64,000 bases of DNA from an uncultured bacterium (GTDB lineage: Bacteria > Acidobacteriota > Thermoanaerobaculia > Thermoanaerobaculales > Thermoanaerobaculaceae): the NCBI GenBank assembly GCA_937924755.1, contig CALEVZ010000055.1:1-64000 (forward strand). Direction: 5' to 3'. The notes under the pieces were generated by a model. The model did not search any database, was not told where the DNA came from, and was given only the letters and a program-made list of their open reading frames with translations. Every line of letters starts with the position of its first letter. The stretch's first letter is position 1. Positions 1 to 64,000 of this stretch are shown in pieces. The position numbers were made by a program, and so were the translations under genes.

Positions 1-2
1 TC

Positions 3-518
3 AGCGTCGCGCAGCTGGAGAGCCTGTTGGAGCAGCTCGTTCGCCGCTGGGAGCGCTTCGTGTCCCGGGATCCCCAGGTGCCCTTTCCCCCGGAGCGAGA
101 GCGGCTGCGTCTGGAGCAGCTCCTGCGCGAGGTGTCCCGGGAAGAGGGGCGCTCCACCGTCGAACAGTTCCGCTTGGAGCAGCTCCAGCACCGGTTCTCG
201 ACGCTGTCGCAACTGTGGCAGCGGCAGGTGCGGGAGAGAGAAGAGGTCAGGCGGGGGAGTGCGGCGAGCCCCGAGGCGGCCAACGTTCCCGCGGCGGCGC
301 CCGTACACCGGGATGAGTTCGGCGCGCTCTTCGCCACCTACGCCGCCCAGCTGCAGGCGGTGGGGAAGCGTCCCACCCTGGATGCTGCGAGCTTCGGAAA
401 GGCCCTTCAGGCGCAGCGCCAGCAGCTGGAGGAGAAGGGCTTCGAGGTGGACGGTTTCGAAGTGACTCGCGTCGGCGACGACGTGAAGGTACGGGCGCGG
501 GCGCGCCGTCGGAGGTGA
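3..518 (+). CDS. Coiled-coil protein with MXAN_5187 C-terminal-like domain (5' end cut off)
   Basis: The reading frame is open to the left edge, so the true start lies outside the window; the first internal start-like codon is TTG at 27. The visible part is rich in Glu, Arg, Gln and Leu and looks like a long amphipathic coiled coil over its first 75 residues. A low-complexity Ala/Pro linker and a compact C-terminal domain of about 60 residues follow. That last part (KALQAQRQQLEEKGFEVDGF, then a basic tail) resembles the C-terminal domain named after Myxococcus MXAN_5187, whose function is unknown. The stop overlaps the GTG start of the next gene (GTGA), so the two are probably co-translated. 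The family assignment is from memory of the motif and is tentative. Confidence 0.6.
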   Translation, partial: SVAQLESLLEQLVRRWERFVSRDPQVPFPPERERLRLEQLLREVSREEGRSTVEQFRLEQLQHRFSTLSQLWQRQVREREEVRRGSAASPEAANVPAAAPVHRDEFGALFATYAAQLQAVGKRPTLDAASFGKALQAQRQQLEEKGFEVDGFEVTRVGDDVKVRARARRRR

Positions 519-1144
519 GGATGAAGAGGATATTTGCGATAGGGGTGGTGATGGCTCTTCTTGCGGCGACAGCGCCGGCGGCGGTGTTCGAGCGATTCCT
601 GGCGCCGGATGACCCCCGCGACCAGGCCATTGCCCGTTACCTGGCCAAAGAGAAGGAGGGGCGGGCACGCCCGGCGGATCTGGCCGACATGGGTTTGTTG
701 CTGCTAGAGAAGGGTTTCCCCAAAGATGCCGAGCGCTACCTCAAGAAGGCTCTCAAGGCCAGCCCCAGAAACCCCAACATCGCCTACCGTCTGGGGATCG
801 TGCAGCAACGCCAGGGCAAGGAGCGCGCCGCGGCGCGCACCTACGCCCGGGTGGTCGCCTGGGAGCCGGGTTTTGCCCCCGCCCAGTTCATGCTGGGGCT
901 GGCCCACGAGCGCATGGGGCACCGGCGCACGGCGATCCGGCACTACGTCACCGCCTACCGCCACTATCCGCAGCTCGCCGACCCCAAGCACAACCCCCTG
1001 GTGCTCACCTCCGGGTTGCAGCTGGAGGCGAGGATGGAGCACTACAACCGGGTCATCCGGGAGGACAGCTTCTGGATCGGCTACATGGATCCGGAAACGG
1101 TCAAGGCGATGCAGCTCATCACCCCTCGGCCTGTTCGGCGGTAG
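515..1144 (+). CDS. Secreted TPR-repeat protein
   Basis: 209 residues. A basic start and hydrophobic stretch (residues 3-22, ending TAPAA) form a signal peptide, so the product is periplasmic or membrane-anchored. Residues 60-160 carry about three TPR-like helix pairs (KDAERYLKKALKASPRNPNI is one), which usually mediate protein-protein contacts. The C-terminal 50 residues are not repeat-like. Translation probably starts at the GTG that overlaps the upstream stop; an ATG two codons later is the alternative. It ends in TAG, 48 bases from the convergent ychF gene. The partner and role are unknown. Confidence 0.75.
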   Translation: MRMKRIFAIGVVMALLAATAPAAVFERFLAPDDPRDQAIARYLAKEKEGRARPADLADMGLLLLEKGFPKDAERYLKKALKASPRNPNIAYRLGIVQQRQGKERAAARTYARVVAWEPGFAPAQFMLGLAHERMGHRRTAIRHYVTAYRHYPQLADPKHNPLVLTSGLQLEARMEHYNRVIREDSFWIGYMDPETVKAMQLITPRPVRR

Positions 1145-1192
1145 GCTTGGGTCAGCCCGTGGGTGGGAGGGAGTGAGATTGGCGTGGTCGTA

Positions 1193-2260
1193 TTACACCC
1201 CCGAACGGATGTGTACCACGTCGCCGTCCTGCACCACGTAGTCTCGCCCCTCCAGCCGCAGGCTGCCGCGCGCCCGTAGGGCGGCCAGGGAACCGGCCTC
1301 CACCAGCTCGTCCCAGCGGGCCACCTCGGCGCGGATAAAGCCGCGCTCCAGGTCGGAGTGAATGACACCAGCCGCGCGGGAGGCGGTGGAGCCCTGGGGG
1401 ATGGACCAGGCGCGGCACTCGTCCTCCCCTACGGTGAAGAAGGAGATGCGACCGGTCAGGTGATAGGCGGCGCGCAGCAGGCGATCCAGGGCGCGATCGG
1501 GCAGCCCCAACTCGGCAAGAAAGGCGGCCTGGTCGGCGGGGGCGAGTCGGGAGATCTCCTCCTCCAGGGTGGCGCAGACGGCGGTGACCACCTGGCCGGG
1601 GTGCGCCTCTCGTGCCGGCAACAGCGCCGCAGGCTCCTGCAGCAGCTGCGGGACGCCCTCCTCGCCGATGTTGAGAACGACGAGCAGGGGCTTGGCGGTG
1701 AGCAGCCCGAACCCTTTGAGGGTGCGCATCTCCTCTGGCGAAAGATCCATCGCACGCACCGGCCGCCCCGCCGCCAGCGTCGCCTGACAACGCCCGCACG
1801 TCTGCTGCTGGGCCAGCAACTCGGGGCTGCGCCGCTTGACGATCTCCTTCGCCAGCCGCTCCAGGCGGTTCTCCACCACCCTGAGGTCGGCCAGCAGCAA
1901 CTCGGTTTCCACCAGCTCGAGGTCGCGCTTGGGGTCGAGGCTGCCCTCGGGGTGGGGAATATCCGGCGCGGCAAAGGCTCGCACCACCACCGCCAAGGCA
2001 TCCATGCGGCGCAGCTCGGGCAGGTTGAGGGCGGTGTCGCCACCGCGGATCAAGGCGGGCACATCGACGAACTGGACCGTGGCGGGGGTGCGCTTGCGCG
2101 GGGCAAACAGCGCCGTCAGCCGATCCAGCCGCTCATCGGGCACCTGTGCCACCCCGGTCTGGGCCGCGCGTCGGCCGTGGGAGGCCAGCGGGTGGCCGGT
2201 GAGCAGGGCAAAAAGAGTTGTCTTGCCCGACAGTGAAAGACCGAGAATGCCGAACTCCAC
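1193..2260 (-). CDS. ychF: YchF/OLA1-family ATPase
   Basis: 355 residues, close to the usual 363. YchF is an Obg-related P-loop NTPase that prefers ATP and binds ribosomes; it is linked to stress responses. The P-loop is GLSLSGKTT near residues 7-15, where most homologues have GLPNVGKST, and the switch motif DVPAL follows at about residue 66. The G4 region reads LNIGEEG, the YchF form in place of NKxD and the reason for its relaxed nucleotide choice. The last 85 residues form a TGS domain. The start is GTG. The gene is divergent from the histidine kinase gene. The SGKTT variant of the P-loop is slightly unusual. Confidence 0.88.
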   Translation of the reverse strand: MEFGILGLSLSGKTTLFALLTGHPLASHGRRAAQTGVAQVPDERLDRLTALFAPRKRTPATVQFVDVPALIRGGDTALNLPELRRMDALAVVVRAFAAPDIPHPEGSLDPKRDLELVETELLLADLRVVENRLERLAKEIVKRRSPELLAQQQTCGRCQATLAAGRPVRAMDLSPEEMRTLKGFGLLTAKPLLVVLNIGEEGVPQLLQEPAALLPAREAHPGQVVTAVCATLEEEISRLAPADQAAFLAELGLPDRALDRLLRAAYHLTGRISFFTVGEDECRAWSIPQGSTASRAAGVIHSDLERGFIRAEVARWDELVEAGSLAALRARGSLRLEGRDYVVQDGDVVHIRSGV

Positions 2261-2502
2261 AATGCCATTGTAGTCCGTCGCGCCTTTCGCCCTTTGCCTG
2301 TGGAGTATCGCGCCGCTGAGCCAGCCAGATCGCGTGCCGCAGGCGGGTCAGGCGTCTCGAAGAAGCTATCTCGGTGGGTTTGCCGCGGCTCCGAAACAGA
2401 GTTCGATCATAAAAAGCAGCGCGACCGAGATGTTAATGTTTTTGACTGCGCGCTCTCAAATTTTGATCTTTCGGGGTTACACTTGAGTCAATTTTTCGAT
2501 GG

Positions 2503-5466
<2,964 letters not shown>

Positions 5467-5507
5467 GCCGGCAGGCGGGGAAAACGCCGCGCCGCCCCGG
5501 CGGCGGA

Positions 5508-6248
5508 TTACAGGCGCAGGCCGCCGTCCACCGGCAGGCGCGCCCCAGTGATGAAGGCGGCGTCGGCGGAGGCCAGGAAGAGGCACACCCGCGCCACGTC
5601 CTCAGGGGTGCCCGGCCGCCGAAGCGCGGTGCGGGCAACTACGCCGCGTCTGAGCTCCGGGGTGAGGCCGGCGTTCATCTCCGTGTCGATGAAACCCAGT
5701 ACGACCGCGTTGACGGTGATCCCGCGGGGCCCCAGTTCCCGCGCCCACACCCGCGTCAACGCCTCCAGGCCGGCCTTGCTGGCGGCGTAGGCGGACTGGC
5801 CCGGAAACCCCTGCGTCGCCAAGATCGAGGAAATGTTGATGACGCGGCCGTCGGCGGGCAGGTGCGGCAGCAGCGCGCGGGTGACCCGCACCGCCCCGTG
5901 GAGGTTGACCTCCAGGAGCCGCTGCAGCTCCTCCTCGGCGAGATCCTCCAGGTGGGGCTGATGCCAGAGGTTGCAGCCGGCGTTGTTGACCAGCACGTCG
6001 ACCCGACCGTGGCGGGCGACAGCCCGGGCAGCGGCCTGCCGCACCGCCTCGGCCGAGGTCACGTCCACCTCGTCCATGGTGATCTCGCCCCGGCCCTCTT
6101 CCCACCACCGTTCGGCCGGGGGGGCCAGCTCCCACACCGTCACTCGTGCCCCCTCGCCGGCGAACAGCCGGGCGATGGCGCGGCCGATGCCGCGGCCCCC
6201 ACCCGTCACCACGGCCACCCGTCCCTCCAGGCGCCGGCGGTCCTTCAT
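5508..6248 (-). CDS. SDR-family NAD(P)-dependent oxidoreductase
   Basis: 246 residues, typical for a classical short-chain dehydrogenase. TGGGRGIG near residue 16 binds the cofactor, NNAG stabilises the central sheet, and the catalytic set is Ser in NISSILATQG with YAASK. The C-terminal part (ITVNAVVLGFIDTEMN, then FITGARLPVDGG) is FabG-like, but with no fatty-acid genes nearby the substrate cannot be named. The ATG overlaps the stop of the upstream SDR gene by four bases (ATGA at 6245-6248), so the two are translationally coupled. It is convergent with the histidine kinase gene, 41 bases away. Confidence 0.9.
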   Translation of the reverse strand: MKDRRRLEGRVAVVTGGGRGIGRAIARLFAGEGARVTVWELAPPAERWWEEGRGEITMDEVDVTSAEAVRQAAARAVARHGRVDVLVNNAGCNLWHQPHLEDLAEEELQRLLEVNLHGAVRVTRALLPHLPADGRVINISSILATQGFPGQSAYAASKAGLEALTRVWARELGPRGITVNAVVLGFIDTEMNAGLTPELRRGVVARTALRRPGTPEDVARVCLFLASADAAFITGARLPVDGGLRL

Positions 6249-6979
6249 CCCAGCTCCGTGGGGCGCAGCTCCAGCTCCACGAGGTCGGCGCCCGCTGGCA
6301 AGCTGGCCGCAAATACGATGGCCGCCGCCACATCCTCGGCGCGCAGGGCCCGCGCCCGCACCGCTGGCGCCACCCCGGCCCGCGCCAGCATCTCCGTGTC
6401 GGTGTAGTTGGGAGCCAGGTGGCACACCCGCACGCCGCCGGCGCGCAGCTCCTGCCGCAGACACTGGGTGAAGCCGCGCAGGGCGAACTTGGAGGCCACG
6501 TAGGGCCCGCCGCCCGGCCAGCCCACCAGCCCCGACACCGACCCCACGTTGGCGATGAAGCCCCCACCTCTGGCGAGCAGGTGGGGAGCCGCGTGCTGGC
6601 AGGCCGAGATTGTTCCGAACAGGTTGACCGCGAACAGCCGCTCCAGCTCGCTGCGGTCGATGGCCGCCAGCGGCGCCAGGTAGGCAACTCCGGCGGCGTT
6701 GACCAGGATGTCGATGCCACCGAATGCGTCCACCGCCCGCTCCACCAGCGCCGCCACCTGCGGCGCCTGGGCCACGTCGGTGGGAATCACCAGCGCTCGC
6801 CCGCCCCCTCCGGTGATGGCGGCCGCCGCCTCCTGCAGGCGTTCCCGCCGCCGCGCCGCCAGCGCCACCGCCGCCCCCTCCCGCGCCAGCGCCAGCGCCG
6901 TGGCGCGCCCGATGCCGGAGGAAGCCCCGGTCACGATCGCCGCCCGCCCCGTCAATCGCCCGCCCATGGAAGTGATCAA
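6245..6979 (-). CDS. SDR-family oxidoreductase, first gene of an SDR pair
   Basis: 244 residues. TGASSGIG binds the cofactor, VNAAG stands where NNAG is usual, and SVSG with YVASK gives the active-site Ser, Tyr and Lys. Sequence style is closest to YdfG/DltE-like classical SDRs; the substrate is unknown. The start is taken as TTG at 6979 because GAGGG lies five bases upstream; the ATG four codons later (6967) has no well-spaced ribosome site. It overlaps the next SDR gene by ATGA. The pair probably catalyses successive or related steps, but they are not duplicates of each other. Confidence 0.87.
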   Translation of the reverse strand: MITSMGGRLTGRAAIVTGASSGIGRATALALAREGAAVALAARRRERLQEAAAAITGGGGRALVIPTDVAQAPQVAALVERAVDAFGGIDILVNAAGVAYLAPLAAIDRSELERLFAVNLFGTISACQHAAPHLLARGGGFIANVGSVSGLVGWPGGGPYVASKFALRGFTQCLRQELRAGGVRVCHLAPNYTDTEMLARAGVAPAVRARALRAEDVAAAIVFAASLPAGADLVELELRPTELG

Positions 6980-7058
6980 GTATACCCTCAGGAGAGCGCC
7001 CGCCGGGCCGGCCGGAGCAGCTCCTCGCCCCAGGAATTCGGAGTCTCGTTAGGCATGC

Positions 7059-7087
7059 TTGACAACTGTTCGTCAGGAATGTATATT
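7059..7087 (+). promoter_or_regulatory. Sigma-70-type promoter, near-leaderless
   Basis: TTGACA at 7059-7064, a 17-base spacer and TATATT at 7082-7087 form an almost consensus promoter. The expected start point near 7094 is only about 8 bases before the ATG at 7102, so the mRNA would be leaderless or nearly so. TGAC and GTCA form an inverted pair around the -35 element (7060-7075). Confidence 0.72.
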
Positions 7088-7101
7088 GTGACCGTGTTCA
7101 C
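7088..7101 (+). promoter_or_regulatory. Possible operator: GTGA-N6-TCAC inverted repeat
   Basis: GTGACCGTGTTCAC directly follows the -10 box and covers the expected transcription start, with four-base arms around a six-base centre. This is where a repressor would block the promoter. The arms are short, so this may be chance. Confidence 0.3.
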
Positions 7102-7479
7102 ATGAGCCGCCCCGCCCCCCCTTCCGCCCCTCGCCGAGTCAACACCAGCTGGTGGCTGGCGGCGGTGCTGGCGCTGGCGCCGTTGGCGGCGGAGGTGGGC
7201 CACACCTGTCTCGGGCCCTTCCCCCGGGAGGACCGAAGGGGGCTCGCTGCGGTCGCCTCCCCGGTGACGGCGACGGCAAAGCCGCGCAGCGTCTGCCAGG
7301 GTTGTCTGCACCACCTGCAGGGGGTGGGCGCCGTGCCGGTGCCCCTTCAGCTGCCCGGGCCTGGAGGCGTTGGGTGTTGCCCGGCGCTGACAACGCTGGC
7401 CGTCGTTGCGGCCGGGGCGGTGCACACCGCCCCGGCGCGAGGCCCCCCGTCGCTGACCTGGCAATCCCTGCCGTCCTGA
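7102..7479 (+). CDS. Small Cys-rich secreted protein upstream of a TonB receptor
   Basis: 125 residues. A basic start and hydrophobic segment (residues 17-30) form a signal peptide or anchor. The rest has Cys36 next to His34, a CQGC pair (Cys65, Cys68) followed by two His, and adjacent Cys92-Cys93. The C-terminus has a second hydrophobic patch and ends near ARGPPSL. The overall plan (signal, central CxxC, hydrophobic patch, RxPP-like end) recalls small DUF2946-type proteins encoded beside TonB receptors, but this is resemblance only. A strong promoter sits directly in front and the receptor gene starts 72 bases after its stop, so the two are probably co-transcribed. A metal-binding or metal-sensing role is an inference from the Cys/His pattern. 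Confidence 0.55.
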   Translation: MSRPAPPSAPRRVNTSWWLAAVLALAPLAAEVGHTCLGPFPREDRRGLAAVASPVTATAKPRSVCQGCLHHLQGVGAVPVPLQLPGPGGVGCCPALTTLAVVAAGAVHTAPARGPPSLTWQSLPS

Positions 7480-7551
7480 TCACCAGGCCCCTTTCGACCC
7501 GTCTATTCGCCAACCGCGGCTGTCGCCGAGTCGCCTGAAGAAGGAGGAGCT

Positions 7552-9813
7552 ATGTCTTGCGTTGTCCGCATGGCGAGTGGCTGTCTGCTGGCCGCCGCCG
7601 CTGCTGCTGCCGCCCCCGCCACCGAAGAGAACTGCGCCGTCGTCGGCACGGTGCGCGGCAAGGATCGACGCCCCCTGGCTGGGGTGGTGGTGACGGCGAC
7701 GAGCGGCAACGTCACCGTCACCGACGCCGAGGGTCGGTACTGCCTGCCTTTCCAGGGCGGCGAACCCCAGGCTGCAACCCTGGTTTTCGAGGCCCCGGGT
7801 TTTTCGTTGCTGGAAATTCCCGGCCTCCGCCTGGAACCGCCCGCCCCTCGCGCTCTCGATGTGGAGCTCATCCCGAGCTTTCTGGAGGAGGTGGTGGTCA
7901 CCGGCACCCGTACCGAACGGCGCCTGAGCGAGGCGGCGGTGCGCACCGAGGTGGTGCCCCGCACCCGCATCGCCGAGACCCACGCCCGCACCCTGGCCGA
8001 CGCCCTGGAGCTCATCCCCGGCGCCCAGGTGGGCTCCATGTGCCAGAATTGCAACTTCAATGAGCTGCACCTGCTAGGTCTGGTAGGTCCGTACACGCAG
8101 GTGCTGGTGGACGGCCAGCCCGTCCTCTCCTCCCTAGCCATGGTGTACGGGCTGGAACACATCCCGGCCCGCCTCATCGACCAGCTGGAGGTGGTCAAGG
8201 GGGCCGGCTCGGCGCTCCATGGGGCGGGGGCGGTGGCGGGGGTGGTCAACATCATCCCCCACCAGCCGGCGCGCAGCGGGTATTCGGTGGAGCTGCGCCA
8301 GGAGTGGATCCACACCACCCCGGCCACCGCCGGCAACGCGATGCTGGACTGGGTCTCCGAGGACCAGCGCTTCTCCCTGGCCACCTTCGTCCAGAAGGAC
8401 CACGTACGCCCGGTGGACCTCTCCGGCGACGGCTTCACCGAGGTCAACGTGCGAAAACTGGAGGTGGCAGGGGCGCGGGCCACCGCCCTGCTGTTGGGGG
8501 GGGATGCCAAGCTGGCCCTCGCCCTCACCCGCGTCGAGGAGTACCGGCGCGGTGGCGACCGGCTGGATCTGCCCGAGCACCAGGCCGAGGTGGCGGAGTC
8601 GGCCCGCAGTCGGCGCACCGCCGGCGACCTGTCGTTCTTCCATACCCTGGGGCCGTCCATGAACTGGCGGTTCACCCTGTCCCGCGCCAGCACCTCCCGG
8701 GACACCTACTACGGCTCCGGGGGGGACCCCAACGCCTACGGCAATTCGAAAAGCCCCGTAAGCTTAGCCGACGCCCAGTTCAGTGCCCGCCGGGGCAGCC
8801 ACCTGTTCACCCTCGGCGCCTTCTACTCCGAAGAGCGCCTCCAGGACGCCCAGCCCGCTTACGGACGCCTCACCGACGAGCGCTACACCAACCGGGCGCT
8901 GCTCATCCAGGACGAGTGGTCCCTTCTCCCGACCCTCCAGCTGGTGGCGGGGGGGCGAGTGGACAGGCACTCGGCCCTGCGCGACGCGGTGGTTTCACCG
9001 CGGGTGGCGGCGGTGTGGTTCGCCTCCCCGGCCTTCACCGTGCGCGCCTCGCTGGGCTCGGGTTTCCGCGCCCCCCAGGTGTTCGACGAGGACCTGCACG
9101 TCACCCAGGTGGGGGGCGAGGGACAGGTCATCCGCAACCACCCCGAGCTGGAAGCCGAGCGAGCGCGCAGCACCCTGCTGAGCGCCGAGTGGACGCGCAG
9201 CCTGGGGCGGGGCTCGGCCATGGCCGAGCTGGCCCTCTTCCACACTCGCCTCACCGACCTCTTCCACGTCGTCGACGACGACGATCCACGCACCCCCGAA
9301 GCGGAGTTCCAGCGCATCAACCTGGGCGGCGCCCGGGTGGTTGGCGCCGAGCTGTCCCTGGGGGTCTCCCTGGCCGCCGTCACGGCGCAGCTGGGCTGGA
9401 CGATGCAGCGCGCCCGGCTGGACGAGCCGGAGCCCGACTTCGGTAGCCGCCGCATGTTCCGCAGCCCCGACCAGCTGGGACTGGCCATGATCGGCTGGAC
9501 CCCGGCTCCCCACTGGCGCGCCACCGCCACCGCTCGCTACTTCGGGTCCGTCGCCTTGCCCCACTACGCCGGGTACATCCTAGAAGATCGACTGGAGATC
9601 ACGCCCTCGCTGGTGACGACCGACCTGGCGCTAACCCACACCATCTCCCTGGGCAGCTCGGAGGGGCCGCGGCTGGAGCTCACCGCCGGGGTACGCAACC
9701 TCACCGATCGCTACCAGCGCGACTTGGACCAGGGGCCGCTGCGGGACTCTGGGTACGTGTACGGTCCCCGCCAGCCGCGCACCTTCTTCACCGCCGTGCG
9801 CTTCGAGCGGTGA
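7552..9813 (+). CDS. TonB-dependent receptor with carboxypeptidase-like N-domain and CxxC plug motif
   Basis: 753 residues. A signal peptide is followed by a carboxypeptidase-like regulatory domain (about 25-110) that contains two Cys. The TonB box region (LEEVVVTGTRTERRL) comes next, then a plug with VLVDGQPVLSSLAMVYGLE and EVVKGAGSALHGAGAVAGVVN, and a 22-strand-type barrel ending in Phe-Glu-Arg. The plug carries Cys164-Gln-Asn-Cys167 just before the LHLLGL strand, at the point facing the ligand channel; this is uncommon and suggests a thiol-liganded substrate such as a metal complex. GGAGG sits seven bases before the ATG. No riboswitch was recognised in the 72-base gap. Co-transcription with the Cys-rich protein upstream supports a joint uptake role; the substrate is unknown. 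Confidence 0.92.
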   Translation: MSCVVRMASGCLLAAAAAAAAPATEENCAVVGTVRGKDRRPLAGVVVTATSGNVTVTDAEGRYCLPFQGGEPQAATLVFEAPGFSLLEIPGLRLEPPAPRALDVELIPSFLEEVVVTGTRTERRLSEAAVRTEVVPRTRIAETHARTLADALELIPGAQVGSMCQNCNFNELHLLGLVGPYTQVLVDGQPVLSSLAMVYGLEHIPARLIDQLEVVKGAGSALHGAGAVAGVVNIIPHQPARSGYSVELRQEWIHTTPATAGNAMLDWVSEDQRFSLATFVQKDHVRPVDLSGDGFTEVNVRKLEVAGARATALLLGGDAKLALALTRVEEYRRGGDRLDLPEHQAEVAESARSRRTAGDLSFFHTLGPSMNWRFTLSRASTSRDTYYGSGGDPNAYGNSKSPVSLADAQFSARRGSHLFTLGAFYSEERLQDAQPAYGRLTDERYTNRALLIQDEWSLLPTLQLVAGGRVDRHSALRDAVVSPRVAAVWFASPAFTVRASLGSGFRAPQVFDEDLHVTQVGGEGQVIRNHPELEAERARSTLLSAEWTRSLGRGSAMAELALFHTRLTDLFHVVDDDDPRTPEAEFQRINLGGARVVGAELSLGVSLAAVTAQLGWTMQRARLDEPEPDFGSRRMFRSPDQLGLAMIGWTPAPHWRATATARYFGSVALPHYAGYILEDRLEITPSLVTTDLALTHTISLGSSEGPRLELTAGVRNLTDRYQRDLDQGPLRDSGYVYGPRQPRTFFTAVRFER

Positions 9814-9873
9814 TGACCGCTGATCCGTCACGGCGACAGGTGGGGCATAGGCAACCGGGACGGAGCGCCGCAC

Positions 9874-9886
9874 CCCCCTGAGGGGG
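9874..9886. terminator. Short GC hairpin between convergent genes
   Basis: CCCCC-TGA-GGGGG lies between the ends of the TonB receptor gene and the convergent aconitase gene. Neither side has a T-run, so any termination role would be weak or factor-assisted. Confidence 0.25.
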
Positions 9887-9897
9887 CCTGAGGAGGA

Positions 9898-12165
9898 CTA
9901 CCGTTTCTGGCGCAGCACGTTGAGGGCGCTGCCCGCCCTGAACCAGGCGATCTGCTCGGCGCCGAAGGTGTGCCGGCAGAAAAACTCGTCGCTGGTCCCG
10001 TCGGCGTGGTGCACGACCACCTGGACGGGTTTGCCCGGGGCCAGCTCCGCCAGGCCCAGGATGGACACCCGGTCCCCCTGGCGGATCTTCTCGTAGTCGG
10101 CCGGGTCCTCGAAGTGCAGGGGGAGCAACCCCTGCTTCTTCAAGTTGGTCTCGTGAATGCGGGCAAAGGAGCGGGCCAGGATGGCCACCCCACCCAGGTG
10201 GCGCGGCTCCATGGCGGCGTGCTCCCGGGAGGAGCCCTCGCCGTAGTTCTCGTCCCCCACCGCCACCCAGCGCAACCCTCTTCCTTTGAGGTCACGGGCG
10301 ATCTTGTTGAACTCCATCACTTCGCCCGTCAGTGGATGCACCCCGCGACCCGCCTCACCGGTGTAGGCGTTGACCGCCCCCAGGAACAGGTTGTTGGAGA
10401 TGTTGTCCAGGTGGCCGCGGTACTTCAGCCACGGCCCGGCGGGCGAGATGTGGTCGGTGGTGCACTTGCCCTTCGCTTTGAGCAGCACCGGGCAGTTGCG
10501 GTAGTCCTGCCCGTCCCAGGCGGGGAAGGGCTGCAGCAGCTGGAGCCGGTCGGAGTCCTCGCGCACCTGGACCTGCACTCCCTCCGCGTCCGCCGGCGGC
10601 GCCTGGAACCCCTCCGCCTTGAAGACGAAGCCGGCCTCGGGCACCTCCGGTGCCGACGGCGGCGGCGACAGGTGTACCTTCGTACCGTCGACCGGGATGA
10701 CGTCGGCGACCGGGTTGAGGGCCAGCGTGCCGGCCACCGCGTACGCCACCACCACCTCGGGGGAACCGATGAACGACAGGGTGGCGGGGTTGCCGTCGTT
10801 GCGGGCGGGGAAGTTGCGGTTGAAGGAGGACACGATGGAGTTGGGGGTGCCCTTGGCGAACCCCTCCCGGTGCCACTGGCCGATGCAGGGACCGCAGGCG
10901 TTGGCCAGCACTATGGCACCGAATTCGTCGAGGACGGCGAGCAGCCCATCCCGCTCGATGGTGGCGTAGACCTGCTCCGAGCCGGGGGTGATGTAGAGGG
11001 GCACCCGCGCCTTCACCCCCTGAGCCAGGGCCTCCCGGGCCACCGCCGCGGCCCGCACGATGTCCTCGTACGAGGAGTTGGTGCAGGAGCCCACCAGCGC
11101 CGCCGAGATCTCCAGGGGGTAGCCGTGCTCCCGCGCCGCCGCCGGCACCGCCGACAGCGGCCGCGCCAGATCGGGGGTGTGGGGCCCCACCAGGTGGGGC
11201 TCCAGGGTATCGAGGTCGATGTGCACGACGCGGTGGTAGAAGCGTTCGGGATCCGCCTCCACCTCCGGATCGGCGGCGAGCAGATCACGGTTGGCGTTGG
11301 CCAGATCGGCCAGTGCGCCGCGCCGGGTGGCGCGCAGGTAGGTCTCCATGCGCTGGTCGTAGGGGAAGATCGAGGTGGTGGCGCCGTGCTCCGCCCCCAT
11401 GTTGGTGATGGTGGCCTTGCCGGTGCAGGAAATCGAGGCGCAGCCGGGGCCGAAGAACTCCACCACGGCGTTGGTGCCGCCTTTTACGGTGAGGATGTCC
11501 AGAAGCTTCAAGATCACGTCCTTGGGGGCCGTCCACCCGCGCAGGGCGCCGGTGAGCTTGACGCCAATCAGCGTGGGCTGCAGCACTTCCCAGGGGAAAC
11601 CGGCCATCACGTCCACGGCGTCGGCTCCCCCCACCCCGGAGGCGAACATCCCCAGACCGCCGGCGTTGGGGGTATGGGAGTCGGTACCGATCATCATGCC
11701 GCCGGGGAAGGCGTAGTTTTCCAGCACCACCTGATGGATGATCCCCGAGCCGGGCTTCCAGAACCCCAGCCCGTAGCGGGCCGAGCAGGAGGCCAGGAAG
11801 TCGTACACCTCGCGGTTCTCCTCGATGGCCCGGGCGACGTCCTCGGCCGCCCCGGAGCGGGCCCGGATGAGGTGGTCGCAGTGCACGGTGGTGGGCACCG
11901 CCGCCCGCTCCATGCCGGCGGTGGCGAACTGCAGCAGCGCCATCTGCGCCGTGGCGTCCTGCATGGCCACCCGGTCGGGCTCGAGCTCCAGGTAGGCCTT
12001 GCCCGGGTCGAGTACAGCGTCCTCCGGGTTCTTCAAATGCCCGAAGAGGATCTTTTCCGTCAGGGTCAGTGGGCGCCCCAGCCGGCGCCGGATCACCTCC
12101 AGCCGCTGGCGGGTGCGCTCGTAGGTGGCTTTCACGAGTTCGGGGGTGGTTTCGATCGAGGCCAT
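9898..12165 (-). CDS. acn: Aconitate hydratase, mitochondrial type
   Basis: 755 residues. It catalyses citrate to isocitrate through cis-aconitate in the TCA cycle, using a 4Fe-4S cluster. The cluster ligands are the Cys of VGSCTNSS and the two in ANACGPCIGQW. HTPNAGGLGM and SSFNRNFPARNDGNP are active-site segments, and the C-terminal swivelling domain carries NYGEGSSREHAA. The length and sequence fit the mitochondrial-type family better than AcnA (about 890) or AcnB (about 865). The start is set at ATG 12165, where GGAGGAAGGATC gives a strong ribosome site; frame upstream of it is non-coding. It lies 46 bases after the lipoyl transferase gene and is probably co-transcribed with it. Confidence 0.96.
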   Translation of the reverse strand: MASIETTPELVKATYERTRQRLEVIRRRLGRPLTLTEKILFGHLKNPEDAVLDPGKAYLELEPDRVAMQDATAQMALLQFATAGMERAAVPTTVHCDHLIRARSGAAEDVARAIEENREVYDFLASCSARYGLGFWKPGSGIIHQVVLENYAFPGGMMIGTDSHTPNAGGLGMFASGVGGADAVDVMAGFPWEVLQPTLIGVKLTGALRGWTAPKDVILKLLDILTVKGGTNAVVEFFGPGCASISCTGKATITNMGAEHGATTSIFPYDQRMETYLRATRRGALADLANANRDLLAADPEVEADPERFYHRVVHIDLDTLEPHLVGPHTPDLARPLSAVPAAAREHGYPLEISAALVGSCTNSSYEDIVRAAAVAREALAQGVKARVPLYITPGSEQVYATIERDGLLAVLDEFGAIVLANACGPCIGQWHREGFAKGTPNSIVSSFNRNFPARNDGNPATLSFIGSPEVVVAYAVAGTLALNPVADVIPVDGTKVHLSPPPSAPEVPEAGFVFKAEGFQAPPADAEGVQVQVREDSDRLQLLQPFPAWDGQDYRNCPVLLKAKGKCTTDHISPAGPWLKYRGHLDNISNNLFLGAVNAYTGEAGRGVHPLTGEVMEFNKIARDLKGRGLRWVAVGDENYGEGSSREHAAMEPRHLGGVAILARSFARIHETNLKKQGLLPLHFEDPADYEKIRQGDRVSILGLAELAPGKPVQVVVHHADGTSDEFFCRHTFGAEQIAWFRAGSALNVLRQKR

Positions 12166-12211
12166 GATCCTTCCTCCCGTGGTGCGGTGGCACCGGTGCG
12201 GTGGCGCCGGC

Positions 12212-13048
12212 CTACCGAAGCGGCGTGAGTATAGCGCCGCCGACCGTCCAGCGGCGCTCCACCGTCCAGGCGGGAGAACCATATCGCTCCCGCACGAGGG
12301 TCTCGGCCCGAGCGCGCTCGGCCTCGGTGAGAGTACCCGGCTCGAAGCGGGCCCCCAGCACCTCGGCGAAGCCCGCCTGGAGCGCGGTGGCCAGCGCTTC
12401 CGGGGTGGGGAGATCCTCCACCAGCTCCACCAGCGTCACCACCGCCGCCCGCAGCCCGGCGTCGCCGGCCAGGCCCAGGCAACCGGCCTGCAGCGCCCCG
12501 TCCCAGTCCGCCAGAATCGACCCGTGCTGCAGGATGGCCTCTCCCACCCGGCGCATGGCCGACCCCACCAGCTTGCGCCCGCCGGCCGTCACCTCCCCGG
12601 GGGCGGGGCCGATGAAGCAGGGGACAGCCTGGGTGGGGCGGATCAGGCCCCCCGCGGGGGCCGCCTCGGCCAGCCGGGCGTCCACCCCAAGCCGGCGCAG
12701 CCCCGCCACCAGGGCCCGGCAGATGGCCGCGTAGGCCCCCTGCAGCTCCCTGGTGCCGAGGCACTTCCCCAGCGGCGCGGCGACCAGGTAGGTGAGCTCG
12801 TGGTGGTGCAGCACCGCCCGACCCCCGGTGGGGCGGCGCACCACCTCGACCCCGTGCCGGCTGCAGAAGTCGGCGTCGGCCACCGAGAAGGGCTGCGAGG
12901 CCCCCAACGACAGGCAGGGGGGGTGCCAGCGGTACAAGCGCAGCGCCGGCGCCGACGTCCCCGCCGCCACCGCCTCGGCCAGCGCCTCGTCCACCGCCAT
13001 GTTCCACGCCCCCGGGGCGGGGGGATCCAGGAGAAACCGCCAACGCAC
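12212..13048 (-). CDS. Lipoyl/octanoyl transferase family protein (LipM/LplA-like)
   Basis: 278 residues with the biotin/lipoate-ligase fold. Motifs in order: WNMAVDEALAEAV at the N-terminus, LRLYRWHPPCLSLGASQ, the nucleotide or acyl-binding RRPTGGRAVLHHHELTY, and the lysine motif GGRKLVGSAMRR followed by LQHGSI. A Cys in VPCFIGP matches the catalytic Cys of Bacillus LipM (octanoyl-ACP to GcvH transferase), which favours octanoyltransferase over lipoate-protein ligase. The family supplies the lipoyl cofactor of 2-oxoacid dehydrogenases and the glycine cleavage system, which fits its place beside aconitase. LipM versus LplA is not settled by sequence alone. Confidence 0.82.
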   Translation of the reverse strand: MRWRFLLDPPAPGAWNMAVDEALAEAVAAGTSAPALRLYRWHPPCLSLGASQPFSVADADFCSRHGVEVVRRPTGGRAVLHHHELTYLVAAPLGKCLGTRELQGAYAAICRALVAGLRRLGVDARLAEAAPAGGLIRPTQAVPCFIGPAPGEVTAGGRKLVGSAMRRVGEAILQHGSILADWDGALQAGCLGLAGDAGLRAAVVTLVELVEDLPTPEALATALQAGFAEVLGARFEPGTLTEAERARAETLVRERYGSPAWTVERRWTVGGAILTPLR

Positions 13049-13146
13049 GGGGCGCCATTGTAGCCGCCGTCGTTGCCTTGAGTCGCGCCGGCAAACCCGC
13101 TACCCTGCCTCGGCCCAGTGGTGCTGGGCTGCACGCGGAGGCACAC

Positions 13147-14364
13147 ATGAGGATTTCCCGCCGCGCCGAAGCCATCCAGGAGTCGCCGATCCGCAAGCTG
13201 GCGCCCCTGGCCGCCGCCGCCCGCGCCCGGGGGGTGCGCATCTACAACCTCAACATTGGCCAGCCGGACGTGGCCACGCCTCCCGAGTTCCTGCGGGCGG
13301 TGTGCGCCTTTTCCGACCCCGTGCTGGCGTACGGTCCCTCCGACGGTCTGCCCGAACTCAAGGCGGCGATGGCCGAATACTTTGGCCGCTACGAGATCCC
13401 CCTGCGGGGGGAAGAGATCCTCATCACCAATGGTGGCTCGGAAGCGATCCTCTTCGCTTTCAACGTGGTGGCCGACGACGGCGAGGAAATCATCATTCCC
13501 GAGCCGTTTTACACCAACTACAACGGCTACGCCGAGATGGCCAATTTGAAGATCGTCCCGGTGCGCACCCACGCCGAGGAGGGGTTCCACCTGCCCCCCG
13601 ACGAGGTGCTGGAGGCCGCCGTCACTCCCCGCACCCGGGCGGTGCTCATCTGCTCCCCCAACAACCCCACCGGCACGGTGCTCACCTGGGAGGAGCTGGA
13701 GCGCCTGGCGGCCTTCGCCGCCCGCCACGATCTCTTCCTCATCGCCGACGAGGTGTACAAGGAGTTCACCTACGACGGTCGCCGCCACCGCTCGGTGCTG
13801 GAGCTAGCCGGCCTTTGGGACCGCGTCATCGTGGTGGACTCGGTGTCCAAGCGCTTCTCCGCCTGCGGGGCGCGCATCGGGGCGGTGATCTCCCGCAACC
13901 GCGAGGTGATGGCCGCCTGCCTCAAATTCGGCCAGGCCCGCCTGTGCCCTCCCACCCTCGAGCAGCTCGGGGCCATTGCCGCCTACCGCCTGCCCGAGAG
14001 CTACTTCGACGGCGTGCGGGCGGAGTATGAGCACCGTCGCGACGTGCTCTACGAGGCCCTCACCGCCGACCCCGGCATCCTCCTCCGCAAGCCCCGGGGG
14101 GCCTTCTACATGATCGTCAAGCTGGCCGGCGTTGCCGACGCCGACCACTTCACCCGCTGGCTGCTGTCCGACTTCGAGCTCGGCGGCGAGACCGTCATGC
14201 TGGCGCCGGCCAACGGCTTTTACGCCACGCCCGGGGCGGGTGCCGACGAGGTGCGCATCGCCTACGTGCTGGACGCCGACAAGCTGCGCCGCGCCGCCGA
14301 GATTCTCCTCGCGGCGTTGGCCCGCTACCAAGGCGAGCGCTCCACGATCACGTACGGGGCGTGA
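13147..14364 (+). CDS. PLP-dependent class I/II aminotransferase
   Basis: 405 residues, fold type I. YNLNIGQPDVATPP at the N-terminus and AYGPSDGLPELKAAMAEY are typical of the aspartate aminotransferase Ig subgroup. NNPTGTV and DEVYKEF hold the PLP ring, and the Schiff-base Lys is in DSVSKRFSACGARIGA. The C-terminal arginine that binds the substrate carboxylate is probably in DEVRIAYVL. The ATG at 13147 has GGAGG six bases upstream. It stands alone, divergent from the lipoyl transferase gene. The amino-acid substrate cannot be told; aspartate, aromatic or branched-chain substrates are all possible. Confidence 0.92.
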   Translation: MRISRRAEAIQESPIRKLAPLAAAARARGVRIYNLNIGQPDVATPPEFLRAVCAFSDPVLAYGPSDGLPELKAAMAEYFGRYEIPLRGEEILITNGGSEAILFAFNVVADDGEEIIIPEPFYTNYNGYAEMANLKIVPVRTHAEEGFHLPPDEVLEAAVTPRTRAVLICSPNNPTGTVLTWEELERLAAFAARHDLFLIADEVYKEFTYDGRRHRSVLELAGLWDRVIVVDSVSKRFSACGARIGAVISRNREVMAACLKFGQARLCPPTLEQLGAIAAYRLPESYFDGVRAEYEHRRDVLYEALTADPGILLRKPRGAFYMIVKLAGVADADHFTRWLLSDFELGGETVMLAPANGFYATPGAGADEVRIAYVLDADKLRRAAEILLAALARYQGERSTITYGA

Positions 14365-14394
14365 AGGGAATTCGCCAGCGGCAGAGCCGTAGCG

Positions 14395-15456
14395 CTATCG
14401 GTCGGGATCGGCACCGCGTCGCTGCCGGCGGCAGGCGCGAAACGCCAACACCGCCAGGGTGATGGCCGTGAGAGGCAAGGCGAAGCCGAGCACAGCCCAT
14501 CCCAGCAGCGGCGCGGCGTCGTGGTGCTGGGCCTGGAGCACGAGATACAGGGTGTAGGCCAGGTAGTAGGCCAGGAACAGCGCCCCCTCCCAGCGGGAGA
14601 TGCGGTGGCCGGTGAAGAAGATCGGCAGACAGGCGATGGCCACGACAATCATCACCGGGATGTCGAGGTGCCTGGCCGCCGCCGCCACCGGCACCCCGTC
14701 GCCCACCAGCGCGGCGCCCCCGAGCACGCACAGGATATTGAAGATGTTGCTGCCGACCACGTTACCCACGGCGATGTCGCGCTGCCCCTTAATCGCTGCC
14801 ACCACCGAGGCGGCCACCTCGGGCAGGGAGGTGCCGGCGGCCACCACCGTGAGGCCGATGATCAGGTCCGACAGCCCCAGCGCCCGGGCCAGCGCCACCG
14901 CCCCCGCCACCAGCCAGCGCGCCCCCAGGACCAGGGCAGCGAGGCCCCCCACCACTAGGGCCAGTTGCCCGAGGAGGGTCCCCTGGGTGGTGGGGCGCGC
15001 CTCTGCCTCAAGGTCGCGCCGCGCCGCGCGCAGCAGCAGCACCGTGTACAAAATTATCCCGCCCAGCAGCAGCGCCCCCTCAGGCCGGGAAATCTTGCCA
15101 TCCCACGCCAGGGGCACCACCAGCAGCGAGACCGCCATCATGACTGGTACATCCACCCGCACCAGCTGACGTTGCACCACCAAGGGCGCGATCAGCGCCG
15201 CCAAGCCGAGAATGAACAGCACGTTGAAGATATTGCTGCCCACCACGTTGCCCAGGGCGATGTCGCCCGCGCCGGCGCGGGCCGCAAGCACCGAAGCGGC
15301 CAGCTCCGGGGCCGAGGTGCCGAACGCCACCACGGTCAGGCCGATGGCCAGGGGGGACACGCCGAAGCGCGCAGCCAAGGCGGCGGCGCCGCGCACCAGC
15401 GTCTCGGCCCCGGCGATGAGCAGCACCAGCCCTATCAGAAACAGAAGAACGGTCAT
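14395..15456 (-). CDS. Calcium/sodium antiporter (YrbG/CaCA family)
   Basis: 353 residues, about ten transmembrane helices in two homologous halves. Each half carries the alpha-repeat that forms the ion pathway: GLTVVAFGTSAPELAASVLA with GNVVGSNIFNVLF, and GLTVVAAGTSLPEVAASVVA with GNVVGSNIFNILC. The two acidic residues in the SAPEL and SLPEV motifs are the ion ligands. The family exchanges Na+ for Ca2+ across the inner membrane. It begins 29 bases after argF on the same strand, so it may be read from the arcC-argF transcript, although the functional link is not obvious. Confidence 0.95.
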   Translation of the reverse strand: MTVLLFLIGLVLLIAGAETLVRGAAALAARFGVSPLAIGLTVVAFGTSAPELAASVLAARAGAGDIALGNVVGSNIFNVLFILGLAALIAPLVVQRQLVRVDVPVMMAVSLLVVPLAWDGKISRPEGALLLGGIILYTVLLLRAARRDLEAEARPTTQGTLLGQLALVVGGLAALVLGARWLVAGAVALARALGLSDLIIGLTVVAAGTSLPEVAASVVAAIKGQRDIAVGNVVGSNIFNILCVLGGAALVGDGVPVAAAARHLDIPVMIVVAIACLPIFFTGHRISRWEGALFLAYYLAYTLYLVLQAQHHDAAPLLGWAVLGFALPLTAITLAVLAFRACRRQRRGADPDR

Positions 15457-15485
15457 GCCGGGCCTGGCGCGCCGCCGCTCGCCGC

Positions 15486-16433
15486 TCAGCGGTTCATGAG
15501 CATGAGCATGATGGCCTTCTGCACGTGCAGGCGGTTTTCCGCCTCGTCGAAGATCACCGAGCGCGGACCGTCGGCCACCGCGGCGGCCACCTCTTCGCCG
15601 CGGTGAGCGGGCAGGCAGTGCATGAACACGGCGTCCTTGTCGGCCAGCTCCATGAGCTCGGGGGTCACCTGGTAGCCGGCGAAGGCCTGCAGGCGCTGAG
15701 CTGCCTCGGCCTCCTGGCCCATCGACGCCCACACGTCGGTGTAAACCACGTGGGCGTCCCGCACCGCCTCCTCGGGACGGCTGAACAGTTCGACTGTGGT
15801 GCCGGCGGCGCGGGCGTCGGCCTGAGCCAGCTCGACGATCTCCGGCCTGGGGCGGTACCCCTCGGGGGTGGCGATGCGCACGTTGGCCCCCACCTTGGGG
15901 CCGCCGAACATCAGGGAGTGGGCCATGTTGTTGCCGTCCCCCACGTAGGCCAGGGTGAGGCCGCGGGTGTGACCGAAGACCTCCCGCATGGTGAAGTAAT
16001 CGGTGAGGGCCTGGCAGGGGTGGAGCAGGTCCGTCAGGCCGTTGATGACCGGGATCGTGGCGTGGGCAGCCAGGTCGGTGACGGTGGCATGGGCGAAGGT
16101 GCGGGCCATGATGCCGTTGACGTAGCGGGAGAGCACCCGGGCGGTATCGGCGATGGGCTCGCCGCGGCCGATCTGGATGTCGCGCGAGGAGAGAAACGTG
16201 GCGAGGCCCCCGAGTTGGTACATGCCCACCTCGAAGGAGACGCGGGTGCGGGTGGAGGACTTCTCGAAAATCATGGCCAGGGTCTGTCCGGCCAGGGCGG
16301 TGCGGTAGCGGTCGGGGCGGGCCTTGACGTTGGCCGCCAGTTGAAAGAGGGCTTCCACCTCCTCGGCGGTGAGGTCGTGAATGGAAATCAGGTCCTTGTG
16401 ACGCTGCCAGGGGTTGTTGAGCATGGCGTTCAA
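15486..16433 (-). CDS. argF: Ornithine carbamoyltransferase
   Basis: 315 residues. It transfers carbamoyl from carbamoyl phosphate to ornithine to make citrulline, or runs in reverse in arginine catabolism. The carbamoyl-phosphate site is FEKSSTRTRVSFE, HPCQALTDY follows, and the ornithine-side motif is FMHCLPAHRGEEV. Its ATG lies inside the end of the carbamate kinase gene (ATGA at 16430-16433), so translation is coupled. Pairing with carbamate kinase suggests a catabolic or carbamoyl-phosphate-balancing role, but no arginine deiminase gene is visible here, so the biosynthetic role stays open. Confidence 0.95.
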   Translation of the reverse strand: MNAMLNNPWQRHKDLISIHDLTAEEVEALFQLAANVKARPDRYRTALAGQTLAMIFEKSSTRTRVSFEVGMYQLGGLATFLSSRDIQIGRGEPIADTARVLSRYVNGIMARTFAHATVTDLAAHATIPVINGLTDLLHPCQALTDYFTMREVFGHTRGLTLAYVGDGNNMAHSLMFGGPKVGANVRIATPEGYRPRPEIVELAQADARAAGTTVELFSRPEEAVRDAHVVYTDVWASMGQEAEAAQRLQAFAGYQVTPELMELADKDAVFMHCLPAHRGEEVAAAVADGPRSVIFDEAENRLHVQKAIMLMLMNR

Positions 16434-17407
16434 GCCTCCTTGCGATCGGGGACGATGTAGGTGCCGCCCTTGCGCGCCAGGGCGTCCTTCAAGCTTTCAG
16501 CGTTGGTGATCAAGACCTCCTTGCCGCAGGCCTCCACGAACTGGATCGCCGCGCGGACCTTGGGGCCCATGGAGCCGGGCGGGAACTGGTGCTGCTCCAG
16601 CATTTCCCTGGCCTTGGAGACGGGTAGCTCGGCCAGCCAGCGCTGGGTGGGGCGGCCGAAGTTCTCGGCCACCTGGGGCACCTGGGTAAGGACGATGAAG
16701 AGGTCGGCGTTGAGGGCCTGGGCCAGCAGCGAGGCGGTGTAGTCCTTGTCGATCACCGCCTCGACGCCACGGTAGTAGCCGCCCACGTCCTGATAGACAG
16801 GGATACCACCGCCGCCAGCGGCGATGACCACCGCACCGTCGTCCACCAGCCCTTTCACCACCTCCACGTCCAGGATGCGCTTGGGGGGCGGGGAGGGAAC
16901 CACCTTGCGCCAGCCGCGGCCGGCATCCTCCACCATCTGCCACCCCTGCTCCTGCATGAGCAGATTGGCGCGGTAGGCGGTGAAATAGGGCCCCACCGGC
17001 TTGGAGGGGTTGTCGAAGGCGGGGTCGTCGCGGCTCACCTCCACCTCCGACAGCACCGTCACCACCGGTTTGGCCAGCTGCTCCTCGTTGAGCCGATTGC
17101 GGATCTGGTTCTGCAGCATGAACCCCATGGAGCCCTCGGTCTGGGCGACGCAGACGTCCAGGCTCTGGGGGGGGATTTTGGTGATGGCCTCCTCCACCTG
17201 GATCATGATGTTGCCCACCTGGGGACCGTTGCCGTGCACGATCACCAGCTCGTAGCCCCGGTGGATGATCTCGACGAGCCACCGGGTGGCCTTCCAGGCG
17301 AGGGTGAACTGCTCCTCCTGGGTGCCGTGGTCCTGGGGGCGCAGCAGGGCGTTGCCGCCAAAGGCGATCACCGCCACCGGCCGGCGTTCTTTTGACTTGG
17401 ATTTCAC
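16430..17407 (-). CDS. arcC: Carbamate kinase
   Basis: 325 residues. It makes ATP and carbamate from carbamoyl phosphate and ADP, or the reverse. The N-terminal AVIAFGGNALLRP, the HGNGPQVGNI loop, AGGGGIPVY and the VIDKDYTASLLA segment are all family motifs, with SMGPKVRAAIQFVE near the end. The start is GTG at 17407, supported by GGGAGG five bases upstream. It is the first gene of an arcC-argF unit with a four-base overlap. The 179-base region upstream is shared with the divergent purB gene. Confidence 0.95.
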   Translation of the reverse strand: MKSKSKERRPVAVIAFGGNALLRPQDHGTQEEQFTLAWKATRWLVEIIHRGYELVIVHGNGPQVGNIMIQVEEAITKIPPQSLDVCVAQTEGSMGFMLQNQIRNRLNEEQLAKPVVTVLSEVEVSRDDPAFDNPSKPVGPYFTAYRANLLMQEQGWQMVEDAGRGWRKVVPSPPPKRILDVEVVKGLVDDGAVVIAAGGGGIPVYQDVGGYYRGVEAVIDKDYTASLLAQALNADLFIVLTQVPQVAENFGRPTQRWLAELPVSKAREMLEQHQFPPGSMGPKVRAAIQFVEACGKEVLITNAESLKDALARKGGTYIVPDRKEA

Positions 17408-17586
17408 CGATGACCTCCCATGTTCGGGCCGCGGGCGTCAGGCCGGAAGCGTCTTCCCGCGCGACGACAGGCCATTCGCCGCGCTGGGCCGCCTCCCACG
17501 GCGCCCCGCAGCGCTGGGGGAGTGTCATTGTCATGGGCGCTCGTCGGGAAGTCAAGCTGGGTTTGGCAGCGACTACAATCCCGCCC

Positions 17587-19014
17587 ATGCACACCTTCGA
17601 ACACCCCCTCACCTCCCGCTACGCCTCCCGCGCCATGCGCGCGCTGTTTTCACCCGCTACCCGCTATGGCCTCTGGCGCCGCTTGTGGCTGGAGCTCCTG
17701 CGCGCCCAACGGGAATTGGGTCTGGCCATTCCCGCCGAGGCCGTGGAGGAGCTGGAGCGGCACCTGGAGATCACCCCCCAGGAGCTTCGGCGAGCCGAGG
17801 AGATCGAGCGGGAAACCCGTCATGACGTCATGGCCCACGTCCACGCCCTGGCCGAAGTGGCGCCCACCGCCGGGCCGTGGCTGCACCTTGGCGCGACTTC
17901 CTGCTACGTCACCGACAACGCCGACCTCATCATGCTACGGCGCGGGTGTGACCTGCTCATCGCCCAGGCGGCGGCGGTGGTGCAGGCTCTGGCTACCTTC
18001 GCCCGTACCCATGGGGAGCTGGCCTGCCTCGGGCACACCCACTTTCAGCCGGCGCAGCCCACCACCGTGGGCAAGCGCGCCTGTCTGTGGCTGCTCGATC
18101 TGCTGGCCGACCTGGAGCGACTGGAGGCCGAGCGAGCCCGCCTGTTACTGCGCGGGGCCAAGGGCACCACCGGTACGCAAGCCTCGTTCCTGCGGCTTTT
18201 CGGTGGTGATCACGAGAAAGTCCGCGAGCTGGACCGCCGCATTGCCGCCGCCTTTGACTTTCCCGGTACCTACCCCGTCACCGGACAGACCTCGCCGCGC
18301 AAGCCGGAGTATTACCTGCTCGCCTGCCTGTCCGGGCTCGCCCAGTCGGCCCACAAGTTCGCGTCGGACGTGCGGCTGCTCTCCCGACTGAAGGAGCTGG
18401 ACGAACCGGCGCTGGCCAGCCAGGTGGGCTCCTCGGCCATGCCCTACAAGCGCAACCCCATGCGCTGCGAGCGCATGTGCGCCCTGGCCCGCTACCTCAT
18501 CTCGCTGCCCGCCAACGCGGCGTGGACGGCGGCCTCCCAGTGGCTGGAGCGCACCCTGGATGACTCCGCCAACCGCCGTCTCGTCTTGCCGGAAGCCTTT
18601 CTGGCCAGCGATGCCCTGTTGGCACTGTGGCACTCGGTGGCCGCTGGCCTCGAGGTCTACCCCGCCATGATCCGTCGCAATCTCATGGAAGAGTTACCAT
18701 TTCTGGCCAGCGAGGAGATCCTCCTGGCCGCCGCGGCTCGGGGGGGTGATCGCCAGGTGCTGCACGAGCGCCTGCGGCTTGCCTCCCGGGAGGCGGCCCG
18801 ACGAGTCAAGATGGAGGGGAACGCCAACCCGCTCCTGGAGCTCGTCGCCGCCGACCCCGCCTTGGGGCTCGACCCGGCGGCCCTGACGACCTTGCTCGAC
18901 CCCGCCCGTCACGTCGGCCGGGCGCCCCGGCAGGTGGTGGAGTTCCTCACCGACGTGGTGGAGCCGTGGCTGGCTGCCCACCGCCCCGCCGTCGTCGACG
19001 AGCCGCAGGTCTAG
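17587..19014 (+). CDS. purB: Adenylosuccinate lyase, eukaryote-like type
   Basis: 475 residues. It performs two fumarate-releasing steps in purine synthesis (SAICAR to AICAR, adenylosuccinate to AMP). TRHDVMAHVH, LGATSCYVTDNADLI, THFQPAQPTTVGKR, KGTTGTQASFL and the flexible signature loop SSAMPYKRNPMRCER (with the catalytic Ser) are all present. Length and wording match the animal ADSL subgroup, such as SRYAS near the start and LDDSANRR late, more than the shorter Bacillus (about 430) or E. coli (456) enzymes. The ATG at 17587 begins where family homology begins. No other purine gene is nearby. Confidence 0.95.
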   Translation: MHTFEHPLTSRYASRAMRALFSPATRYGLWRRLWLELLRAQRELGLAIPAEAVEELERHLEITPQELRRAEEIERETRHDVMAHVHALAEVAPTAGPWLHLGATSCYVTDNADLIMLRRGCDLLIAQAAAVVQALATFARTHGELACLGHTHFQPAQPTTVGKRACLWLLDLLADLERLEAERARLLLRGAKGTTGTQASFLRLFGGDHEKVRELDRRIAAAFDFPGTYPVTGQTSPRKPEYYLLACLSGLAQSAHKFASDVRLLSRLKELDEPALASQVGSSAMPYKRNPMRCERMCALARYLISLPANAAWTAASQWLERTLDDSANRRLVLPEAFLASDALLALWHSVAAGLEVYPAMIRRNLMEELPFLASEEILLAAAARGGDRQVLHERLRLASREAARRVKMEGNANPLLELVAADPALGLDPAALTTLLDPARHVGRAPRQVVEFLTDVVEPWLAAHRPAVVDEPQV

Positions 19015-19061
19015 CAGCCCCCCCGCTGGTGTTGCCAGCCAGGGCTCGCAAAACTGCGGGC

Positions 19062-19082
19062 GGCGCGCCGTGGCAGCGCGCC
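19062..19082. terminator. GC-rich hairpin between convergent purB and RND genes
   Basis: GGCGCGC (19062-19068) and GCGCGCC (19076-19082) can form a seven-base-pair stem. On the minus strand a TTTT follows eight bases after it. It may help end the RND operon; the T-run is poor. Confidence 0.3.
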
Positions 19083-19107
19083 GTCCCTTCAACCTTGAAA
19101 GTATTAC

Positions 19108-21423
19108 TCACCCGTTGACCGAGCGCTTGAACAGCACCGCGGCGATCGCCGGCAGCAGCAGGATGGCGCCCAGCATGTTGAAGAGAAACAGGAAGGTGAG
19201 CAGGATTCCCATGTCCGCCTGGAATTTCAACGGCGAGAAGATCCACGTGCCCACCCCTACCGCTAAGGTCAACCCGGTGAAGATGACGCCGTTGCCGGTG
19301 ATGGTGAGCGTCCGGCGGTAGGCCTCAATGAGGTCGATTTCGCTGCCGAAACTTCGCAATCGACTGAAGATATAGATCCCATAGTCGACCCCGATACCGA
19401 CGCCCAACGCGGCCACCGGCAGCGTCGAGACCTTCAGTCCGATCTCCAGGAATGCCATGAGGGCGTAAGCGAGAAGTGAAACCAACCCCAGCGGCAGGAT
19501 GATGCACAAAGTCGCTCGCACCGAGCGGAAGGTGATCAGGCACAGAAGGATCACCGCTGCAAAGACGCCTGCCAGGATGGGGAACTGGGCGGCCGCTACG
19601 GTCTCGTTGGTGGCTGCCATCACCCCCACGTTACCCGTGGCGAGGCGGAAATTCACCTCCTCGGTGCCGTGCTCGGCGCGGAACTTTTTGACCTCGGCGA
19701 CGATGCGATTGATGGTCTCGGCCTTGTGATCGGTGGTGAAGATGAGCACCGGCATGACGCTACAGTCGCTGTTGAGCAGCCCCGTGGAGGTATCGATGTA
19801 GGTCACCGCCTGGGCCAGCATGTCCCGGTCCCGGGGGATGATGCGCCACTTCAGGCTGCCCTCGTTCCACCCCGAGGTGATGATTTTGGCCACCGTCGGC
19901 AGCCCCACCACCGACTGCACCCCGGGCACGTTGCGCATATGCCATTCGAAGCGGTCAATGGTGGTGACGATGTCGTAGTCGGTGCACCCCTGGGGGACCG
20001 TCTCGACGATCACCGTGAGCAGGTCGACGCCGATGGAGAAATGGGTGGTGATCATGTCGGTGTCGATGTTGTAGCGCGAGTGGCTATGCAGTTCCGGAAC
20101 GCCGGGGTGGAGATCGCCGATCTTGACCTGTCGCGCCTTCCACCAGCCGCCCGCCAGCAACACCAGGGCCACCGCCAGCACCGGCACGGCGCGGCGCCGC
20201 GAGGCGAAGCCCGACAGGAAACGCCACACCGGTTCCACGTGGCGATGCCGACGGCGCAGCTTTAAGGGGTAGATCTCGTCGTGGCGCACGTAGGACAGCA
20301 GCACGGGAACCAGGGCCAGGTTGGTAAAGATGATCACCCCGACGCCCAGGGCGGCGGTGATGGCCATCTCCTGAATCATCCGGATTTCGATGAACAGAAT
20401 GGTGATGAATCCTATGGTGTCAGTGAGAAGAGCCACTGCCCCGGGCACCAGCAGACGTCGGAAGGCGGCCCGGGCAGCCTCCAGGCTGGAGGCGCCGTTA
20501 AACACTTCGGCGCCGTGGGCGGAGATCATCTGCACGCCGTGGCTGACGCCGATGGCGAAGACCAGAAACGGCACCAGGATGGACATGGGGTCGATGCCGA
20601 ACCCCAGCACGGTGAGCAGCCCGAGCTGCCAGATCACGGCGATGGTGGAGCACGCCAGAGGGATGACGGTGAGCTGGAACGACTGGGAGTAGATGTACAC
20701 GAAGACCGCGGTGATAAGAAAGGCGATGAGGAAGAACAGCACCACCCGGGCGGCGCCCGCGGCGATGTCGCCGATCACCTTGGCAAAGCCGATGATGTGG
20801 TAGTCGAAGGCGAGGCCGATGGCGTCGGACGAGTACTTCTGGCGAATGGCCTCCAGCTGGTTGGCCACGTCGATGTAATCCAGCCGTTCGCCGGTGTTGG
20901 GGTTGATCTCCAAAAGCTCCGCCGAGACGATGGCGGCGCTGAAGTCGTTGGCCACCAACCGCCCGATGTACCCCGACTTCAAGACGTTGTCCCGCACCTT
21001 GGCGAGCCCTTCGGGGGTGTTGGAGAAATCGGCGGGAATGACGTTGCCCCCAGAGATGCCATCTTCGACCACCTCGGTGAAGCGCACGTTGGGGGTGAAC
21101 AGGGAACTCACCCGCGTGCGGTCGACGCCGGGGATGAAGAACACGTCGTCGGTGACGGCGCGCAGGGTGTTGAAGAACTCCGGCGTGAAGATGTCCCCCT
21201 CGCGCACCTTGAGGGCGATGAGGACGCGGTTGGCGCCGCCGAACTCGTCGCGGTACTGCACGTACGTCTGCATGTACTCGTGCTTCAGCGGCAGCATCTT
21301 GGCGAACCCGGCGTCGATGCGCAGGTGCGACGCCTGGTAGCCCATGAAGATGGTCAGGAGGACGAAGAGAACGATGACCGTCCGGCGGTGTCCAAAGATC
21401 AGGTTTTCCAGCCAGTCCTTCAT
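19108..21423 (-). CDS. RND-superfamily (MMPL/HpnN-like) transporter
   Basis: 771 residues, about twelve transmembrane helices in two halves of one N-terminal helix, a large periplasmic domain and five helices. TM1 is at about residues 13-31. The second helix block contains VIPLACSTIAVIWQLGLL and FLVFAIGVSHGVQM, and the mirrored block in the second half has LGVGIGVDYGIYIFSRLR. The conserved acidic residue in GVDYG suggests proton coupling. The size and layout fit hydrophobe or lipid movers such as MmpL and HpnN rather than drug-efflux AcrB (over 1,000). It is the last gene of the DUF1302-DUF1329-Ycf48 operon and overlaps the preceding stop by four bases. Confidence 0.9.
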   Translation of the reverse strand: MKDWLENLIFGHRRTVIVLFVLLTIFMGYQASHLRIDAGFAKMLPLKHEYMQTYVQYRDEFGGANRVLIALKVREGDIFTPEFFNTLRAVTDDVFFIPGVDRTRVSSLFTPNVRFTEVVEDGISGGNVIPADFSNTPEGLAKVRDNVLKSGYIGRLVANDFSAAIVSAELLEINPNTGERLDYIDVANQLEAIRQKYSSDAIGLAFDYHIIGFAKVIGDIAAGAARVVLFFLIAFLITAVFVYIYSQSFQLTVIPLACSTIAVIWQLGLLTVLGFGIDPMSILVPFLVFAIGVSHGVQMISAHGAEVFNGASSLEAARAAFRRLLVPGAVALLTDTIGFITILFIEIRMIQEMAITAALGVGVIIFTNLALVPVLLSYVRHDEIYPLKLRRRHRHVEPVWRFLSGFASRRRAVPVLAVALVLLAGGWWKARQVKIGDLHPGVPELHSHSRYNIDTDMITTHFSIGVDLLTVIVETVPQGCTDYDIVTTIDRFEWHMRNVPGVQSVVGLPTVAKIITSGWNEGSLKWRIIPRDRDMLAQAVTYIDTSTGLLNSDCSVMPVLIFTTDHKAETINRIVAEVKKFRAEHGTEEVNFRLATGNVGVMAATNETVAAAQFPILAGVFAAVILLCLITFRSVRATLCIILPLGLVSLLAYALMAFLEIGLKVSTLPVAALGVGIGVDYGIYIFSRLRSFGSEIDLIEAYRRTLTITGNGVIFTGLTLAVGVGTWIFSPLKFQADMGILLTFLFLFNMLGAILLLPAIAAVLFKRSVNG

Positions 21424-22379
21424 CGTTCCCCTCCTCCTGCGAACATGCTGGCCAGCCGCGCCGCGGCGATCTTCTGAACGCCCAGCTCACCCACCAGCAC
21501 GGCACTGCCATCTCCCAGGCACGCCACCGCCGACAGTCCCAGGCGGGCCCGCTCCTCGTCGAGGGCAAAGCTCTGGCCGCTGTCCCGGGACAGGAGCACC
21601 ACGCCGCCCAGGGCACTTACGAGGATGCGGCCGTCGGGGAAGCGGCAGGCGTCGGTGAGCATGCCGGTCGTTCCGGTGGCGATTTCCTGCCAGGTGGCGC
21701 CGCCGTCGGCGGAGCGGAAGCAGTGGCCGCGCAGGCCGAAGATCAACAGGGTCTTGTCATCGAGAGGGAGGCTCGAGAACAGCGAGCCATGGTAGGGTGA
21801 GGGGAGCTGCCGAAAGGTCTCGCCGCTATCGTCCGAGCGCAGGATCAGGCCCCGTTCGCCGACCAGGACGAGGGCGCCCGAGGGCAGGCGAGCCATGTGC
21901 TGGAGGTGGTTGTCGCCGTCGAAGGCGGTGCGCCTCTCCCAGCTCCTGCCACCGTCGTGGGTCTCCATGAAGACGCCGTAGGCCCCCACCGCAAAGCCGC
22001 GATCGCCATCAAGAAAGAACACGTCGAAAAGTGGCTCGTTGGCCTCCGGGTCGCTGTACACCAGCTCCCAGGACTCGCCGCCGTTCTCGCTGCGCAGGAT
22101 CACCGAGTCGTGCCCCACCGCCCACGCCCGACCGTCGTCGCCCATGGCAACGGCGGTGAGGAGCGCCTGGGTCGGCACCAATACCTGACGCCACGAGTCT
22201 CCCTGGTCGGTGGAAACTAGGATGTGCCCCCGCTCTCCCACGGCCAGGAGTCGATCGCCACTGGTAGCCACGTCCAGGAGCAGCGAGTGAGCTGCCAGGG
22301 GGGCCATGATGGAAGCCTCCCCTTCCCCCCTTGCCTGGTCGGCCCCCCCCAGGGCAAGGAGCATCAGCATCCACGTCAT
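21420..22379 (-). CDS. Ycf48/BNR-repeat beta-propeller protein, secreted
   Basis: 319 residues. A short signal peptide (MTWMLMLLALGGADQARG) is followed by repeated Asp-box-like motifs ending in GDSW, GGESW, GGRSW, GETF, GGATW and GQSF, about one per 40-45 residues, which is a six- to seven-bladed propeller. Relatives include the photosystem II assembly factor Ycf48; in non-photosynthetic bacteria such proteins are encoded beside RND pumps and are probably assembly or scaffold factors. The start is set at ATG 22379 because it gives a clean signal peptide; the frame upstream is not protein-like. The stop overlaps the RND start (ATGA). Confidence 0.85.
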   Translation of the reverse strand: MTWMLMLLALGGADQARGEGEASIMAPLAAHSLLLDVATSGDRLLAVGERGHILVSTDQGDSWRQVLVPTQALLTAVAMGDDGRAWAVGHDSVILRSENGGESWELVYSDPEANEPLFDVFFLDGDRGFAVGAYGVFMETHDGGRSWERRTAFDGDNHLQHMARLPSGALVLVGERGLILRSDDSGETFRQLPSPYHGSLFSSLPLDDKTLLIFGLRGHCFRSADGGATWQEIATGTTGMLTDACRFPDGRILVSALGGVVLLSRDSGQSFALDEERARLGLSAVACLGDGSAVLVGELGVQKIAAARLASMFAGGGER

Positions 22380-22562
22380 TGATTTCCCCACGACCCCCCC
22401 TTTCTTGCCCGACCTCCGTCGAACCTTCGTTGCTCCTCCGCCGGTCGGCCAAGGCTCACCCCCTCTCTCTCCCCGCCGCATTCCCGGGCACGGCGCGCGG
22501 AGCAAACCGGCCTCCAGCCGGGGCACGACTCCCGGCTGGAGGTCGTACAGACTCATCATCAC

Positions 22563-23927
22563 TCAGCGCACACCTTCGCGGCGCAGGGCGTCGGGCGAAA
22601 AATCCGCCTCGGTGAGCTGCATCGTGAAGTCGAACGGCTTGGTCTCGTTGGACAGCCCGTAGGCCAGGTAGCGGCCCGCCTGCAGGTCGGTGTGAACCTC
22701 GGCAGTTACCCAGGTCAAGGGCACCTCGTAGTAGTTAACGGCAAATCCCTCGGACACCCGCCAGAGCTGATCGCGGTTGTCGTACTGGTCGACGGCGAGG
22801 ATCTGCCAGGAGTCCTCATCGATGTAGAAGGTGCGGCGCTTGTAGATGTGCCGCGCCCCGGTCTTCAAGGTGGCGTCCACCACCCATACGCGGTGCAGCT
22901 CGTAGCGCAGGTAGTCCGGGTTGATATGCAGGGGAGTCAGCAGGTCCTTGTATTTGACGTCGCCGCTGTGCAGCTTGTAGGCGTTGTAGGGGACGTACAT
23001 CTCTTTCTTGCCGACGAGTTTCCAATCGTAGCGGTCGACCCCGCCGTTGAACAGATCGAGGTTGTCGGAGGTGCGCAGCCCGTCCGCCGCCGTGCCGGGG
23101 TTGTCGTACGCGACGTTGGGAGCGCGCCGTACGCGACGCTGGCCGGGGTTATAAAGCCAGGCGTCGCGGGGTTGGCGCACCTGGTTCAGGGTCTCGTGCA
23201 CCAGCAGAATGCCGCCGGCCAGCCGGGCCGGCGCCAGGACCTTCTGTTTGAACAGCAGGATGCGGTTGCGCAGCTTTTCTTCGGTCATGTTGCGCATGCC
23301 GTACAGGTAGAGGAAGTCCTCCTGGAACTCAACCAGCGTGTAGGCGCCGCCGCGCGTCGGCGCCGCCTGCACGAACCAGCGGGTCGCCGACTCGCCGCGG
23401 TAACGCAGCAGGTGGTTCCAGATCACCTCGAGACCGTTTTTCGGGATCGGGAAGGGAATACCCATGATGGCGTTGACGACGCCGTTGCCGTTGGCCTCCA
23501 ATTTGGCGGTGGCGGCGGTCTTCTTGGTAGCCTCATAGATCCAGGGTGGGACGGAGGCCGAACGGTGAGAGGGATACACGTTCATCTTGTACGTGCCGTA
23601 GGTCCTGAGCAGAGCCTTGTGGCCCTCAGTGAGCTTGTCGGCGTACTCACCCATGTTCTTCCCGGTGATGGTGAACAGCACCTTATCGCTGGCGTAGGGG
23701 TCGGGGTGCCGCATGCCCTGCTTGTAGCCGGCGGGTGGGGTGGTGATGCCGCCGGTCCAGGCCGGAATCGTACCGGCCGCGTTGCCCGCCTTCTCACCCC
23801 CCAGGGGGGTCAGATCGGCGCCCAGGCGGGCGATTTCCTGCGCCGTCAACTCTGCGCTCGCCGTGGCTGCCATGCCAACGACCACGAGGGCGACAGCGAA
23901 ACTTGCCAGTGATGTTCTCCCACGCAT
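22563..23927 (-). CDS. DUF1329 periplasmic protein (LolA/LolB-like fold family)
   Basis: 454 residues. The signal peptide ends near ATASA-ELTAQ, and the mature start (LTAQEIARLGADLTPLGGEK, then TIPAWTGGI) is the DUF1329 signature. Members are about 450 residues and are thought to have a LolA/LolB-like lipid-binding fold; their genes travel with DUF1302 barrels and RND pumps. The start is set at the second of two close ATGs (23927), seven bases after GGAGG; the first (23933) would touch the ribosome site. It lies 18 bases after the DUF1302 gene. A role in carrying a hydrophobic molecule between the inner and outer membrane is inferred. Confidence 0.88.
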   Translation of the reverse strand: MRGRTSLASFAVALVVVGMAATASAELTAQEIARLGADLTPLGGEKAGNAAGTIPAWTGGITTPPAGYKQGMRHPDPYASDKVLFTITGKNMGEYADKLTEGHKALLRTYGTYKMNVYPSHRSASVPPWIYEATKKTAATAKLEANGNGVVNAIMGIPFPIPKNGLEVIWNHLLRYRGESATRWFVQAAPTRGGAYTLVEFQEDFLYLYGMRNMTEEKLRNRILLFKQKVLAPARLAGGILLVHETLNQVRQPRDAWLYNPGQRRVRRAPNVAYDNPGTAADGLRTSDNLDLFNGGVDRYDWKLVGKKEMYVPYNAYKLHSGDVKYKDLLTPLHINPDYLRYELHRVWVVDATLKTGARHIYKRRTFYIDEDSWQILAVDQYDNRDQLWRVSEGFAVNYYEVPLTWVTAEVHTDLQAGRYLAYGLSNETKPFDFTMQLTEADFSPDALRREGVR

Positions 23928-23945
23928 GGTCATCCTCCCCTAGAC

Positions 23946-25778
23946 TCAGAACGAGTACTTCACGGCGGTGGCGATGAAGTCGCGATCCCTGATGAGGTTG
24001 TAGCGACCGGCCCCCTCGAAGCGGGTGTAGCTCACGTCGAACTCCCAGTTGATGCGGTAGTTGGCCGCCAGACCCACCGTGAAGGCGCTGCGCCCCTCGA
24101 TGAAGTTGCCCCCCGGCCCCGGCGACACCCCGTTGACGTCGTGCGCCCACGAGATGCGGGGCAGCAGGTTGACGTTGGCAAACACGTTGTTGTAGTCCAG
24201 CCGGGCGGCGAACACGTACCCCCACGACTCTTCCTCGGGGAAGGCCCGCAGCGGCTCGGTGCCGGGCTGCACGCCGGCCTGCTGGTGGACGGGGTTGCCC
24301 GAGGTGTAGGTTCCCGGCCCCTCCAAACGCAGCACCGACTTGGCGGGCATGTCATGAACGTAGGAGTAGGCCGCCTCCAGCACCGTGGTGAGCTGGTCGG
24401 CGCCGAGCAGCCGCCCGAAGATCTTGGTGGCGGTGAACTGCACCTGGGTGGTGTCGAAGCGCTTGTAGCCGGCGATTTCCTCGCCGAAACCGAACGCCCC
24501 GAGCTGGTTGGTGCCCGCCAGCAGGGTGCCGATGGCCTTGATCCTCGCGAAGGCGGGAATGTCAACCAGGCGCAGCGGCGACAGCGCCGCGTAGAGCAGC
24601 TCCAGGTCGTCGACCTGGAGGGGGACGTCCTTGCGGTGGGAAATCTCTCCCTGCAGCGCCACCCCGGTACCCCCCAACTGGGTGTTGAACGACGCACCGT
24701 ACAGCTTGATGTCCTCCGGATAGCTCAAAAAGTACCGGGCGGAGGCGGCGTAGTTCAGGTTGGGAGGCAGCAGACCGGCAAACGTTCCGGTGATCGCGTT
24801 GATGACGGGCAGCCGCGAGTGGTACTTGATGTGGTACAGCCCGAACTCGGTACCGCTGAGCTTGGGTACGAACCAGCGGAACGCCACCCCGTACTGGCCG
24901 CTGTCCCTAGGTTTGCGGTCGTCGGTGCGCGGCACCACCGCTCCCACCGGGTTGGCGGGGGAGGGTCCGATGGGAAGCGTGTCGGGCACCGAGCCGAAAC
25001 CGAGCATCACCCGGCTGGCCCCGCGGCCAGCCAGATCGGCGGTGGAGAAGTACGTCCCGGCCGGATCGATGATCGTCTCTTCCCAGCGGTACTGGTAGTA
25101 CATTTCGGCGGCGAGGTTCTTCGACAGGCCCAGGGACAGGGAGACGGCCCCGATGGGGAGCAGTGCCTCGCGCAGCTCGGACCCCGGCACCCGCAGCGCA
25201 CTCACGTCCACCGGATTGATGGCGTTGATGCCGTTCTGGATGAAGGTGCTCTCCCCCCAGCTCATCACCTGCTCGCCGGCGCGCAGCTCGGCCGAGACGC
25301 CGCCCAAATTGAAGCGGAACCAGGCGAAGGCGTCGCGCAGCTCGGCGCGCTTGCCCACCCGATCCAGCGCTGCCTGGGTCAGCGGCGTGCGGGCGCGGTC
25401 GCCACGCTCGTTCTCGTAGTCGTAAAAACCGAAGGCGCGCACAAAGGCTCCGACGTTCTTATAGCTTAGCTCCACCTCCGTGGTTGCCTTCATGGCGTTG
25501 GAGATCAAGCCCTTGTCGTAGTTGAGGTTGCCGTCATCGCCGTTGACCGAGAAGGCGGTCCCGCCGTTGGCAAGGCCGATGATGCTGCGGTCCCGTTCTT
25601 GGACCCGCCACATGGCGCCGTAGGAGAGGGTGGTGCCCCAGCTGATCTTGAGCTCTCCCGCCTGGTAATCGGCGGCCCGCGCCGGCGTCACGACGGCCAG
25701 CAGGAGCAGCACGACGGCCACGAACGTGCCCCTCCGAATCGTTGGGTTGGTGCGCCTGAGAACATTTGCTCTTCGCAT
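23946..25778 (-). CDS. DUF1302 outer-membrane beta-barrel protein
   Basis: 610 residues. A long basic start and hydrophobic segment (about residues 17-36, ending TPARA) form the signal peptide. The mature start (AGELKISWGTTLSYGAMWRV) and the loop GEQVMSWGESTFIQNGINAI are family hallmarks. Alternating strands continue to the C-terminal Phe (TAVKYSF), as in outer-membrane proteins. DUF1302 members are porin-like. The ATG at 25778 has AAGGGGG upstream, and the promoter at 25811-25838 reads toward it. It is the first gene of the DUF1302-DUF1329-Ycf48-RND operon. Confidence 0.9.
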   Translation of the reverse strand: MRRANVLRRTNPTIRRGTFVAVVLLLLAVVTPARAADYQAGELKISWGTTLSYGAMWRVQERDRSIIGLANGGTAFSVNGDDGNLNYDKGLISNAMKATTEVELSYKNVGAFVRAFGFYDYENERGDRARTPLTQAALDRVGKRAELRDAFAWFRFNLGGVSAELRAGEQVMSWGESTFIQNGINAINPVDVSALRVPGSELREALLPIGAVSLSLGLSKNLAAEMYYQYRWEETIIDPAGTYFSTADLAGRGASRVMLGFGSVPDTLPIGPSPANPVGAVVPRTDDRKPRDSGQYGVAFRWFVPKLSGTEFGLYHIKYHSRLPVINAITGTFAGLLPPNLNYAASARYFLSYPEDIKLYGASFNTQLGGTGVALQGEISHRKDVPLQVDDLELLYAALSPLRLVDIPAFARIKAIGTLLAGTNQLGAFGFGEEIAGYKRFDTTQVQFTATKIFGRLLGADQLTTVLEAAYSYVHDMPAKSVLRLEGPGTYTSGNPVHQQAGVQPGTEPLRAFPEEESWGYVFAARLDYNNVFANVNLLPRISWAHDVNGVSPGPGGNFIEGRSAFTVGLAANYRINWEFDVSYTRFEGAGRYNLIRDRDFIATAVKYSF

Positions 25779-25810
25779 TGTGACCCCCTTCCCCTCGAAA
25801 GCTAAAGCTG

Positions 25811-25838
25811 AGAATAGCAGCGGCGGCAAGGGTGTCAA
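25811..25838 (-). promoter_or_regulatory. Sigma-70-type promoter for the DUF1302 operon
   Basis: Read on the minus strand: TTGACA (25838-25833), a 16-base spacer and TATTCT (25816-25811). The expected start point near 25804 leaves a leader of about 26 bases with a purine-rich ribosome site. Confidence 0.62.
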
Positions 25839-25927
25839 GGGAGCGACCGGGGGAAAAAGCGATCGCTCATTGACGATGAGCCACGCCAACCCCGGCACTT
25901 GGCACGCTGCGCTACTATGTCGAGGGC

Positions 25928-26599
25928 ATGCCGCATGGACCGACCCGCCGCGGCCGCAGCGCCCTGCCCTGGCCGGTTGCGCTCGCCGTGCCCCTCGCCG
26001 CCGCCTGCGCCACCACCGGCGGCGCACCGCGCGCCACCGCTCCCGCTGGACCGCCCCTCGTCGAGGAGGGTCTGGCCTCCTGGTATGGCCACCCCTACCA
26101 CGGGCGCCCCACTGCGTCCGGTGCGGTGTACGACATGCGCGAGCTAACCGCCGCCCACCGCACCTTGCCCTTCGGCACCTCGGTTCGAGTGATCAACCTC
26201 ACCAACCGGCGCTCGGTCGAGGTCGTGATCAACGATCGCGGCCCGTTCGTCCCAGGGCGCATCATCGATCTCTCGCATCGCGCCGCCCAGGTCCTCGACG
26301 CCGTCAAGCCGGGGGTGATTCCCGTCCGCCTCGAGGTCCTCGCCCTCGGTGACGGCATGCCCGGTGAGAGGTGCTGGGAGGTACAGGTGGGGGCCTTCGC
26401 CGAGGCCGCCAACGTGGAGCGAGCGGTCGCCAGGTTGCGCCAGCGCGGCCTCTCCTCCCGCACCGTCCCGGCCCCGGGAGGACTCACCCGGGTGCGCGCC
26501 ACGGGCATGGAGTCGGTTTCCAGCGCGTCCACTCTTGCAGCAACTCTGCAGTCCGAGTTTCCCGGCGCCACTGCGGTGCCTTGCGGGTTCCGGCCATGA
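25928..26599 (+). CDS. rlpA: RlpA-family septal ring lipoprotein (DPBB + SPOR)
   Basis: 223 residues. A lipobox (PLAAAC, Cys27) marks an outer-membrane lipoprotein. The double-psi beta-barrel (about 46-130) has GLASWYGHPYHGRPTASG, HRTLPFG and INDRGPF with the catalytic-type Asp, followed by the conserved IDLS. Residues 146-220 form a SPOR domain that binds stripped glycan at the division septum. RlpA proteins cut peptidoglycan lacking stem peptides or help cell separation. The stop overlaps the ATG of the next gene (ATGA), an unusual partner for rlpA. It is divergent from the DUF1302 operon. Confidence 0.92.
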   Translation: MPHGPTRRGRSALPWPVALAVPLAAACATTGGAPRATAPAGPPLVEEGLASWYGHPYHGRPTASGAVYDMRELTAAHRTLPFGTSVRVINLTNRRSVEVVINDRGPFVPGRIIDLSHRAAQVLDAVKPGVIPVRLEVLALGDGMPGERCWEVQVGAFAEAANVERAVARLRQRGLSSRTVPAPGGLTRVRATGMESVSSASTLAATLQSEFPGATAVPCGFRP

Positions 26600-28245
26600 G
26601 GCGAGCGTTCCTGGCCCTGGTGGCGATCCTCCTGGCTGCGGGCGCCAGCGCCTCCGAGCCGCCAATCTTCCGCATCGACGCCCTGCCCACCAGCCTGGCC
26701 GGCGAATGGCTCTTTCGCGCGGGCCACGACCCCGCCTGGTCGAGCCCGTTTCGGGAGCGCCACGCCTGGCAGCCGATCCGGGTTCCCGGTTGTTGGCAAA
26801 AGGGCGCGCCGGGATCCAAGGGGCATGCCTGGTACGTGGCGCGCCTGTTCGTCCCCTCTTCGCTCGCGGACACCGAGCTGGGCCTGGATTTAGGGGTGGT
26901 GGCCGACGCCGATGAAGTCTTCTTGAACGGCCGCCGGATCGGTACTCGGGGGGCGTTCCCTCCGCGCCCAGCCCGCGTGGTCCCCGCCCCGCGACTCTAT
27001 CGTTTGCCGCGCATCTCACTGCGCTTGGGCGAACTCAACGAGCTGGTGGTGCACGTCTATTCAACGGCGGGCTGCGGCGGCCTCCTGGGCCCCCCGCCCC
27101 GCGTCGCCACCTATCGCCAATTGCTCCACGCCCACGTGCAGCGCGATCTACTGCTGTCCTCGGTGGCCGCCATGCTGCTCACGATGGCCGTACTCCACCT
27201 GGCGCTCTTCGCCGCCCAGCGCAAGGACGCGGCGAACCTGCTGTTCGGTGTTTTCTTGGTGCTGGCATCAGTCTTCTATCTTTCCCAGACCCAGTGGGGG
27301 CCAACACAACTGCTGGGCGAGAGCGGAGCCTACCGCTTACACATCGCCGCTCTGTTGGGAGGTATGGCCGCCTTCATCGGGCTTACCTATCAACACCTGC
27401 AGCTTGCGGTGCCGGTGCCATTGGTTTCCGTGCAGGCCGCCCTGGTACTGGGCATCGGGTTCGCGGCAGCCTGGCGTTCCGCCGCCGACCTGGCGGTGCT
27501 TGTGTACCTGGCCCAGGCAACGCTGGTGCTCCTGGGCCCGTACCTGGTGTTCAAGATCTGGGAGCCGGTTCGCCGGCGGCGGCCCCTCGCCCGCTCGGCC
27601 TTTGCGGCCACCGTCCTGCTGGCGGCCACGGTGGCCCTCGACATCGCTACCCACATCGGCCTTCTGGCTCGTCGCCCGGGCCTGATCAGCGACAACCTCT
27701 CCGCCCTCGGGGTGATCCCGTTCGCCATGGTGTTTACCCTTGTCCTCTTCCAGCGCTGGTCCCATCGCCGCTGGGGGGAAAGCCTGGATGGCGGTAGTGG
27801 CCTCCTGACGCCCGAGAAATTCCTGCGGCGCCTGGAGCTTGAAATGGAGCGAGCGCGGCGCAACGGTGGGACGTTTTCGATTGCCTTGCTCCGCCTCTCG
27901 ATGCTGGGGGAGCCGGCGCGGGTGGAGGTCTTGTTCGAAGCGGCCGACGCCGCCTTGCGGCGCACCCTGCGGCAGATCGACGCCCTCGCCGTCCTACGAC
28001 CCGACACCTTCGCGCTACTGCTCGCCGATGCCGACGAGCGCGCCGCGGTCTTCACCGTCGAGCGGCTGCGGCTGGCAGCCCTGAATTCGTTTCCGGATAC
28101 CGCTTTTCGAGCTGGCATTGCCGCCGGCGTCGCGCAATTCCGCAACGGCCGCTATCACCTGGCGCGGGAGTTCCTGGCCGAGGCGGAGGCGGCGCTGTAC
28201 GCCGCCACGGTGGAGGGCCACAACGCCACCGCCACCACCCCCTGA
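26596..28245 (+). CDS. 7TM receptor with extracytoplasmic domain and degenerate GGDEF domain
   Basis: 549 residues. A signal peptide (ASAS-EPPIF) leads to an extracytoplasmic region (about 25-180) with a jelly-roll, sugar-binding-like pattern (WLFRAGHDPAWSSP, IRVPGCWQKG, ADEVFLNGRRIG). About seven transmembrane helices follow (about 190-400), which fits the 7TMR-DISM class. The cytoplasmic part (about 410-540) aligns in order with a GGDEF domain, but the active-site loop reads Arg-Pro-Asp-Thr-Phe (468-472) where GG(D/E)EF is needed. It should not make c-di-GMP and may only bind nucleotide or a partner. Its ATG overlaps the rlpA stop, linking it to cell-wall or septum status. The ligand is unknown. 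Confidence 0.8.
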   Translation: MRRAFLALVAILLAAGASASEPPIFRIDALPTSLAGEWLFRAGHDPAWSSPFRERHAWQPIRVPGCWQKGAPGSKGHAWYVARLFVPSSLADTELGLDLGVVADADEVFLNGRRIGTRGAFPPRPARVVPAPRLYRLPRISLRLGELNELVVHVYSTAGCGGLLGPPPRVATYRQLLHAHVQRDLLLSSVAAMLLTMAVLHLALFAAQRKDAANLLFGVFLVLASVFYLSQTQWGPTQLLGESGAYRLHIAALLGGMAAFIGLTYQHLQLAVPVPLVSVQAALVLGIGFAAAWRSAADLAVLVYLAQATLVLLGPYLVFKIWEPVRRRRPLARSAFAATVLLAATVALDIATHIGLLARRPGLISDNLSALGVIPFAMVFTLVLFQRWSHRRWGESLDGGSGLLTPEKFLRRLELEMERARRNGGTFSIALLRLSMLGEPARVEVLFEAADAALRRTLRQIDALAVLRPDTFALLLADADERAAVFTVERLRLAALNSFPDTAFRAGIAAGVAQFRNGRYHLAREFLAEAEAALYAATVEGHNATATTP

Positions 28246-28268
28246 GACCCGCTTCCGGCGCGGTTTGG

Positions 28269-30632
28269 TCAGCGAGGGAGTGCCGCCAACGCGTCTGCGA
28301 TCATCGGCTGGTTCGGGTTCAGTTCCAGGGAACGCCGAAAGTGCATGCGCGCCTCGGCCGTGGCTCCGGCGCAGGCGGCGGCAAGTCCGGTAAAGGCTTG
28401 AATCGAGGCCGAGGAGGGGAACAATTGGGCGGCCTGTTGCCCTGCCGCCATGGCTTCGGGACAACGCTGGAGGCGTACGAGCAACGCCAGGCGGTGGACG
28501 TGCAGCCTCTCCTCGCGGGGGAAGTGGGCGGTAGCACGGGTCAGGAGTTCCAGTGCTCGCCCCGGCAGGTCCCGCGCTTCCCAGTCCGTGGCAGCGCGAT
28601 CCAGCGCCCCGGCGGCATCGCGCAGGCCGAGCTCCACCGCCCGCCACAGCGAGCGGTCCGCCTCCTCGAACCGAGCAGTCTCCAGGTAGAGCCGCCGCAA
28701 GTTGTAGTGAGGGGAAGCGTAGCGGGGATTGGCGGCGATGGCCTTGAGGAACGCCTCCTCCGCCTCGCGGTAGCGTTTCGCCTCCAGATGCACCAGGCCC
28801 AAATTGTTGAGGGAGCCTTCGGTGACTCCGGCGCTGCCGCTGCCCCCTTCACCCCCCTCGAGATAGCCGAGGGCTTTCAGCTGGGCGATCACCTCTGCCG
28901 ATGGTCGTGCCGCCCCGACAGGAGAGCCGCGGTAGGTCTCGGGGGGAACGAGCGTATTCCAATCGATTGGCTCCAGGCGCGCGGGCGGACACCCGGGGAG
29001 CGGACGGCCTCGCCACCCCTGCCCGGCGGGGATCTTCAGCAGGGCTGCCACTGTCGGAGCCACGTCGAAGACGGAGGCACTGTCCGCGACCCGCCCGCGC
29101 CGCTCCACCCCATTGCCAGCGACGATGAAGACTCCCGTGGGTCGATGCCACACCGCCGCCGTGGCCGCTGCCACCCCCGACAGCTCACGGGGCCGGTCAA
29201 CCCCCCATTTGAAACCGTGGTCCGATACCACAACCACCGCACATTCGGAGAGGGGACACACCTCCAGCAGGCGACCGATCCAGCGGTCCACCACGGCGTG
29301 GTAGCGCTCCACAGCGGTGCGGGCCGCCTCGCCGATGGCCGCATCCCGGCCTGGCAGCGGCGGCGGCAGGTTGGGCGCCAGCAGGTGCCCGATCTCGTCG
29401 GTGCCGATGCAGTACACCATGAGCAAGTCGGTGGTTGGACGCACCGTTGCCAGCGCCGCGCCGAAGTAGGTCCGAGTGCCGATCAAAAGGCGGCGGAAGC
29501 CATCGATGGGGTCGGCCATCCCCTTGCCCCCGGCGATCGCTTCACGGTACGCCTGGCTGGACACTGGCATGAGGGCTCGGACCGCCTCCTCTCCCGTCTC
29601 GTGCACGGCTCGCGCCGCCAGCTCCCGCAGTTGTGGCTCCAGTTCCGGTGGAAACACGACCGTTCCTGGCGCTCCCTCGTCGGCGGTGTCCGAAAGGGGA
29701 TGGAAGAGGCGGTCCGAAATCATCACTCCGTTGATCTGCTCCGCCGGCCAGGTGGCCCACCATCCGGACACCACCGATGACAATCCGGCCGCGGAGGCCA
29801 TGTTCCATAGCGCCGGCAACCTTCGCTGGCGTCCGGTAATCGGAATCCGCTCGCCGCTTTCCGGGTCCACTTCCAAGAAATCGAGAATGCCGTGTTCCTC
29901 CGGACTCGCCCCGGTGGCCATGGTGGTCCAGATGAGAGGCGAGAGGAGCGGGGTGATCGAGGCCAGGTCGCCGTAGGTGCCAGCGGCCATCAGGCGCGCC
30001 AGGTTGGGCATGATGCCGCGCCGGGCGAAGGGTTCGAACAGCTCCCAGTCGCCTCCGTCCAAGCCGATCACCACCACCCGCCGAGCCGCCTTGCCGAAGG
30101 CAGCGGCCAGGGCGGCGCGGCGCGCCAGCGCCAGCGCAGTGGGGTCGGGGGCCAGGGTGACCATCACCTCGTCGTCGCGGAATCCCAGTCGCTTGGCGAT
30201 GATCTCCGCAATCGTTCGTTCCATCGCCGCCTGGCAATCCTTGTCAAGGGCGTTGGCGAGGCAGGGCAGTGGGGAAGCTGCCACCAGCCTGGATACATCG
30301 TCTCCCACCGCCGCCCGGACGCCTTGGGCCAGGGTGTCGGCCGGCGCCAGGACGTAGTCACCCGGGCCGGGAGAAAGGCGCAGATGCACCGTCACCCGCG
30401 CCCCTTCCCGCGACGCGGCCTGCAGGCTTGCCAACACCGGCGTCGGGCCCTCTCGCTTGAACTTCCAGCGGGAAAGAAAGACACCGGCCGATTCGGCCAC
30501 GACCAGCCGTCCCGTGCGCGGCGACCAGCCCAGTTCTCCCGCTGGCAGCCGGCGCAGCGAAACCACGGCGATGAGCGCCAGGCTGGCGAGAACCGCAGAG
30601 GCGACGAACACTCGACGCATGGTCAAGAGCAT
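28269..30632 (-). CDS. Membrane-anchored type I phosphodiesterase/alkaline phosphatase-family protein with C-terminal TPRs
   Basis: 787 residues. One N-terminal transmembrane helix (about 7-27) is followed by an uncharacterised region with three Cys and the alkaline-phosphatase-superfamily domain (about 185-545). Metal and nucleophile motifs are VVVIGLDGGDWE, PLLSPLIWTTMATGASPEEH (nucleophile Thr likely), GTDEIGH and VVVSDHGFKWG. About 615-787 are TPR helices (EGSLNNLGLVHLEAKRY is one). The family hydrolyses phosphodiesters or transfers phospho-groups; the substrate is unknown, and the Tyr/Thr region differs from true NPPs. The start is ATG 30632, with an in-frame ATG at 30620; neither has a clear ribosome site. 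A terminator hairpin for the upstream receptor gene ends three bases before the start region. Confidence 0.85.
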   Translation of the reverse strand: MLLTMRRVFVASAVLASLALIAVVSLRRLPAGELGWSPRTGRLVVAESAGVFLSRWKFKREGPTPVLASLQAASREGARVTVHLRLSPGPGDYVLAPADTLAQGVRAAVGDDVSRLVAASPLPCLANALDKDCQAAMERTIAEIIAKRLGFRDDEVMVTLAPDPTALALARRAALAAAFGKAARRVVVIGLDGGDWELFEPFARRGIMPNLARLMAAGTYGDLASITPLLSPLIWTTMATGASPEEHGILDFLEVDPESGERIPITGRQRRLPALWNMASAAGLSSVVSGWWATWPAEQINGVMISDRLFHPLSDTADEGAPGTVVFPPELEPQLRELAARAVHETGEEAVRALMPVSSQAYREAIAGGKGMADPIDGFRRLLIGTRTYFGAALATVRPTTDLLMVYCIGTDEIGHLLAPNLPPPLPGRDAAIGEAARTAVERYHAVVDRWIGRLLEVCPLSECAVVVVSDHGFKWGVDRPRELSGVAAATAAVWHRPTGVFIVAGNGVERRGRVADSASVFDVAPTVAALLKIPAGQGWRGRPLPGCPPARLEPIDWNTLVPPETYRGSPVGAARPSAEVIAQLKALGYLEGGEGGSGSAGVTEGSLNNLGLVHLEAKRYREAEEAFLKAIAANPRYASPHYNLRRLYLETARFEEADRSLWRAVELGLRDAAGALDRAATDWEARDLPGRALELLTRATAHFPREERLHVHRLALLVRLQRCPEAMAAGQQAAQLFPSSASIQAFTGLAAACAGATAEARMHFRRSLELNPNQPMIADALAALPR

Positions 30633-30634
30633 AC

Positions 30635-30663
30635 AAAACCCCGGGGGCCGCAGGCCCCCGGGG
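30635..30663 (-). terminator. Intrinsic terminator of the Oar-like receptor gene
   Basis: An 11-base-pair perfect stem (30639-30649 with 30653-30663, CCCCGGGGGCC and its complement) with a three-base loop is followed on the minus strand by TTTT. It lies 22 bases after the receptor stop and abuts the next gene's start. Confidence 0.85.
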
Positions 30664-30685
30664 CTGGTGCTATGCGCGAACCGCC

Positions 30686-33574
30686 TCAGAAGGCGATCCG
30701 CACGCCGAGACGGATGGAACGCGGATCCTGCCAGTTGTTGGCCGTGTTGAACGCCGGATTGGTGGGCGGACGAGAGCTGTCCCCCGGTCGGATGGGTGGC
30801 TCGAACTCACCGGTGTCGTAGTTGATGGGGGTGTAATCCTCGTCCAGGTCGTAGCGCAGGTTGCGGCTGGTCTCGCCCTGTCGATTGAGGAAATTGAAGA
30901 TGTCAGCCAGGAACGTGATTTGCACGTCGCCCATCTTGATCGGGTAGTCCAGGTGCAAATCCATTTCGTATTCGCTCTTGGTTCGACCGAAGGCGCCCCG
31001 CTCGGAGAGGTAGAACTCCCAGTTCTGGTACGCTAGCGAGTATCCCATCGCGGTGATCGGTGTGCCCGAGCGGTAGTAGGCCGACAGACCGATGTTCAGC
31101 CCCATCGGCAGTTTATAAAACCCGTCGAGCTTGAACTGGTGGGTGCGATCGTTGGACAGCTTGCCGGTGTTGTTGACCTGGAACTCGGCGTAGTCGAAGG
31201 CCGAGTTGAGGTTGGGGTCGAGCTGGCCGGTGGAGGCTTGGAAAGTGCCGTCGTAATTCCCCTCCAACTTGGACCACAGATAGCTGGCCATGAACGCCCA
31301 GTTGTCGGCGAAGCGCTTGCGCGCCGACAGCTCGATGCCCTTGAAGGTGCGCTTCGGGTCCGGCACCGGGTACTCGCGCTCGTAGTTCATGTCCCAGGAG
31401 GAGCGGAGCACGCCCCGGCCAGGGTTGCCGATGTAATACCCCTGGTCGAAGCCCAGCGAGTCCTCGATGACCATGCCCAGATCACGCCAGATGTACTTGG
31501 CGCCGATCGCCAGATTACGGGCCACTTCGTACTCGGTGCCGAGGACGATTTCGTCGATGTACTGCCCCTTGAGGTCGGGGTCGACGGGGGTGTTCTCGTG
31601 CCCGAGCGGAGCGCAGCGGCGCACGTTTTCATGGGTGTCGGGGTCGCAGTACACGTCGCCGGGGTTCGGCGAGTAATTATAGAAAAACGCAGTGATCTCG
31701 CCGCCGAAGGAGCGGATCACCATATCCATGGGGATCATCTCGTAAAAGCGGCCGTACGACCCGAACAGCTTGGAGGTGCCGTCACCCTTGTAGTCCCAGA
31801 TGAACCCGAGACGGGGCGCGGTGTTCTTGATCTTGGCCTGCACCGCCTGGGCGTTGTCGTACAGGCGCTGCTGCTCGTAGCGCACGCCCAGGTTGAGGGT
31901 GAGCGCCGGGGTCACGCGCCAGGAATCCTGCACGTAGGCGGAGTAGGAGTCGGCGCCTGAGGTGACGATCTGGGGATTCAAGATCCACGACGAGTCGACG
32001 GCGAACAGGTCGGTGGGGAAGCGCTTCATGTAGTATCTGTGCCGGTAGTAGATGGTGTTGAGGCCGGTCACGCGGTGCCGCCGCTGGAACTTGTAAATGC
32101 GCTCGCCGCCGGTGTTGTAGTTGCGGTTGTCGACGTCGATCTCCTCGTACTCGGCGCCGATCTTGAACTCGTGGTCACCGCCGAAGTTGTTGAGGAAGTA
32201 GGAAAGGTCGGCGCGGTAGTCGTCGCGCCCGAACTTCTGTCGCTGGGCAAACCCGAGACCGCCCGACACCACGAGCTGACCGGTCTGCAGGTACAACGGG
32301 TTGGTGTAATCGGCCACCCACACCATGTTGAAGCCGGGGCCGTCCTCGATGTTCTTCTCGCGGTGCTGGGCCACCTGCGCGTTGACCACCACGGAGGAGC
32401 CCAGCACTCCCTCGTACTTGAGTGTGCCGTTCGTTCCACCCTCTTTGATGTTTTCCAGGAAGGTGGTTTCGGGACCGGCCAATCCGCGCGCCGGGCCGTC
32501 CTGGGTGGAGGGGTCACCAAACATCGACAACACCAGGGAGTGGTTCTGGCTGGCGCGCCAGGTGAGCTTGCCCGACCACAGATCGCGCCGCACCTTCTGG
32601 GTGTAGATTTTGCCCTGTGCCGGGCCGCCGAAGGGGGTGAAGTCCTTGGCGACCTTCTGGTCTTCATCCTCCGCCACGTAGTTGTAGGCTCCATAGAACC
32701 ACAGGGCGTCCTTGATGATGTGACCGCCGAGGTCGGCGCCGAAATCGCGCCGGTTCTCGGCGTCGACGGTGAACGAACGAGCCCGTGTTGCGGCCGACTC
32801 CTCGATGGACTTCTTGGTGCTCTGCCGGAGACTTTCCGGGTCGTAGTAGCCGAACACCGTGCCGGCCAGCTCATTGCCGCCCGACTTGGTGATCACGTTG
32901 ATCAGCCCGCCGGTGGCGCGGCCGAACTCGGCGTTGTAGGAGCCGGTCTTCACCTGCACTTCTTGGATGAACTCGAAGTTGAGGCGCTTGCCCTGCTGCC
33001 CCAGCTCAACGCCGGTGGTGTTGACGCCGTCGATATAGTAGGCGTTTTCCGCACCCGTCGAACCGTACACCACGATACCCGAGTTATCCGTGCTGGTCCC
33101 CGGCGCCACCTGCACCACCGAGGCGTAGTTGCGCCCGATGGGCAAATTGATGAAGAAGTCTTTGCTCAAGTTGGCGCCCATTTCGGTGGAACGGGTGTCA
33201 ATCGTGGGAGCGGCGCCGGAAACCACGACCTCTTCTTGGAAGGCGCTGCGCATCTGCACGTTGAGCATGACCGTGCGACCCAAACCCACCACCACGTCGG
33301 CCGACTCGATGGTGGCAAAACCCGACAGAGAGCTCTTTACCGTGTAGGTGCCCGGTGGCAGCAGCACCAGACGGAATTTGCCGCTGGCATCGGTAACCGC
33401 GACCCGGATGCCCTGCAAGCTCGGTGATGAGGCTTCCACCGTGACGCCGGGGAGGGCGGTGCCCTGTTCGTCAGTAACCATCCCCTCGATGGACCCGGTG
33501 GTCTGGGCGAAAGCGGTGCCAGCCAGAACCCCTGCCAGCAGCCCAAGGAAAAGATACTTTCCAACTCCTCTCAT
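30686..33574 (-). CDS. Oar-like TonB-dependent receptor with carboxypeptidase regulatory domain
   Basis: 962 residues. The signal peptide ends near TAFA-QTTGS. A carboxypeptidase-like domain (about 25-110: GMVTDEQGTALPGVTVEASS, LPPGTYTVKSSLSGF) comes next, then the TonB box region EEVVVSGAAPTID, a plug with YYIDGVNTTGVE and AEFGRATGGLINVITKSGGN, and a large barrel ending SIRLGVRIAF. This is the Oar-type layout very common in Acidobacteriota and Bacteroidota; substrates are mostly unknown (oligosaccharides, peptides). The start is ATG 33574 with GGAGG seven bases upstream. A leader of about 240 bases is expected from a TATAAT box near 33820, and it contains an extended anti-16S sequence. Confidence 0.93.
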   Translation of the reverse strand: MRGVGKYLFLGLLAGVLAGTAFAQTTGSIEGMVTDEQGTALPGVTVEASSPSLQGIRVAVTDASGKFRLVLLPPGTYTVKSSLSGFATIESADVVVGLGRTVMLNVQMRSAFQEEVVVSGAAPTIDTRSTEMGANLSKDFFINLPIGRNYASVVQVAPGTSTDNSGIVVYGSTGAENAYYIDGVNTTGVELGQQGKRLNFEFIQEVQVKTGSYNAEFGRATGGLINVITKSGGNELAGTVFGYYDPESLRQSTKKSIEESAATRARSFTVDAENRRDFGADLGGHIIKDALWFYGAYNYVAEDEDQKVAKDFTPFGGPAQGKIYTQKVRRDLWSGKLTWRASQNHSLVLSMFGDPSTQDGPARGLAGPETTFLENIKEGGTNGTLKYEGVLGSSVVVNAQVAQHREKNIEDGPGFNMVWVADYTNPLYLQTGQLVVSGGLGFAQRQKFGRDDYRADLSYFLNNFGGDHEFKIGAEYEEIDVDNRNYNTGGERIYKFQRRHRVTGLNTIYYRHRYYMKRFPTDLFAVDSSWILNPQIVTSGADSYSAYVQDSWRVTPALTLNLGVRYEQQRLYDNAQAVQAKIKNTAPRLGFIWDYKGDGTSKLFGSYGRFYEMIPMDMVIRSFGGEITAFFYNYSPNPGDVYCDPDTHENVRRCAPLGHENTPVDPDLKGQYIDEIVLGTEYEVARNLAIGAKYIWRDLGMVIEDSLGFDQGYYIGNPGRGVLRSSWDMNYEREYPVPDPKRTFKGIELSARKRFADNWAFMASYLWSKLEGNYDGTFQASTGQLDPNLNSAFDYAEFQVNNTGKLSNDRTHQFKLDGFYKLPMGLNIGLSAYYRSGTPITAMGYSLAYQNWEFYLSERGAFGRTKSEYEMDLHLDYPIKMGDVQITFLADIFNFLNRQGETSRNLRYDLDEDYTPINYDTGEFEPPIRPGDSSRPPTNPAFNTANNWQDPRSIRLGVRIAF

Positions 33575-33873
33575 ACATCCTCCTTCCTTCACCAACTCCA
33601 AAAAACCAAAACTCACCCTTCTGGACGATGCCAGCTACCCGTGACAGCGTCGCTCCCCTTTCCCCTCGGGTACCGCGGATCACCTCCTTTCCTCAAGAGT
33701 CAAGCGTCTCGCTCCTGGGTCAGCCAGGTCTGCCCAAAGTATCGGGCCGCCAGTGATGCAATATCATTGCCAAGGAGTACGAACATTTACAGGATGCTGG
33801 TGAACGAACTCGTCTCAATTATATCTCAATAAAAGATTCAGCAATCTGCACGCGATGTTCAAAAATGTGAACG
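33575..33873 (-). promoter_or_regulatory. 299-base leader/intergenic region before the Oar-like receptor
   Basis: No gene. On the minus strand it holds a perfect TATAAT (33823-33818) with only a weak TTGCTG 15 bases upstream, and GAAAGGAGGTGATCC at 33691-33677, which is complementary to the 3' end of 16S rRNA yet is about 100 bases from the start codon. A small inverted repeat, GTTCA-N6-TGAAC, lies at 33857-33872 next to the stop of the carrier-protein gene. Confidence 0.5.
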
Positions 33874-34374
33874 TCAGCGCAGCATCAGCAGAAGCTGACC
33901 GCCCTCCACGGTGGCCCCCGCTGCGACCAGCACCTCATCGACCCGGCCTTCCCCGTCGGCGCAGATGGGGTTTTCCATTTTCATGGCCTCCAGGACCAGC
34001 AGGGGCTGGCCCGCCACGACCACGTCGCCCTTGCTCACCGCCAGACGCACCACCTTGCCTGGAATGGGGGCGCGTATCTCCTGGGGACCCTGCCGCTGGC
34101 CCGACCGTTGGGTCACTTCGCGCTCTAGCGGATCCCGGAGTTGAACGACAAACTCTCTGTCTCCCAGTGAAACCCGCCACCGACCCCGGCCCAGCCGCTG
34201 ATGCGCCACCGAATAGGCGCGGCCGTCCTCATCGAGCATGGCCGAAAGGTTGTTGGCCACCGGCAGAAAGCTCACCCGTCGCTCGTGGCCGTCCAGGCGC
34301 ACGGCAAACTGCTGCCCCTGCCCCGAAACCACGACCTCGAAGCGCCGGCCGTCGCGTTCGACCCACCACTTCAT
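33874..34374 (-). CDS. Biotin carboxyl carrier protein of an acyl-CoA carboxylase
   Basis: 166 residues. The C-terminal 75 residues are a biotinyl domain: APIPGKVVRLAVSKGDVV and the biotin site EAMKMEN with Lys132, 34 residues from the end as is usual. The N-terminal 90 residues resemble the BT-like linker of propionyl-CoA carboxylase alpha chains (WVERDGRRFEVVV, VSLGDREFVVQLRDP). It looks as if a fused alpha subunit had been split into two genes. It is the last gene of a carboxyltransferase - biotin carboxylase - carrier operon. Confidence 0.92.
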   Translation of the reverse strand: MKWWVERDGRRFEVVVSGQGQQFAVRLDGHERRVSFLPVANNLSAMLDEDGRAYSVAHQRLGRGRWRVSLGDREFVVQLRDPLEREVTQRSGQRQGPQEIRAPIPGKVVRLAVSKGDVVVAGQPLLVLEAMKMENPICADGEGRVDEVLVAAGATVEGGQLLLMLR

Positions 34375-34507
34375 TCCAGAACCTCCGAGCGGCGGGGGAG
34401 AGCTGCAATTCGGTCGCGTGCCACCCCCCCGCAGGCCGTGGCCCGGGGCGATGGGAGGGGGAACAGGTGGCTGCTCGACGGGGCAGAGGGTGACAGGCGG
34501 GGAAGGA

Positions 34508-36028
34508 TCATCGCGGGAACCTCCCGTGGGCCATGCGTCGCCCTTCCTGCCGCCAAGCCGCTCCTTCTCGCTCCACCGTGTCCATCAGATCACCCGGCAG
34601 CGCCGTCGCCGCCTGCGCCTCCAGACAGCCGGCCGCCATGATCGCCAGCTCCTCAAGTTCGGGTGAGCCCGCCGCCTCGAGTGCTTCGACGGAACCCCCG
34701 GAGAGCAGTTCGTCCAGCAGGCCGGTGTGGAGATCGCCATCGCGGAAGGCCGGCACATCGAGAAGCAGTCGGAAAAGTGGCAGGGTGGTGGCGATACCGA
34801 CAATGCGGTACTCGGCGAGGGCGCGGCGCAGTCTCGCCAGCGACTCTTGGCGGTTGGTGCCGAAGACGATCAGCTTGGCCAACATGGGGTCGTAGTCGAG
34901 CGGCACCAGTGATCCAGTGCGCACCCCCGAGTCCACCCGCACCCCCGGCCCGCCCGGCCGCTCCAGCAGCTCGATGGTGCCCGGTGAGGGGGCGAAGTTC
35001 CGCAAAGGATCCTCGGCGTACACCCGGCATTCGATGGCGTGGCCGCGGGGCACGATCTCTTCCTGACGGAGGGCCAGCGTTTCCCCTAGGGCCTCGCGGA
35101 TCATCAGGTGCACCAGATCGATCCCGTACACCACCTCGGTCACCGGGTGCTCTACCTGCAGCCGGGTATTGACCTCTAGGAAATAAAAGTGGCCATCCTG
35201 GCCGAGGAGGAACTCCACGGTGCCGGCGGAGCGATAATTGGCGCCGCGCGCCACCGCCACCGCCGCCTCGCCCAGGCGCCGGCGCAGCCCGTCGTCCACC
35301 GCCACCGAGGGGGTTTCCTCAACTACCTTCTGATGCCGCCGTTGCAGCGAGCACTCTCGTTCGCCGAAGTGCAGGATGGTGCCGGTGCGATCGCCGAGGA
35401 TCTGCACCTCTATGTGGCGGGGCCGCTCGATGAGCTTTTCCGCGTAAACCCGCTCGTCGGCAAAAAAGGCTTTGCCCTCGGAGGCGGCCCGGGCCAGCGC
35501 CTCGTCCATTTCTGCACTTTCCCGCACCACCCGCATTCCCTTGCCGCCGCCGCCGCCCACCGCCTTGAGCAAAATGGGGTACCCCACCTCCTCGGCGAAG
35601 CGGCGAGCCGCGGCGGCGTCGGGCAAGGGGTCGCTGCCGGGCACGATGGGTGCGCCCACACGGCGGGCCAGATCCCGCGCCGCGGTCTTGGAGCCCAGCA
35701 GCTCAATGACCTGGGGCGGCGGTCCGATCCAGATGAGGCCGGCCGCTTCAACGGCGCGGGCAAAGCCGGCGTTCTCGGCCAGGAAGCCGTAGCCGGGATG
35801 AACGGCGCCGGCACCGGCGCGCGCCGCCGCTGCGAGGATGGCCTCCTGGTTAAGGTACGATTCCCGCGCCGGTGCCGGCCCGATGGGCAGCGCCAGATCG
35901 GCGGCCAGGACGTGGGGCTGGGTGTGGTCGACGTCCGAGTAGACGGCCACGCTCTCGTGGCCCAGTTCCCGGCAGGCGCGAATGATGCGTAGGGCAATTT
36001 CACCGCGGTTGGCAATCAGGATCCGCAT
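34508..36028 (-). CDS. Biotin carboxylase subunit of an acyl-CoA carboxylase
   Basis: 506 residues with the ATP-grasp carboxylase layout. RILIANRGEIALRIIRACRE at the N-terminus, HPGYGFLAENAGFA, the glycine loop KAVGGGGGKGMRVV, FLEVNTRLQVEHPVTE and the RVYAEDP motif are all present. It charges biotin on the carrier protein with bicarbonate and ATP. It is longer than AccC (about 450) and like the BC part of propionyl-CoA carboxylase alpha. It sits 106 bases after the carboxyltransferase gene and 133 bases before the carrier gene; neither gap holds a terminator I can see. Confidence 0.94.
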   Translation of the reverse strand: MRILIANRGEIALRIIRACRELGHESVAVYSDVDHTQPHVLAADLALPIGPAPARESYLNQEAILAAAARAGAGAVHPGYGFLAENAGFARAVEAAGLIWIGPPPQVIELLGSKTAARDLARRVGAPIVPGSDPLPDAAAARRFAEEVGYPILLKAVGGGGGKGMRVVRESAEMDEALARAASEGKAFFADERVYAEKLIERPRHIEVQILGDRTGTILHFGERECSLQRRHQKVVEETPSVAVDDGLRRRLGEAAVAVARGANYRSAGTVEFLLGQDGHFYFLEVNTRLQVEHPVTEVVYGIDLVHLMIREALGETLALRQEEIVPRGHAIECRVYAEDPLRNFAPSPGTIELLERPGGPGVRVDSGVRTGSLVPLDYDPMLAKLIVFGTNRQESLARLRRALAEYRIVGIATTLPLFRLLLDVPAFRDGDLHTGLLDELLSGGSVEALEAAGSPELEELAIMAAGCLEAQAATALPGDLMDTVEREGAAWRQEGRRMAHGRFPR

Positions 36029-36134
36029 GTTCTCCCTTTCGGGCGCACCGCCCGCCGTCCTCGCTCGCTATGGGGCGGATCGCCCGCGTGGACGGCGCCC
36101 ACGGCGGCTCGCCGGCCGCTCACCCAGCGCCTCT

Positions 36135-37682
36135 TCATAGGGGGATGTTCCCGTGCTTCTTGGCGGGCATCCAGTCGCGCTTGTTGGCGGCCAGAGCGAG
36201 GGCCTGAACCACGCGCCGGCGGGTGTGACGGGGCTCGATGATGGCATCCACGAAACCCCGGTGCGCGGCGCTCAAGGGGTTGGCGAAGGCGTCGTTGTAC
36301 TGCCTTATCAGCTCCGCCCGCTTGGCTTCGGGATCGGCAGCCGATTCGATCTCTCGCCGGTAGAGGATGTTCACCGCCCCTTGGGAACCCATGACGGCGA
36401 TCTCGGCGGTGGGGTAGGCAAAGTTGAAGTCGGTGCGGATGTGCTTGGAGCCCATCACGCAGTAGGCTCCCCCGTAGGCCTTGCGGGTGATTACCGTGAC
36501 TTTGGGAACGGTGGCCTCGGCCAGGGCGTACAGCAGCTTGGCGCCGTGGCGGATGATCCCGCCGTGCTCCTGCTCCACGCCGGGCATGAACCCGGGCACG
36601 TCCTCCAGGATCAGCAGGGGGATATTGAAGGCATCGCAAAAGCGCACGAAGCGGGCGCCCTTGTCCGAGGCGTTGATGTCCAGCACCCCGGCCAGGTGGG
36701 CCGGCTGGTTGGCCACCACCCCTACCGGTCTCCCCGCCATCCGCACGAAACCCACCACGATGTTGCGGGCGTACAGTTCGTGGACCTCGAAAAAGTCACC
36801 CCCGTCGGCAACGGCGCGGATGAGCTCCTTGATGTCGTAGGGGCGATTCGGATCGGCCGGCACGAGCCGGTCGAGCTCCTCGCTCTCCCGATCCGGAGGG
36901 TCGTCGGCGGGGCGGGAGGGCGGATCGGCGGCGTTGTTGAGGGGCAGGAAGGAGACCAGGCGGCGGATGCGCGCCAGGGTGTCGACATCGTCTTCACAGG
37001 CGAAGTGGGCCACCCCTGAAATCTGGGCGTGGGTCGTGGCCCCGCCCAAGCGCTCCATGGTGACCTCCTCGTGGGTCACGGTGCGAATGACCTCGGGTCC
37101 GGTGACGAACATGTAGCTGGAGCCTTTGGCCATGAAAATGAAATCGGTGATCGCCGGAGAGTACACCGCCCCTCCGGCGCACGGTCCCAGGATCGCGGAA
37201 ATCTGCGGGATCACCCCGGAGCAGAGGGTGTTGCGCAGGAAGATGTCGGCGTATCCGCCCAGCGACACAACGCCCTCCTGAATGCGCGCCCCCCCCGAGT
37301 CGTTGAGACCGATCACCGGAATGCCGAACTTCAGGGCCAGATCCATGATTTTGCAAATCTTTTCGGCATGCGCCTCGGACAGGGAGCCACCGAACACGGT
37401 GAAGTCCTGGGCGAACACCGCCACGGGCCGGCCCTCGATGCGACCGAACCCGGTGACCACTCCGTCCCCCGGGATGCGCTGCCGGTCCATGCCGAAATCG
37501 GTGCACCGATGGGTCACCAGCTGATCGACTTCATCGAAGGACGCGGCGTCCAGTAGCAGATCGAGCCTCTCCCGCGCGGTGAGTTTGCCGGCCTGATGTT
37601 GCCGCGCGATGCGCTCTGCTCCCCCCCCGGCGAGGCTGGCCTCTTTGAGCCGGCGCAACCTTTCTCGGAAATCTTCGCTCAC
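36135..37682 (-). CDS. Acyl-CoA carboxylase carboxyltransferase (beta) subunit, propionyl-CoA carboxylase-like
   Basis: 515 residues, the usual size of PccB/MmdA-type subunits with two crotonase-like halves. [14 protein letters not shown] near the start, [37 protein letters not shown], and in the second half [20 protein letters not shown] and [14 protein letters not shown] are all conserved. It transfers the carboxyl group from biotin to an acyl-CoA. The second-half residue that sets acetyl- versus propionyl-CoA preference could not be judged by eye. It is the first gene of the operon and is divergent from tldD, with 51 bases between them for both promoters. Confidence 0.93.
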
Positions 37683-37733
37683 GGCACACCCTCCCCACCT
37701 CGCGCAAAAGACGGCCTATGCTATCACGGCAGC

Positions 37734-38945
37734 ATGGCTGCCGATCGCCTCCTCGACGCCCTAGCCGCCTGCCAGGCGATTTTCAGGGAGCATGCCTCGA
37801 CGCGGGTGGAGGACCTCTACTTGGAGCGCGTCGTCGAGGGGTGGTGGCGCGTTCGAGAGGGCAGGGTCGCGGAGCGAGGGGTGGCCCGGCGAGACGGCGT
37901 TGCGGCGCGTCGCCAGCGCCGATTGGACTCCAGCGATGCCGTCGACCGACTGACCTTGAGCCGACTCCTGCATACCGAGCCGCACCACGTGCCCTCCCTG
38001 GTTTTCCCGGAGCCTCCGACGCTCCCCGACCCGCGGGAGTGGCTGGATCGGCTGGGCGGTGGAACGTGGGTGCTGCGCTGGCGCTGGCGTTGGGCGGCCG
38101 TGGTGGGGCGCGCGGCGGCGGCCTTGCCGTGGCGGCCGGAGCTCCTGGAAGTCGAGGCCGACGACGGTCAGCGTGCTCTCGCCGTGCTTCCGCTTTCGGA
38201 GAAGTGGCAGCCCCCCCGCCCCGCCGCGGAGGGCCGGGGGGCCCCCCCCCGCGGGCGTGTCGTTGCCCTGCTGGCGCCGCCGGTGGCCGCGGCACTCATC
38301 CACGAGGTGGTCGGGCATCCCCTGGAGGGAGACCTGGTGGCGGCCGGCCTCTCTCCCTTCGCGGGCGGCGAGTCGCGACCGCGTTTCGCCCATCCCCTGG
38401 AGGTCGTCGATGATCCGGCCCGGTTGGATTTGCCGGGGAGCTTCAGCTTCGACGACGAGGGTACACCTGCTCGACCTCGCCACCTGCTGCGTGGCGGCGA
38501 CGCGGTCGGTGTGCTTGCGGATCGGGCCTCCGCCGCCCGCCTCGGGGTGCCGGCCGGCAACGCCCGCCGCGGCGGCGTCCACGCCATGCCGGGCCCCCGT
38601 ATCTCCAACCTGGTCACCCGCGGGCCGGGAACGCCCCTGGAGGAGCTGCGCCGTCGGGCGCGGGTGGAGGTGCTCTCGGTGCGCTCCGCCGCCTTCGACC
38701 TGCCCACCGCCACCGTGCGGCTGGAGGTTCGCAGCGCCTACGCCCTGCGCGGCGGCGAGGCCCAGCGGCCGCTGCCCTCGTTCACCCTGCATGCGCCGCT
38801 GACCACGGTATGCGAGGGGCTTGTGGCCTGCTCTGCCGAGGCCGAAGTGAGTGCCGAGCCGGGGTGGTGCCGGAAAGACGGCGACGCCATCCCGGTGGGA
38901 AGCGACACCCCCTGGCTCCTCCTCGACGGCCTGGAGGTGGGGTGA
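37734..38945 (+). CDS. tldD: TldD-family metalloprotease subunit (short form)
   Basis: 403 residues, shorter than E. coli TldD (481). The metal site is intact: His190-Glu191-Val-Val-Gly-His195 (HExxxH) and a distant Cys379 in EPGWCRKDGDAIPVG, which matches the third ligand of TldD. TldD and TldE form a heterodimeric peptidase that digests unfolded peptides and matures some RiPPs such as microcin B17. The N-terminal half is unusually rich in Arg, Ala and Pro, and the shortening is mainly there. The ATG start agrees with the end of the divergent promoter region. The stop overlaps the tldE GTG start. Confidence 0.88.
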   Translation: MAADRLLDALAACQAIFREHASTRVEDLYLERVVEGWWRVREGRVAERGVARRDGVAARRQRRLDSSDAVDRLTLSRLLHTEPHHVPSLVFPEPPTLPDPREWLDRLGGGTWVLRWRWRWAAVVGRAAAALPWRPELLEVEADDGQRALAVLPLSEKWQPPRPAAEGRGAPPRGRVVALLAPPVAAALIHEVVGHPLEGDLVAAGLSPFAGGESRPRFAHPLEVVDDPARLDLPGSFSFDDEGTPARPRHLLRGGDAVGVLADRASAARLGVPAGNARRGGVHAMPGPRISNLVTRGPGTPLEELRRRARVEVLSVRSAAFDLPTATVRLEVRSAYALRGGEAQRPLPSFTLHAPLTTVCEGLVACSAEAEVSAEPGWCRKDGDAIPVGSDTPWLLLDGLEVG

Positions 38946-40222
38946 GGGGCGGTTTGCTGCCGGCCGCCGAGGCGGCGCTCGCCGAACTGCAGCGCACCGG
39001 GCTGCGCCACGAGGTCTACGCCCGGGAGGGCGAAACCCACTCCCTGCGCTGGCGAGTCGGCCGGTGGGAGCGGTGCCATGCGCTACAGGCCGGTGTGGCG
39101 TGCCGCCTCGCCGGCGGGGGAACAACGGGCTTCGCCTCGGCCGCCGGGGTGGCAGTGGCGGCCGGGCGCGAGGCGGCACGGGCGGCGCTGGCGGCGCGGT
39201 ATCCGGGCCCGGATCCTCTCCCACCGCGGTGGGCGCTGGGCGCCACCTCCGTTCCTTCGCCCCCACCCGCGCCGACGGCCAGCCAGCTCGAGCGGTTCGC
39301 CCTGCGCCTGGCCGATGTGTTGAGCTCGCTGCCCACGAGAATCGACGAAATCCGCCTTGCCGCGGGGTCAAGCCGGACCCTGCTGGTCACCAGTGAGGGT
39401 TTCGCCGCTTCCGCCGCCGTCACTGGAGTGGTGGTGGAGGTGCGGGCCAGTCACCACAGCCTGCCCCCTGTCCTTATCCACGTGGCGGCCCCTGCTGTCG
39501 GCGATGGCCTCCTGCAACGCTGCGCCGAACTGGTGGCCCTGCTTGGTGGCCCGCTTCTCCCTCTCTCCCCTCCCCAGCGCGGCCTCCATGACGTTCTACT
39601 CTCACCGGTGGTTGCCGGTTTCCTGCTGCAGGCGCTCGTGGAGCTGCTACAGGATGGGCCGCGGGGGCGCCGCCAGGTGGCCCCGGCGTGGAATCTCGCC
39701 GACGCGCGGGGTGGTCCCGACGGCCTGCTCCCCCTCCCCTTCGACGGGGAGGGACTCCCCTCCCGCCGCGTGCCCCTCCTGATGGATGGCCGAGTGGGCT
39801 CCCTGCCGCTCACCTGGCGGGAGGCCGGCGGTGATGTCCGGCGGGCCGGCGGCGCGGTGCGCGCCTCCTACGCCGATCCCCCCGGCCGCGGCCCCGCCAA
39901 TTTGGTCATGGGCAACGGCACACTCACAGCCGGCGAGCTGGCACGTCGCATGGACGATGGCTGGCGGTTGGACTCGCTCACCGGGCCGGTGCGGGTGGAT
40001 TCTGGAAGGGACGGTCTCACCCTTCAGGCGGCAGGCGTGCGGTTGTGCCACGGTGAGGCGGTGCAGGCGTGGCCGCGGGTGGAGTTGCGCGCCGGCTGTG
40101 GCCGACTCCTTGCCTCCCTCGACGCCGCCGGTGCGGACAGCTCAAGCTTGTCCCTGCGCAGCGCCGTGACGACGCCGTCGCTGCTCTTCCGCCAGCTGGA
40201 GCTGCGCCAGGGGGGACAGTGA
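38942..40222 (+). CDS. TldE/PmbA-like partner subunit, divergent
   Basis: 426 residues. Position (GTGA overlap with tldD), length and general character support TldE/PmbA, the partner subunit that lacks the metal motif and helps form the peptide channel. Recognisable traits are the N-terminal VGRWERCHALQAGVACRLAG, the HDVLLSPVVAGFLLQAL segment (PmbA has P-V-V-F-x-P-x-x-A-x-x-L-L here) and the late NLVMGNGTLTAGELARRMDD. Overall similarity to E. coli PmbA appears low, and it is very Arg/Ala/Leu-rich. There is no peptide precursor gene I can see in the neighbourhood. Confidence 0.75.
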   Translation: MRGGLLPAAEAALAELQRTGLRHEVYAREGETHSLRWRVGRWERCHALQAGVACRLAGGGTTGFASAAGVAVAAGREAARAALAARYPGPDPLPPRWALGATSVPSPPPAPTASQLERFALRLADVLSSLPTRIDEIRLAAGSSRTLLVTSEGFAASAAVTGVVVEVRASHHSLPPVLIHVAAPAVGDGLLQRCAELVALLGGPLLPLSPPQRGLHDVLLSPVVAGFLLQALVELLQDGPRGRRQVAPAWNLADARGGPDGLLPLPFDGEGLPSRRVPLLMDGRVGSLPLTWREAGGDVRRAGGAVRASYADPPGRGPANLVMGNGTLTAGELARRMDDGWRLDSLTGPVRVDSGRDGLTLQAAGVRLCHGEAVQAWPRVELRAGCGRLLASLDAAGADSSSLSLRSAVTTPSLLFRQLELRQGGQ

Positions 40223-40355
40223 TGGGGACGGGTCTATACTCTTGTCGACTCTCGCCGGCGCCCGTCCGCCAGTGGGGGAGGGTCGGTATTCACGGGTGGG
40301 ATAAACGACCCTCTGCGCCGGCCTCCCGGCTGGCCGGGGAGAAGAGGTGATCGCC

Positions 40356-41618
40356 ATGCGCCACGGTTCTCGCGCCCTCGCCGTCCTCGTGCTCTTGACC
40401 CTTAGCTTGCCAAGCCAGGCTTTGGCCCAGAGGAAGGCTCGCCTGGTGGGCAAACTGGTGGACCAGGAGGGGAAACCTGTGGAGGGGGTGACGGTGACCA
40501 TCACCTCCCCGCAGCTGCCGGAGTTCAAGGAGGTGCGCACCACTGACCGCAAGGGGGCCTTCCTGGTGGATTTCCGGCAGATCGACGTGACTTACGTGTA
40601 CCGCTTCGAAAAGCCCGGCTACCAGCTCACCGAGGCCACCCAGGAGTGGCACCTGGAGGGAACCCAGCATTTCGAGTGGGTGATGCGGCGGCAGCTCTCG
40701 GTCCCGGGCGGGGCCACCCTCACCGTGGCCACTTCGGAGGAGGCGGCGCTCGCCTACAACACCGGTGTGGCGGCGCTGAAGGCCAACAACTATATCCTCG
40801 CCGAGGCCAAGTTCCGCGAGGCCGTTGAACACGATCCGGAGTTGCGGCAGGCGTGGGGGGCGCTGGCCGCCGTACAGGTGGAGCTGGGACACGACCGCCA
40901 GGCGGCCGAGTCGGCGGAGCGGGCGATCGCCCTCGGCTCCATGGAGGAGGCGGTGCTGCTGGCGCGATGGCAGGCCTACACCAACCTCAAGGACGAGGCG
41001 CGCGCCGCCATGGCGTTGGAGGACATGCAGCGCATCGGCCGGCGCCTGGAGGAGGCCAAGCGGGTGCACAACGAGGCGGTCGCCCTGGCCCGGCGCGGGG
41101 ACAACGAAGGGGCATTTGCCCGCTTCCAGATCGCCTTGAACCTCGACCCCAACCTCAAGGAATCCCTCCTCGGCCTGGCCACCGCCGGCATGGCCCTCGG
41201 GCGGCACGCCGAAGCGGCCAGCGCTGCCGAGACCATCCTGCAGACCGATCCCACCAACGAGAAGGCCATTCGACTGCGCTACAACGCCTGTCTGGGGCTG
41301 GGCGACAGGGTGCGGCTGGTGGGCGCGCTCGAAGGACTGGCCGCCATCGAGCCGGAGGTGGCCTTCAACGGCCTGCTGAAGGTCGCCTTCGACGCCTACG
41401 ATGCCCACGACCTCCCCCTGGCCAAAGATGCCTTTGCGAAGGTGGTCCAGCTCAGGCCCACCTACCCCCAGGCGCACTACTATCTGGGGCTCATTGCCGT
41501 GGGCGAGGGAGCGATGGCCGCCGCCAGTACGCACTTTCAGCGGTTTTTGGAACTCGCCCCCAACGACCCGGAAGCCCCTTCCGTGCGGGAGATGTTGGCC
41601 CATCTGACGAAGAACTGA
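40356..41618 (+). CDS. Secreted protein with carboxypeptidase-like domain and TPR repeats
   Basis: 420 residues. The signal peptide ends PSQALA-QRK. Residues about 25-110 form a carboxypeptidase regulatory-like sandwich (KLVDQEGKPVEGVTVTITS, RKGAFLVDF). The rest are about seven TPR helix pairs (NNYILAEAKFREAVEHDPEL is typical). This pairing, common in Acidobacteriota, suggests a periplasmic or surface scaffold. The ATG at 40356 is eight bases from GAGG; a GTG three codons earlier is the alternative. It follows the tldDE pair by 133 bases and precedes a TonB receptor by 382 bases; a shared role is not shown. Confidence 0.82.
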   Translation: MRHGSRALAVLVLLTLSLPSQALAQRKARLVGKLVDQEGKPVEGVTVTITSPQLPEFKEVRTTDRKGAFLVDFRQIDVTYVYRFEKPGYQLTEATQEWHLEGTQHFEWVMRRQLSVPGGATLTVATSEEAALAYNTGVAALKANNYILAEAKFREAVEHDPELRQAWGALAAVQVELGHDRQAAESAERAIALGSMEEAVLLARWQAYTNLKDEARAAMALEDMQRIGRRLEEAKRVHNEAVALARRGDNEGAFARFQIALNLDPNLKESLLGLATAGMALGRHAEAASAAETILQTDPTNEKAIRLRYNACLGLGDRVRLVGALEGLAAIEPEVAFNGLLKVAFDAYDAHDLPLAKDAFAKVVQLRPTYPQAHYYLGLIAVGEGAMAAASTHFQRFLELAPNDPEAPSVREMLAHLTKN

Positions 41619-42000
41619 CGCCTGCGGGCTGACCAGCCAGCTCACGCCCTGAAAGCTTTGCCGGTGGCGGCGCCAGCGCCGTGCCTTCCCTCCCTCTGGC
41701 GGGCGGTCAGCGCGCGGGCGCCGAGGGGCTGCCATTGACATTCGTCGAGATTCCTCCACAATGGTGGTGGGATTCCCGAGGTCAGTGACTACGACGGTAT
41801 GCTATCGGCACACAGCGGGGGCGAGAGTCATGATCGAAGTGACCGGGTGTGGCCCTGAGCGGGCCAGGAGTGCCGAAAGGCTGGAAAGCTCTCTCCCGCC
41901 TCATGTCCACTGCTGGCCAGGCTTGGGCTCGCGGGGTCCCCCGGCAGTTCGTTGCGGCCGTTCACCTGGACGACACTACCCCAGAGGAGGAGGAGAAACG
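41619..42000 (+). promoter_or_regulatory. 382-base intergenic region with promoter for the third TonB receptor
   Basis: No gene recognised. TTGACA at 41735-41740, a 16-base spacer and CACAAT at 41757-41762 make a plausible promoter, which gives a leader of about 230 bases. The leader is GC-rich and could fold, but I could not match it to a known riboswitch. GAGGAGGAGAAACG precedes the ATG at 42001. Confidence 0.5.
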
Positions 42001-44934
42001 ATGCAAGCGAGATCTAAAGACAACTCTCGTGCCGTCCTGTTCGCCGCCGGCGTAATTCTCGGGCTCGTCCTGGCGATCCCGGCGCTGGCGCAAGAGGAGC
42101 AGCCGGCGGAAACCAAGTTCAAGGAAGAGGTGGAAGTCACCGGTACCTTAATCCCCCGTCCCACCTTGGAGGCCCTGAGCCCGGTCACCACCCTGGAGAT
42201 CGAAGAGCTCAGCTACCGCGGCCTGACCCGCATCGAGGACTTGCTCACCGCTCTGCCGCAGATCTTCGCGGCGCAGAACTCCACCATCGCCAACGGCGCC
42301 ACCGGGACGGCCACCGTGGACCTGCGCTACCTGGGGACGGTGCGCACCCTGGTGCTCATCGACGGGCAGCGCATGTCCTCGGGTGACGCCTGGGACACCG
42401 CCCCCGACCTCAACTTCATTCCCTCGGCGCTGGTCAAGCGGGTGGACATCCTTACTGGTGGCGCTTCTTCGGTGTACGGCGCCGACGCCGTGGCCGGAGT
42501 CGTGAACTTCATTCTCGACAAGGATTTCGAGGGATTCCGCGGCGGTATTCAGTTCGGCGGCTTCCAGCACACCAACGACAACAAGCTGGCCCGATCCATG
42601 AACGCGGCGCGGGGATTCAAGGCGCCCGAGGGGGACTCCTGGGATGGCGCTGCCTTGAACGCCAACATCGCCCTGGGCGGCAAGTTCGCCGACGGCAAAG
42701 GACACGCCTCCGCCTACCTGGATTACCGCAGGAGCTCGGCGGTGCGCAAGGACCGCCGCGACTACACCAACTGCGCCCCCGGCCTCGGCGCCAACGGCCC
42801 GATCTGCAGCGGGTCGTCGACGATTCCGCTAGGTCGATTCATCGTCTTTGACAAGGACTACAACTACGTGGGCGATTACACCCTCGACCAGAGCGGCCCG
42901 GGTAACACCTTCCGCAACCGCACCGCCCTGGACGTGTTCAATTACGCTCCTTACAATTTCATGCAGCGCCCGGCCGAAAAGTACATGGGCGGCGGGTTCC
43001 TGAACTACGACTGGAACCGCCACTTCGAGGCCTACGCCAGCCTCATGTTCATGGATGACTACACCGACGCCCAGATCGCGCCCTCGGGCAACTTCGGCAA
43101 TACCACCCTGCTCAACTGCGACAACCCGATGCTCTCACCGCAGCAGCGCGACCTCCTCTGCACCTCCAAGGGGTACGCCCCCGACGAAATGGCCAACGTC
43201 ATGATCCTGCGCCGCAACGTCGAGGGCGGGCCGCGCGTGGCTCAGCTGCGCCACACCGCCTTCCGCATGGTCACCGGCTTGAGGGGCGAGATCAACGATG
43301 CATGGAGCTACAACGTCTTCGGCCTGCACGCCGAGGTGCGCTCCCCGCAGTCGTACAAGAACGATCTCAACGTGGTGCGTCTGCAGGATGCCCTGATCGT
43401 GGACGGCAACCCCAACGATCCGTCCACGTGGCACTGCCGCTCCGGCAACCCCGGCTGCGTGCCCTGGAATATTTTCAAGATCGGCGGTGTCACCCAGGCG
43501 GCCCTGGACTACCTGTCGATCCCGTTGGTACTGGATTCGGGCACCAAGACCGAGATGCTCGGCGCCCGCCTCACCGGCGACATGAAGGAGTACGGTTGGA
43601 CGATCCCCAGCGCCACCGAGGGGATCCAGCTGGCCCTCGGCACCGAGTTCCGCAGGGAACACCTGTTCGTCAACCCCGACCTGGCCTACCGCGAAGGTTG
43701 GGGGTCGGGTCAGGGCGGTCCGACCGTGCCGGTGTCCGGCTCCTACAACGTCAAGGAGGCCTTCGTCGAGGCGCTCCTACCTCTGGTCCAGGGCGCCCCG
43801 GCCGCCAAGGATCTCAGCCTGGAGCTGGGCTACCGCTACTCCAACTACAACACCAGCGGGAATCACCCCACCTGGAAGGCGCAGCTGGGCTGGTCGCCCT
43901 CCAGCGACTTCAAGGTGCGCGGTGGAGCCAACCGTGCCACCCGCGCTCCCAACGTGCGTGAGCTCTTCACGCCCCAGGGACTGGGTCTGGGCGGCAGCCA
44001 GGACATCTGCGCCGGCCCCAACCCCACCGCCACCCTGGAGCAGTGTCGCCGTACCGGTGTGACACCGGCCCAGTACGGCAACATCCTCCCCAACCCCGCC
44101 GAGCAGTACAATACCCTGGGCGGAGGAAATCCCGACCTCACCCCGGAAGTCGCCGACACCCTCACCGCCGGATTCGTCATTACCCCGTCGGCCGTGTCGG
44201 GTCTCTCCATGGCCTTCGACTACTTCGACATCGACATTGACAAGACGATCGGCTCTCTAGGCGCCGACGACATCATCAACGCCTGCGCCAATACCGGCGA
44301 CCCGCGCCTGTGCAGCCTCATCCACCGCGACCGCGCCGGCACCCTGTGGCTCACCCCCGACGGCTACACCATCACCACCAATCAGAACATCGGAAAACGA
44401 AAGGTCCAGGGCCTGGACGCCAACCTCTCCTACCTCATGCCCATCGGGAAGAGCCTGTTTAGCATCAACATGATCGGCTCCTACCTGCAAAAGCAGGCCA
44501 TTGACAGCGGTCTTTACACGTACGACTGCGTCGGCTACTTCGGCAACCAGTGCGGCATTCCCTCGCCCAAGTGGCGGCACCTCTCTCGTTTTGGCTGGGA
44601 AACCGGGAACCTGTCCGTGTCCCTCGGCTGGCGCTACATCCACGCCGTCACCAATGACGACGGCAGCCCCAATCCCGCGCTGGGCGACCCGGGTAACGTG
44701 GCGCGTCTGCAGAAGAACGGCATCTACAAGATTCCTGCGCACCACTACTTCGACCTGGCGGCCAGCTACAAGATCGGCAATGCCATCCAGCTCATCCTGG
44801 GGGTCAACAACATCGCCGACAAGGAGCCGCCACTGGCCCCCGGCATGCAGGACAACGATTACGGCCCGGGCTATTACGGCACCTACGACCCGTACGGCCG
44901 TTACCTTCACACCGCCTTGCAGTTCAACTTCTGA
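42001..44934 (+). CDS. TonB-dependent receptor (large, Proteobacteria/Acidobacteriota type)
   Basis: 977 residues. The signal peptide ends near IPALA-QEEQP. The TonB box region is EEVEVTGTLIPRPT; the plug has RTLVLIDGQRMSSGDAWDTA and VDILTGGASSVYGADAVAGV. The barrel runs to HTALQFNF with a terminal Phe. There is no carboxypeptidase-like N-domain, unlike the other two receptors. Two extracellular regions contain Cys pairs (such as NCAPGLGANGPIC and LCTSKGYAP, each near further Cys) that could form loop disulphides. The Shine-Dalgarno is very strong, and an intrinsic terminator follows the stop. Similar receptors import oligosaccharides, peptides or siderophores; the substrate is not known here. 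Confidence 0.93.
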   Translation: MQARSKDNSRAVLFAAGVILGLVLAIPALAQEEQPAETKFKEEVEVTGTLIPRPTLEALSPVTTLEIEELSYRGLTRIEDLLTALPQIFAAQNSTIANGATGTATVDLRYLGTVRTLVLIDGQRMSSGDAWDTAPDLNFIPSALVKRVDILTGGASSVYGADAVAGVVNFILDKDFEGFRGGIQFGGFQHTNDNKLARSMNAARGFKAPEGDSWDGAALNANIALGGKFADGKGHASAYLDYRRSSAVRKDRRDYTNCAPGLGANGPICSGSSTIPLGRFIVFDKDYNYVGDYTLDQSGPGNTFRNRTALDVFNYAPYNFMQRPAEKYMGGGFLNYDWNRHFEAYASLMFMDDYTDAQIAPSGNFGNTTLLNCDNPMLSPQQRDLLCTSKGYAPDEMANVMILRRNVEGGPRVAQLRHTAFRMVTGLRGEINDAWSYNVFGLHAEVRSPQSYKNDLNVVRLQDALIVDGNPNDPSTWHCRSGNPGCVPWNIFKIGGVTQAALDYLSIPLVLDSGTKTEMLGARLTGDMKEYGWTIPSATEGIQLALGTEFRREHLFVNPDLAYREGWGSGQGGPTVPVSGSYNVKEAFVEALLPLVQGAPAAKDLSLELGYRYSNYNTSGNHPTWKAQLGWSPSSDFKVRGGANRATRAPNVRELFTPQGLGLGGSQDICAGPNPTATLEQCRRTGVTPAQYGNILPNPAEQYNTLGGGNPDLTPEVADTLTAGFVITPSAVSGLSMAFDYFDIDIDKTIGSLGADDIINACANTGDPRLCSLIHRDRAGTLWLTPDGYTITTNQNIGKRKVQGLDANLSYLMPIGKSLFSINMIGSYLQKQAIDSGLYTYDCVGYFGNQCGIPSPKWRHLSRFGWETGNLSVSLGWRYIHAVTNDDGSPNPALGDPGNVARLQKNGIYKIPAHHYFDLAASYKIGNAIQLILGVNNIADKEPPLAPGMQDNDYGPGYYGTYDPYGRYLHTALQFNF

Positions 44935-44955
44935 GCTCACTTCGCTGTGGATCCG

Positions 44956-44985
44956 GAACGGCCCCGCCGTGGGGCCGTTCTTTTT
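44956..44985 (+). terminator. Intrinsic terminator after the TonB receptor
   Basis: A perfect ten-base-pair stem (GAACGGCCCC with GGGGCCGTTC), a five-base loop GCCGT and TTTTT lie 21 bases after the stop codon. Confidence 0.92.
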
Positions 44986-45134
44986 GTTCAGGGGGCTCAG
45001 CTTCCCACCCGCCTGCGCCTTCTCGCGCCCGTCCCCCGGGGGAACGAACAGTGAGGGGCAGGAGCCCTCGCCCGCCATCTCCATGCAGCGAACATTTGAC
45101 TATGGCCTGGAAGTGGTGCCGGCGCTGCCCGCTC

Positions 45135-46028
45135 CTACTCGGGCTCGAAGGACACGGTGACCGGCTCGTCCCCCGGCAGGAAACTCACCACCACGACCGT
45201 GCGCCTGCCCTCGGCGATGAGCACGTCCGTGGTGATCTCCCGCCCCTGCTTGGAAACCACCAGTCGATGCACCCCCGCCGGCACGTGGGAAACGTTCCAG
45301 CGTCCGCGGCTGGTGTCCGCCAGGCGCCCGAGAAACCGCACGCCGCAGCGATCCGGCCGAGAGATCACGCGCAGCGAGCCCTTTCCCTGGTGGAGCACCT
45401 CCACCCGGCCATCGATGAGGTTCCCGCGCACGGCTGTCCTGACCCCTGCTCGCACCGTGACGACCCCGCGAATCGCCTCGTAGCCGTCCTTGGAGAAAGC
45501 GATGGGGTGCTCCCCGGGGGGCAGACCGGGCACTATTAGCTGGGGGGAGCGCTTGCTGTGGACGGTGCCGCCAAGGTCCACGGTGCAGTTCTGGGGGGCC
45601 GAGGTGATCACCACTGTGGCCCCTACCGGATTGTCGCCACCCTCTGGCTCGGCCGCTACGCCACCCTGCGCCGGCGCTGGGATCCACTCGGCCGCCGTAA
45701 TTTCGATGGGATGTTCGGGAACCTCCACGCGAAACACCTGGGCCAGAAAGCCGTCCTTCTCGAGCTGCAGAGTGCGCGTCCCGGAGGGAACGTTGACCAG
45801 GAACAGACCATCCTCCCGGGCGGTGGCGACGCCCGCCGGGCGGCCATCCAGTTGCACCCGCACCCCCGGTTCGCAGAAGATCTGGATGTCCCCGGCCGAA
45901 AGCAGTGCCGGTGCGGCCAGGAGCAGCGCCCAGATCCAGCCGCTCCGCAGGTGCGCCAGGACACCATGGCCGGACCGCCGCCAGCCGGGGAGTGAGGCCG
46001 TCAGGATCGCCCCCGGCACGCTACCCAT
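45135..46028 (-). CDS. Secreted protein with three PEGA-type domains
   Basis: 297 residues. A long N-region and hydrophobic helix (about 29-46, WIWALLLAAPALLSAG) form a signal or anchor. Three PEGA-like beta-sandwich repeats follow: residues about 47-105 (VNVPSGTRTLQLEKDGF), about 135-195 (VPGLPPGEHPIAFSKDGY) and about 215-285 (HVPAGVHRLVVSKQG). Each has the V-P-x-G-x-H/R-x-L core and a Cys in the first strand. PEGA domains are found on surface proteins and may bind glycans or proteins. The start ATG is directly next to the stop of the upstream lipoprotein gene, so the two form an operon. Confidence 0.78.
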   Translation of the reverse strand: MGSVPGAILTASLPGWRRSGHGVLAHLRSGWIWALLLAAPALLSAGDIQIFCEPGVRVQLDGRPAGVATAREDGLFLVNVPSGTRTLQLEKDGFLAQVFRVEVPEHPIEITAAEWIPAPAQGGVAAEPEGGDNPVGATVVITSAPQNCTVDLGGTVHSKRSPQLIVPGLPPGEHPIAFSKDGYEAIRGVVTVRAGVRTAVRGNLIDGRVEVLHQGKGSLRVISRPDRCGVRFLGRLADTSRGRWNVSHVPAGVHRLVVSKQGREITTDVLIAEGRRTVVVVSFLPGDEPVTVSFEPE

Positions 46029-46457
46029 TCAGCGCTCCTGGGGGCGCGGGGGAGTCCTCTCGTAGACCAGGCGTTCCGCCGTTTCTTTGTCGCGCACCAC
46101 CTCCACGGTGAGGATTCCGCAGCTCAGCCGCTGCCCGATGTGGGAGTAGGAGAGGTACGCCCCACTGCCCGAGCAGATTCGCGGGAAGGTGCTCGCCAAG
46201 GTGATGCCCGTGGCGTGGGTGAGGCCGAGGCAGTAACGGTCCATGGTCAGGAGGTAATGCTCGCCGCCGCGACCGCGGACGTAGACGTAGCGTTCGTGCA
46301 GTGGCGTGAAGCTGCGGGCGTGGTCGGCGTTGAGACAGCCTTCCCGAGCGTCGGCGACCATTTCGAGCCCCTCTCTCGGCACGCTGGAGGCGCACCCTGA
46401 GCCCAGCAGCGCCACCGTGCTGACAACGACTGCAACCCTCCGACGACCGCATCTCAT
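46029..46457 (-). CDS. Small lipoprotein (DUF6491-like), upstream of PEGA protein
   Basis: 142 residues. The lipobox LLGSGC puts the lipidated residue at Cys22. The mature part has three further Cys; HERYVYVRGRGGEHYLLTMD, then YCLGL and ICSGSGAYLSY give a small beta-rich domain, similar in outline to DUF6491 lipoproteins of Xanthomonadales. The family call is from memory and tentative. A terminal tail rich in Pro, Arg and Glu follows. The next gene starts one base after its stop. Confidence 0.65.
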   Translation of the reverse strand: MRCGRRRVAVVVSTVALLGSGCASSVPREGLEMVADAREGCLNADHARSFTPLHERYVYVRGRGGEHYLLTMDRYCLGLTHATGITLASTFPRICSGSGAYLSYSHIGQRLSCGILTVEVVRDKETAERLVYERTPPRPQER

Positions 46458-46782
46458 CGCGACAGCTCTCGCCCTCCAAGTTGCTGGGGAGCCAATGTGC
46501 CGACGACTTCGGTTCCTGTGTCCATCTCCTGAACCTCGCCTCTGGTGCCTATAACTATACCACCGAACGGCGGCGCCTGTCCTGGGCTGGGCGCAGGCCG
46601 CGGGATTTCGGAGCGGCCGAGGAAGGTCTCCATGAACTTGACCAGGAACTCAACAAGTTTTATTATGCTTCAAGCTTGGAGAGAAACCCCCCGTTCAGAG
46701 TTGGGAAAAAGACGCCGCATCTTTTTCTATCAGCTTGTCCTGAGCTTTCCGACGCGCCGACGAGGGGTTTCCGGCTTGGGGG
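46458..46782 (+). promoter_or_regulatory. 325-base divergent region with strong promoter
   Basis: No gene recognised. TTGACC at 46638-46643, a 17-base spacer and TATTAT at 46661-46666 read toward the membrane protein gene; the expected start point near 46673 leaves about 110 bases of leader. Nothing convincing was seen for the divergent lipoprotein operon. Confidence 0.58.
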
Positions 46783-47613
46783 GTGAATGTGACGATGTTG
46801 CGTTCTTTGGGGGAGAAACTCGCCCGGCTGGGGCAGGTGCTGGGTGTCAATGCCGTGCCGGTGGCCGGGTTTTTCGGGGCCGGGTGGTCGCAGGCCTCGG
46901 CGCTGGCCGTGTACTGGATCGAGGGAGCGCTGGGCATCGCCTTCGTGGCCGCCAGGATCGCTCTTCACCGGCACTGGACGCGCAAGGTGGGGCATTATCG
47001 GCGGGCCACCTTCGAGCACCAGAAGGGGGAACCCGGAGCCATCGGGTCGGGTTCTCTTCTCGGTTCTTATCTCTCCGTGGCGATTCCATTCACGATTGTA
47101 CACGGGCTCTTTTTGGCGGCCATCCTCTTCCTCTTTCTTCCCCGGAGGTTTCCCGACGCCGCCCGGCTTTCCCTCGCTGATCTCCAAAAGGGAACCTTTG
47201 GGGTTTTTGCCTTTCTCGTCCTAGGGTTTCTCGTCGACCTCGGGGGTCTACGGCAGCGCACCTTTCGGTCCATCGAGCTGGCCACCGAACGCGCCATGGG
47301 ACGGATCTTCATTGTCCATTTGACGATCCTGATCGGGGTGGCGGCTTCCGTTTACTTCAAAGGACCGGCGGCGTTCTTCGCCGTCTTTGCCGGCTTCAAG
47401 CTGCTCTTCGACCTCGGCGGGCTGCTGCCCCAGCGAGAACTCCAGCCGGCTCCACCGCCGTGGGCACGTTGGCTCGATCGCCTTCCCACCCCCGACGGAG
47501 AAACGTTTTCCGAACACTGGCGAAAGGGGCAGGAGGCCGCCGCTGCCCTCCGCGCGGAAAACGAGCTCGTCTGGGCTCCGCCCGCCGGTGGGTGGGGGCA
47601 AACGACGAAATAA
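46783..47613 (+). CDS. Integral membrane protein, DUF6498-like
   Basis: 276 residues with about six hydrophobic helices. The first helices contain NAVPVAGFFGAGWSQASALA followed by VYWIEGALGIAFVAARI, a pattern (N-x-x-P-x-x-G, then YW-x-E) that recalls DUF6498 proteins of unknown function. A polar C-terminal tail of about 50 residues faces the cytoplasm. The start is uncertain: GTG 46783, GTG 46789 or ATG 46795; the last is 11 bases from a G-run. The gene stands alone behind its own promoter. Transport versus structural role cannot be told. Confidence 0.7.
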   Translation: MNVTMLRSLGEKLARLGQVLGVNAVPVAGFFGAGWSQASALAVYWIEGALGIAFVAARIALHRHWTRKVGHYRRATFEHQKGEPGAIGSGSLLGSYLSVAIPFTIVHGLFLAAILFLFLPRRFPDAARLSLADLQKGTFGVFAFLVLGFLVDLGGLRQRTFRSIELATERAMGRIFIVHLTILIGVAASVYFKGPAAFFAVFAGFKLLFDLGGLLPQRELQPAPPPWARWLDRLPTPDGETFSEHWRKGQEAAAALRAENELVWAPPAGGWGQTTK

Positions 47614-47784
47614 AACTGTCGCTTGGCGAGGTGGGGCCAGATGGCTAAGGCTCACCTGCGGGGTGGCCTCGCCGGGTCGCCGCCCGGTTCGCCCTCCAAG
47701 TCCTTAAAGTCCGGGGAAGCGGCGAGAAAGGTCCCTTGACTTTCTTGCCTTCACGGATTCACTACGGAAAAGAACATTTCGCCC

Positions 47785-48507
47785 GTGCCAGGGTCTCACC
47801 CGTCGCCCCCGCGACACCGCAGCCTTGCCACGTTGGTGTCATTCCTTCTCGCGCTTGGTGGGCCGGTTCTCGCGCAGCTCCCCCCGGCTGGGAGCGCAAC
47901 CTGAGTCGCATGGAGGCACTGCTGCAGAAAGGTGGCAGCTCCAACGCCTGGCGGGCGCAGACGGTGGCGGCGGAGGCGTTTTCTCGCTGGGCCGATGAGG
48001 TTGGACGGGATGCAAAAAACCGCGCCACGCTGGCGCGGTTTTTGGCCTTGTGGGCGGTATCGCTACAGCGCAACGACGACTGTGCCCTGGGAAGATGGCG
48101 GGCCGCGGAGGCGGCGAGCCTGGATTGGCAGGAGACGGAACGCACCCTGGCTCCTTTCCCGGAAAAGGATGCCCTCCTTTAGGGCCTGGCACCGGTGGAC
48201 GTGGCGGCGGCGCTGCGGCAGCTCGACGATCCCCCGCCGGGCTCGACTCCCCCCGAACCGGAGAAGCTGGTGCCAGTGTCTACAGCGCTCTCGGCTCGCG
48301 CCGGGGAGAGGGGGGAACCACCAAGGTGTTGGCGATAGTGGATCCGGCGGGGTTGGTGGAGCGGCCGATTCTGGCGGAGAGTTCCGGCCACCTGGGGTTC
48401 GACGTGGCGGTGATGGGTGCATGGCGGGAGTGGGTGTTCCGGCTCGCTTCCCAGGACGGAAAAGCTGTCGTCGGGGTGTACCTGTTGAGCGTGACACTGC
48501 GCTCGTT
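47785..48507 (+). pseudogene. Decayed energy transducer TonB (signal peptide, helical region, TonB C-terminal domain)
   Basis: Three frames together spell an Acidobacteriota-style TonB protein. From GTG 47785 a signal peptide (SLATLVSFLLALGGPVLAQ) runs into TGA; the next frame, from about 47880, gives a helical region (NRATLARFLALWAVSLQRND) and a Pro-rich stretch (DDPPPGSTPPEPEKL) interrupted by TAG at 48180. A third frame, from about 48280, gives a TonB C-terminal domain (KVLAIVDPAGLVERPILAES, then WVFRLASQDGKAVVGVYLL). At least two frameshifts and one in-frame stop rule out a working product. Its end is joined in frame to a receptor plug. Confidence 0.72.
48015..48043. terminator. Perfect 13-bp bidirectional terminator-like hairpin inside the TonB remnant
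   Basis: AAAAACCGCGCCA, loop CGC, then the exact complement ending in TTTTT. A GC core flanked by A5 and T5 would work as an intrinsic terminator in both directions. It lies in the middle of the former coding region. Confidence 0.7.
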
Positions 48508-50416
48508 GGGGGCTGATTTTTTCTGGAGTTCGCTGGGCGACCTGAAGCTCAATACCCGGGGTTTTTCCAGTTCTCTCAACCGCCGCGTCCTGGTACTGTT
48601 GGATGGGCGGGACGCCGCCGATGCCATGATGGCGGCCCAAGGGTGGCACGCTATCCCCTTCGTTGTCCACGACATCGCGACGATAGAGCTGGTCCGGGGT
48701 CCGGGTTCAGCGCTGCACGGGGTCAACGCCTACAACGGGGTTCTGAGCATCACCACCAAAAAGCCCCGTTTGAGTCTGGGGGGCGACCTGATTCTGGCCG
48801 GGGGTGAGTTGGGCGCGGCGCTCGCCCAGGCCCGCTGTGCCGTCTCCCTGGGCAACGACTGGTACCTCAAAGTCTGGGGAGGCCACGAACGGCGCGAATA
48901 GACCAGTACGAGCCGCGTCGGCCGCGTTGACTATCCCGGGGTTCCGACGGAGGCGGCCGTCATAACCCCCGACGACATCAACCGGGTTGCGGGCGGCGTG
49001 CGCCTCGTCAAGTATTTCGAGCGCGGCCGAGTGCTGACCCTGGAGGCGGGGAACGCGAGCATGGAAGGCCAGGTGTTTCAGACCGGCATCGGTCGCATCC
49101 GCGTCCTCGATTCCAAACGCCCGTACGCTCGCCTCAATTTCAACACCGGCGGCTTCAACCTGCTCGCCTGGTGGGACAAGCGTGACGCCGAGCAACGCAG
49201 TCTGCCTGCCGGCGGCCTGTTGTACGTTGACGCCTCCAAGTGGGAGGTCGAGATCCAGGGCAACACCCGCTTCGCCCGTGAACGGGGCCGGGTGATCGGG
49301 GGCGCCTCGTACCGCGGCATGGAGGTCGACTCAGCCGCCCCTAGCGGTCAGCAGACGATCATCGCGGCCCCCCGCTCCGACCACAGCGCCGCTGCATTCG
49401 CGCAGCTGGACTACGAGATCACTCCCTTCCTGCACGGCCTCATGGCGGTACGGGTGGATGACGTTTCTCTCATTGACCGCCGAGTCTCTCCAAAGGCGTC
49501 GCTGGTGAACCGCCTCACCCGCGATCAATCTCTGGGCTTGAAGTTCGATCGCGCCTTCCAACCCCCCAACTACCTCGAACGCTTCTTGGCCATCCCCGCT
49601 GGCCGCCCCGTGGATCTCTCGGCCATCGAGAGCGCCCTTGCGCCGCTGTTGGGGGGCGCGTCGCTGGGGTTTGCGAGCGTTCCCGCCCTTGCCCTGGGAA
49701 ACCAGCAACTGGATGTGGAGAAAGTCACCTCCTACGAGCTTGGCTACACCGCCGTCATTGGTGCGCGAGCACTGCTGGGCGCCAGCTACTTTCGCAGCCG
49801 CCTGGAGGATTTCGTCAGTGAGTTGCGGCCGGGGGTGAACCCCGCTTACGCACCGTACCGGCCGCCCGCCACTCTCCCGGTGGCGGTGCAGCAAGCCATC
49901 CTTGCGGCTCTGCGTCAGAACCTTCCCCCCAGCGTCTTCCTCGCCATGACCAAGCGATCCGACGGGTCGCCCATGTTCGCCCATTCCTACACCAACTTCG
50001 GAAAGGTAGATACCCAGGGTGTGGAGTGGGAACTGGTTCTGTACCCCCACATGGACGTAAGGCCGGCGTTTGCATATGCCTGTCTCGACTACCAAGTCAA
50101 GGAAGGGGTCGGTGCCGCCGAGCTCCTTCCCAACTCTTGAAAGCATCGCGCCTCCATGTCCCTGAGTTATTTGGGACGGGGCTGGAGGAGCAGCGTCAAG
50201 GTCCGGTGGGTGGATGATTTCCGCTGGTCGGCGGGGGTTTTCGACGGGATGGTCGACTCCTACGCGGTTGCCGATCTGGCGCTGATGGTTCGACTGGGCC
50301 GCAGTTTCTGGCTGGGGGCCCATGTCCTGAACCTGCGGGACGATGACCACATCGAAACCTTCGGGGGCGACCGCGGGCAGCGGCGTGGACTGCTCACCCT
50401 GGGGGTGACGTTTTAG
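48508..50416 (+). pseudogene. N-truncated TonB-dependent receptor with two in-frame stops
   Basis: One frame runs from mid-plug to the barrel end. Plug motifs: SSLGDLKLNTRGFSSSLNRR, LVLLDGRD, IELVRGPGSALHGVNAYNGV. It is then cut by TAG at 48899-48901 (after HERRE) and TGA at 50138-50140 (between LLPNS and KHRASMSLSY, where homologues read straight through). It ends LLTLGVTF with the terminal Phe of outer-membrane proteins. The signal peptide, TonB box and first part of the plug are missing; the frame is fused to the TonB C-terminal domain upstream near 48505. Apart from the two stops the frame is intact, so the lesions are recent, or the parts are still expressed as fragments (48998-50140 has its own ATG). 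Confidence 0.8.
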
Positions 50417-50478
50417 GAGGCGTTGGTGCGCCGCCGGCACCACGGGTGGGCCCGCCGCCCCGGCCGGTACGGCGGTAG

Positions 50479-51441
50479 CTAGCGCTCGGTCGGCCGGCGG
50501 ACGTTCTGGGCTGCCGATTCGGCGAGCTGCTCGATCAGCGCCAGGGGGATCGTCGCTGTGCCGATGACCTCGCGCTCTCTCCGGGTGATGCGCACCTGGC
50601 GCAGCACCTCCAGAAACTCGGGGTGACGCCCCTGCGCCGTCAGCCGCAGGGCCGCCACCATCCCTTTGGCGGCATCGTAGAGGAGCTCGGCGTTGTCGGG
50701 TGCGTCGGCGCGGGCCCAGCCGGAAAGCTCCAGGACCTCGCCCAGGCGGGCGTGCATGATCACGCGCTCGACGGCGCGCGAGGCGGCGAGCAGGCCGCGC
50801 ATGGCTTCGGGGGCACCGTCGAGCACCTGCGGGGGCTGCCGCAGCACCGGCGGGATGTCCACCACCAGCCAGGAGGTGGCGGCGGGATCGAGCCGGCCGG
50901 CGGCGCGCTCCACCCGCACCACCCCGGCGCCCATGGTGGCGCCGCTGGCGGCAGTCAGGACCGAGCGCTCGTCGCCCACCACCACCAGCTGATCGAACAA
51001 AGCCATCAACGGGGCGTCACCCGTTTCTTCCGAGGTGCGCAGCAGCGGGTAGGGCAGCCCGGGGACGAGGGTGGCGCCGCGCTTGACCAGGGCAGCGGTC
51101 ATCGAGGCGGGGTCGAACGAACCGCCGAGAAGGAGCACCCAGGAATCCTCCCCGCCGGGCCGGTCAACCGCGGCCAGTACCGAGGCGTCGACATCCCGCA
51201 GGGGATCGAGGCCCAGCTCCTCGAGCAGCGCGTCAGCCTCGCCGCCCCTGCCCCTCCAGGGGGCCTGGTGGTTGGCCAGCCACGTCTGCACCGCCGGATG
51301 GGAGCGCAGGGCGGCGGCATGGATCCCCATCACCACCTGGGCGTCAGGGGGGGTGAGACGGACCAGGTCGGCGGGGGTTGGTGCTGCCGGCACGGCTGCC
51401 GTGGCGGCGAGCAGCAGCGAGCAGGTGAGAGCGAACATCAT
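50479..51441 (-). CDS. Secreted protein of unknown function encoded with an ABC exporter
   Basis: 320 residues. A signal peptide (MMFALTCSLLLAATAAVPAA) precedes a soluble domain of mixed helices and strands. TPPDAQVVMGIHAAALRSHP and GLDPLRDVDASVLAAVDRP recall DUF3352-like proteins that begin with a 'PxDAxxVxxVD' element, but the family is not certain. The start is ATG 51441, with GGAGG seven bases upstream overlapping the region just after the permease stop. It is the third gene of the ATPase-permease unit. A substrate-handling or sensing role for the exporter is an inference from position only. Confidence 0.7.
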   Translation of the reverse strand: MMFALTCSLLLAATAAVPAAPTPADLVRLTPPDAQVVMGIHAAALRSHPAVQTWLANHQAPWRGRGGEADALLEELGLDPLRDVDASVLAAVDRPGGEDSWVLLLGGSFDPASMTAALVKRGATLVPGLPYPLLRTSEETGDAPLMALFDQLVVVGDERSVLTAASGATMGAGVVRVERAAGRLDPAATSWLVVDIPPVLRQPPQVLDGAPEAMRGLLAASRAVERVIMHARLGEVLELSGWARADAPDNAELLYDAAKGMVAALRLTAQGRHPEFLEVLRQVRITRREREVIGTATIPLALIEQLAESAAQNVRRPTER

Positions 51442-51448
51442 ACACCTC

Positions 51449-52279
51449 CTAGTAGTTTTTGCGGCTGAAGACAACAACGGCAATCAACAGAGACACAAGA
51501 CCGAAGGCCGCAGTGGTCAGCGCCGCCGTCAGCCCCACCGAACCCTCCCCCACCACCAGGCGGGTCATGTCGCGGCCCAGCTCGGCGGTCTTGGGCAGCG
51601 CCCAGTAGAGGCCGCGCACCAGGGTGGCGGCCCAGCGGGAGTCCATGGCGGCGGCGATGCGCTCGTGGGCACCCAGGGGCAGGGAGATCACGTACAGGCC
51701 GTAAGGCACCATGATGGACAGGGGCGTGGACCCCGAGAGCACGCCGATCAGGAACATCAACCCGAGAAACGACAGGAACACCAGCAGAATCACGGCTCCG
51801 GCGAGGAGGAAGCGAGGGTTCCACACTCCGGTTTTGAGGGAAATGATGGCGAAGACTCCGCCGCACAGGTAAAGAAGATTGGCCACCACCAGCGTCACGC
51901 CGCCGGCGTAACGGCCCAATAGCAGGTGGGTGCGGCCGATGGGGCGGCTGAGGTAGAGGTCCACGTTGCCGCGCTTGACCAGGTTGGGCACCAGCGAGCC
52001 GGTGGCGAACACCGCCAGAAAGATGCCCAGACCGTAGAGCATGCCGGCGAAGAGCGCTTGGCCGTGCACGACCACCTGATCGATGGGCGTGTCGTGGTGG
52101 GGGAAGACGAACTCCTTGCCGAACAGGCTGCCCGCCGCCAGGGCACCGTCCACGATGTCCAGGTTCAGAGCGAAGGTAAGGATGAGGAGGAAGAGCGTGG
52201 AGGCGATGGCGAAGCCCAGGAAGGTGAAACGCGCGAAGGCCTCGCGCCAGGTGTCGGCGATCAGCGCCCAGGTTTTCAT
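51449..52279 (-). CDS. ABC-2-type transporter permease
   Basis: 276 residues, six transmembrane helices. The first is FLGFAIASTLFLLILTFAL, and a periplasmic loop of about 40 residues (GKEFVFPHHDTPIDQVVVHG) follows. VKRGNVDLYLSRPIGRTHLL is the cytosolic coupling segment typical of ABC-2 exporters. NosY-like and GldF-like permeases share this plan. Its ATG overlaps the ATPase stop by four bases, and its TAG stop lies just before the ribosome site of the next gene. The exported substrate is unknown. Confidence 0.9.
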   Translation of the reverse strand: MKTWALIADTWREAFARFTFLGFAIASTLFLLILTFALNLDIVDGALAAGSLFGKEFVFPHHDTPIDQVVVHGQALFAGMLYGLGIFLAVFATGSLVPNLVKRGNVDLYLSRPIGRTHLLLGRYAGGVTLVVANLLYLCGGVFAIISLKTGVWNPRFLLAGAVILLVFLSFLGLMFLIGVLSGSTPLSIMVPYGLYVISLPLGAHERIAAAMDSRWAATLVRGLYWALPKTAELGRDMTRLVVGEGSVGLTAALTTAAFGLVSLLIAVVVFSRKNY

Positions 52280-53244
52280 GGCCTCTCTCCCGAGGTACCG
52301 ACCCTCGCTCCCGGGGCCGCGGCGTTTTCGTCCGTGAGCAGGGTTACGAAAACCTCCTCCAGGTCCGATCCGAGGGGTGCCAGCTCGGCAATCAGACCGC
52401 CCTGGCGGCGCAGCTCGTCCACCAGGGCGTTGAGGGACTCCAGGTCGGCTGCCGCCGCCTCGAAGTGACCGTTGCGAGCGGCCAGCTCAACGCCCGGGAG
52501 GGCTGGTAGGGGCCAGGCGGGAGCGTGGGCCAGCCGCAGCCGAAAGCGCAGAGTGGGGCGCGTGAGCTCCTCTACGCTGCCCTCCCGCACGATGCGACCA
52601 CTTTTCAGAATCGCCACCCGGTCGCAGGTGCGCTCCACCTCGGACAGCAAGTGAGAGTTGATGAAGATCGTCGTGCCCCGCTCTTGGGTCGCCAGTAGTA
52701 CCTCGCGGATGTGGCGGCGGCCCAGCGGATCCACGCCGTCGGTGGGTTCGTCTAGGAACAGGATGTCCGGGTCATCCAAGAGTGCTGCGGCGAGCCCCAG
52801 CCGCTGGGTCATCCCCTTGGAGTAGCGCCCGATGCGGTCCCTCGCCCGGTCAGAAAGGCCCACCAGCTCCAGCAGCTCGGGGATGCGCCGCCGCAGCGTC
52901 GCCTCCTCGAGGCCCGCCAGCCGGCCGAAGAAATGCAGCGCGGAGACGCCCGTGTGGTAGGCGGGGAAGCGATGCCCCTCGGGCAAGTAGCCCACCCTGA
53001 GGCGGGCACGGGGGTGGGCGGGGTCGAGGCCCCGCAGGAGCACCTGCCCCCGGGTGGGGCGCGACAGCCCCAGGCACACCTTCACCAGGGTGGTCTTGCC
53101 GGCGCCGTTGGGTCCCAGCAGGCCGTACGCCTCGCCCCGGTCCACCGTCAGGGAAACGCCGTCCAGGGCCACCAGGCGCTGGCGCAGGCGGCGGAACTCC
53201 TGATGAACATCCAGGACCTCGAGGGGTGGGGGTGGGCTCATCAC
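52276..53244 (-). CDS. ABC transporter ATP-binding protein
   Basis: 322 residues. Walker A is GLLGPNGAGKTT near residues 41-52, the signature is RYSKGMTQRLGLA (the ABC-2 exporter form of LSGGQ), Walker B is ILFLDEPTDGVDP and the H-loop is INSHLL. The last 90 residues are an extension with 'GSDLEEVF', as in ABC exporters of the NosF/CcmA/drug type. It powers the permease encoded just downstream (ATGA overlap). It is the first gene of a three-gene unit. Confidence 0.94.
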   Translation of the reverse strand: MMSPPPPLEVLDVHQEFRRLRQRLVALDGVSLTVDRGEAYGLLGPNGAGKTTLVKVCLGLSRPTRGQVLLRGLDPAHPRARLRVGYLPEGHRFPAYHTGVSALHFFGRLAGLEEATLRRRIPELLELVGLSDRARDRIGRYSKGMTQRLGLAAALLDDPDILFLDEPTDGVDPLGRRHIREVLLATQERGTTIFINSHLLSEVERTCDRVAILKSGRIVREGSVEELTRPTLRFRLRLAHAPAWPLPALPGVELAARNGHFEAAAADLESLNALVDELRRQGGLIAELAPLGSDLEEVFVTLLTDENAAAPGARVGTSGERP

Positions 53245-53497
53245 CCCACTTCTACGAAAACTGCCGCACCATTGTTCCGGCCCTCCATGCCCGCGTCCGC
53301 GCCCCTGGGTGCGCGGGCCCCCGGCCCGCCCTCACGGTCGGTCCGCTTTGCCCCGGCCGGAACGGTGCCCGAGTCCCTGCCCATGCCCGTGTCCGTGTCC
53401 ATGATTCGCCGGGAGCGAGCGGGAGAGCCGGGCCCCTACGCGCTGCCTGGCACACCCCATGCCAGGGCGGCGATTTTCTTCTCCCGCGCGGGAGTGG

Positions 53498-53971
53498 CTA
53501 CAGGCACCGCCGGCCCAGGGGCTTGTTTTCCAGGGTTGTGTCGTGGGAGATCTTGGGATCCAGGAGGAACTGCTGCTTTTCCGGATTCCACAGGAACGTC
53601 CACCAGTATTTGCAGTGGGGAAGGCGAGTCTTGGCGTAGCGGTAGTCGTCCCAGCCGTCGCCGTTGACGTCTTCCACGATCCAGTTGGACTTGTCCCGCA
53701 GGTCGGCGCCGGAGGTTTCGAAGCGCTCCGAGAACGTGGCGCGCCCCGTGGCTGTCCTTGTGGAAGTGGAGTACACCGTGCCCTCGTGCACCCACGACTC
53801 GATCACCGTGTCCCCGATTTGCTGCCTGGAGGGGGTGGTCTTGTCCAGGCGGATCTCGAAATGTCGCCCCTGGGCCACCAGCTCGCCCGTTGGAGCTTGG
53901 GGCTTCTTGCCCTTTTGTGCCCAGCCCGTCGCAGCCGTCAACATGAGGAAAACGACCACCGAAGCCTTCAT
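53498..53971 (-). CDS. Small secreted protein with Ca-binding-like DVNGDGWDD motif
   Basis: 157 residues. The signal peptide ends ATGWA-QKGKK. The mature part starts with a Lys/Pro-rich linker and then a beta-rich domain. DVNGDGWDDYRY has the DxNxDGxDD pattern of FG-GAP/VCBS or dockerin-type calcium loops, though only one copy is present. The C-terminus (KYWWTFLWNPEKQQFLLDP) resembles the end of small 'XAC2610-like' secreted domains, but I cannot name a family. A purine-rich ribosome site (GGGAGACAGCGC) precedes the ATG at 53971. It is monocistronic. Confidence 0.68.
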   Translation of the reverse strand: MKASVVVFLMLTAATGWAQKGKKPQAPTGELVAQGRHFEIRLDKTTPSRQQIGDTVIESWVHEGTVYSTSTRTATGRATFSERFETSGADLRDKSNWIVEDVNGDGWDDYRYAKTRLPHCKYWWTFLWNPEKQQFLLDPKISHDTTLENKPLGRRCL

Positions 53972-54500
53972 GCGCTGTCTCCCTTCTCCGGGTTGAACGC
54001 TGTCGTGCGCTGCGGATAATCCCGCGGTCCCCTGCTCGTGAGGGTGACCTCCAGCGGGAAGCGCGCGTCCCTGGCGCCGACCCCCGGCGGCGGGAGCCCG
54101 CCGGCTTTCACCCCATCGCTGTTGCGGCCCAGGGGTAGTCCCAGAGAGCCCGGGATGCCCCCTCCTTGCCAGTACCAGACCCGTCTTGCCAGTGGGAGGT
54201 CCTGCGAGTGTCCTGTTTTTGCATCGCCCATTTGGGTGATAACACCCTTGCGGGGGCCGTGGTATCCAACTTTCACGATCTGGCGGTTTTAGCTTTTGAA
54301 GGCTATCCGGAGCAGGTGGGTGCCGGCAGGGGGACGCGCGGGATGTCGTGGTCCTTTCGATCCCATCGCTGGGTAACAGAACTTTGGCTGCTGGCAACCA
54401 GAGGATGCGCCAAGAAAAATAGACTACGGCTCGCAACGATGCCGGTTCTCTGCAGACCGGCGGAGGGTCTTCGAGGTGAAGTTGGGGTTGGGAGGGGGTT
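53972..54500. other. 529-base region without a recognisable gene
   Basis: No reading frame here looks like protein and no RNA gene or strong promoter was seen. Base composition in the last 200 bases is less GC-rich than the neighbours, which fits decayed sequence. The ribosome site GGAGGGGGTT at its right end serves the phosphoesterase fragment. Confidence 0.5.
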
Positions 54501-54932
54501 ATGCCAACGGTTACAGAGGTAGGGCAACGCTTCGCACGGGTGTTCGCTGGAAGCCAGCACCACCGAATGACGGTCGATGTTGCCCATGACGACGGGTGGG
54601 TCGTTTTTTTCGACTGTCACCGCGGAATCCGTGGCCAGGCCGACGATCTCCAGCGCCGCCGTGAAAGGTACTATTCCGCACTGAAGTGCTGGGCCGACAC
54701 TAACTCTCAGGTTATCCTCCTGGGCGACATCGAAGCGCTGCGGGAAATCAGGGGCAGCAGACGGGCCGGCATCTTCTCGAGCTTTGCCGAGATTTATGAA
54801 AACGAACCCACATTGTTCGCGGCCAGCGCCGAAAAAGTGCCGCCCCGAGCTCTTTCTAAGCTTTCCCGGTCACCCCATGTTCACCCATTTTTCCCAGCTC
54901 CTGATCGAATTCTCGGTCCGAACGAGCCATGA
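54501..54932 (+). pseudogene. Truncated metallophosphoesterase (N-terminal part only)
   Basis: The 143 residues begin at an ATG with a good ribosome site. WVVFFDCHRGIRGQADDL matches the first metal motif of calcineurin-like phosphoesterases (Asp38, His40; relatives read SDxHKGARDGADDF). VILLGDIEALREI (Gly75-Asp76) matches the second motif, GDVEELWE, with its acidic residues changed. Homology fades after about residue 115, and the third motif (GNHD) and the two later His motifs are absent. The rest of the frame is unlike the family. It is a 5' remnant and not expected to be active. Confidence 0.6.
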
Positions 54933-55146
54933 TCTCCCCCGTGGCAACTCCCCGTTGTTCCCTTGGCCTATCGATGGATCCGTGATATCGCCGTCTCCTG
55001 TCGCCAGTGGGGGCGGCGCTGCGCGCTCCAACCGTAGACGCCGTTTGGCCGCACGGGGTCGCCTGCTGGTCGAGAGTCCCCAGGGCCGAGCACACGGCAC
55101 AGCCCGAGGAACCGGCCCACGCCCGTGGTGACGCCGCCCGGGTTCG

Positions 55147-55335
55147 GTGACGCTGCTGATGCGGGCGGGGGCCGACGGAAGAGTGCGGGAGGCCGAGGTC
55201 CTGCGCTCCAGCGATCCCGCCTTCGAGAGCTCGGCGCTGGCCAGCGTCCGTCCTTGGTGCTCCCACCCGGCCATCTGGGAAGTCACTCCGGTGACCGGGG
55301 AAAGCGTCACCACCGTCGGCTTCAGGGGGCGCTGA
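55147..55335 (+). pseudogene. Fragment of a second TonB C-terminal domain
   Basis: 62 residues from GTG 55147. VTLLMRAGADGRVREAEVLR, then SSDPAFESSALASVRPW fits the strand-helix part of an energy-transducer TonB C-terminal domain, where the usual end is RWRFxPAxxxGxPV. Here that end is garbled (CSHPAIWEVTPVTGESV). In-frame stops lie directly upstream, and no Pro-rich linker or membrane anchor was found. It is similar in kind to, but distinct from, the TonB remnant at 47.8 kb. Confidence 0.55.
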
Positions 55336-55359
55336 GAGCTTCGGTATACTTCGGGCGCC

Positions 55360-56250
55360 ATGGGCGCCTGGCCCCTGCGCTACCAGGAGCCGCTCTTCCG
55401 GCCGCCGTCGGAGGCGGACGCGTTGATCCTCCAGGTGACCGTGGGGTGCTCCTGGAACCGCTGCACCTTCTGCGGCATGTACCGGAACAAGAGCTATCGG
55501 GTGCGGCCTTTCGCGGAGTTGGAGGGGGAAATTGCCGCGGTGGCCCGGCTGGGGTGGGCGCCGCAGCGGGTGTTCCTGGCCGACGGGGACGCCCTGGCGG
55601 CTCCCGCGGAGTTTCTCGCCGAGGTGCTGGAGGCCATCCGCGTCCACCTGCCGGGTGTGCAGCGGGTGGGGGTCTACGGCGACTCCCGCGCCATCCTACG
55701 CCTGGGCGCGGCCGGGCTTGCCCGGCTGAAGGATCTCGGGCTGGGCATCGTCTACTTCGGGGTGGAGAGCGGCGATGACGCCACCTTGCGGGCGGTGCGC
55801 AAGGGAGCCACCGCGGCCCGCCAGTTGGAGGCGTGCCGGGCGGTGGCGGAGGCGGGGGTGAAGCTTTCGGTCATGGTGTTGCTGGGGTTGGCGGGGGTGG
55901 AGGGGTCGCGGCGGCACGCCGAGGCAACTGGGCGGTTTCTGGCCGCCGCCTCACCCACCTACGCCGCCGCCTTGACCTATACTCCGGTGCCCGGCACCGA
56001 GCTGGGAGCACAGGTCCGAAAGGGCACGTTCGTGCTGCCCGACCGCTGGGGGATGCTCCAGGAGCTGGCCTGGATGCTGCAGGCCATGCCCGACTACCGG
56101 GGGCCGTTTTTTGCCAACCACGCCTCCAGCTACCTGCCCTTGAAGCTGCGCCTGCCCCGCGACCGCGAGGGGGCGCTCGAGCTGCTGGCCGAGGTGCTGG
56201 CGCGGCGGGACGAGCGCCTTTTGGTTCCCGAGTGGGCGAGGGGGCTGTAG
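55360..56250 (+). CDS. Radical SAM protein with CX4CX2C cluster motif
   Basis: 296 residues. The cluster ligands are Cys30, Cys35 and Cys38 in GCSWNRCTFCGMY, spaced CX4CX2C and not the usual CX3CX2C; this spacing is characteristic of a known but uncharacterised group reading GCSxNRCTFC. ADGDALAAP and YFGVESGDDATLRAVRKGAT are the SAM-binding and barrel motifs of the superfamily. The protein is little more than the core barrel, with no extra C-terminal domain. The gene is intact, between decayed neighbours. The reaction is unknown. Confidence 0.85.
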   Translation: MGAWPLRYQEPLFRPPSEADALILQVTVGCSWNRCTFCGMYRNKSYRVRPFAELEGEIAAVARLGWAPQRVFLADGDALAAPAEFLAEVLEAIRVHLPGVQRVGVYGDSRAILRLGAAGLARLKDLGLGIVYFGVESGDDATLRAVRKGATAARQLEACRAVAEAGVKLSVMVLLGLAGVEGSRRHAEATGRFLAAASPTYAAALTYTPVPGTELGAQVRKGTFVLPDRWGMLQELAWMLQAMPDYRGPFFANHASSYLPLKLRLPRDREGALELLAEVLARRDERLLVPEWARGL

Positions 56251-56459
56251 CGCCTGTCAGTCGAGTCACCCGCGGCTGTCGGGTTCAAATTGGACTTCCC
56301 ATGAAAGGCGAAATTCGCGGAGCGTCATCGCCCAAGGTTGTCGATTTGACGTTCTCGGTCGTCCCTCTGTGCCAACATGGGCGAGAGAACGAGGTCCTTG
56401 ATCCTGGGGATCCCGCTCGGCAGCACCGAGACGACCGAGGCCGACTCATGATGGCGGAG

Positions 56460-56786
56460 GCCGAGCTCGGCGCCGTGGTTGGCACAGCGCCGGCCTGTGG
56501 CGTGATGGGTTTGCCTCGCGCGAGCCACTGCCGGCATCTCTTTCCCGCGGCCACACCGTCGCCATTTCCGCCGCGGCCGTCGCCGCGAGCACTCAGCCTC
56601 GAGGAACGCAACCAGGCCCTCGCCTTCGCCGATCTACCCCCCCGCGAGGTGTTCGTCACCCTCCTGGATGCGGGCACCCATCTGTGCTTGATTCGCGCCA
56701 TGGACCGGCTGTGGGCCGCCGTCGAGAAGGTTGGCGAGCGGCGGGACCAGTTGCGCATCCCTCGGACACCCAACCCGGCCAACTGA
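56460..56786 (+). mobile_element. Remnant of an IS3-like/IS481-like transposase
   Basis: One frame reads VGTAPACGVMGLPRASHCRH, then LSLEERNQALAFADLPPREV and FVTLLDAGTHLCLIRAMDRL, ending ERRDQLR and a stop. This is the helix-turn-helix and pre-catalytic region of IS3/IS481-type transposases (which read LSxEERxxVL, FxDLxPxxVYATLLDEGxYLCSIRTMYR). Several conserved positions are changed, and the DDE catalytic domain is absent after TGA at 56784. No terminal inverted repeats were found. Confidence 0.65.
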
Positions 56787-56884
56787 CCCTTCACGCCGAT
56801 CGCGGCCCGTCGATGACTTCCAAGCCGGTGGCCTTTCTCCTTGCCGATCTTGGCGTCACCAAGACCCCCAGCCGTCCTCGCGTC

Positions 56885-57656
56885 TTAAACGACAACCCCT
56901 TCACAATTGCACCAACGCCGCCGCCCTCATCATCGCCACCTCCCGGCTCTTTGAGATCTTCGCAGTCGAGGTGGATGGGGCCCGGCATAACTACGAGAAG
57001 ATGCTCGAGTATTGCAGGAGGTTGTCCATTTCACCCATTGCCCCACCTTCGGCATGGCCGTGCTGGCATTCGCCATCATGATTGTGCTCGAGAAGATCAA
57101 TCCCAGAATTCCCCACGCCTGGTGGCGGTTGCCGTCACGACCGTCCTTGCCAAGGCCATGAAGTTCGAACAGCGGCGCGCAATTCCCCTGGAGCGGATCG
57201 AGTCGCGCGAGATGGTGCAGGTGGTTGAGCGAGTCAACCCCCAGCGGTCTGCCCGGCTTCAAACTGCCGCAGCTGGATGCGACGATCCCCATCAAGCTCC
57301 TGCCAGTGGCAATGATCGTCTCGATCCTCGGCTTCATGGAGGCCATGGCCTCGCGCACCCACCGGCGCCTCGATCCCAACCAGGAGCTGATCGGGCAGGG
57401 CATCGCAAATATGGTTGGCAGTCTATTTTTCGGGGCTACACCGTCTGGGGCTCGTTCTTGCGGTCCGCGGTGAACTTCCAGGCCGGGGCGGTGACCGGGC
57501 TGTCCAGTGCGTTTGCCAACGTCGTGGCGGTGATCACCCTCCTGTTTCTCACGCCGCTGCTCTGTCCCCTGCCGTAGGCGACACTGTCGGCCATCATCGT
57601 GATGGCGGTGGCCGGCCTGCTGCCAATGACGAAGGGGCGAGAGTCGCTCAAGTAGA
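56885..57656 (+). pseudogene. SulP/SLC26-family anion permease, heavily frameshifted
   Basis: SulP pieces occur in order but in changing frames: TNAAALIIATSRLFEIF, FGMAVLAFAIMIVLEKINP, LVAVAVTTVLAKAMKF, LPGFKLPQLDATIPIKLLPV with ILGFMEAMASRTHRRLDPNQ and ELIGQGIANMVGSLF, then GSFLRSAVNFQAGAVTGLSS with LLFLTPLL. A TAG at 57575 is followed by ATLSAIIVMAVAGLL. That is at least four frame changes and one nonsense codon. The N-terminal helices and the STAS domain are absent. The intact family moves sulfate, bicarbonate or other anions. Confidence 0.8.
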
Positions 57657-57808
57657 TGACGATGTCCTCACGCGAGTGGCGAGCTCGCAGAATAGCGAGT
57701 GCTCTACCGCTTGCCCGCCCACGCCGGGCACTCAGGACCGGCGGGCGGCTCCCCCAAGCGCATGGAGGCGGCAGGGCGTGGCGGTGCGGCGGCCACGTGC
57801 TGCCGGCT

Positions 57809-58450
57809 TCACCCGCGCGGAAGTCCCACCTGCGCGAACAGCTCCAGGGCCGCCACGTCCCCCTTGCCCTGGCGGACGAGCACCGGCTCATCGCCGGAGA
57901 GGTCCACCACGGTGGAGGGCTCGTTGGGCAGGATGCCGCCGTCCACCACCAGGTCCACGGTGCCGGCCAGCTTGGCCTCGATCTGCGCGGGGTCCAAGAG
58001 CCACTCGTCGGCGTCGTTGCGCACCGAGGTGGAGAGCAGGGGCGCTCCGAGCTCCTTGAGGATGGCCAGCACGATGGGGCAGTCAGGAAAGCGCACGCCG
58101 ATGGTGCGGCGCTTGCGCAGCATGGTGCGGGGCACTTCGGAGGTGGCCTCAAAGATGAAGGTGTAGGGGCCGGGCAGCACCCGCTTCATCATGCGGAACA
58201 CCGGTGTGGTCATGCCCTTGGCGTATCGCGCCGCGGTCGCCAGGTCCCCCACCAGGATGGACAGCCGCTTGGCGCCTGAAATCCCCTTGGCCCCGTAGAG
58301 GCGCTCCACCGCCTCCCCGTCGTGGAGCAGGCAGGCGTAGCTGTACACGGTGTCGGTGGGCAGCACCACCACGCCGCCGCGGCGCAGCAGCTGGACGATT
58401 CGGGCCACGAGCCAGGACTCGGGTTCTTTTGGGTCGATGGTGAGCAGCAC
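57809..58450 (-). CDS. YciO/Sua5-family L-threonylcarbamoyladenylate synthase-like protein
   Basis: 213 residues, a single Sua5/YrdC/YciO domain. LRRGGVVVLPTDTVYSYACL, GISGAKRLSILVGDL and VLPGPYTFIFEA are family motifs. RRTIGVRFPDCPIVLAIL and the late LVVDGGILPNEPSTVVDL complete the site. TsaC/Sua5 makes the precursor of the t6A37 tRNA base; YciO members have a weaker activity. The KRLSILVGDL variant (TsaC and Sua5 usually read KRPxxxPLxVH) and the size fit YciO better. The start is set at GTG 58450 because GGAGGG lies six bases before it. Confidence 0.85.
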   Translation of the reverse strand: MLLTIDPKEPESWLVARIVQLLRRGGVVVLPTDTVYSYACLLHDGEAVERLYGAKGISGAKRLSILVGDLATAARYAKGMTTPVFRMMKRVLPGPYTFIFEATSEVPRTMLRKRRTIGVRFPDCPIVLAILKELGAPLLSTSVRNDADEWLLDPAQIEAKLAGTVDLVVDGGILPNEPSTVVDLSGDEPVLVRQGKGDVAALELFAQVGLPRG

Positions 58451-58551
58451 TGCGCCCTCCAAGGATCGACTTTCTAGCCTGGTAGACCCCAATCCGTCAA
58501 GGGCGGGAATCGGCGGGCGGGCAGAAACGCTTGCAAGCGTGGGAGGAGCTC

Positions 58552-58932
58552 ATGGCCCGTGGCAGTTCGCGCAACGTCCTCGGCGGACCTCTGCAGACGT
58601 GTTGCACCAACCCGATGACTGGCTGGTTCCGCAACGGCCGCTGCGACACCGAGCCGGCGGATGTGGGGCGGCACGTGGTGTGCGTGCACGCCACCGAGGA
58701 GTTTCTGGAGTTTTCCCGGCGGGTGGGCAACGACCTGTCGACGCCCCGGCCGGAGTTTGCCTTCCCCGGCGTCAAGCCGGGGGATCGCTGGTGCGTGTGC
58801 GCCGAGCGCTGGCTGGAGGCCTACCAGGCGGGGGTGGCGGCGCCGGTGGTCCTGGCCGCCACCGAGGAGTCGGCGCTGGAGGTCATCCCCCTGGAGGCGC
58901 TCAAGTCCCACGCCCTGGATTGGGTCTCATAG
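58552..58932 (+). CDS. DUF2237 family protein
   Basis: 126 residues, the usual size. NVLGGPLQTCCTNPMTGWFR and NGRCDTEPADVGRHVVCVHA are the N-terminal signature; GDRWCVCAERWLEAYQAGVA with LKSHALDWV finish the domain. Five to six conserved Cys suggest metal or redox function, but none is established. The ATG at 58552 has GGAGGAG seven bases upstream. The last 32 bases overlap the convergent methyltransferase gene. Confidence 0.88.
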   Translation: MARGSSRNVLGGPLQTCCTNPMTGWFRNGRCDTEPADVGRHVVCVHATEEFLEFSRRVGNDLSTPRPEFAFPGVKPGDRWCVCAERWLEAYQAGVAAPVVLAATEESALEVIPLEALKSHALDWVS

Positions 58933-59680
58933 GGCGAATCGCCAGGAGCTTGCGTCGCCCCAGGCCGGGGATGGCGGGCGGCGCGATCCCCACCTCGCTC
59001 TGCCAGAAGGTCAGGCTGCCCAGCAGCTCCACCACCCCCTGGAGGTGGCCGTCCTGGGTGAAGAGCACCCCGTCGGGGGCCAGGCGCGGCAAGAGCTGCA
59101 CCAGGCAGGTGCGGGTGGAGGCCACCAGATCCACGTCCAGCACCGCCACGTCCACCCGGGGCGGCGCCTGGGTGGCCAGAGTGTCCTCGAACCACCCCTT
59201 GTGCAGGGTGACCGCCTGGGGCGCCCCCCACTGCGCCAGCAGCCGCTCCACCCGCCGGAGGCGGCCGCGGAAGGCCCGGGGGCGAAAGGCGGTGACTCGC
59301 CCGTCCAAGTGGCGATGCTCCTCGGCGTTGGGGGGGATGCCGCGGAAGGAGTCGAAGGCGTGCAGGTGGCCCCCGGCGGCGGCCACGGCCAGGGAGAGCT
59401 TGGCGGTGGAGGCACCGTAGCCGACCCCGCACTCCACCGCCACCGGGGGCCGGCAGCGGCCGACGTCAAGGATCGCTGCAGCAACGGTCAGCATTTCTCC
59501 CAACGTGTGGTAGCCGCGCACGGCGTTGGTGACGGCTACCAGGCGGGTGAGCAGGCGCAGGCGACGAGGCAGCTCGGCGGGCCGTTGGCAGAGGAAGGCG
59601 ACCACCTCGCCCCGATCCCGCGTGAGGAGGTAGCGGAGGGTGAGGGCCTTGCGGTAGAGGGTCCCGGGGCCGCGCCGCAC
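58901..59680 (-). CDS. TylF/macrocin O-methyltransferase-like SAM methyltransferase
   Basis: 259 residues. AVECGVGYGASTAKLSLAV is the SAM-binding loop (motif I), HAFDSFRGIPP is the TylF-type acidic loop, and VAVLDVDLVASTRTCLVQLL with the metal-ligand Asp pair matches the family. FTQDGHLQGVVELL comes near the end. Relatives methylate sugars or polyketide-bound sugars; here no biosynthetic cluster is present and the substrate is unknown. The start is GTG 59680. The stop lies inside the 3' end of the convergent DUF2237 gene. Confidence 0.82.
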   Translation of the reverse strand: MRRGPGTLYRKALTLRYLLTRDRGEVVAFLCQRPAELPRRLRLLTRLVAVTNAVRGYHTLGEMLTVAAAILDVGRCRPPVAVECGVGYGASTAKLSLAVAAAGGHLHAFDSFRGIPPNAEEHRHLDGRVTAFRPRAFRGRLRRVERLLAQWGAPQAVTLHKGWFEDTLATQAPPRVDVAVLDVDLVASTRTCLVQLLPRLAPDGVLFTQDGHLQGVVELLGSLTFWQSEVGIAPPAIPGLGRRKLLAIRPMRPNPGRGT

Positions 59681-59705
59681 GCCGGGGATGGTGCGGGGGA
59701 TACGC

Positions 59706-59736
59706 CGAAAAAGAAAGGCCCCCCGAAGCGGGGGGC
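59706..59736 (-). terminator. Intrinsic terminator of tpx
   Basis: On the minus strand, GCCCCCC-loop GCTTC-GGGGGGC is followed by a T-rich run (CTTTCTTTTTC). It lies 20 bases past the tpx stop. Confidence 0.85.
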
Positions 59737-59756
59737 GAGGGTGGAGGAGGAGGTGG

Positions 59757-60257
<501 letters not shown>

Positions 60258-60494
60258 GACGACTCCTTTCGCTTCTTGAGAATAAGGAAAGGGGAGCGAC
60301 TATTCCTGGGGGTGGAAGACGTCGGGGACGGGGAAGGCAGGGACGCCGGGACCTCTTGCCTGCTCGGCGGTGGCTTCGGTAGTGCGGCGGGTGAAGACGG
60401 CGACAAAGCCCCGTCTGGCGTCATCGTCCTCTTACCTGGCAAAATGAAAAGATTATCGGTACCTGGTACGCGCGGTGTGTTAGGATCGGTGGGC

Positions 60495-61409
60495 ATGGGT
60501 GCATGGGCGCTCCTTGTGATGGCGGCGGGGGTGGGCTCGCGCTTCGGGGGGCTCAAGCAGCTGGAGCCGGTGGGTCCATCGGGTGAACGACTGCTGGACT
60601 ACTCGGTGTACGACGCCCTGCGGGCCGGGGCGGGGCGAGTGGTGGTGGTGCTGCGCCGGGAGATGGAGGAAGGGTTCCACGCTCTCCTGGGTCAGCGCTG
60701 GGCCTCCCGGGCTGAAGTGGTGTACGCCTTCCAGGACCTGGACGATGTGCCGGCGGGCTTTGCTGGGCCGCCGGGCCGCAGCAAGCCGTGGGGCACGGGG
60801 CACGCGGTGCTGGCGGCGCGTCGGGCGGTGACCGGCCCCTTTGCGGTGATCAATGCCGACGACTTTTACGGGACCGAGGGGCTCGCGCTCCTGGCCAACT
60901 TCTTCGCGACGGCCAGGTCGGCGGTGCAGGGGAGCCACGCCCTGGTGGCGTACCGGCTAGGCAACACACTGTCGGACCACGGCTCGGTATCTCGGGGCGT
61001 GTGCCGGCTGGATGGGGAGGGCCGGCTGGCCGGAATCGACGAGCGGCTGGGGGTTCGCCGCCGGGAGGACGGGTCCATCTGGGCCGAAGGGGGCGACCCC
61101 CCGCTGCCGCTCGACCCCGATGCTCCCGTTTCCATGAACCTGTGGGGGTTCGGCCCTGACCTGTTTGGCCATCTGGAGGAACGCTTCGCCGCCTTCCTCG
61201 CCGAGCGGGGCCAGGACCCCACAGCGGAGTTTTACCTGCCCACCGCCGTCACCGACCTCATCGACGCGGGGCTGGCCACGGTGGAGGTCTTCACCACGTC
61301 GTCCCGCTGGTTCGGTCTCACCCATCGCCAAGACACCGTGGCTGTCCGCCGCCATCTCGAGGAGCTCGGTGAGCGCGGCATCTATCCGCCCCGCCTCTGG
61401 CCTGTCTGA
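60495..61409 (+). CDS. Sugar-phosphate nucleotidyltransferase-like protein
   Basis: 304 residues. LVMAAGVGSRFGGLKQLEPV is the NTP-binding N-terminus of the GT-A nucleotidyltransferase fold, GTGHAVLAAR the base-recognition loop and VINADDFYG the metal-binding Asp motif. The C-terminal half (VSMNLWGFGPDLFGHLEERF, ETTSS-like TTSSRWFGLTH) matches a group annotated only as nucleotidyltransferases. The likely product is an NDP-sugar or NDP-alcohol, but substrate cannot be told. The ATG at 60495 is the first that gives the conserved N-terminus. It is divergent from tpx, 237 bases away. Confidence 0.82.
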   Translation: MGAWALLVMAAGVGSRFGGLKQLEPVGPSGERLLDYSVYDALRAGAGRVVVVLRREMEEGFHALLGQRWASRAEVVYAFQDLDDVPAGFAGPPGRSKPWGTGHAVLAARRAVTGPFAVINADDFYGTEGLALLANFFATARSAVQGSHALVAYRLGNTLSDHGSVSRGVCRLDGEGRLAGIDERLGVRRREDGSIWAEGGDPPLPLDPDAPVSMNLWGFGPDLFGHLEERFAAFLAERGQDPTAEFYLPTAVTDLIDAGLATVEVFTTSSRWFGLTHRQDTVAVRRHLEELGERGIYPPRLWPV

Positions 61410-61477
61410 GGCAACCCTTCGTGGACCGGGAAGGCCAGAAGGTGTAGGCTAAGGCGACGCCCGCGAGGAGGCCCCCT

Positions 61478-62722
61478 ACGCCCGGCCACATCGAACGAAT
61501 CGAGTTGTGGCACGCGGGCGTGCCGTTGCCGCGGCCATTCTGGCCGGTGTGGATTGCCGGCTACCCCCGACGCACGTGGAGTCCACGCTGGCGCGATTGT
61601 TTTCCAGCGATGGCCTGCTCGGGCAGACGGCCGGCCCGGCGTTAACCACCGAGCGGCGGGGGCTGGGGGATCTGTTCGGCGGCTTCCTGCTGAAAAGGGA
61701 CGCGGCGGACATGGACGGCTTTCGCCAGCGCTTGCGCGAGGCGTCGTACCTGGGGTGGCGCAACTGGTGGCTGGAGGCGGCGTTCTGGGACCGCGGGGGG
61801 AAGATGGTCGGCAAACCGTTGTACCATCTGCTGCAGGAACGCCCAGAGACGGTGATCTCGGTTTCCACGTACGCCCCGTCGGGGTCGCTGAAGCCCCTTG
61901 GCGAACACCTCGCCTGGGTGAAGGAGGTTCGTCGCCTGGGTTTCTCCGCCCTTAAGCTGCGGGTGAAGTACGCCACGCTGGAGGAGGAACTGGCCCTGGT
62001 GCGAGGGGTGAGGTCGGCGGTCGGTGAGGATTTGGTGATCGGCGTGGACGCCATCCAAGGGTGGCGGATGGCGGCGTTCGCCCCCAACCCGGCGTGGGAT
62101 ATGGAGCGCGCCGGGGCCTTCGGGAAAGGGTGCGGCGAGCTGGGGATCGCCTGGTTGGAGGAGCCTTGGGACAGGCACGACCGGGTGGGCATGGCGGCGC
62201 TTCGCACCCGCATAGCCACACCGTGGCGGGCGGCGAGCTGCACGGTGGCTGGCATGAACTGCAACCGCTGTTCGACCACGGCAGCCTCGATATCTATTAG
62301 CCCGATGCCATGTTCTCTGGCCTCACCGTGGCGCGGCGGGTGATGCGGGAGTGCCCGGAGCGGGGGTTGCGGTTCGCCCCCCACATTTGGCCCAGCGGCT
62401 TCCCCGTGCTGGTCAATTTGCACGCCTTCGCCGCCTGGGAAAGGCGAGACTTCCCGGAGTATCCATAAGAGCCGCCCGGGTTCGTGCCGGCAGCCCGGGA
62501 GGGGATCCTGGCCCCGGTGACCGTGCGCCTTGACGGCACCGTTGCCGTGCCCCGCTAGCCGGGGGGCCACACGTCGACGAACGGCTGCTGGGGCGCCTCG
62601 GCCGCCGCTTCCACGTCTCCACCCCGTTGCGCGTCGCCATGCGTACGATCCACCACAAGGGGCTGGGCGCGGCCAGAACCCTCCGGCCCGCGAAGGCGGC
62701 GGGGGAAGTGTCGGCTTGTTGA
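61478..62722 (+). pseudogene. Decayed enolase-superfamily (mandelate racemase/muconate cycloisomerase-like) gene
   Basis: The old start appears to be ACG at 61478, seven bases after GAGGAGG where ATG would be expected. Frame one gives HIERIELWHAGVPLPRPFWP; a shift near 61570 leads to LREASYLGWRNWWLEAAFWD, LKLRVKYA (catalytic Lys motif), IGVDAIQGW and AWLEEPWDRHD (metal ligands). A second shift near 62220 gives VAGGELHGGWHELQPLFDHG (third ligand), cut by TAG at 62298, TAA at 62466 and TAG at 62556. A third shift leads to VDERLLGRLGRRFHVSTPLR ending at 62722. The intact ancestor would have been about 415 residues, typical of the family. Confidence 0.82.
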
Positions 62723-62767
62723 AGTAAGGATTTCGCGGCGCGTATATTCCTCGATGACAGGTGGCTG

Positions 62768-64000
62768 ATGAGCGAAAATTCGATTGACGACGATCCGGCG
62801 GCGGCAGGGAGGAGGGGTTCGCTGCGGATCTTGGTGGTAGGTCCCCTGAGTGCCGCCGCTGCTTCCGCGGCGGCGGCACTGCGGGCGGCTGGGCTTGCCC
62901 TTGAGGTGCACGTGGCGGCCGACCGCGGCGAGCTCGAAAGGCTGCTCGCCGACGTTCGCCCCGATTTGACCCTGAACGCCGAGGAGTTTTTTGCTTTGAG
63001 CGATCTCAACGGCGGGCAGGTGTTGCGGAGAATCGTCGAGCACTCCACCAACCTCTTCTACGTGCACGGGCCTGACCACGTACTCAGCTACGTCAGCCCC
63101 CGCTGCCGCGAGATTTTGGGGTGCGAGCCGGAAGATGCGTTGGTGCGATGGACGGAGTTTCTCACCGAGCACCCCGTCAACCGGGAGGGGGTCGCCGCCG
63201 CCGAAAGGGCTATCGTCACCGGTATGGCTCAGCCGCTTTACCCGCTGGAGATCGAGCGCCCGGACGGCCGTCGCGGGTGGGTGGAGGTGCATGAAGCGCC
63301 GGTGCTGCGGGAGGGGCGCACCGTGGCCATTGTCGGCGCCCCGCACGACACCACCGAACGGCGTCGCGCCGAGGAACGCTTGGCTCTGCCGGCGCGGGCG
63401 CTGCGCGCCATCGGCGAAGCGGTGTATATCACCGCGCTGGACAACCGGATCGAGTTCGTCAATCCGGCCTTCTGCACTCTCTATGGCTACGCGGAGGGTG
63501 AATTGCTGGGGCAGCCGGTGGAGATGGTGCGCGCGCCCGAGAATTCCCCGGGGCTGAGTGAGGAGATCATTGCCGGGACCCTTGCCGGTGGCTGGCGGGG
63601 CGAGCTGTGGAACCGTCGCAAGGACGGCCAGCGGATTTTGGTTTCGCTGACCACTGCACCGGTGCGCGACGAGCGCGGGGTTGCTGTCGCCCTGATCGGC
63701 GTGATCCGGGATGTCACCGAGAGTCAACGCGCCCAGGACCAGGAGCGGCGCCGTGCCCGGCAGCTGGCCGCCCTCAACCGGGTGATGGAGCACGTGACGA
63801 GTCTGATGCCGGTGGATGAGCTACTGCGTACGGCGGTCCGGGTTATTCGGGAGAGTTTCAACTACCACAACGTCGGAGTGCTCCTGCTGGATCGCGAGCG
63901 CGGGGAGTTGGGACGGCAAGCCGTCGAAGGCGCCTACGCCCATTTGGCGGCGGCCGATTACCGACAGCGCGTGGGTGAGGGACTGATTGGTATAGCCGCT
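62768..64000 (+). CDS. Cytoplasmic multi-sensor protein, pseudo-receiver-PAS-PAS-GAF (3' end cut off)
   Basis: 411 residues are visible and the frame is open at the window end. ATG 62768 is the first in-frame start. Residues about 18-75 look like a response-regulator-type start (SLRILVVGPLSAAAASAAAA, then DVRPDLTLNAEEF), but the acidic pocket and phospho-Asp are missing. PAS 1 spans about 85-205 (STNLFYVHGPDHVLSYVSPR), PAS 2 about 213-325 (AVYITALDNRIEFVNPAFCT, ELWNRRKDGQRILVSLTTAP), and a GAF domain begins near 345 (RVIRESFNYHNVGVLLLDRE). The C-terminal output, most likely a histidine kinase, GGDEF or response module, lies beyond the window. No transmembrane helix is seen. Confidence 0.88.
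   Translation, partial: MSENSIDDDPAAAGRRGSLRILVVGPLSAAAASAAAALRAAGLALEVHVAADRGELERLLADVRPDLTLNAEEFFALSDLNGGQVLRRIVEHSTNLFYVHGPDHVLSYVSPRCREILGCEPEDALVRWTEFLTEHPVNREGVAAAERAIVTGMAQPLYPLEIERPDGRRGWVEVHEAPVLREGRTVAIVGAPHDTTERRRAEERLALPARALRAIGEAVYITALDNRIEFVNPAFCTLYGYAEGELLGQPVEMVRAPENSPGLSEEIIAGTLAGGWRGELWNRRKDGQRILVSLTTAPVRDERGVAVALIGVIRDVTESQRAQDQERRRARQLAALNRVMEHVTSLMPVDELLRTAVRVIRESFNYHNVGVLLLDRERGELGRQAVEGAYAHLAAADYRQRVGEGLIGIAA

Follow-up and report, generated by a model that had tools for sequence, protein, structure and literature searches.

A putative CruR-like, metal-responsive arrest peptide encoded ahead of a TonB-dependent receptor with a plug CxxC motif in a Thermoanaerobaculaceae bacterium

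Two adjacent genes in a 64,000-nt stretch of DNA from an uncultured member of the Thermoanaerobaculaceae (contig CALEVZ010000055.1; here, the window) are read by us, at a probability of roughly 0.6, as a short operon whose first gene encodes a metal sensor and arrest peptide acting in cis and not a transport component. The second gene encodes a TonB-dependent receptor. By analogy, the upstream ORF probably functions like CruR of Bordetella, yet it is not assigned to DUF2946, and the two genes resemble a self-limiting switch for metal uptake rather than a two-protein importer. This reading builds on the architecture and spacing of the ORF, the synteny, a C-rich stretch across the end of the ORF, the invariance of a CxxC motif in the receptor, and RAPP-ending upstream ORFs in other genomes; on this basis we infer arrest, a role of Rho, which metal is sensed and what the receptor does. 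An aconitase gene on the opposite strand converges on the 3' side of the receptor gene, and the transcription unit is therefore limited to two genes. The features of the locus are as follows.

7059 to 7087, plus strand: sigma-70-like promoter TTGACA-N17-TATATT (TTGACA at 7059-7064, TATATT at 7082-7087)
7087 to 7102, no strand assigned: palindrome TGTGA-N6-TCACA, resembling the CRP/FNR consensus; it spans the predicted start point and the start codon and ends on the A of the ATG
7102 to 7479, plus strand: upstream ORF of 125 codons, Cys-rich and putatively exported, read as a CruR-like metal-responsive arrest peptide
7294 to 7305, plus strand: CQGC codons (Cys65-Cys68), putative metal-sensing motif
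7375 to 7552, plus strand: stretch with C exceeding G, candidate Rho-utilisation region (in 78-nt windows, C rises to 46% and G falls to 23%)
7438 to 7449, plus strand: codons for RGPP (Arg113-Pro116), which lies 44 residues beyond the CxxC and 9 before the stop; putative ribosome-arrest motif
7470 to 7550, plus strand: predicted pairing between the receptor GGAGG (7543-7547) and the final codons of the ORF, stop codon included (7470-7481)
7552 to 9813, plus strand: TonB-dependent receptor of 753 aa with CarboxypepD_reg, Plug and beta-barrel domains
8041 to 8052, plus strand: CQNC codons (Cys164-Cys167) on a plug beta-hairpin, invariant in homologues

Architecture of the upstream ORF and its transcript

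The sequence-only reading of this DNA had described a 125-residue protein with CQGC, paired cysteines and nearby histidines, followed after 72 bases by the receptor, and both descriptions were borne out. CQGC occupies residues 65-68 and is followed by His70 and His71 and by the pair Cys92-Cys93; the remaining cysteine is Cys36, and further histidines lie at positions 34 and 108. The N-terminus is basic and then, as judged by eye, hydrophobic (WWLAAVLALAPLAA). CruR is an exported DUF2946 upstream ORF located before a TonB receptor in Bordetella (PMC9426467). Copper is sensed by its CXXC, whereas the C-terminal RAPP, which CruR requires, serves as the arrest motif; the distance of 45 residues between the two is kept to within 1-2 residues (PMC9426467). 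Arrest by CruR was demonstrated in vitro, and RAPP and RGPP are the two arrest motifs effective in most contexts, RGPP being the strongest and giving the most stable arrest (PMC12992588). Like CruR in the cruR-bfrG/crtA-bp2921 operon of Bordetella pertussis (PMC9426467, PMC12914433), the window ORF heads a TonB-receptor operon and combines CxxC with RxPP near the C-terminus, 44 residues apart compared to 45. We counted RGPP together with RAPP as a CruR-type C-terminal motif, since DUF2946 matches from Acidobacteriota carry RGPP.

A six-frame scan of the 64-kb window for C..C-N41-49-R.PP returned only this ORF, with CQGC-N44-RGPP, and a stricter pattern was regained in 18 of 400,000 residue shuffles of the mature part of the ORF. 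RGPP or RAPP near the ORF end also occurs in nine other ORFs of the window, by chance in GC-rich shadow frames. The motif alone is thus weak evidence, and we therefore placed weight on its combination with CxxC, spacing and position. The ORF also resembles the small exported RAPP/RGPP ORFs for which PMC12992588 reports an enrichment ahead of TonB receptor genes in every Gram-negative group: it is shorter than 300 residues (125), its RGPP (residues 113-116) lies near the C-terminus, and a TonB receptor gene follows directly on the same strand after 72 nt. Judged by sequence, it qualifies as a putative TonB-class arrest peptide with RAPP/RGPP, which is a known kind. PMC12992588 groups ORFs by the annotation of the downstream gene, and its accessible part holds no tie to one receptor family with an invariant plug CxxC.

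Profile searches, which the sequence-only reading had proposed for both proteins, yielded CarboxypepD_reg, Plug and beta-barrel domains for the receptor and no family for the ORF. No family match to the ORF was obtained in Pfam (up to E 1) or NCBIfam and none in a PDB search with its protein sequence, and a protein sequence search of 60 relatives gave background only. A PF11162 search of the ORF's own genome gave no match. We also used a local DUF2946-type profile of 17 proteins (16 Acidobacteriota matches and the ORF of the Sedimentisphaerales locus L023), to which hhalign aligned the window ORF with an E of only 0.08. Membership in DUF2946 is not claimed because, with this profile, the ORF came out no higher than unrelated frames. 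A candidate identity with the HYC_CC_PP family (NF047658), which we assumed the ORF to resemble, was dropped, as the genome had zero matches.

Several differences from CruR were observed. In addition to not being recruited by the DUF2946 model, the window ORF has 9 residues after RGPP, compared to 3 after the RAPP of CruR, and the gap to the receptor gene measures 72 nt, compared to 162 nt in cruR-bfrG. Unlike in the cruR operon, no PepSY_TM gene follows the receptor gene, nor did we find one elsewhere in the genome. A stretch with more C than G across the ORF end and the gap is shared with cruR, where it is a signature of Rho-dependent termination; in the window it covers the RGPP codons, and its peak difference is matched by only 0.8% of plus-strand windows.

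Based on these features, we propose that a ribosome starting from the near-leaderless promoter would synthesize a short exported peptide and stall at RGPP (Arg113-Pro116). Under metal scarcity, the stalled ribosome would shield the 3' part of the ORF, which is rich in C, and bar Rho from RNA polymerase and, with Rho kept off, the receptor gene would be transcribed and translated. Binding of metal, most likely copper, to CQGC of the nascent chain would relieve the stall; the ribosome would depart, and transcription would terminate in the gap ahead of the receptor gene. The receptor would function as an outer-membrane importer of the metal or of a metal chelate. Copper is, by analogy, most likely the metal sensed. 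It is favoured because of the CxxC, the CruR precedent and the two heme-copper oxidases encoded by the genome, which indicate a need for copper.

An alternative that we rate as improbable is translational control as in CutF of Rhodobacter capsulatus, in which the receptor ribosome-binding site would be hidden by pairing with the ORF end and opened or closed by a ribosome whose position is set by metal. CutF has a Cys motif and a Pro-rich end and acts via a stem-loop over the ribosome-binding site of the next gene (PMC9973294). Like CutF, the window ORF is an upstream ORF, putatively exported, with a Cys motif, a Pro-containing end and possible pairing over the next ribosome-binding site: GGAGG at 7543-7547 is predicted to pair with 7472-7476 at a probability of about 0.99, and the gap of 72 nt is short. 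However, the whole fold is unexceptional compared to shuffles (z-score -0.92), and stalling at RGPP would bring a ribosome only to about position 7460, short of the pairing strand at 7470, and would therefore leave the pairing closed. In addition, CutF has CxxxC and a poly-Pro end, whereas the window ORF has CxxC at CruR spacing and RGPP. CutF controls a multicopper oxidase, and copper strengthens the CutF stall instead of relieving it (PMC9973294).

Promoter, palindrome and upstream ORFs in other genomes

The promoter has 11 of 12 consensus bases and is the sole such match in 3.2 kb, where shuffles lead to an expectation of 0.1; the exact TTGACA-N17-TATATT occurs as a single copy in the 64-kb window, and such a strong promoter is unusual in this GC-rich window. 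The ATG at 7102, located directly past the promoter, is the only one in the frame of the ORF. Transcription is expected to start at about 7094-7095, which would leave a leader of about 7 nt. The distance of about 8 bases between promoter and ATG given by the sequence-only reading holds for this expected start point and not for the -10 box, which lies 14 bases before the ATG. The repeat GTGA-N6-TCAC reported on the start point is indeed located there and is longer, TGTGA-N6-TCACA. Its assignment as the operator of a metal-responsive repressor found no support. The sequence occurs in 4 copies in the 3.35-Mb genome, and a pattern search of the genome found no metal genes among the sites. Two of the other three copies fall inside a gene or at its end and one lies ahead of an amidase gene, a distribution that does not support a metal regulon. 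The latter, which is the second intergenic copy (contig C58, 9470-9485), is located 86 nt ahead of a gene for an N-acetylmuramoyl-L-alanine amidase. CruR-type control requires no operator.

In a PF11162 search of 396 Acidobacteriota genomes, nine had matches that passed the cut-off and a further 32 had weaker ones. The matches examined have the layout CxxC-N43-49-R[AGS]PP; CruR/DUF2946-like ORFs with this layout are those at L094-L107, L111, L117, L119 and L120, and RGPP is found at L094-L097, L100, L104, L107 and L120. At L094, RGPP is followed by 9 residues, like in the window ORF. In the DUF2946-type alignment of Acidobacteriota, the only columns without variation are C, C, R, P and P. These ORFs head genes for TonB receptors, PepSY_TM proteins and CusC-like efflux proteins. 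Acidobacteriota are not named as a phylum in the accessible part of the CruR paper (PMC9426467).

Upstream ORFs also precede receptors of the same family as that of the window, or more distant relatives, in other phyla. At the Sedimentisphaerales locus L023, an ORF with a signal-like N-terminus and CAAC-N45-RAPP-A-stop is located just ahead of a receptor of the same family. In Parabacteroides distasonis, Bacteroides finegoldii and Phocaeicola massiliensis, the receptor with NCQNCGF in the plug is preceded by a putatively exported His-rich ORF:

L124, 5200 to 5550; L126, 5176 to 5553; L128, 3091 to 3462: Bacteroidales His-rich LRAPP ORFs upstream of receptors with an NCQNCGF plug

The three ORFs end in LRAPPVV, LRAPPAICLFAI and LRAPPAYC, lack CxxC and lie in low-GC genomes; family models did not recognize those at L124 and L126. 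What the upstream ORFs have in common across phyla is a C-terminal RxPP arrest end and not their Cys content. The His-rich ORFs of the Bacteroidales may sense another metal, because His-only relatives of CutF adjoin nickel/cobalt genes (PMC9973294). No such upstream ORF was found at the loci examined of the nearest Acidobacteriota receptors, and the receptor loci of Persicobacter and Prevotella had no upstream ORF of the RxPP type. The coupling of ORF and receptor is therefore patchy, and the expectation that relatives keeping the receptor would also keep the small protein largely failed, as the Acidobacteriota relatives have the receptor without it. Low-complexity frames with RGPP upstream at L037 and L086 were rejected as shadow frames.

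These data also bear on the proposal of the sequence-only reading that the pair forms an uptake system for a thiol-liganded metal. A metal-linked uptake receptor is plausible given the invariant plug CxxC; the part that does not stand is the small protein as uptake partner, as CxxC-N44-RGPP is the architecture of an arrest peptide. A metal-binding partner in the periplasm or at the surface, under control of a repressor at the palindrome, would agree with a putatively exported Cys/His protein adjoining a receptor with an invariant CxxC and with a perfect TGTGA-N6-TCACA on the start point. However, the ORF is missing from relatives that retain the receptor, RxPP recurs across phyla whereas Cys content does not, and the palindrome has no regulon, so that we consider such a partner even less probable than CutF-like control. 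A CruR-like regulatory arrest peptide need not persist as a stable protein. If the CruR-like reading is correct, small Cys-rich ORFs before TonB receptors should not be assumed to encode binding proteins. Least likely of all is an open frame that arose by chance in GC-rich DNA, with the promoter serving the receptor via a long leader: the ORF has weak codon usage (the best score among six frames, yet well under that of confident genes) and no sequence homologue, and the window contains many shadow ORFs, but the promoter is perfectly placed and directly followed by the sole ATG of that frame, shuffles rarely restore the architecture, and equivalent ORFs precede the same receptor in low-GC genomes.

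The receptor and its plug cysteines

Domain assignment and residue positions confirmed a TonB receptor with Cys164-x-x-Cys167 in the plug, and the motif, whose conservation among homologues had been named as a check, proved to be invariant across several phyla. Matches in other genomes were obtained by an alignment-based contig search. Of 149 genomes of the class, 25 carry homologues with 41-47% identity; none of the 16 genomes examined from its own family does. Apart from single cases in Sedimentisphaerales, Verrucomicrobiales and Ca. Eisenbacteria, the matches named belong to Acidobacteriota (Thermoanaerobaculia and Holophagae). All 20 aligned homologues, from Acidobacteriota, Planctomycetota, Verrucomicrobiota and Ca. 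Eisenbacteria, have both Cys164 and Cys167, and NCQNCGF is present at the equivalent plug position in all seven of the more distant Bacteroidota relatives examined. His516 and His671 are likewise invariant. In a structure model (pLDDT 80), the CxxC lies between plug strands 158-164 and 169-174, and it is likely a metal-contact or redox site. Three further frames of the window match the TonB plug profile (41653-44931, 47999-48898 and 33634-30689), none with CxxC.

The predicted fold resembles that of Cir, FepA and BtuB. The closest solved structures, Cir, FepA/PfeA and BtuB, share the plug-barrel fold at 14-18% identity in the structural match; unlike the window receptor, they have no CxxC at this position of the plug, and Cir has GDN. 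Like the copper importer OprC of Pseudomonas aeruginosa, the receptor has a plug cysteine, and in some cases a CruR homologue is encoded ahead of oprC (PMC8610252). However, OprC has a CxxxM-HxM site (PMC8610252), whereas the window receptor has CQNCN, and inspection of its Cys and Met positions revealed no CxxxM and no HxM. CrtA (BfrG) copper receptors have no conserved cysteines (PMC12914433) and are usually followed by PepSY_TM, in contrast to the receptor with its invariant CxxC. As CrtA lacks conserved cysteines and the OprC site is absent here, we regard the receptor as belonging to a separate family. On sequence grounds, the plug CxxC is the mark of an uncharacterised receptor family, for which a thiol- and metal-linked uptake function is plausible; a literature search on the letters of the plug motif returned no paper describing an invariant plug CxxC.

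We tentatively suggest, as a possibility less well founded than the CruR-like switch itself, that receptors with a CxxC plug form a dedicated metal-import family served by RxPP arrest peptides with different sensors, CxxC in Acidobacteriota and Planctomycetota and His-rich in Bacteroidales. If so, a single stalling device, adjusted to different metals, would serve one receptor family. Copper uptake across the outer membrane is poorly understood, and few copper TonB receptors have been characterised. If the proposed switch is correct, a widespread orphan receptor family would gain a testable substrate class, namely copper and perhaps another metal in the His-rich cases, and the regulatory device would reach beyond what the DUF2946 model detects.

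The neighbours of receptors with the plug CxxC in other genomes are mixed and point to more than one metal, with a DtxR-type repressor at one locus and a cupredoxin at another. The former is a gene for a DtxR/MntR-type metal-dependent repressor ahead of the receptor gene on a Ca. Eisenbacteria contig (L026, 291-806), which suggests control by iron or manganese at that locus. Other genes upstream of such receptors encode a plastocyanin/azurin-like protein (L024, 4904-5821), a Fer4_5 polyferredoxin (L023, 3637-4137) and an RnfD-like protein (L047, 4902-5696), hinting at a possible link to extracytoplasmic electron transfer. In one genus of Acidobacteriota (L003-L007 and L043), a small glyoxalase/VOC-like gene regularly precedes the receptor gene.
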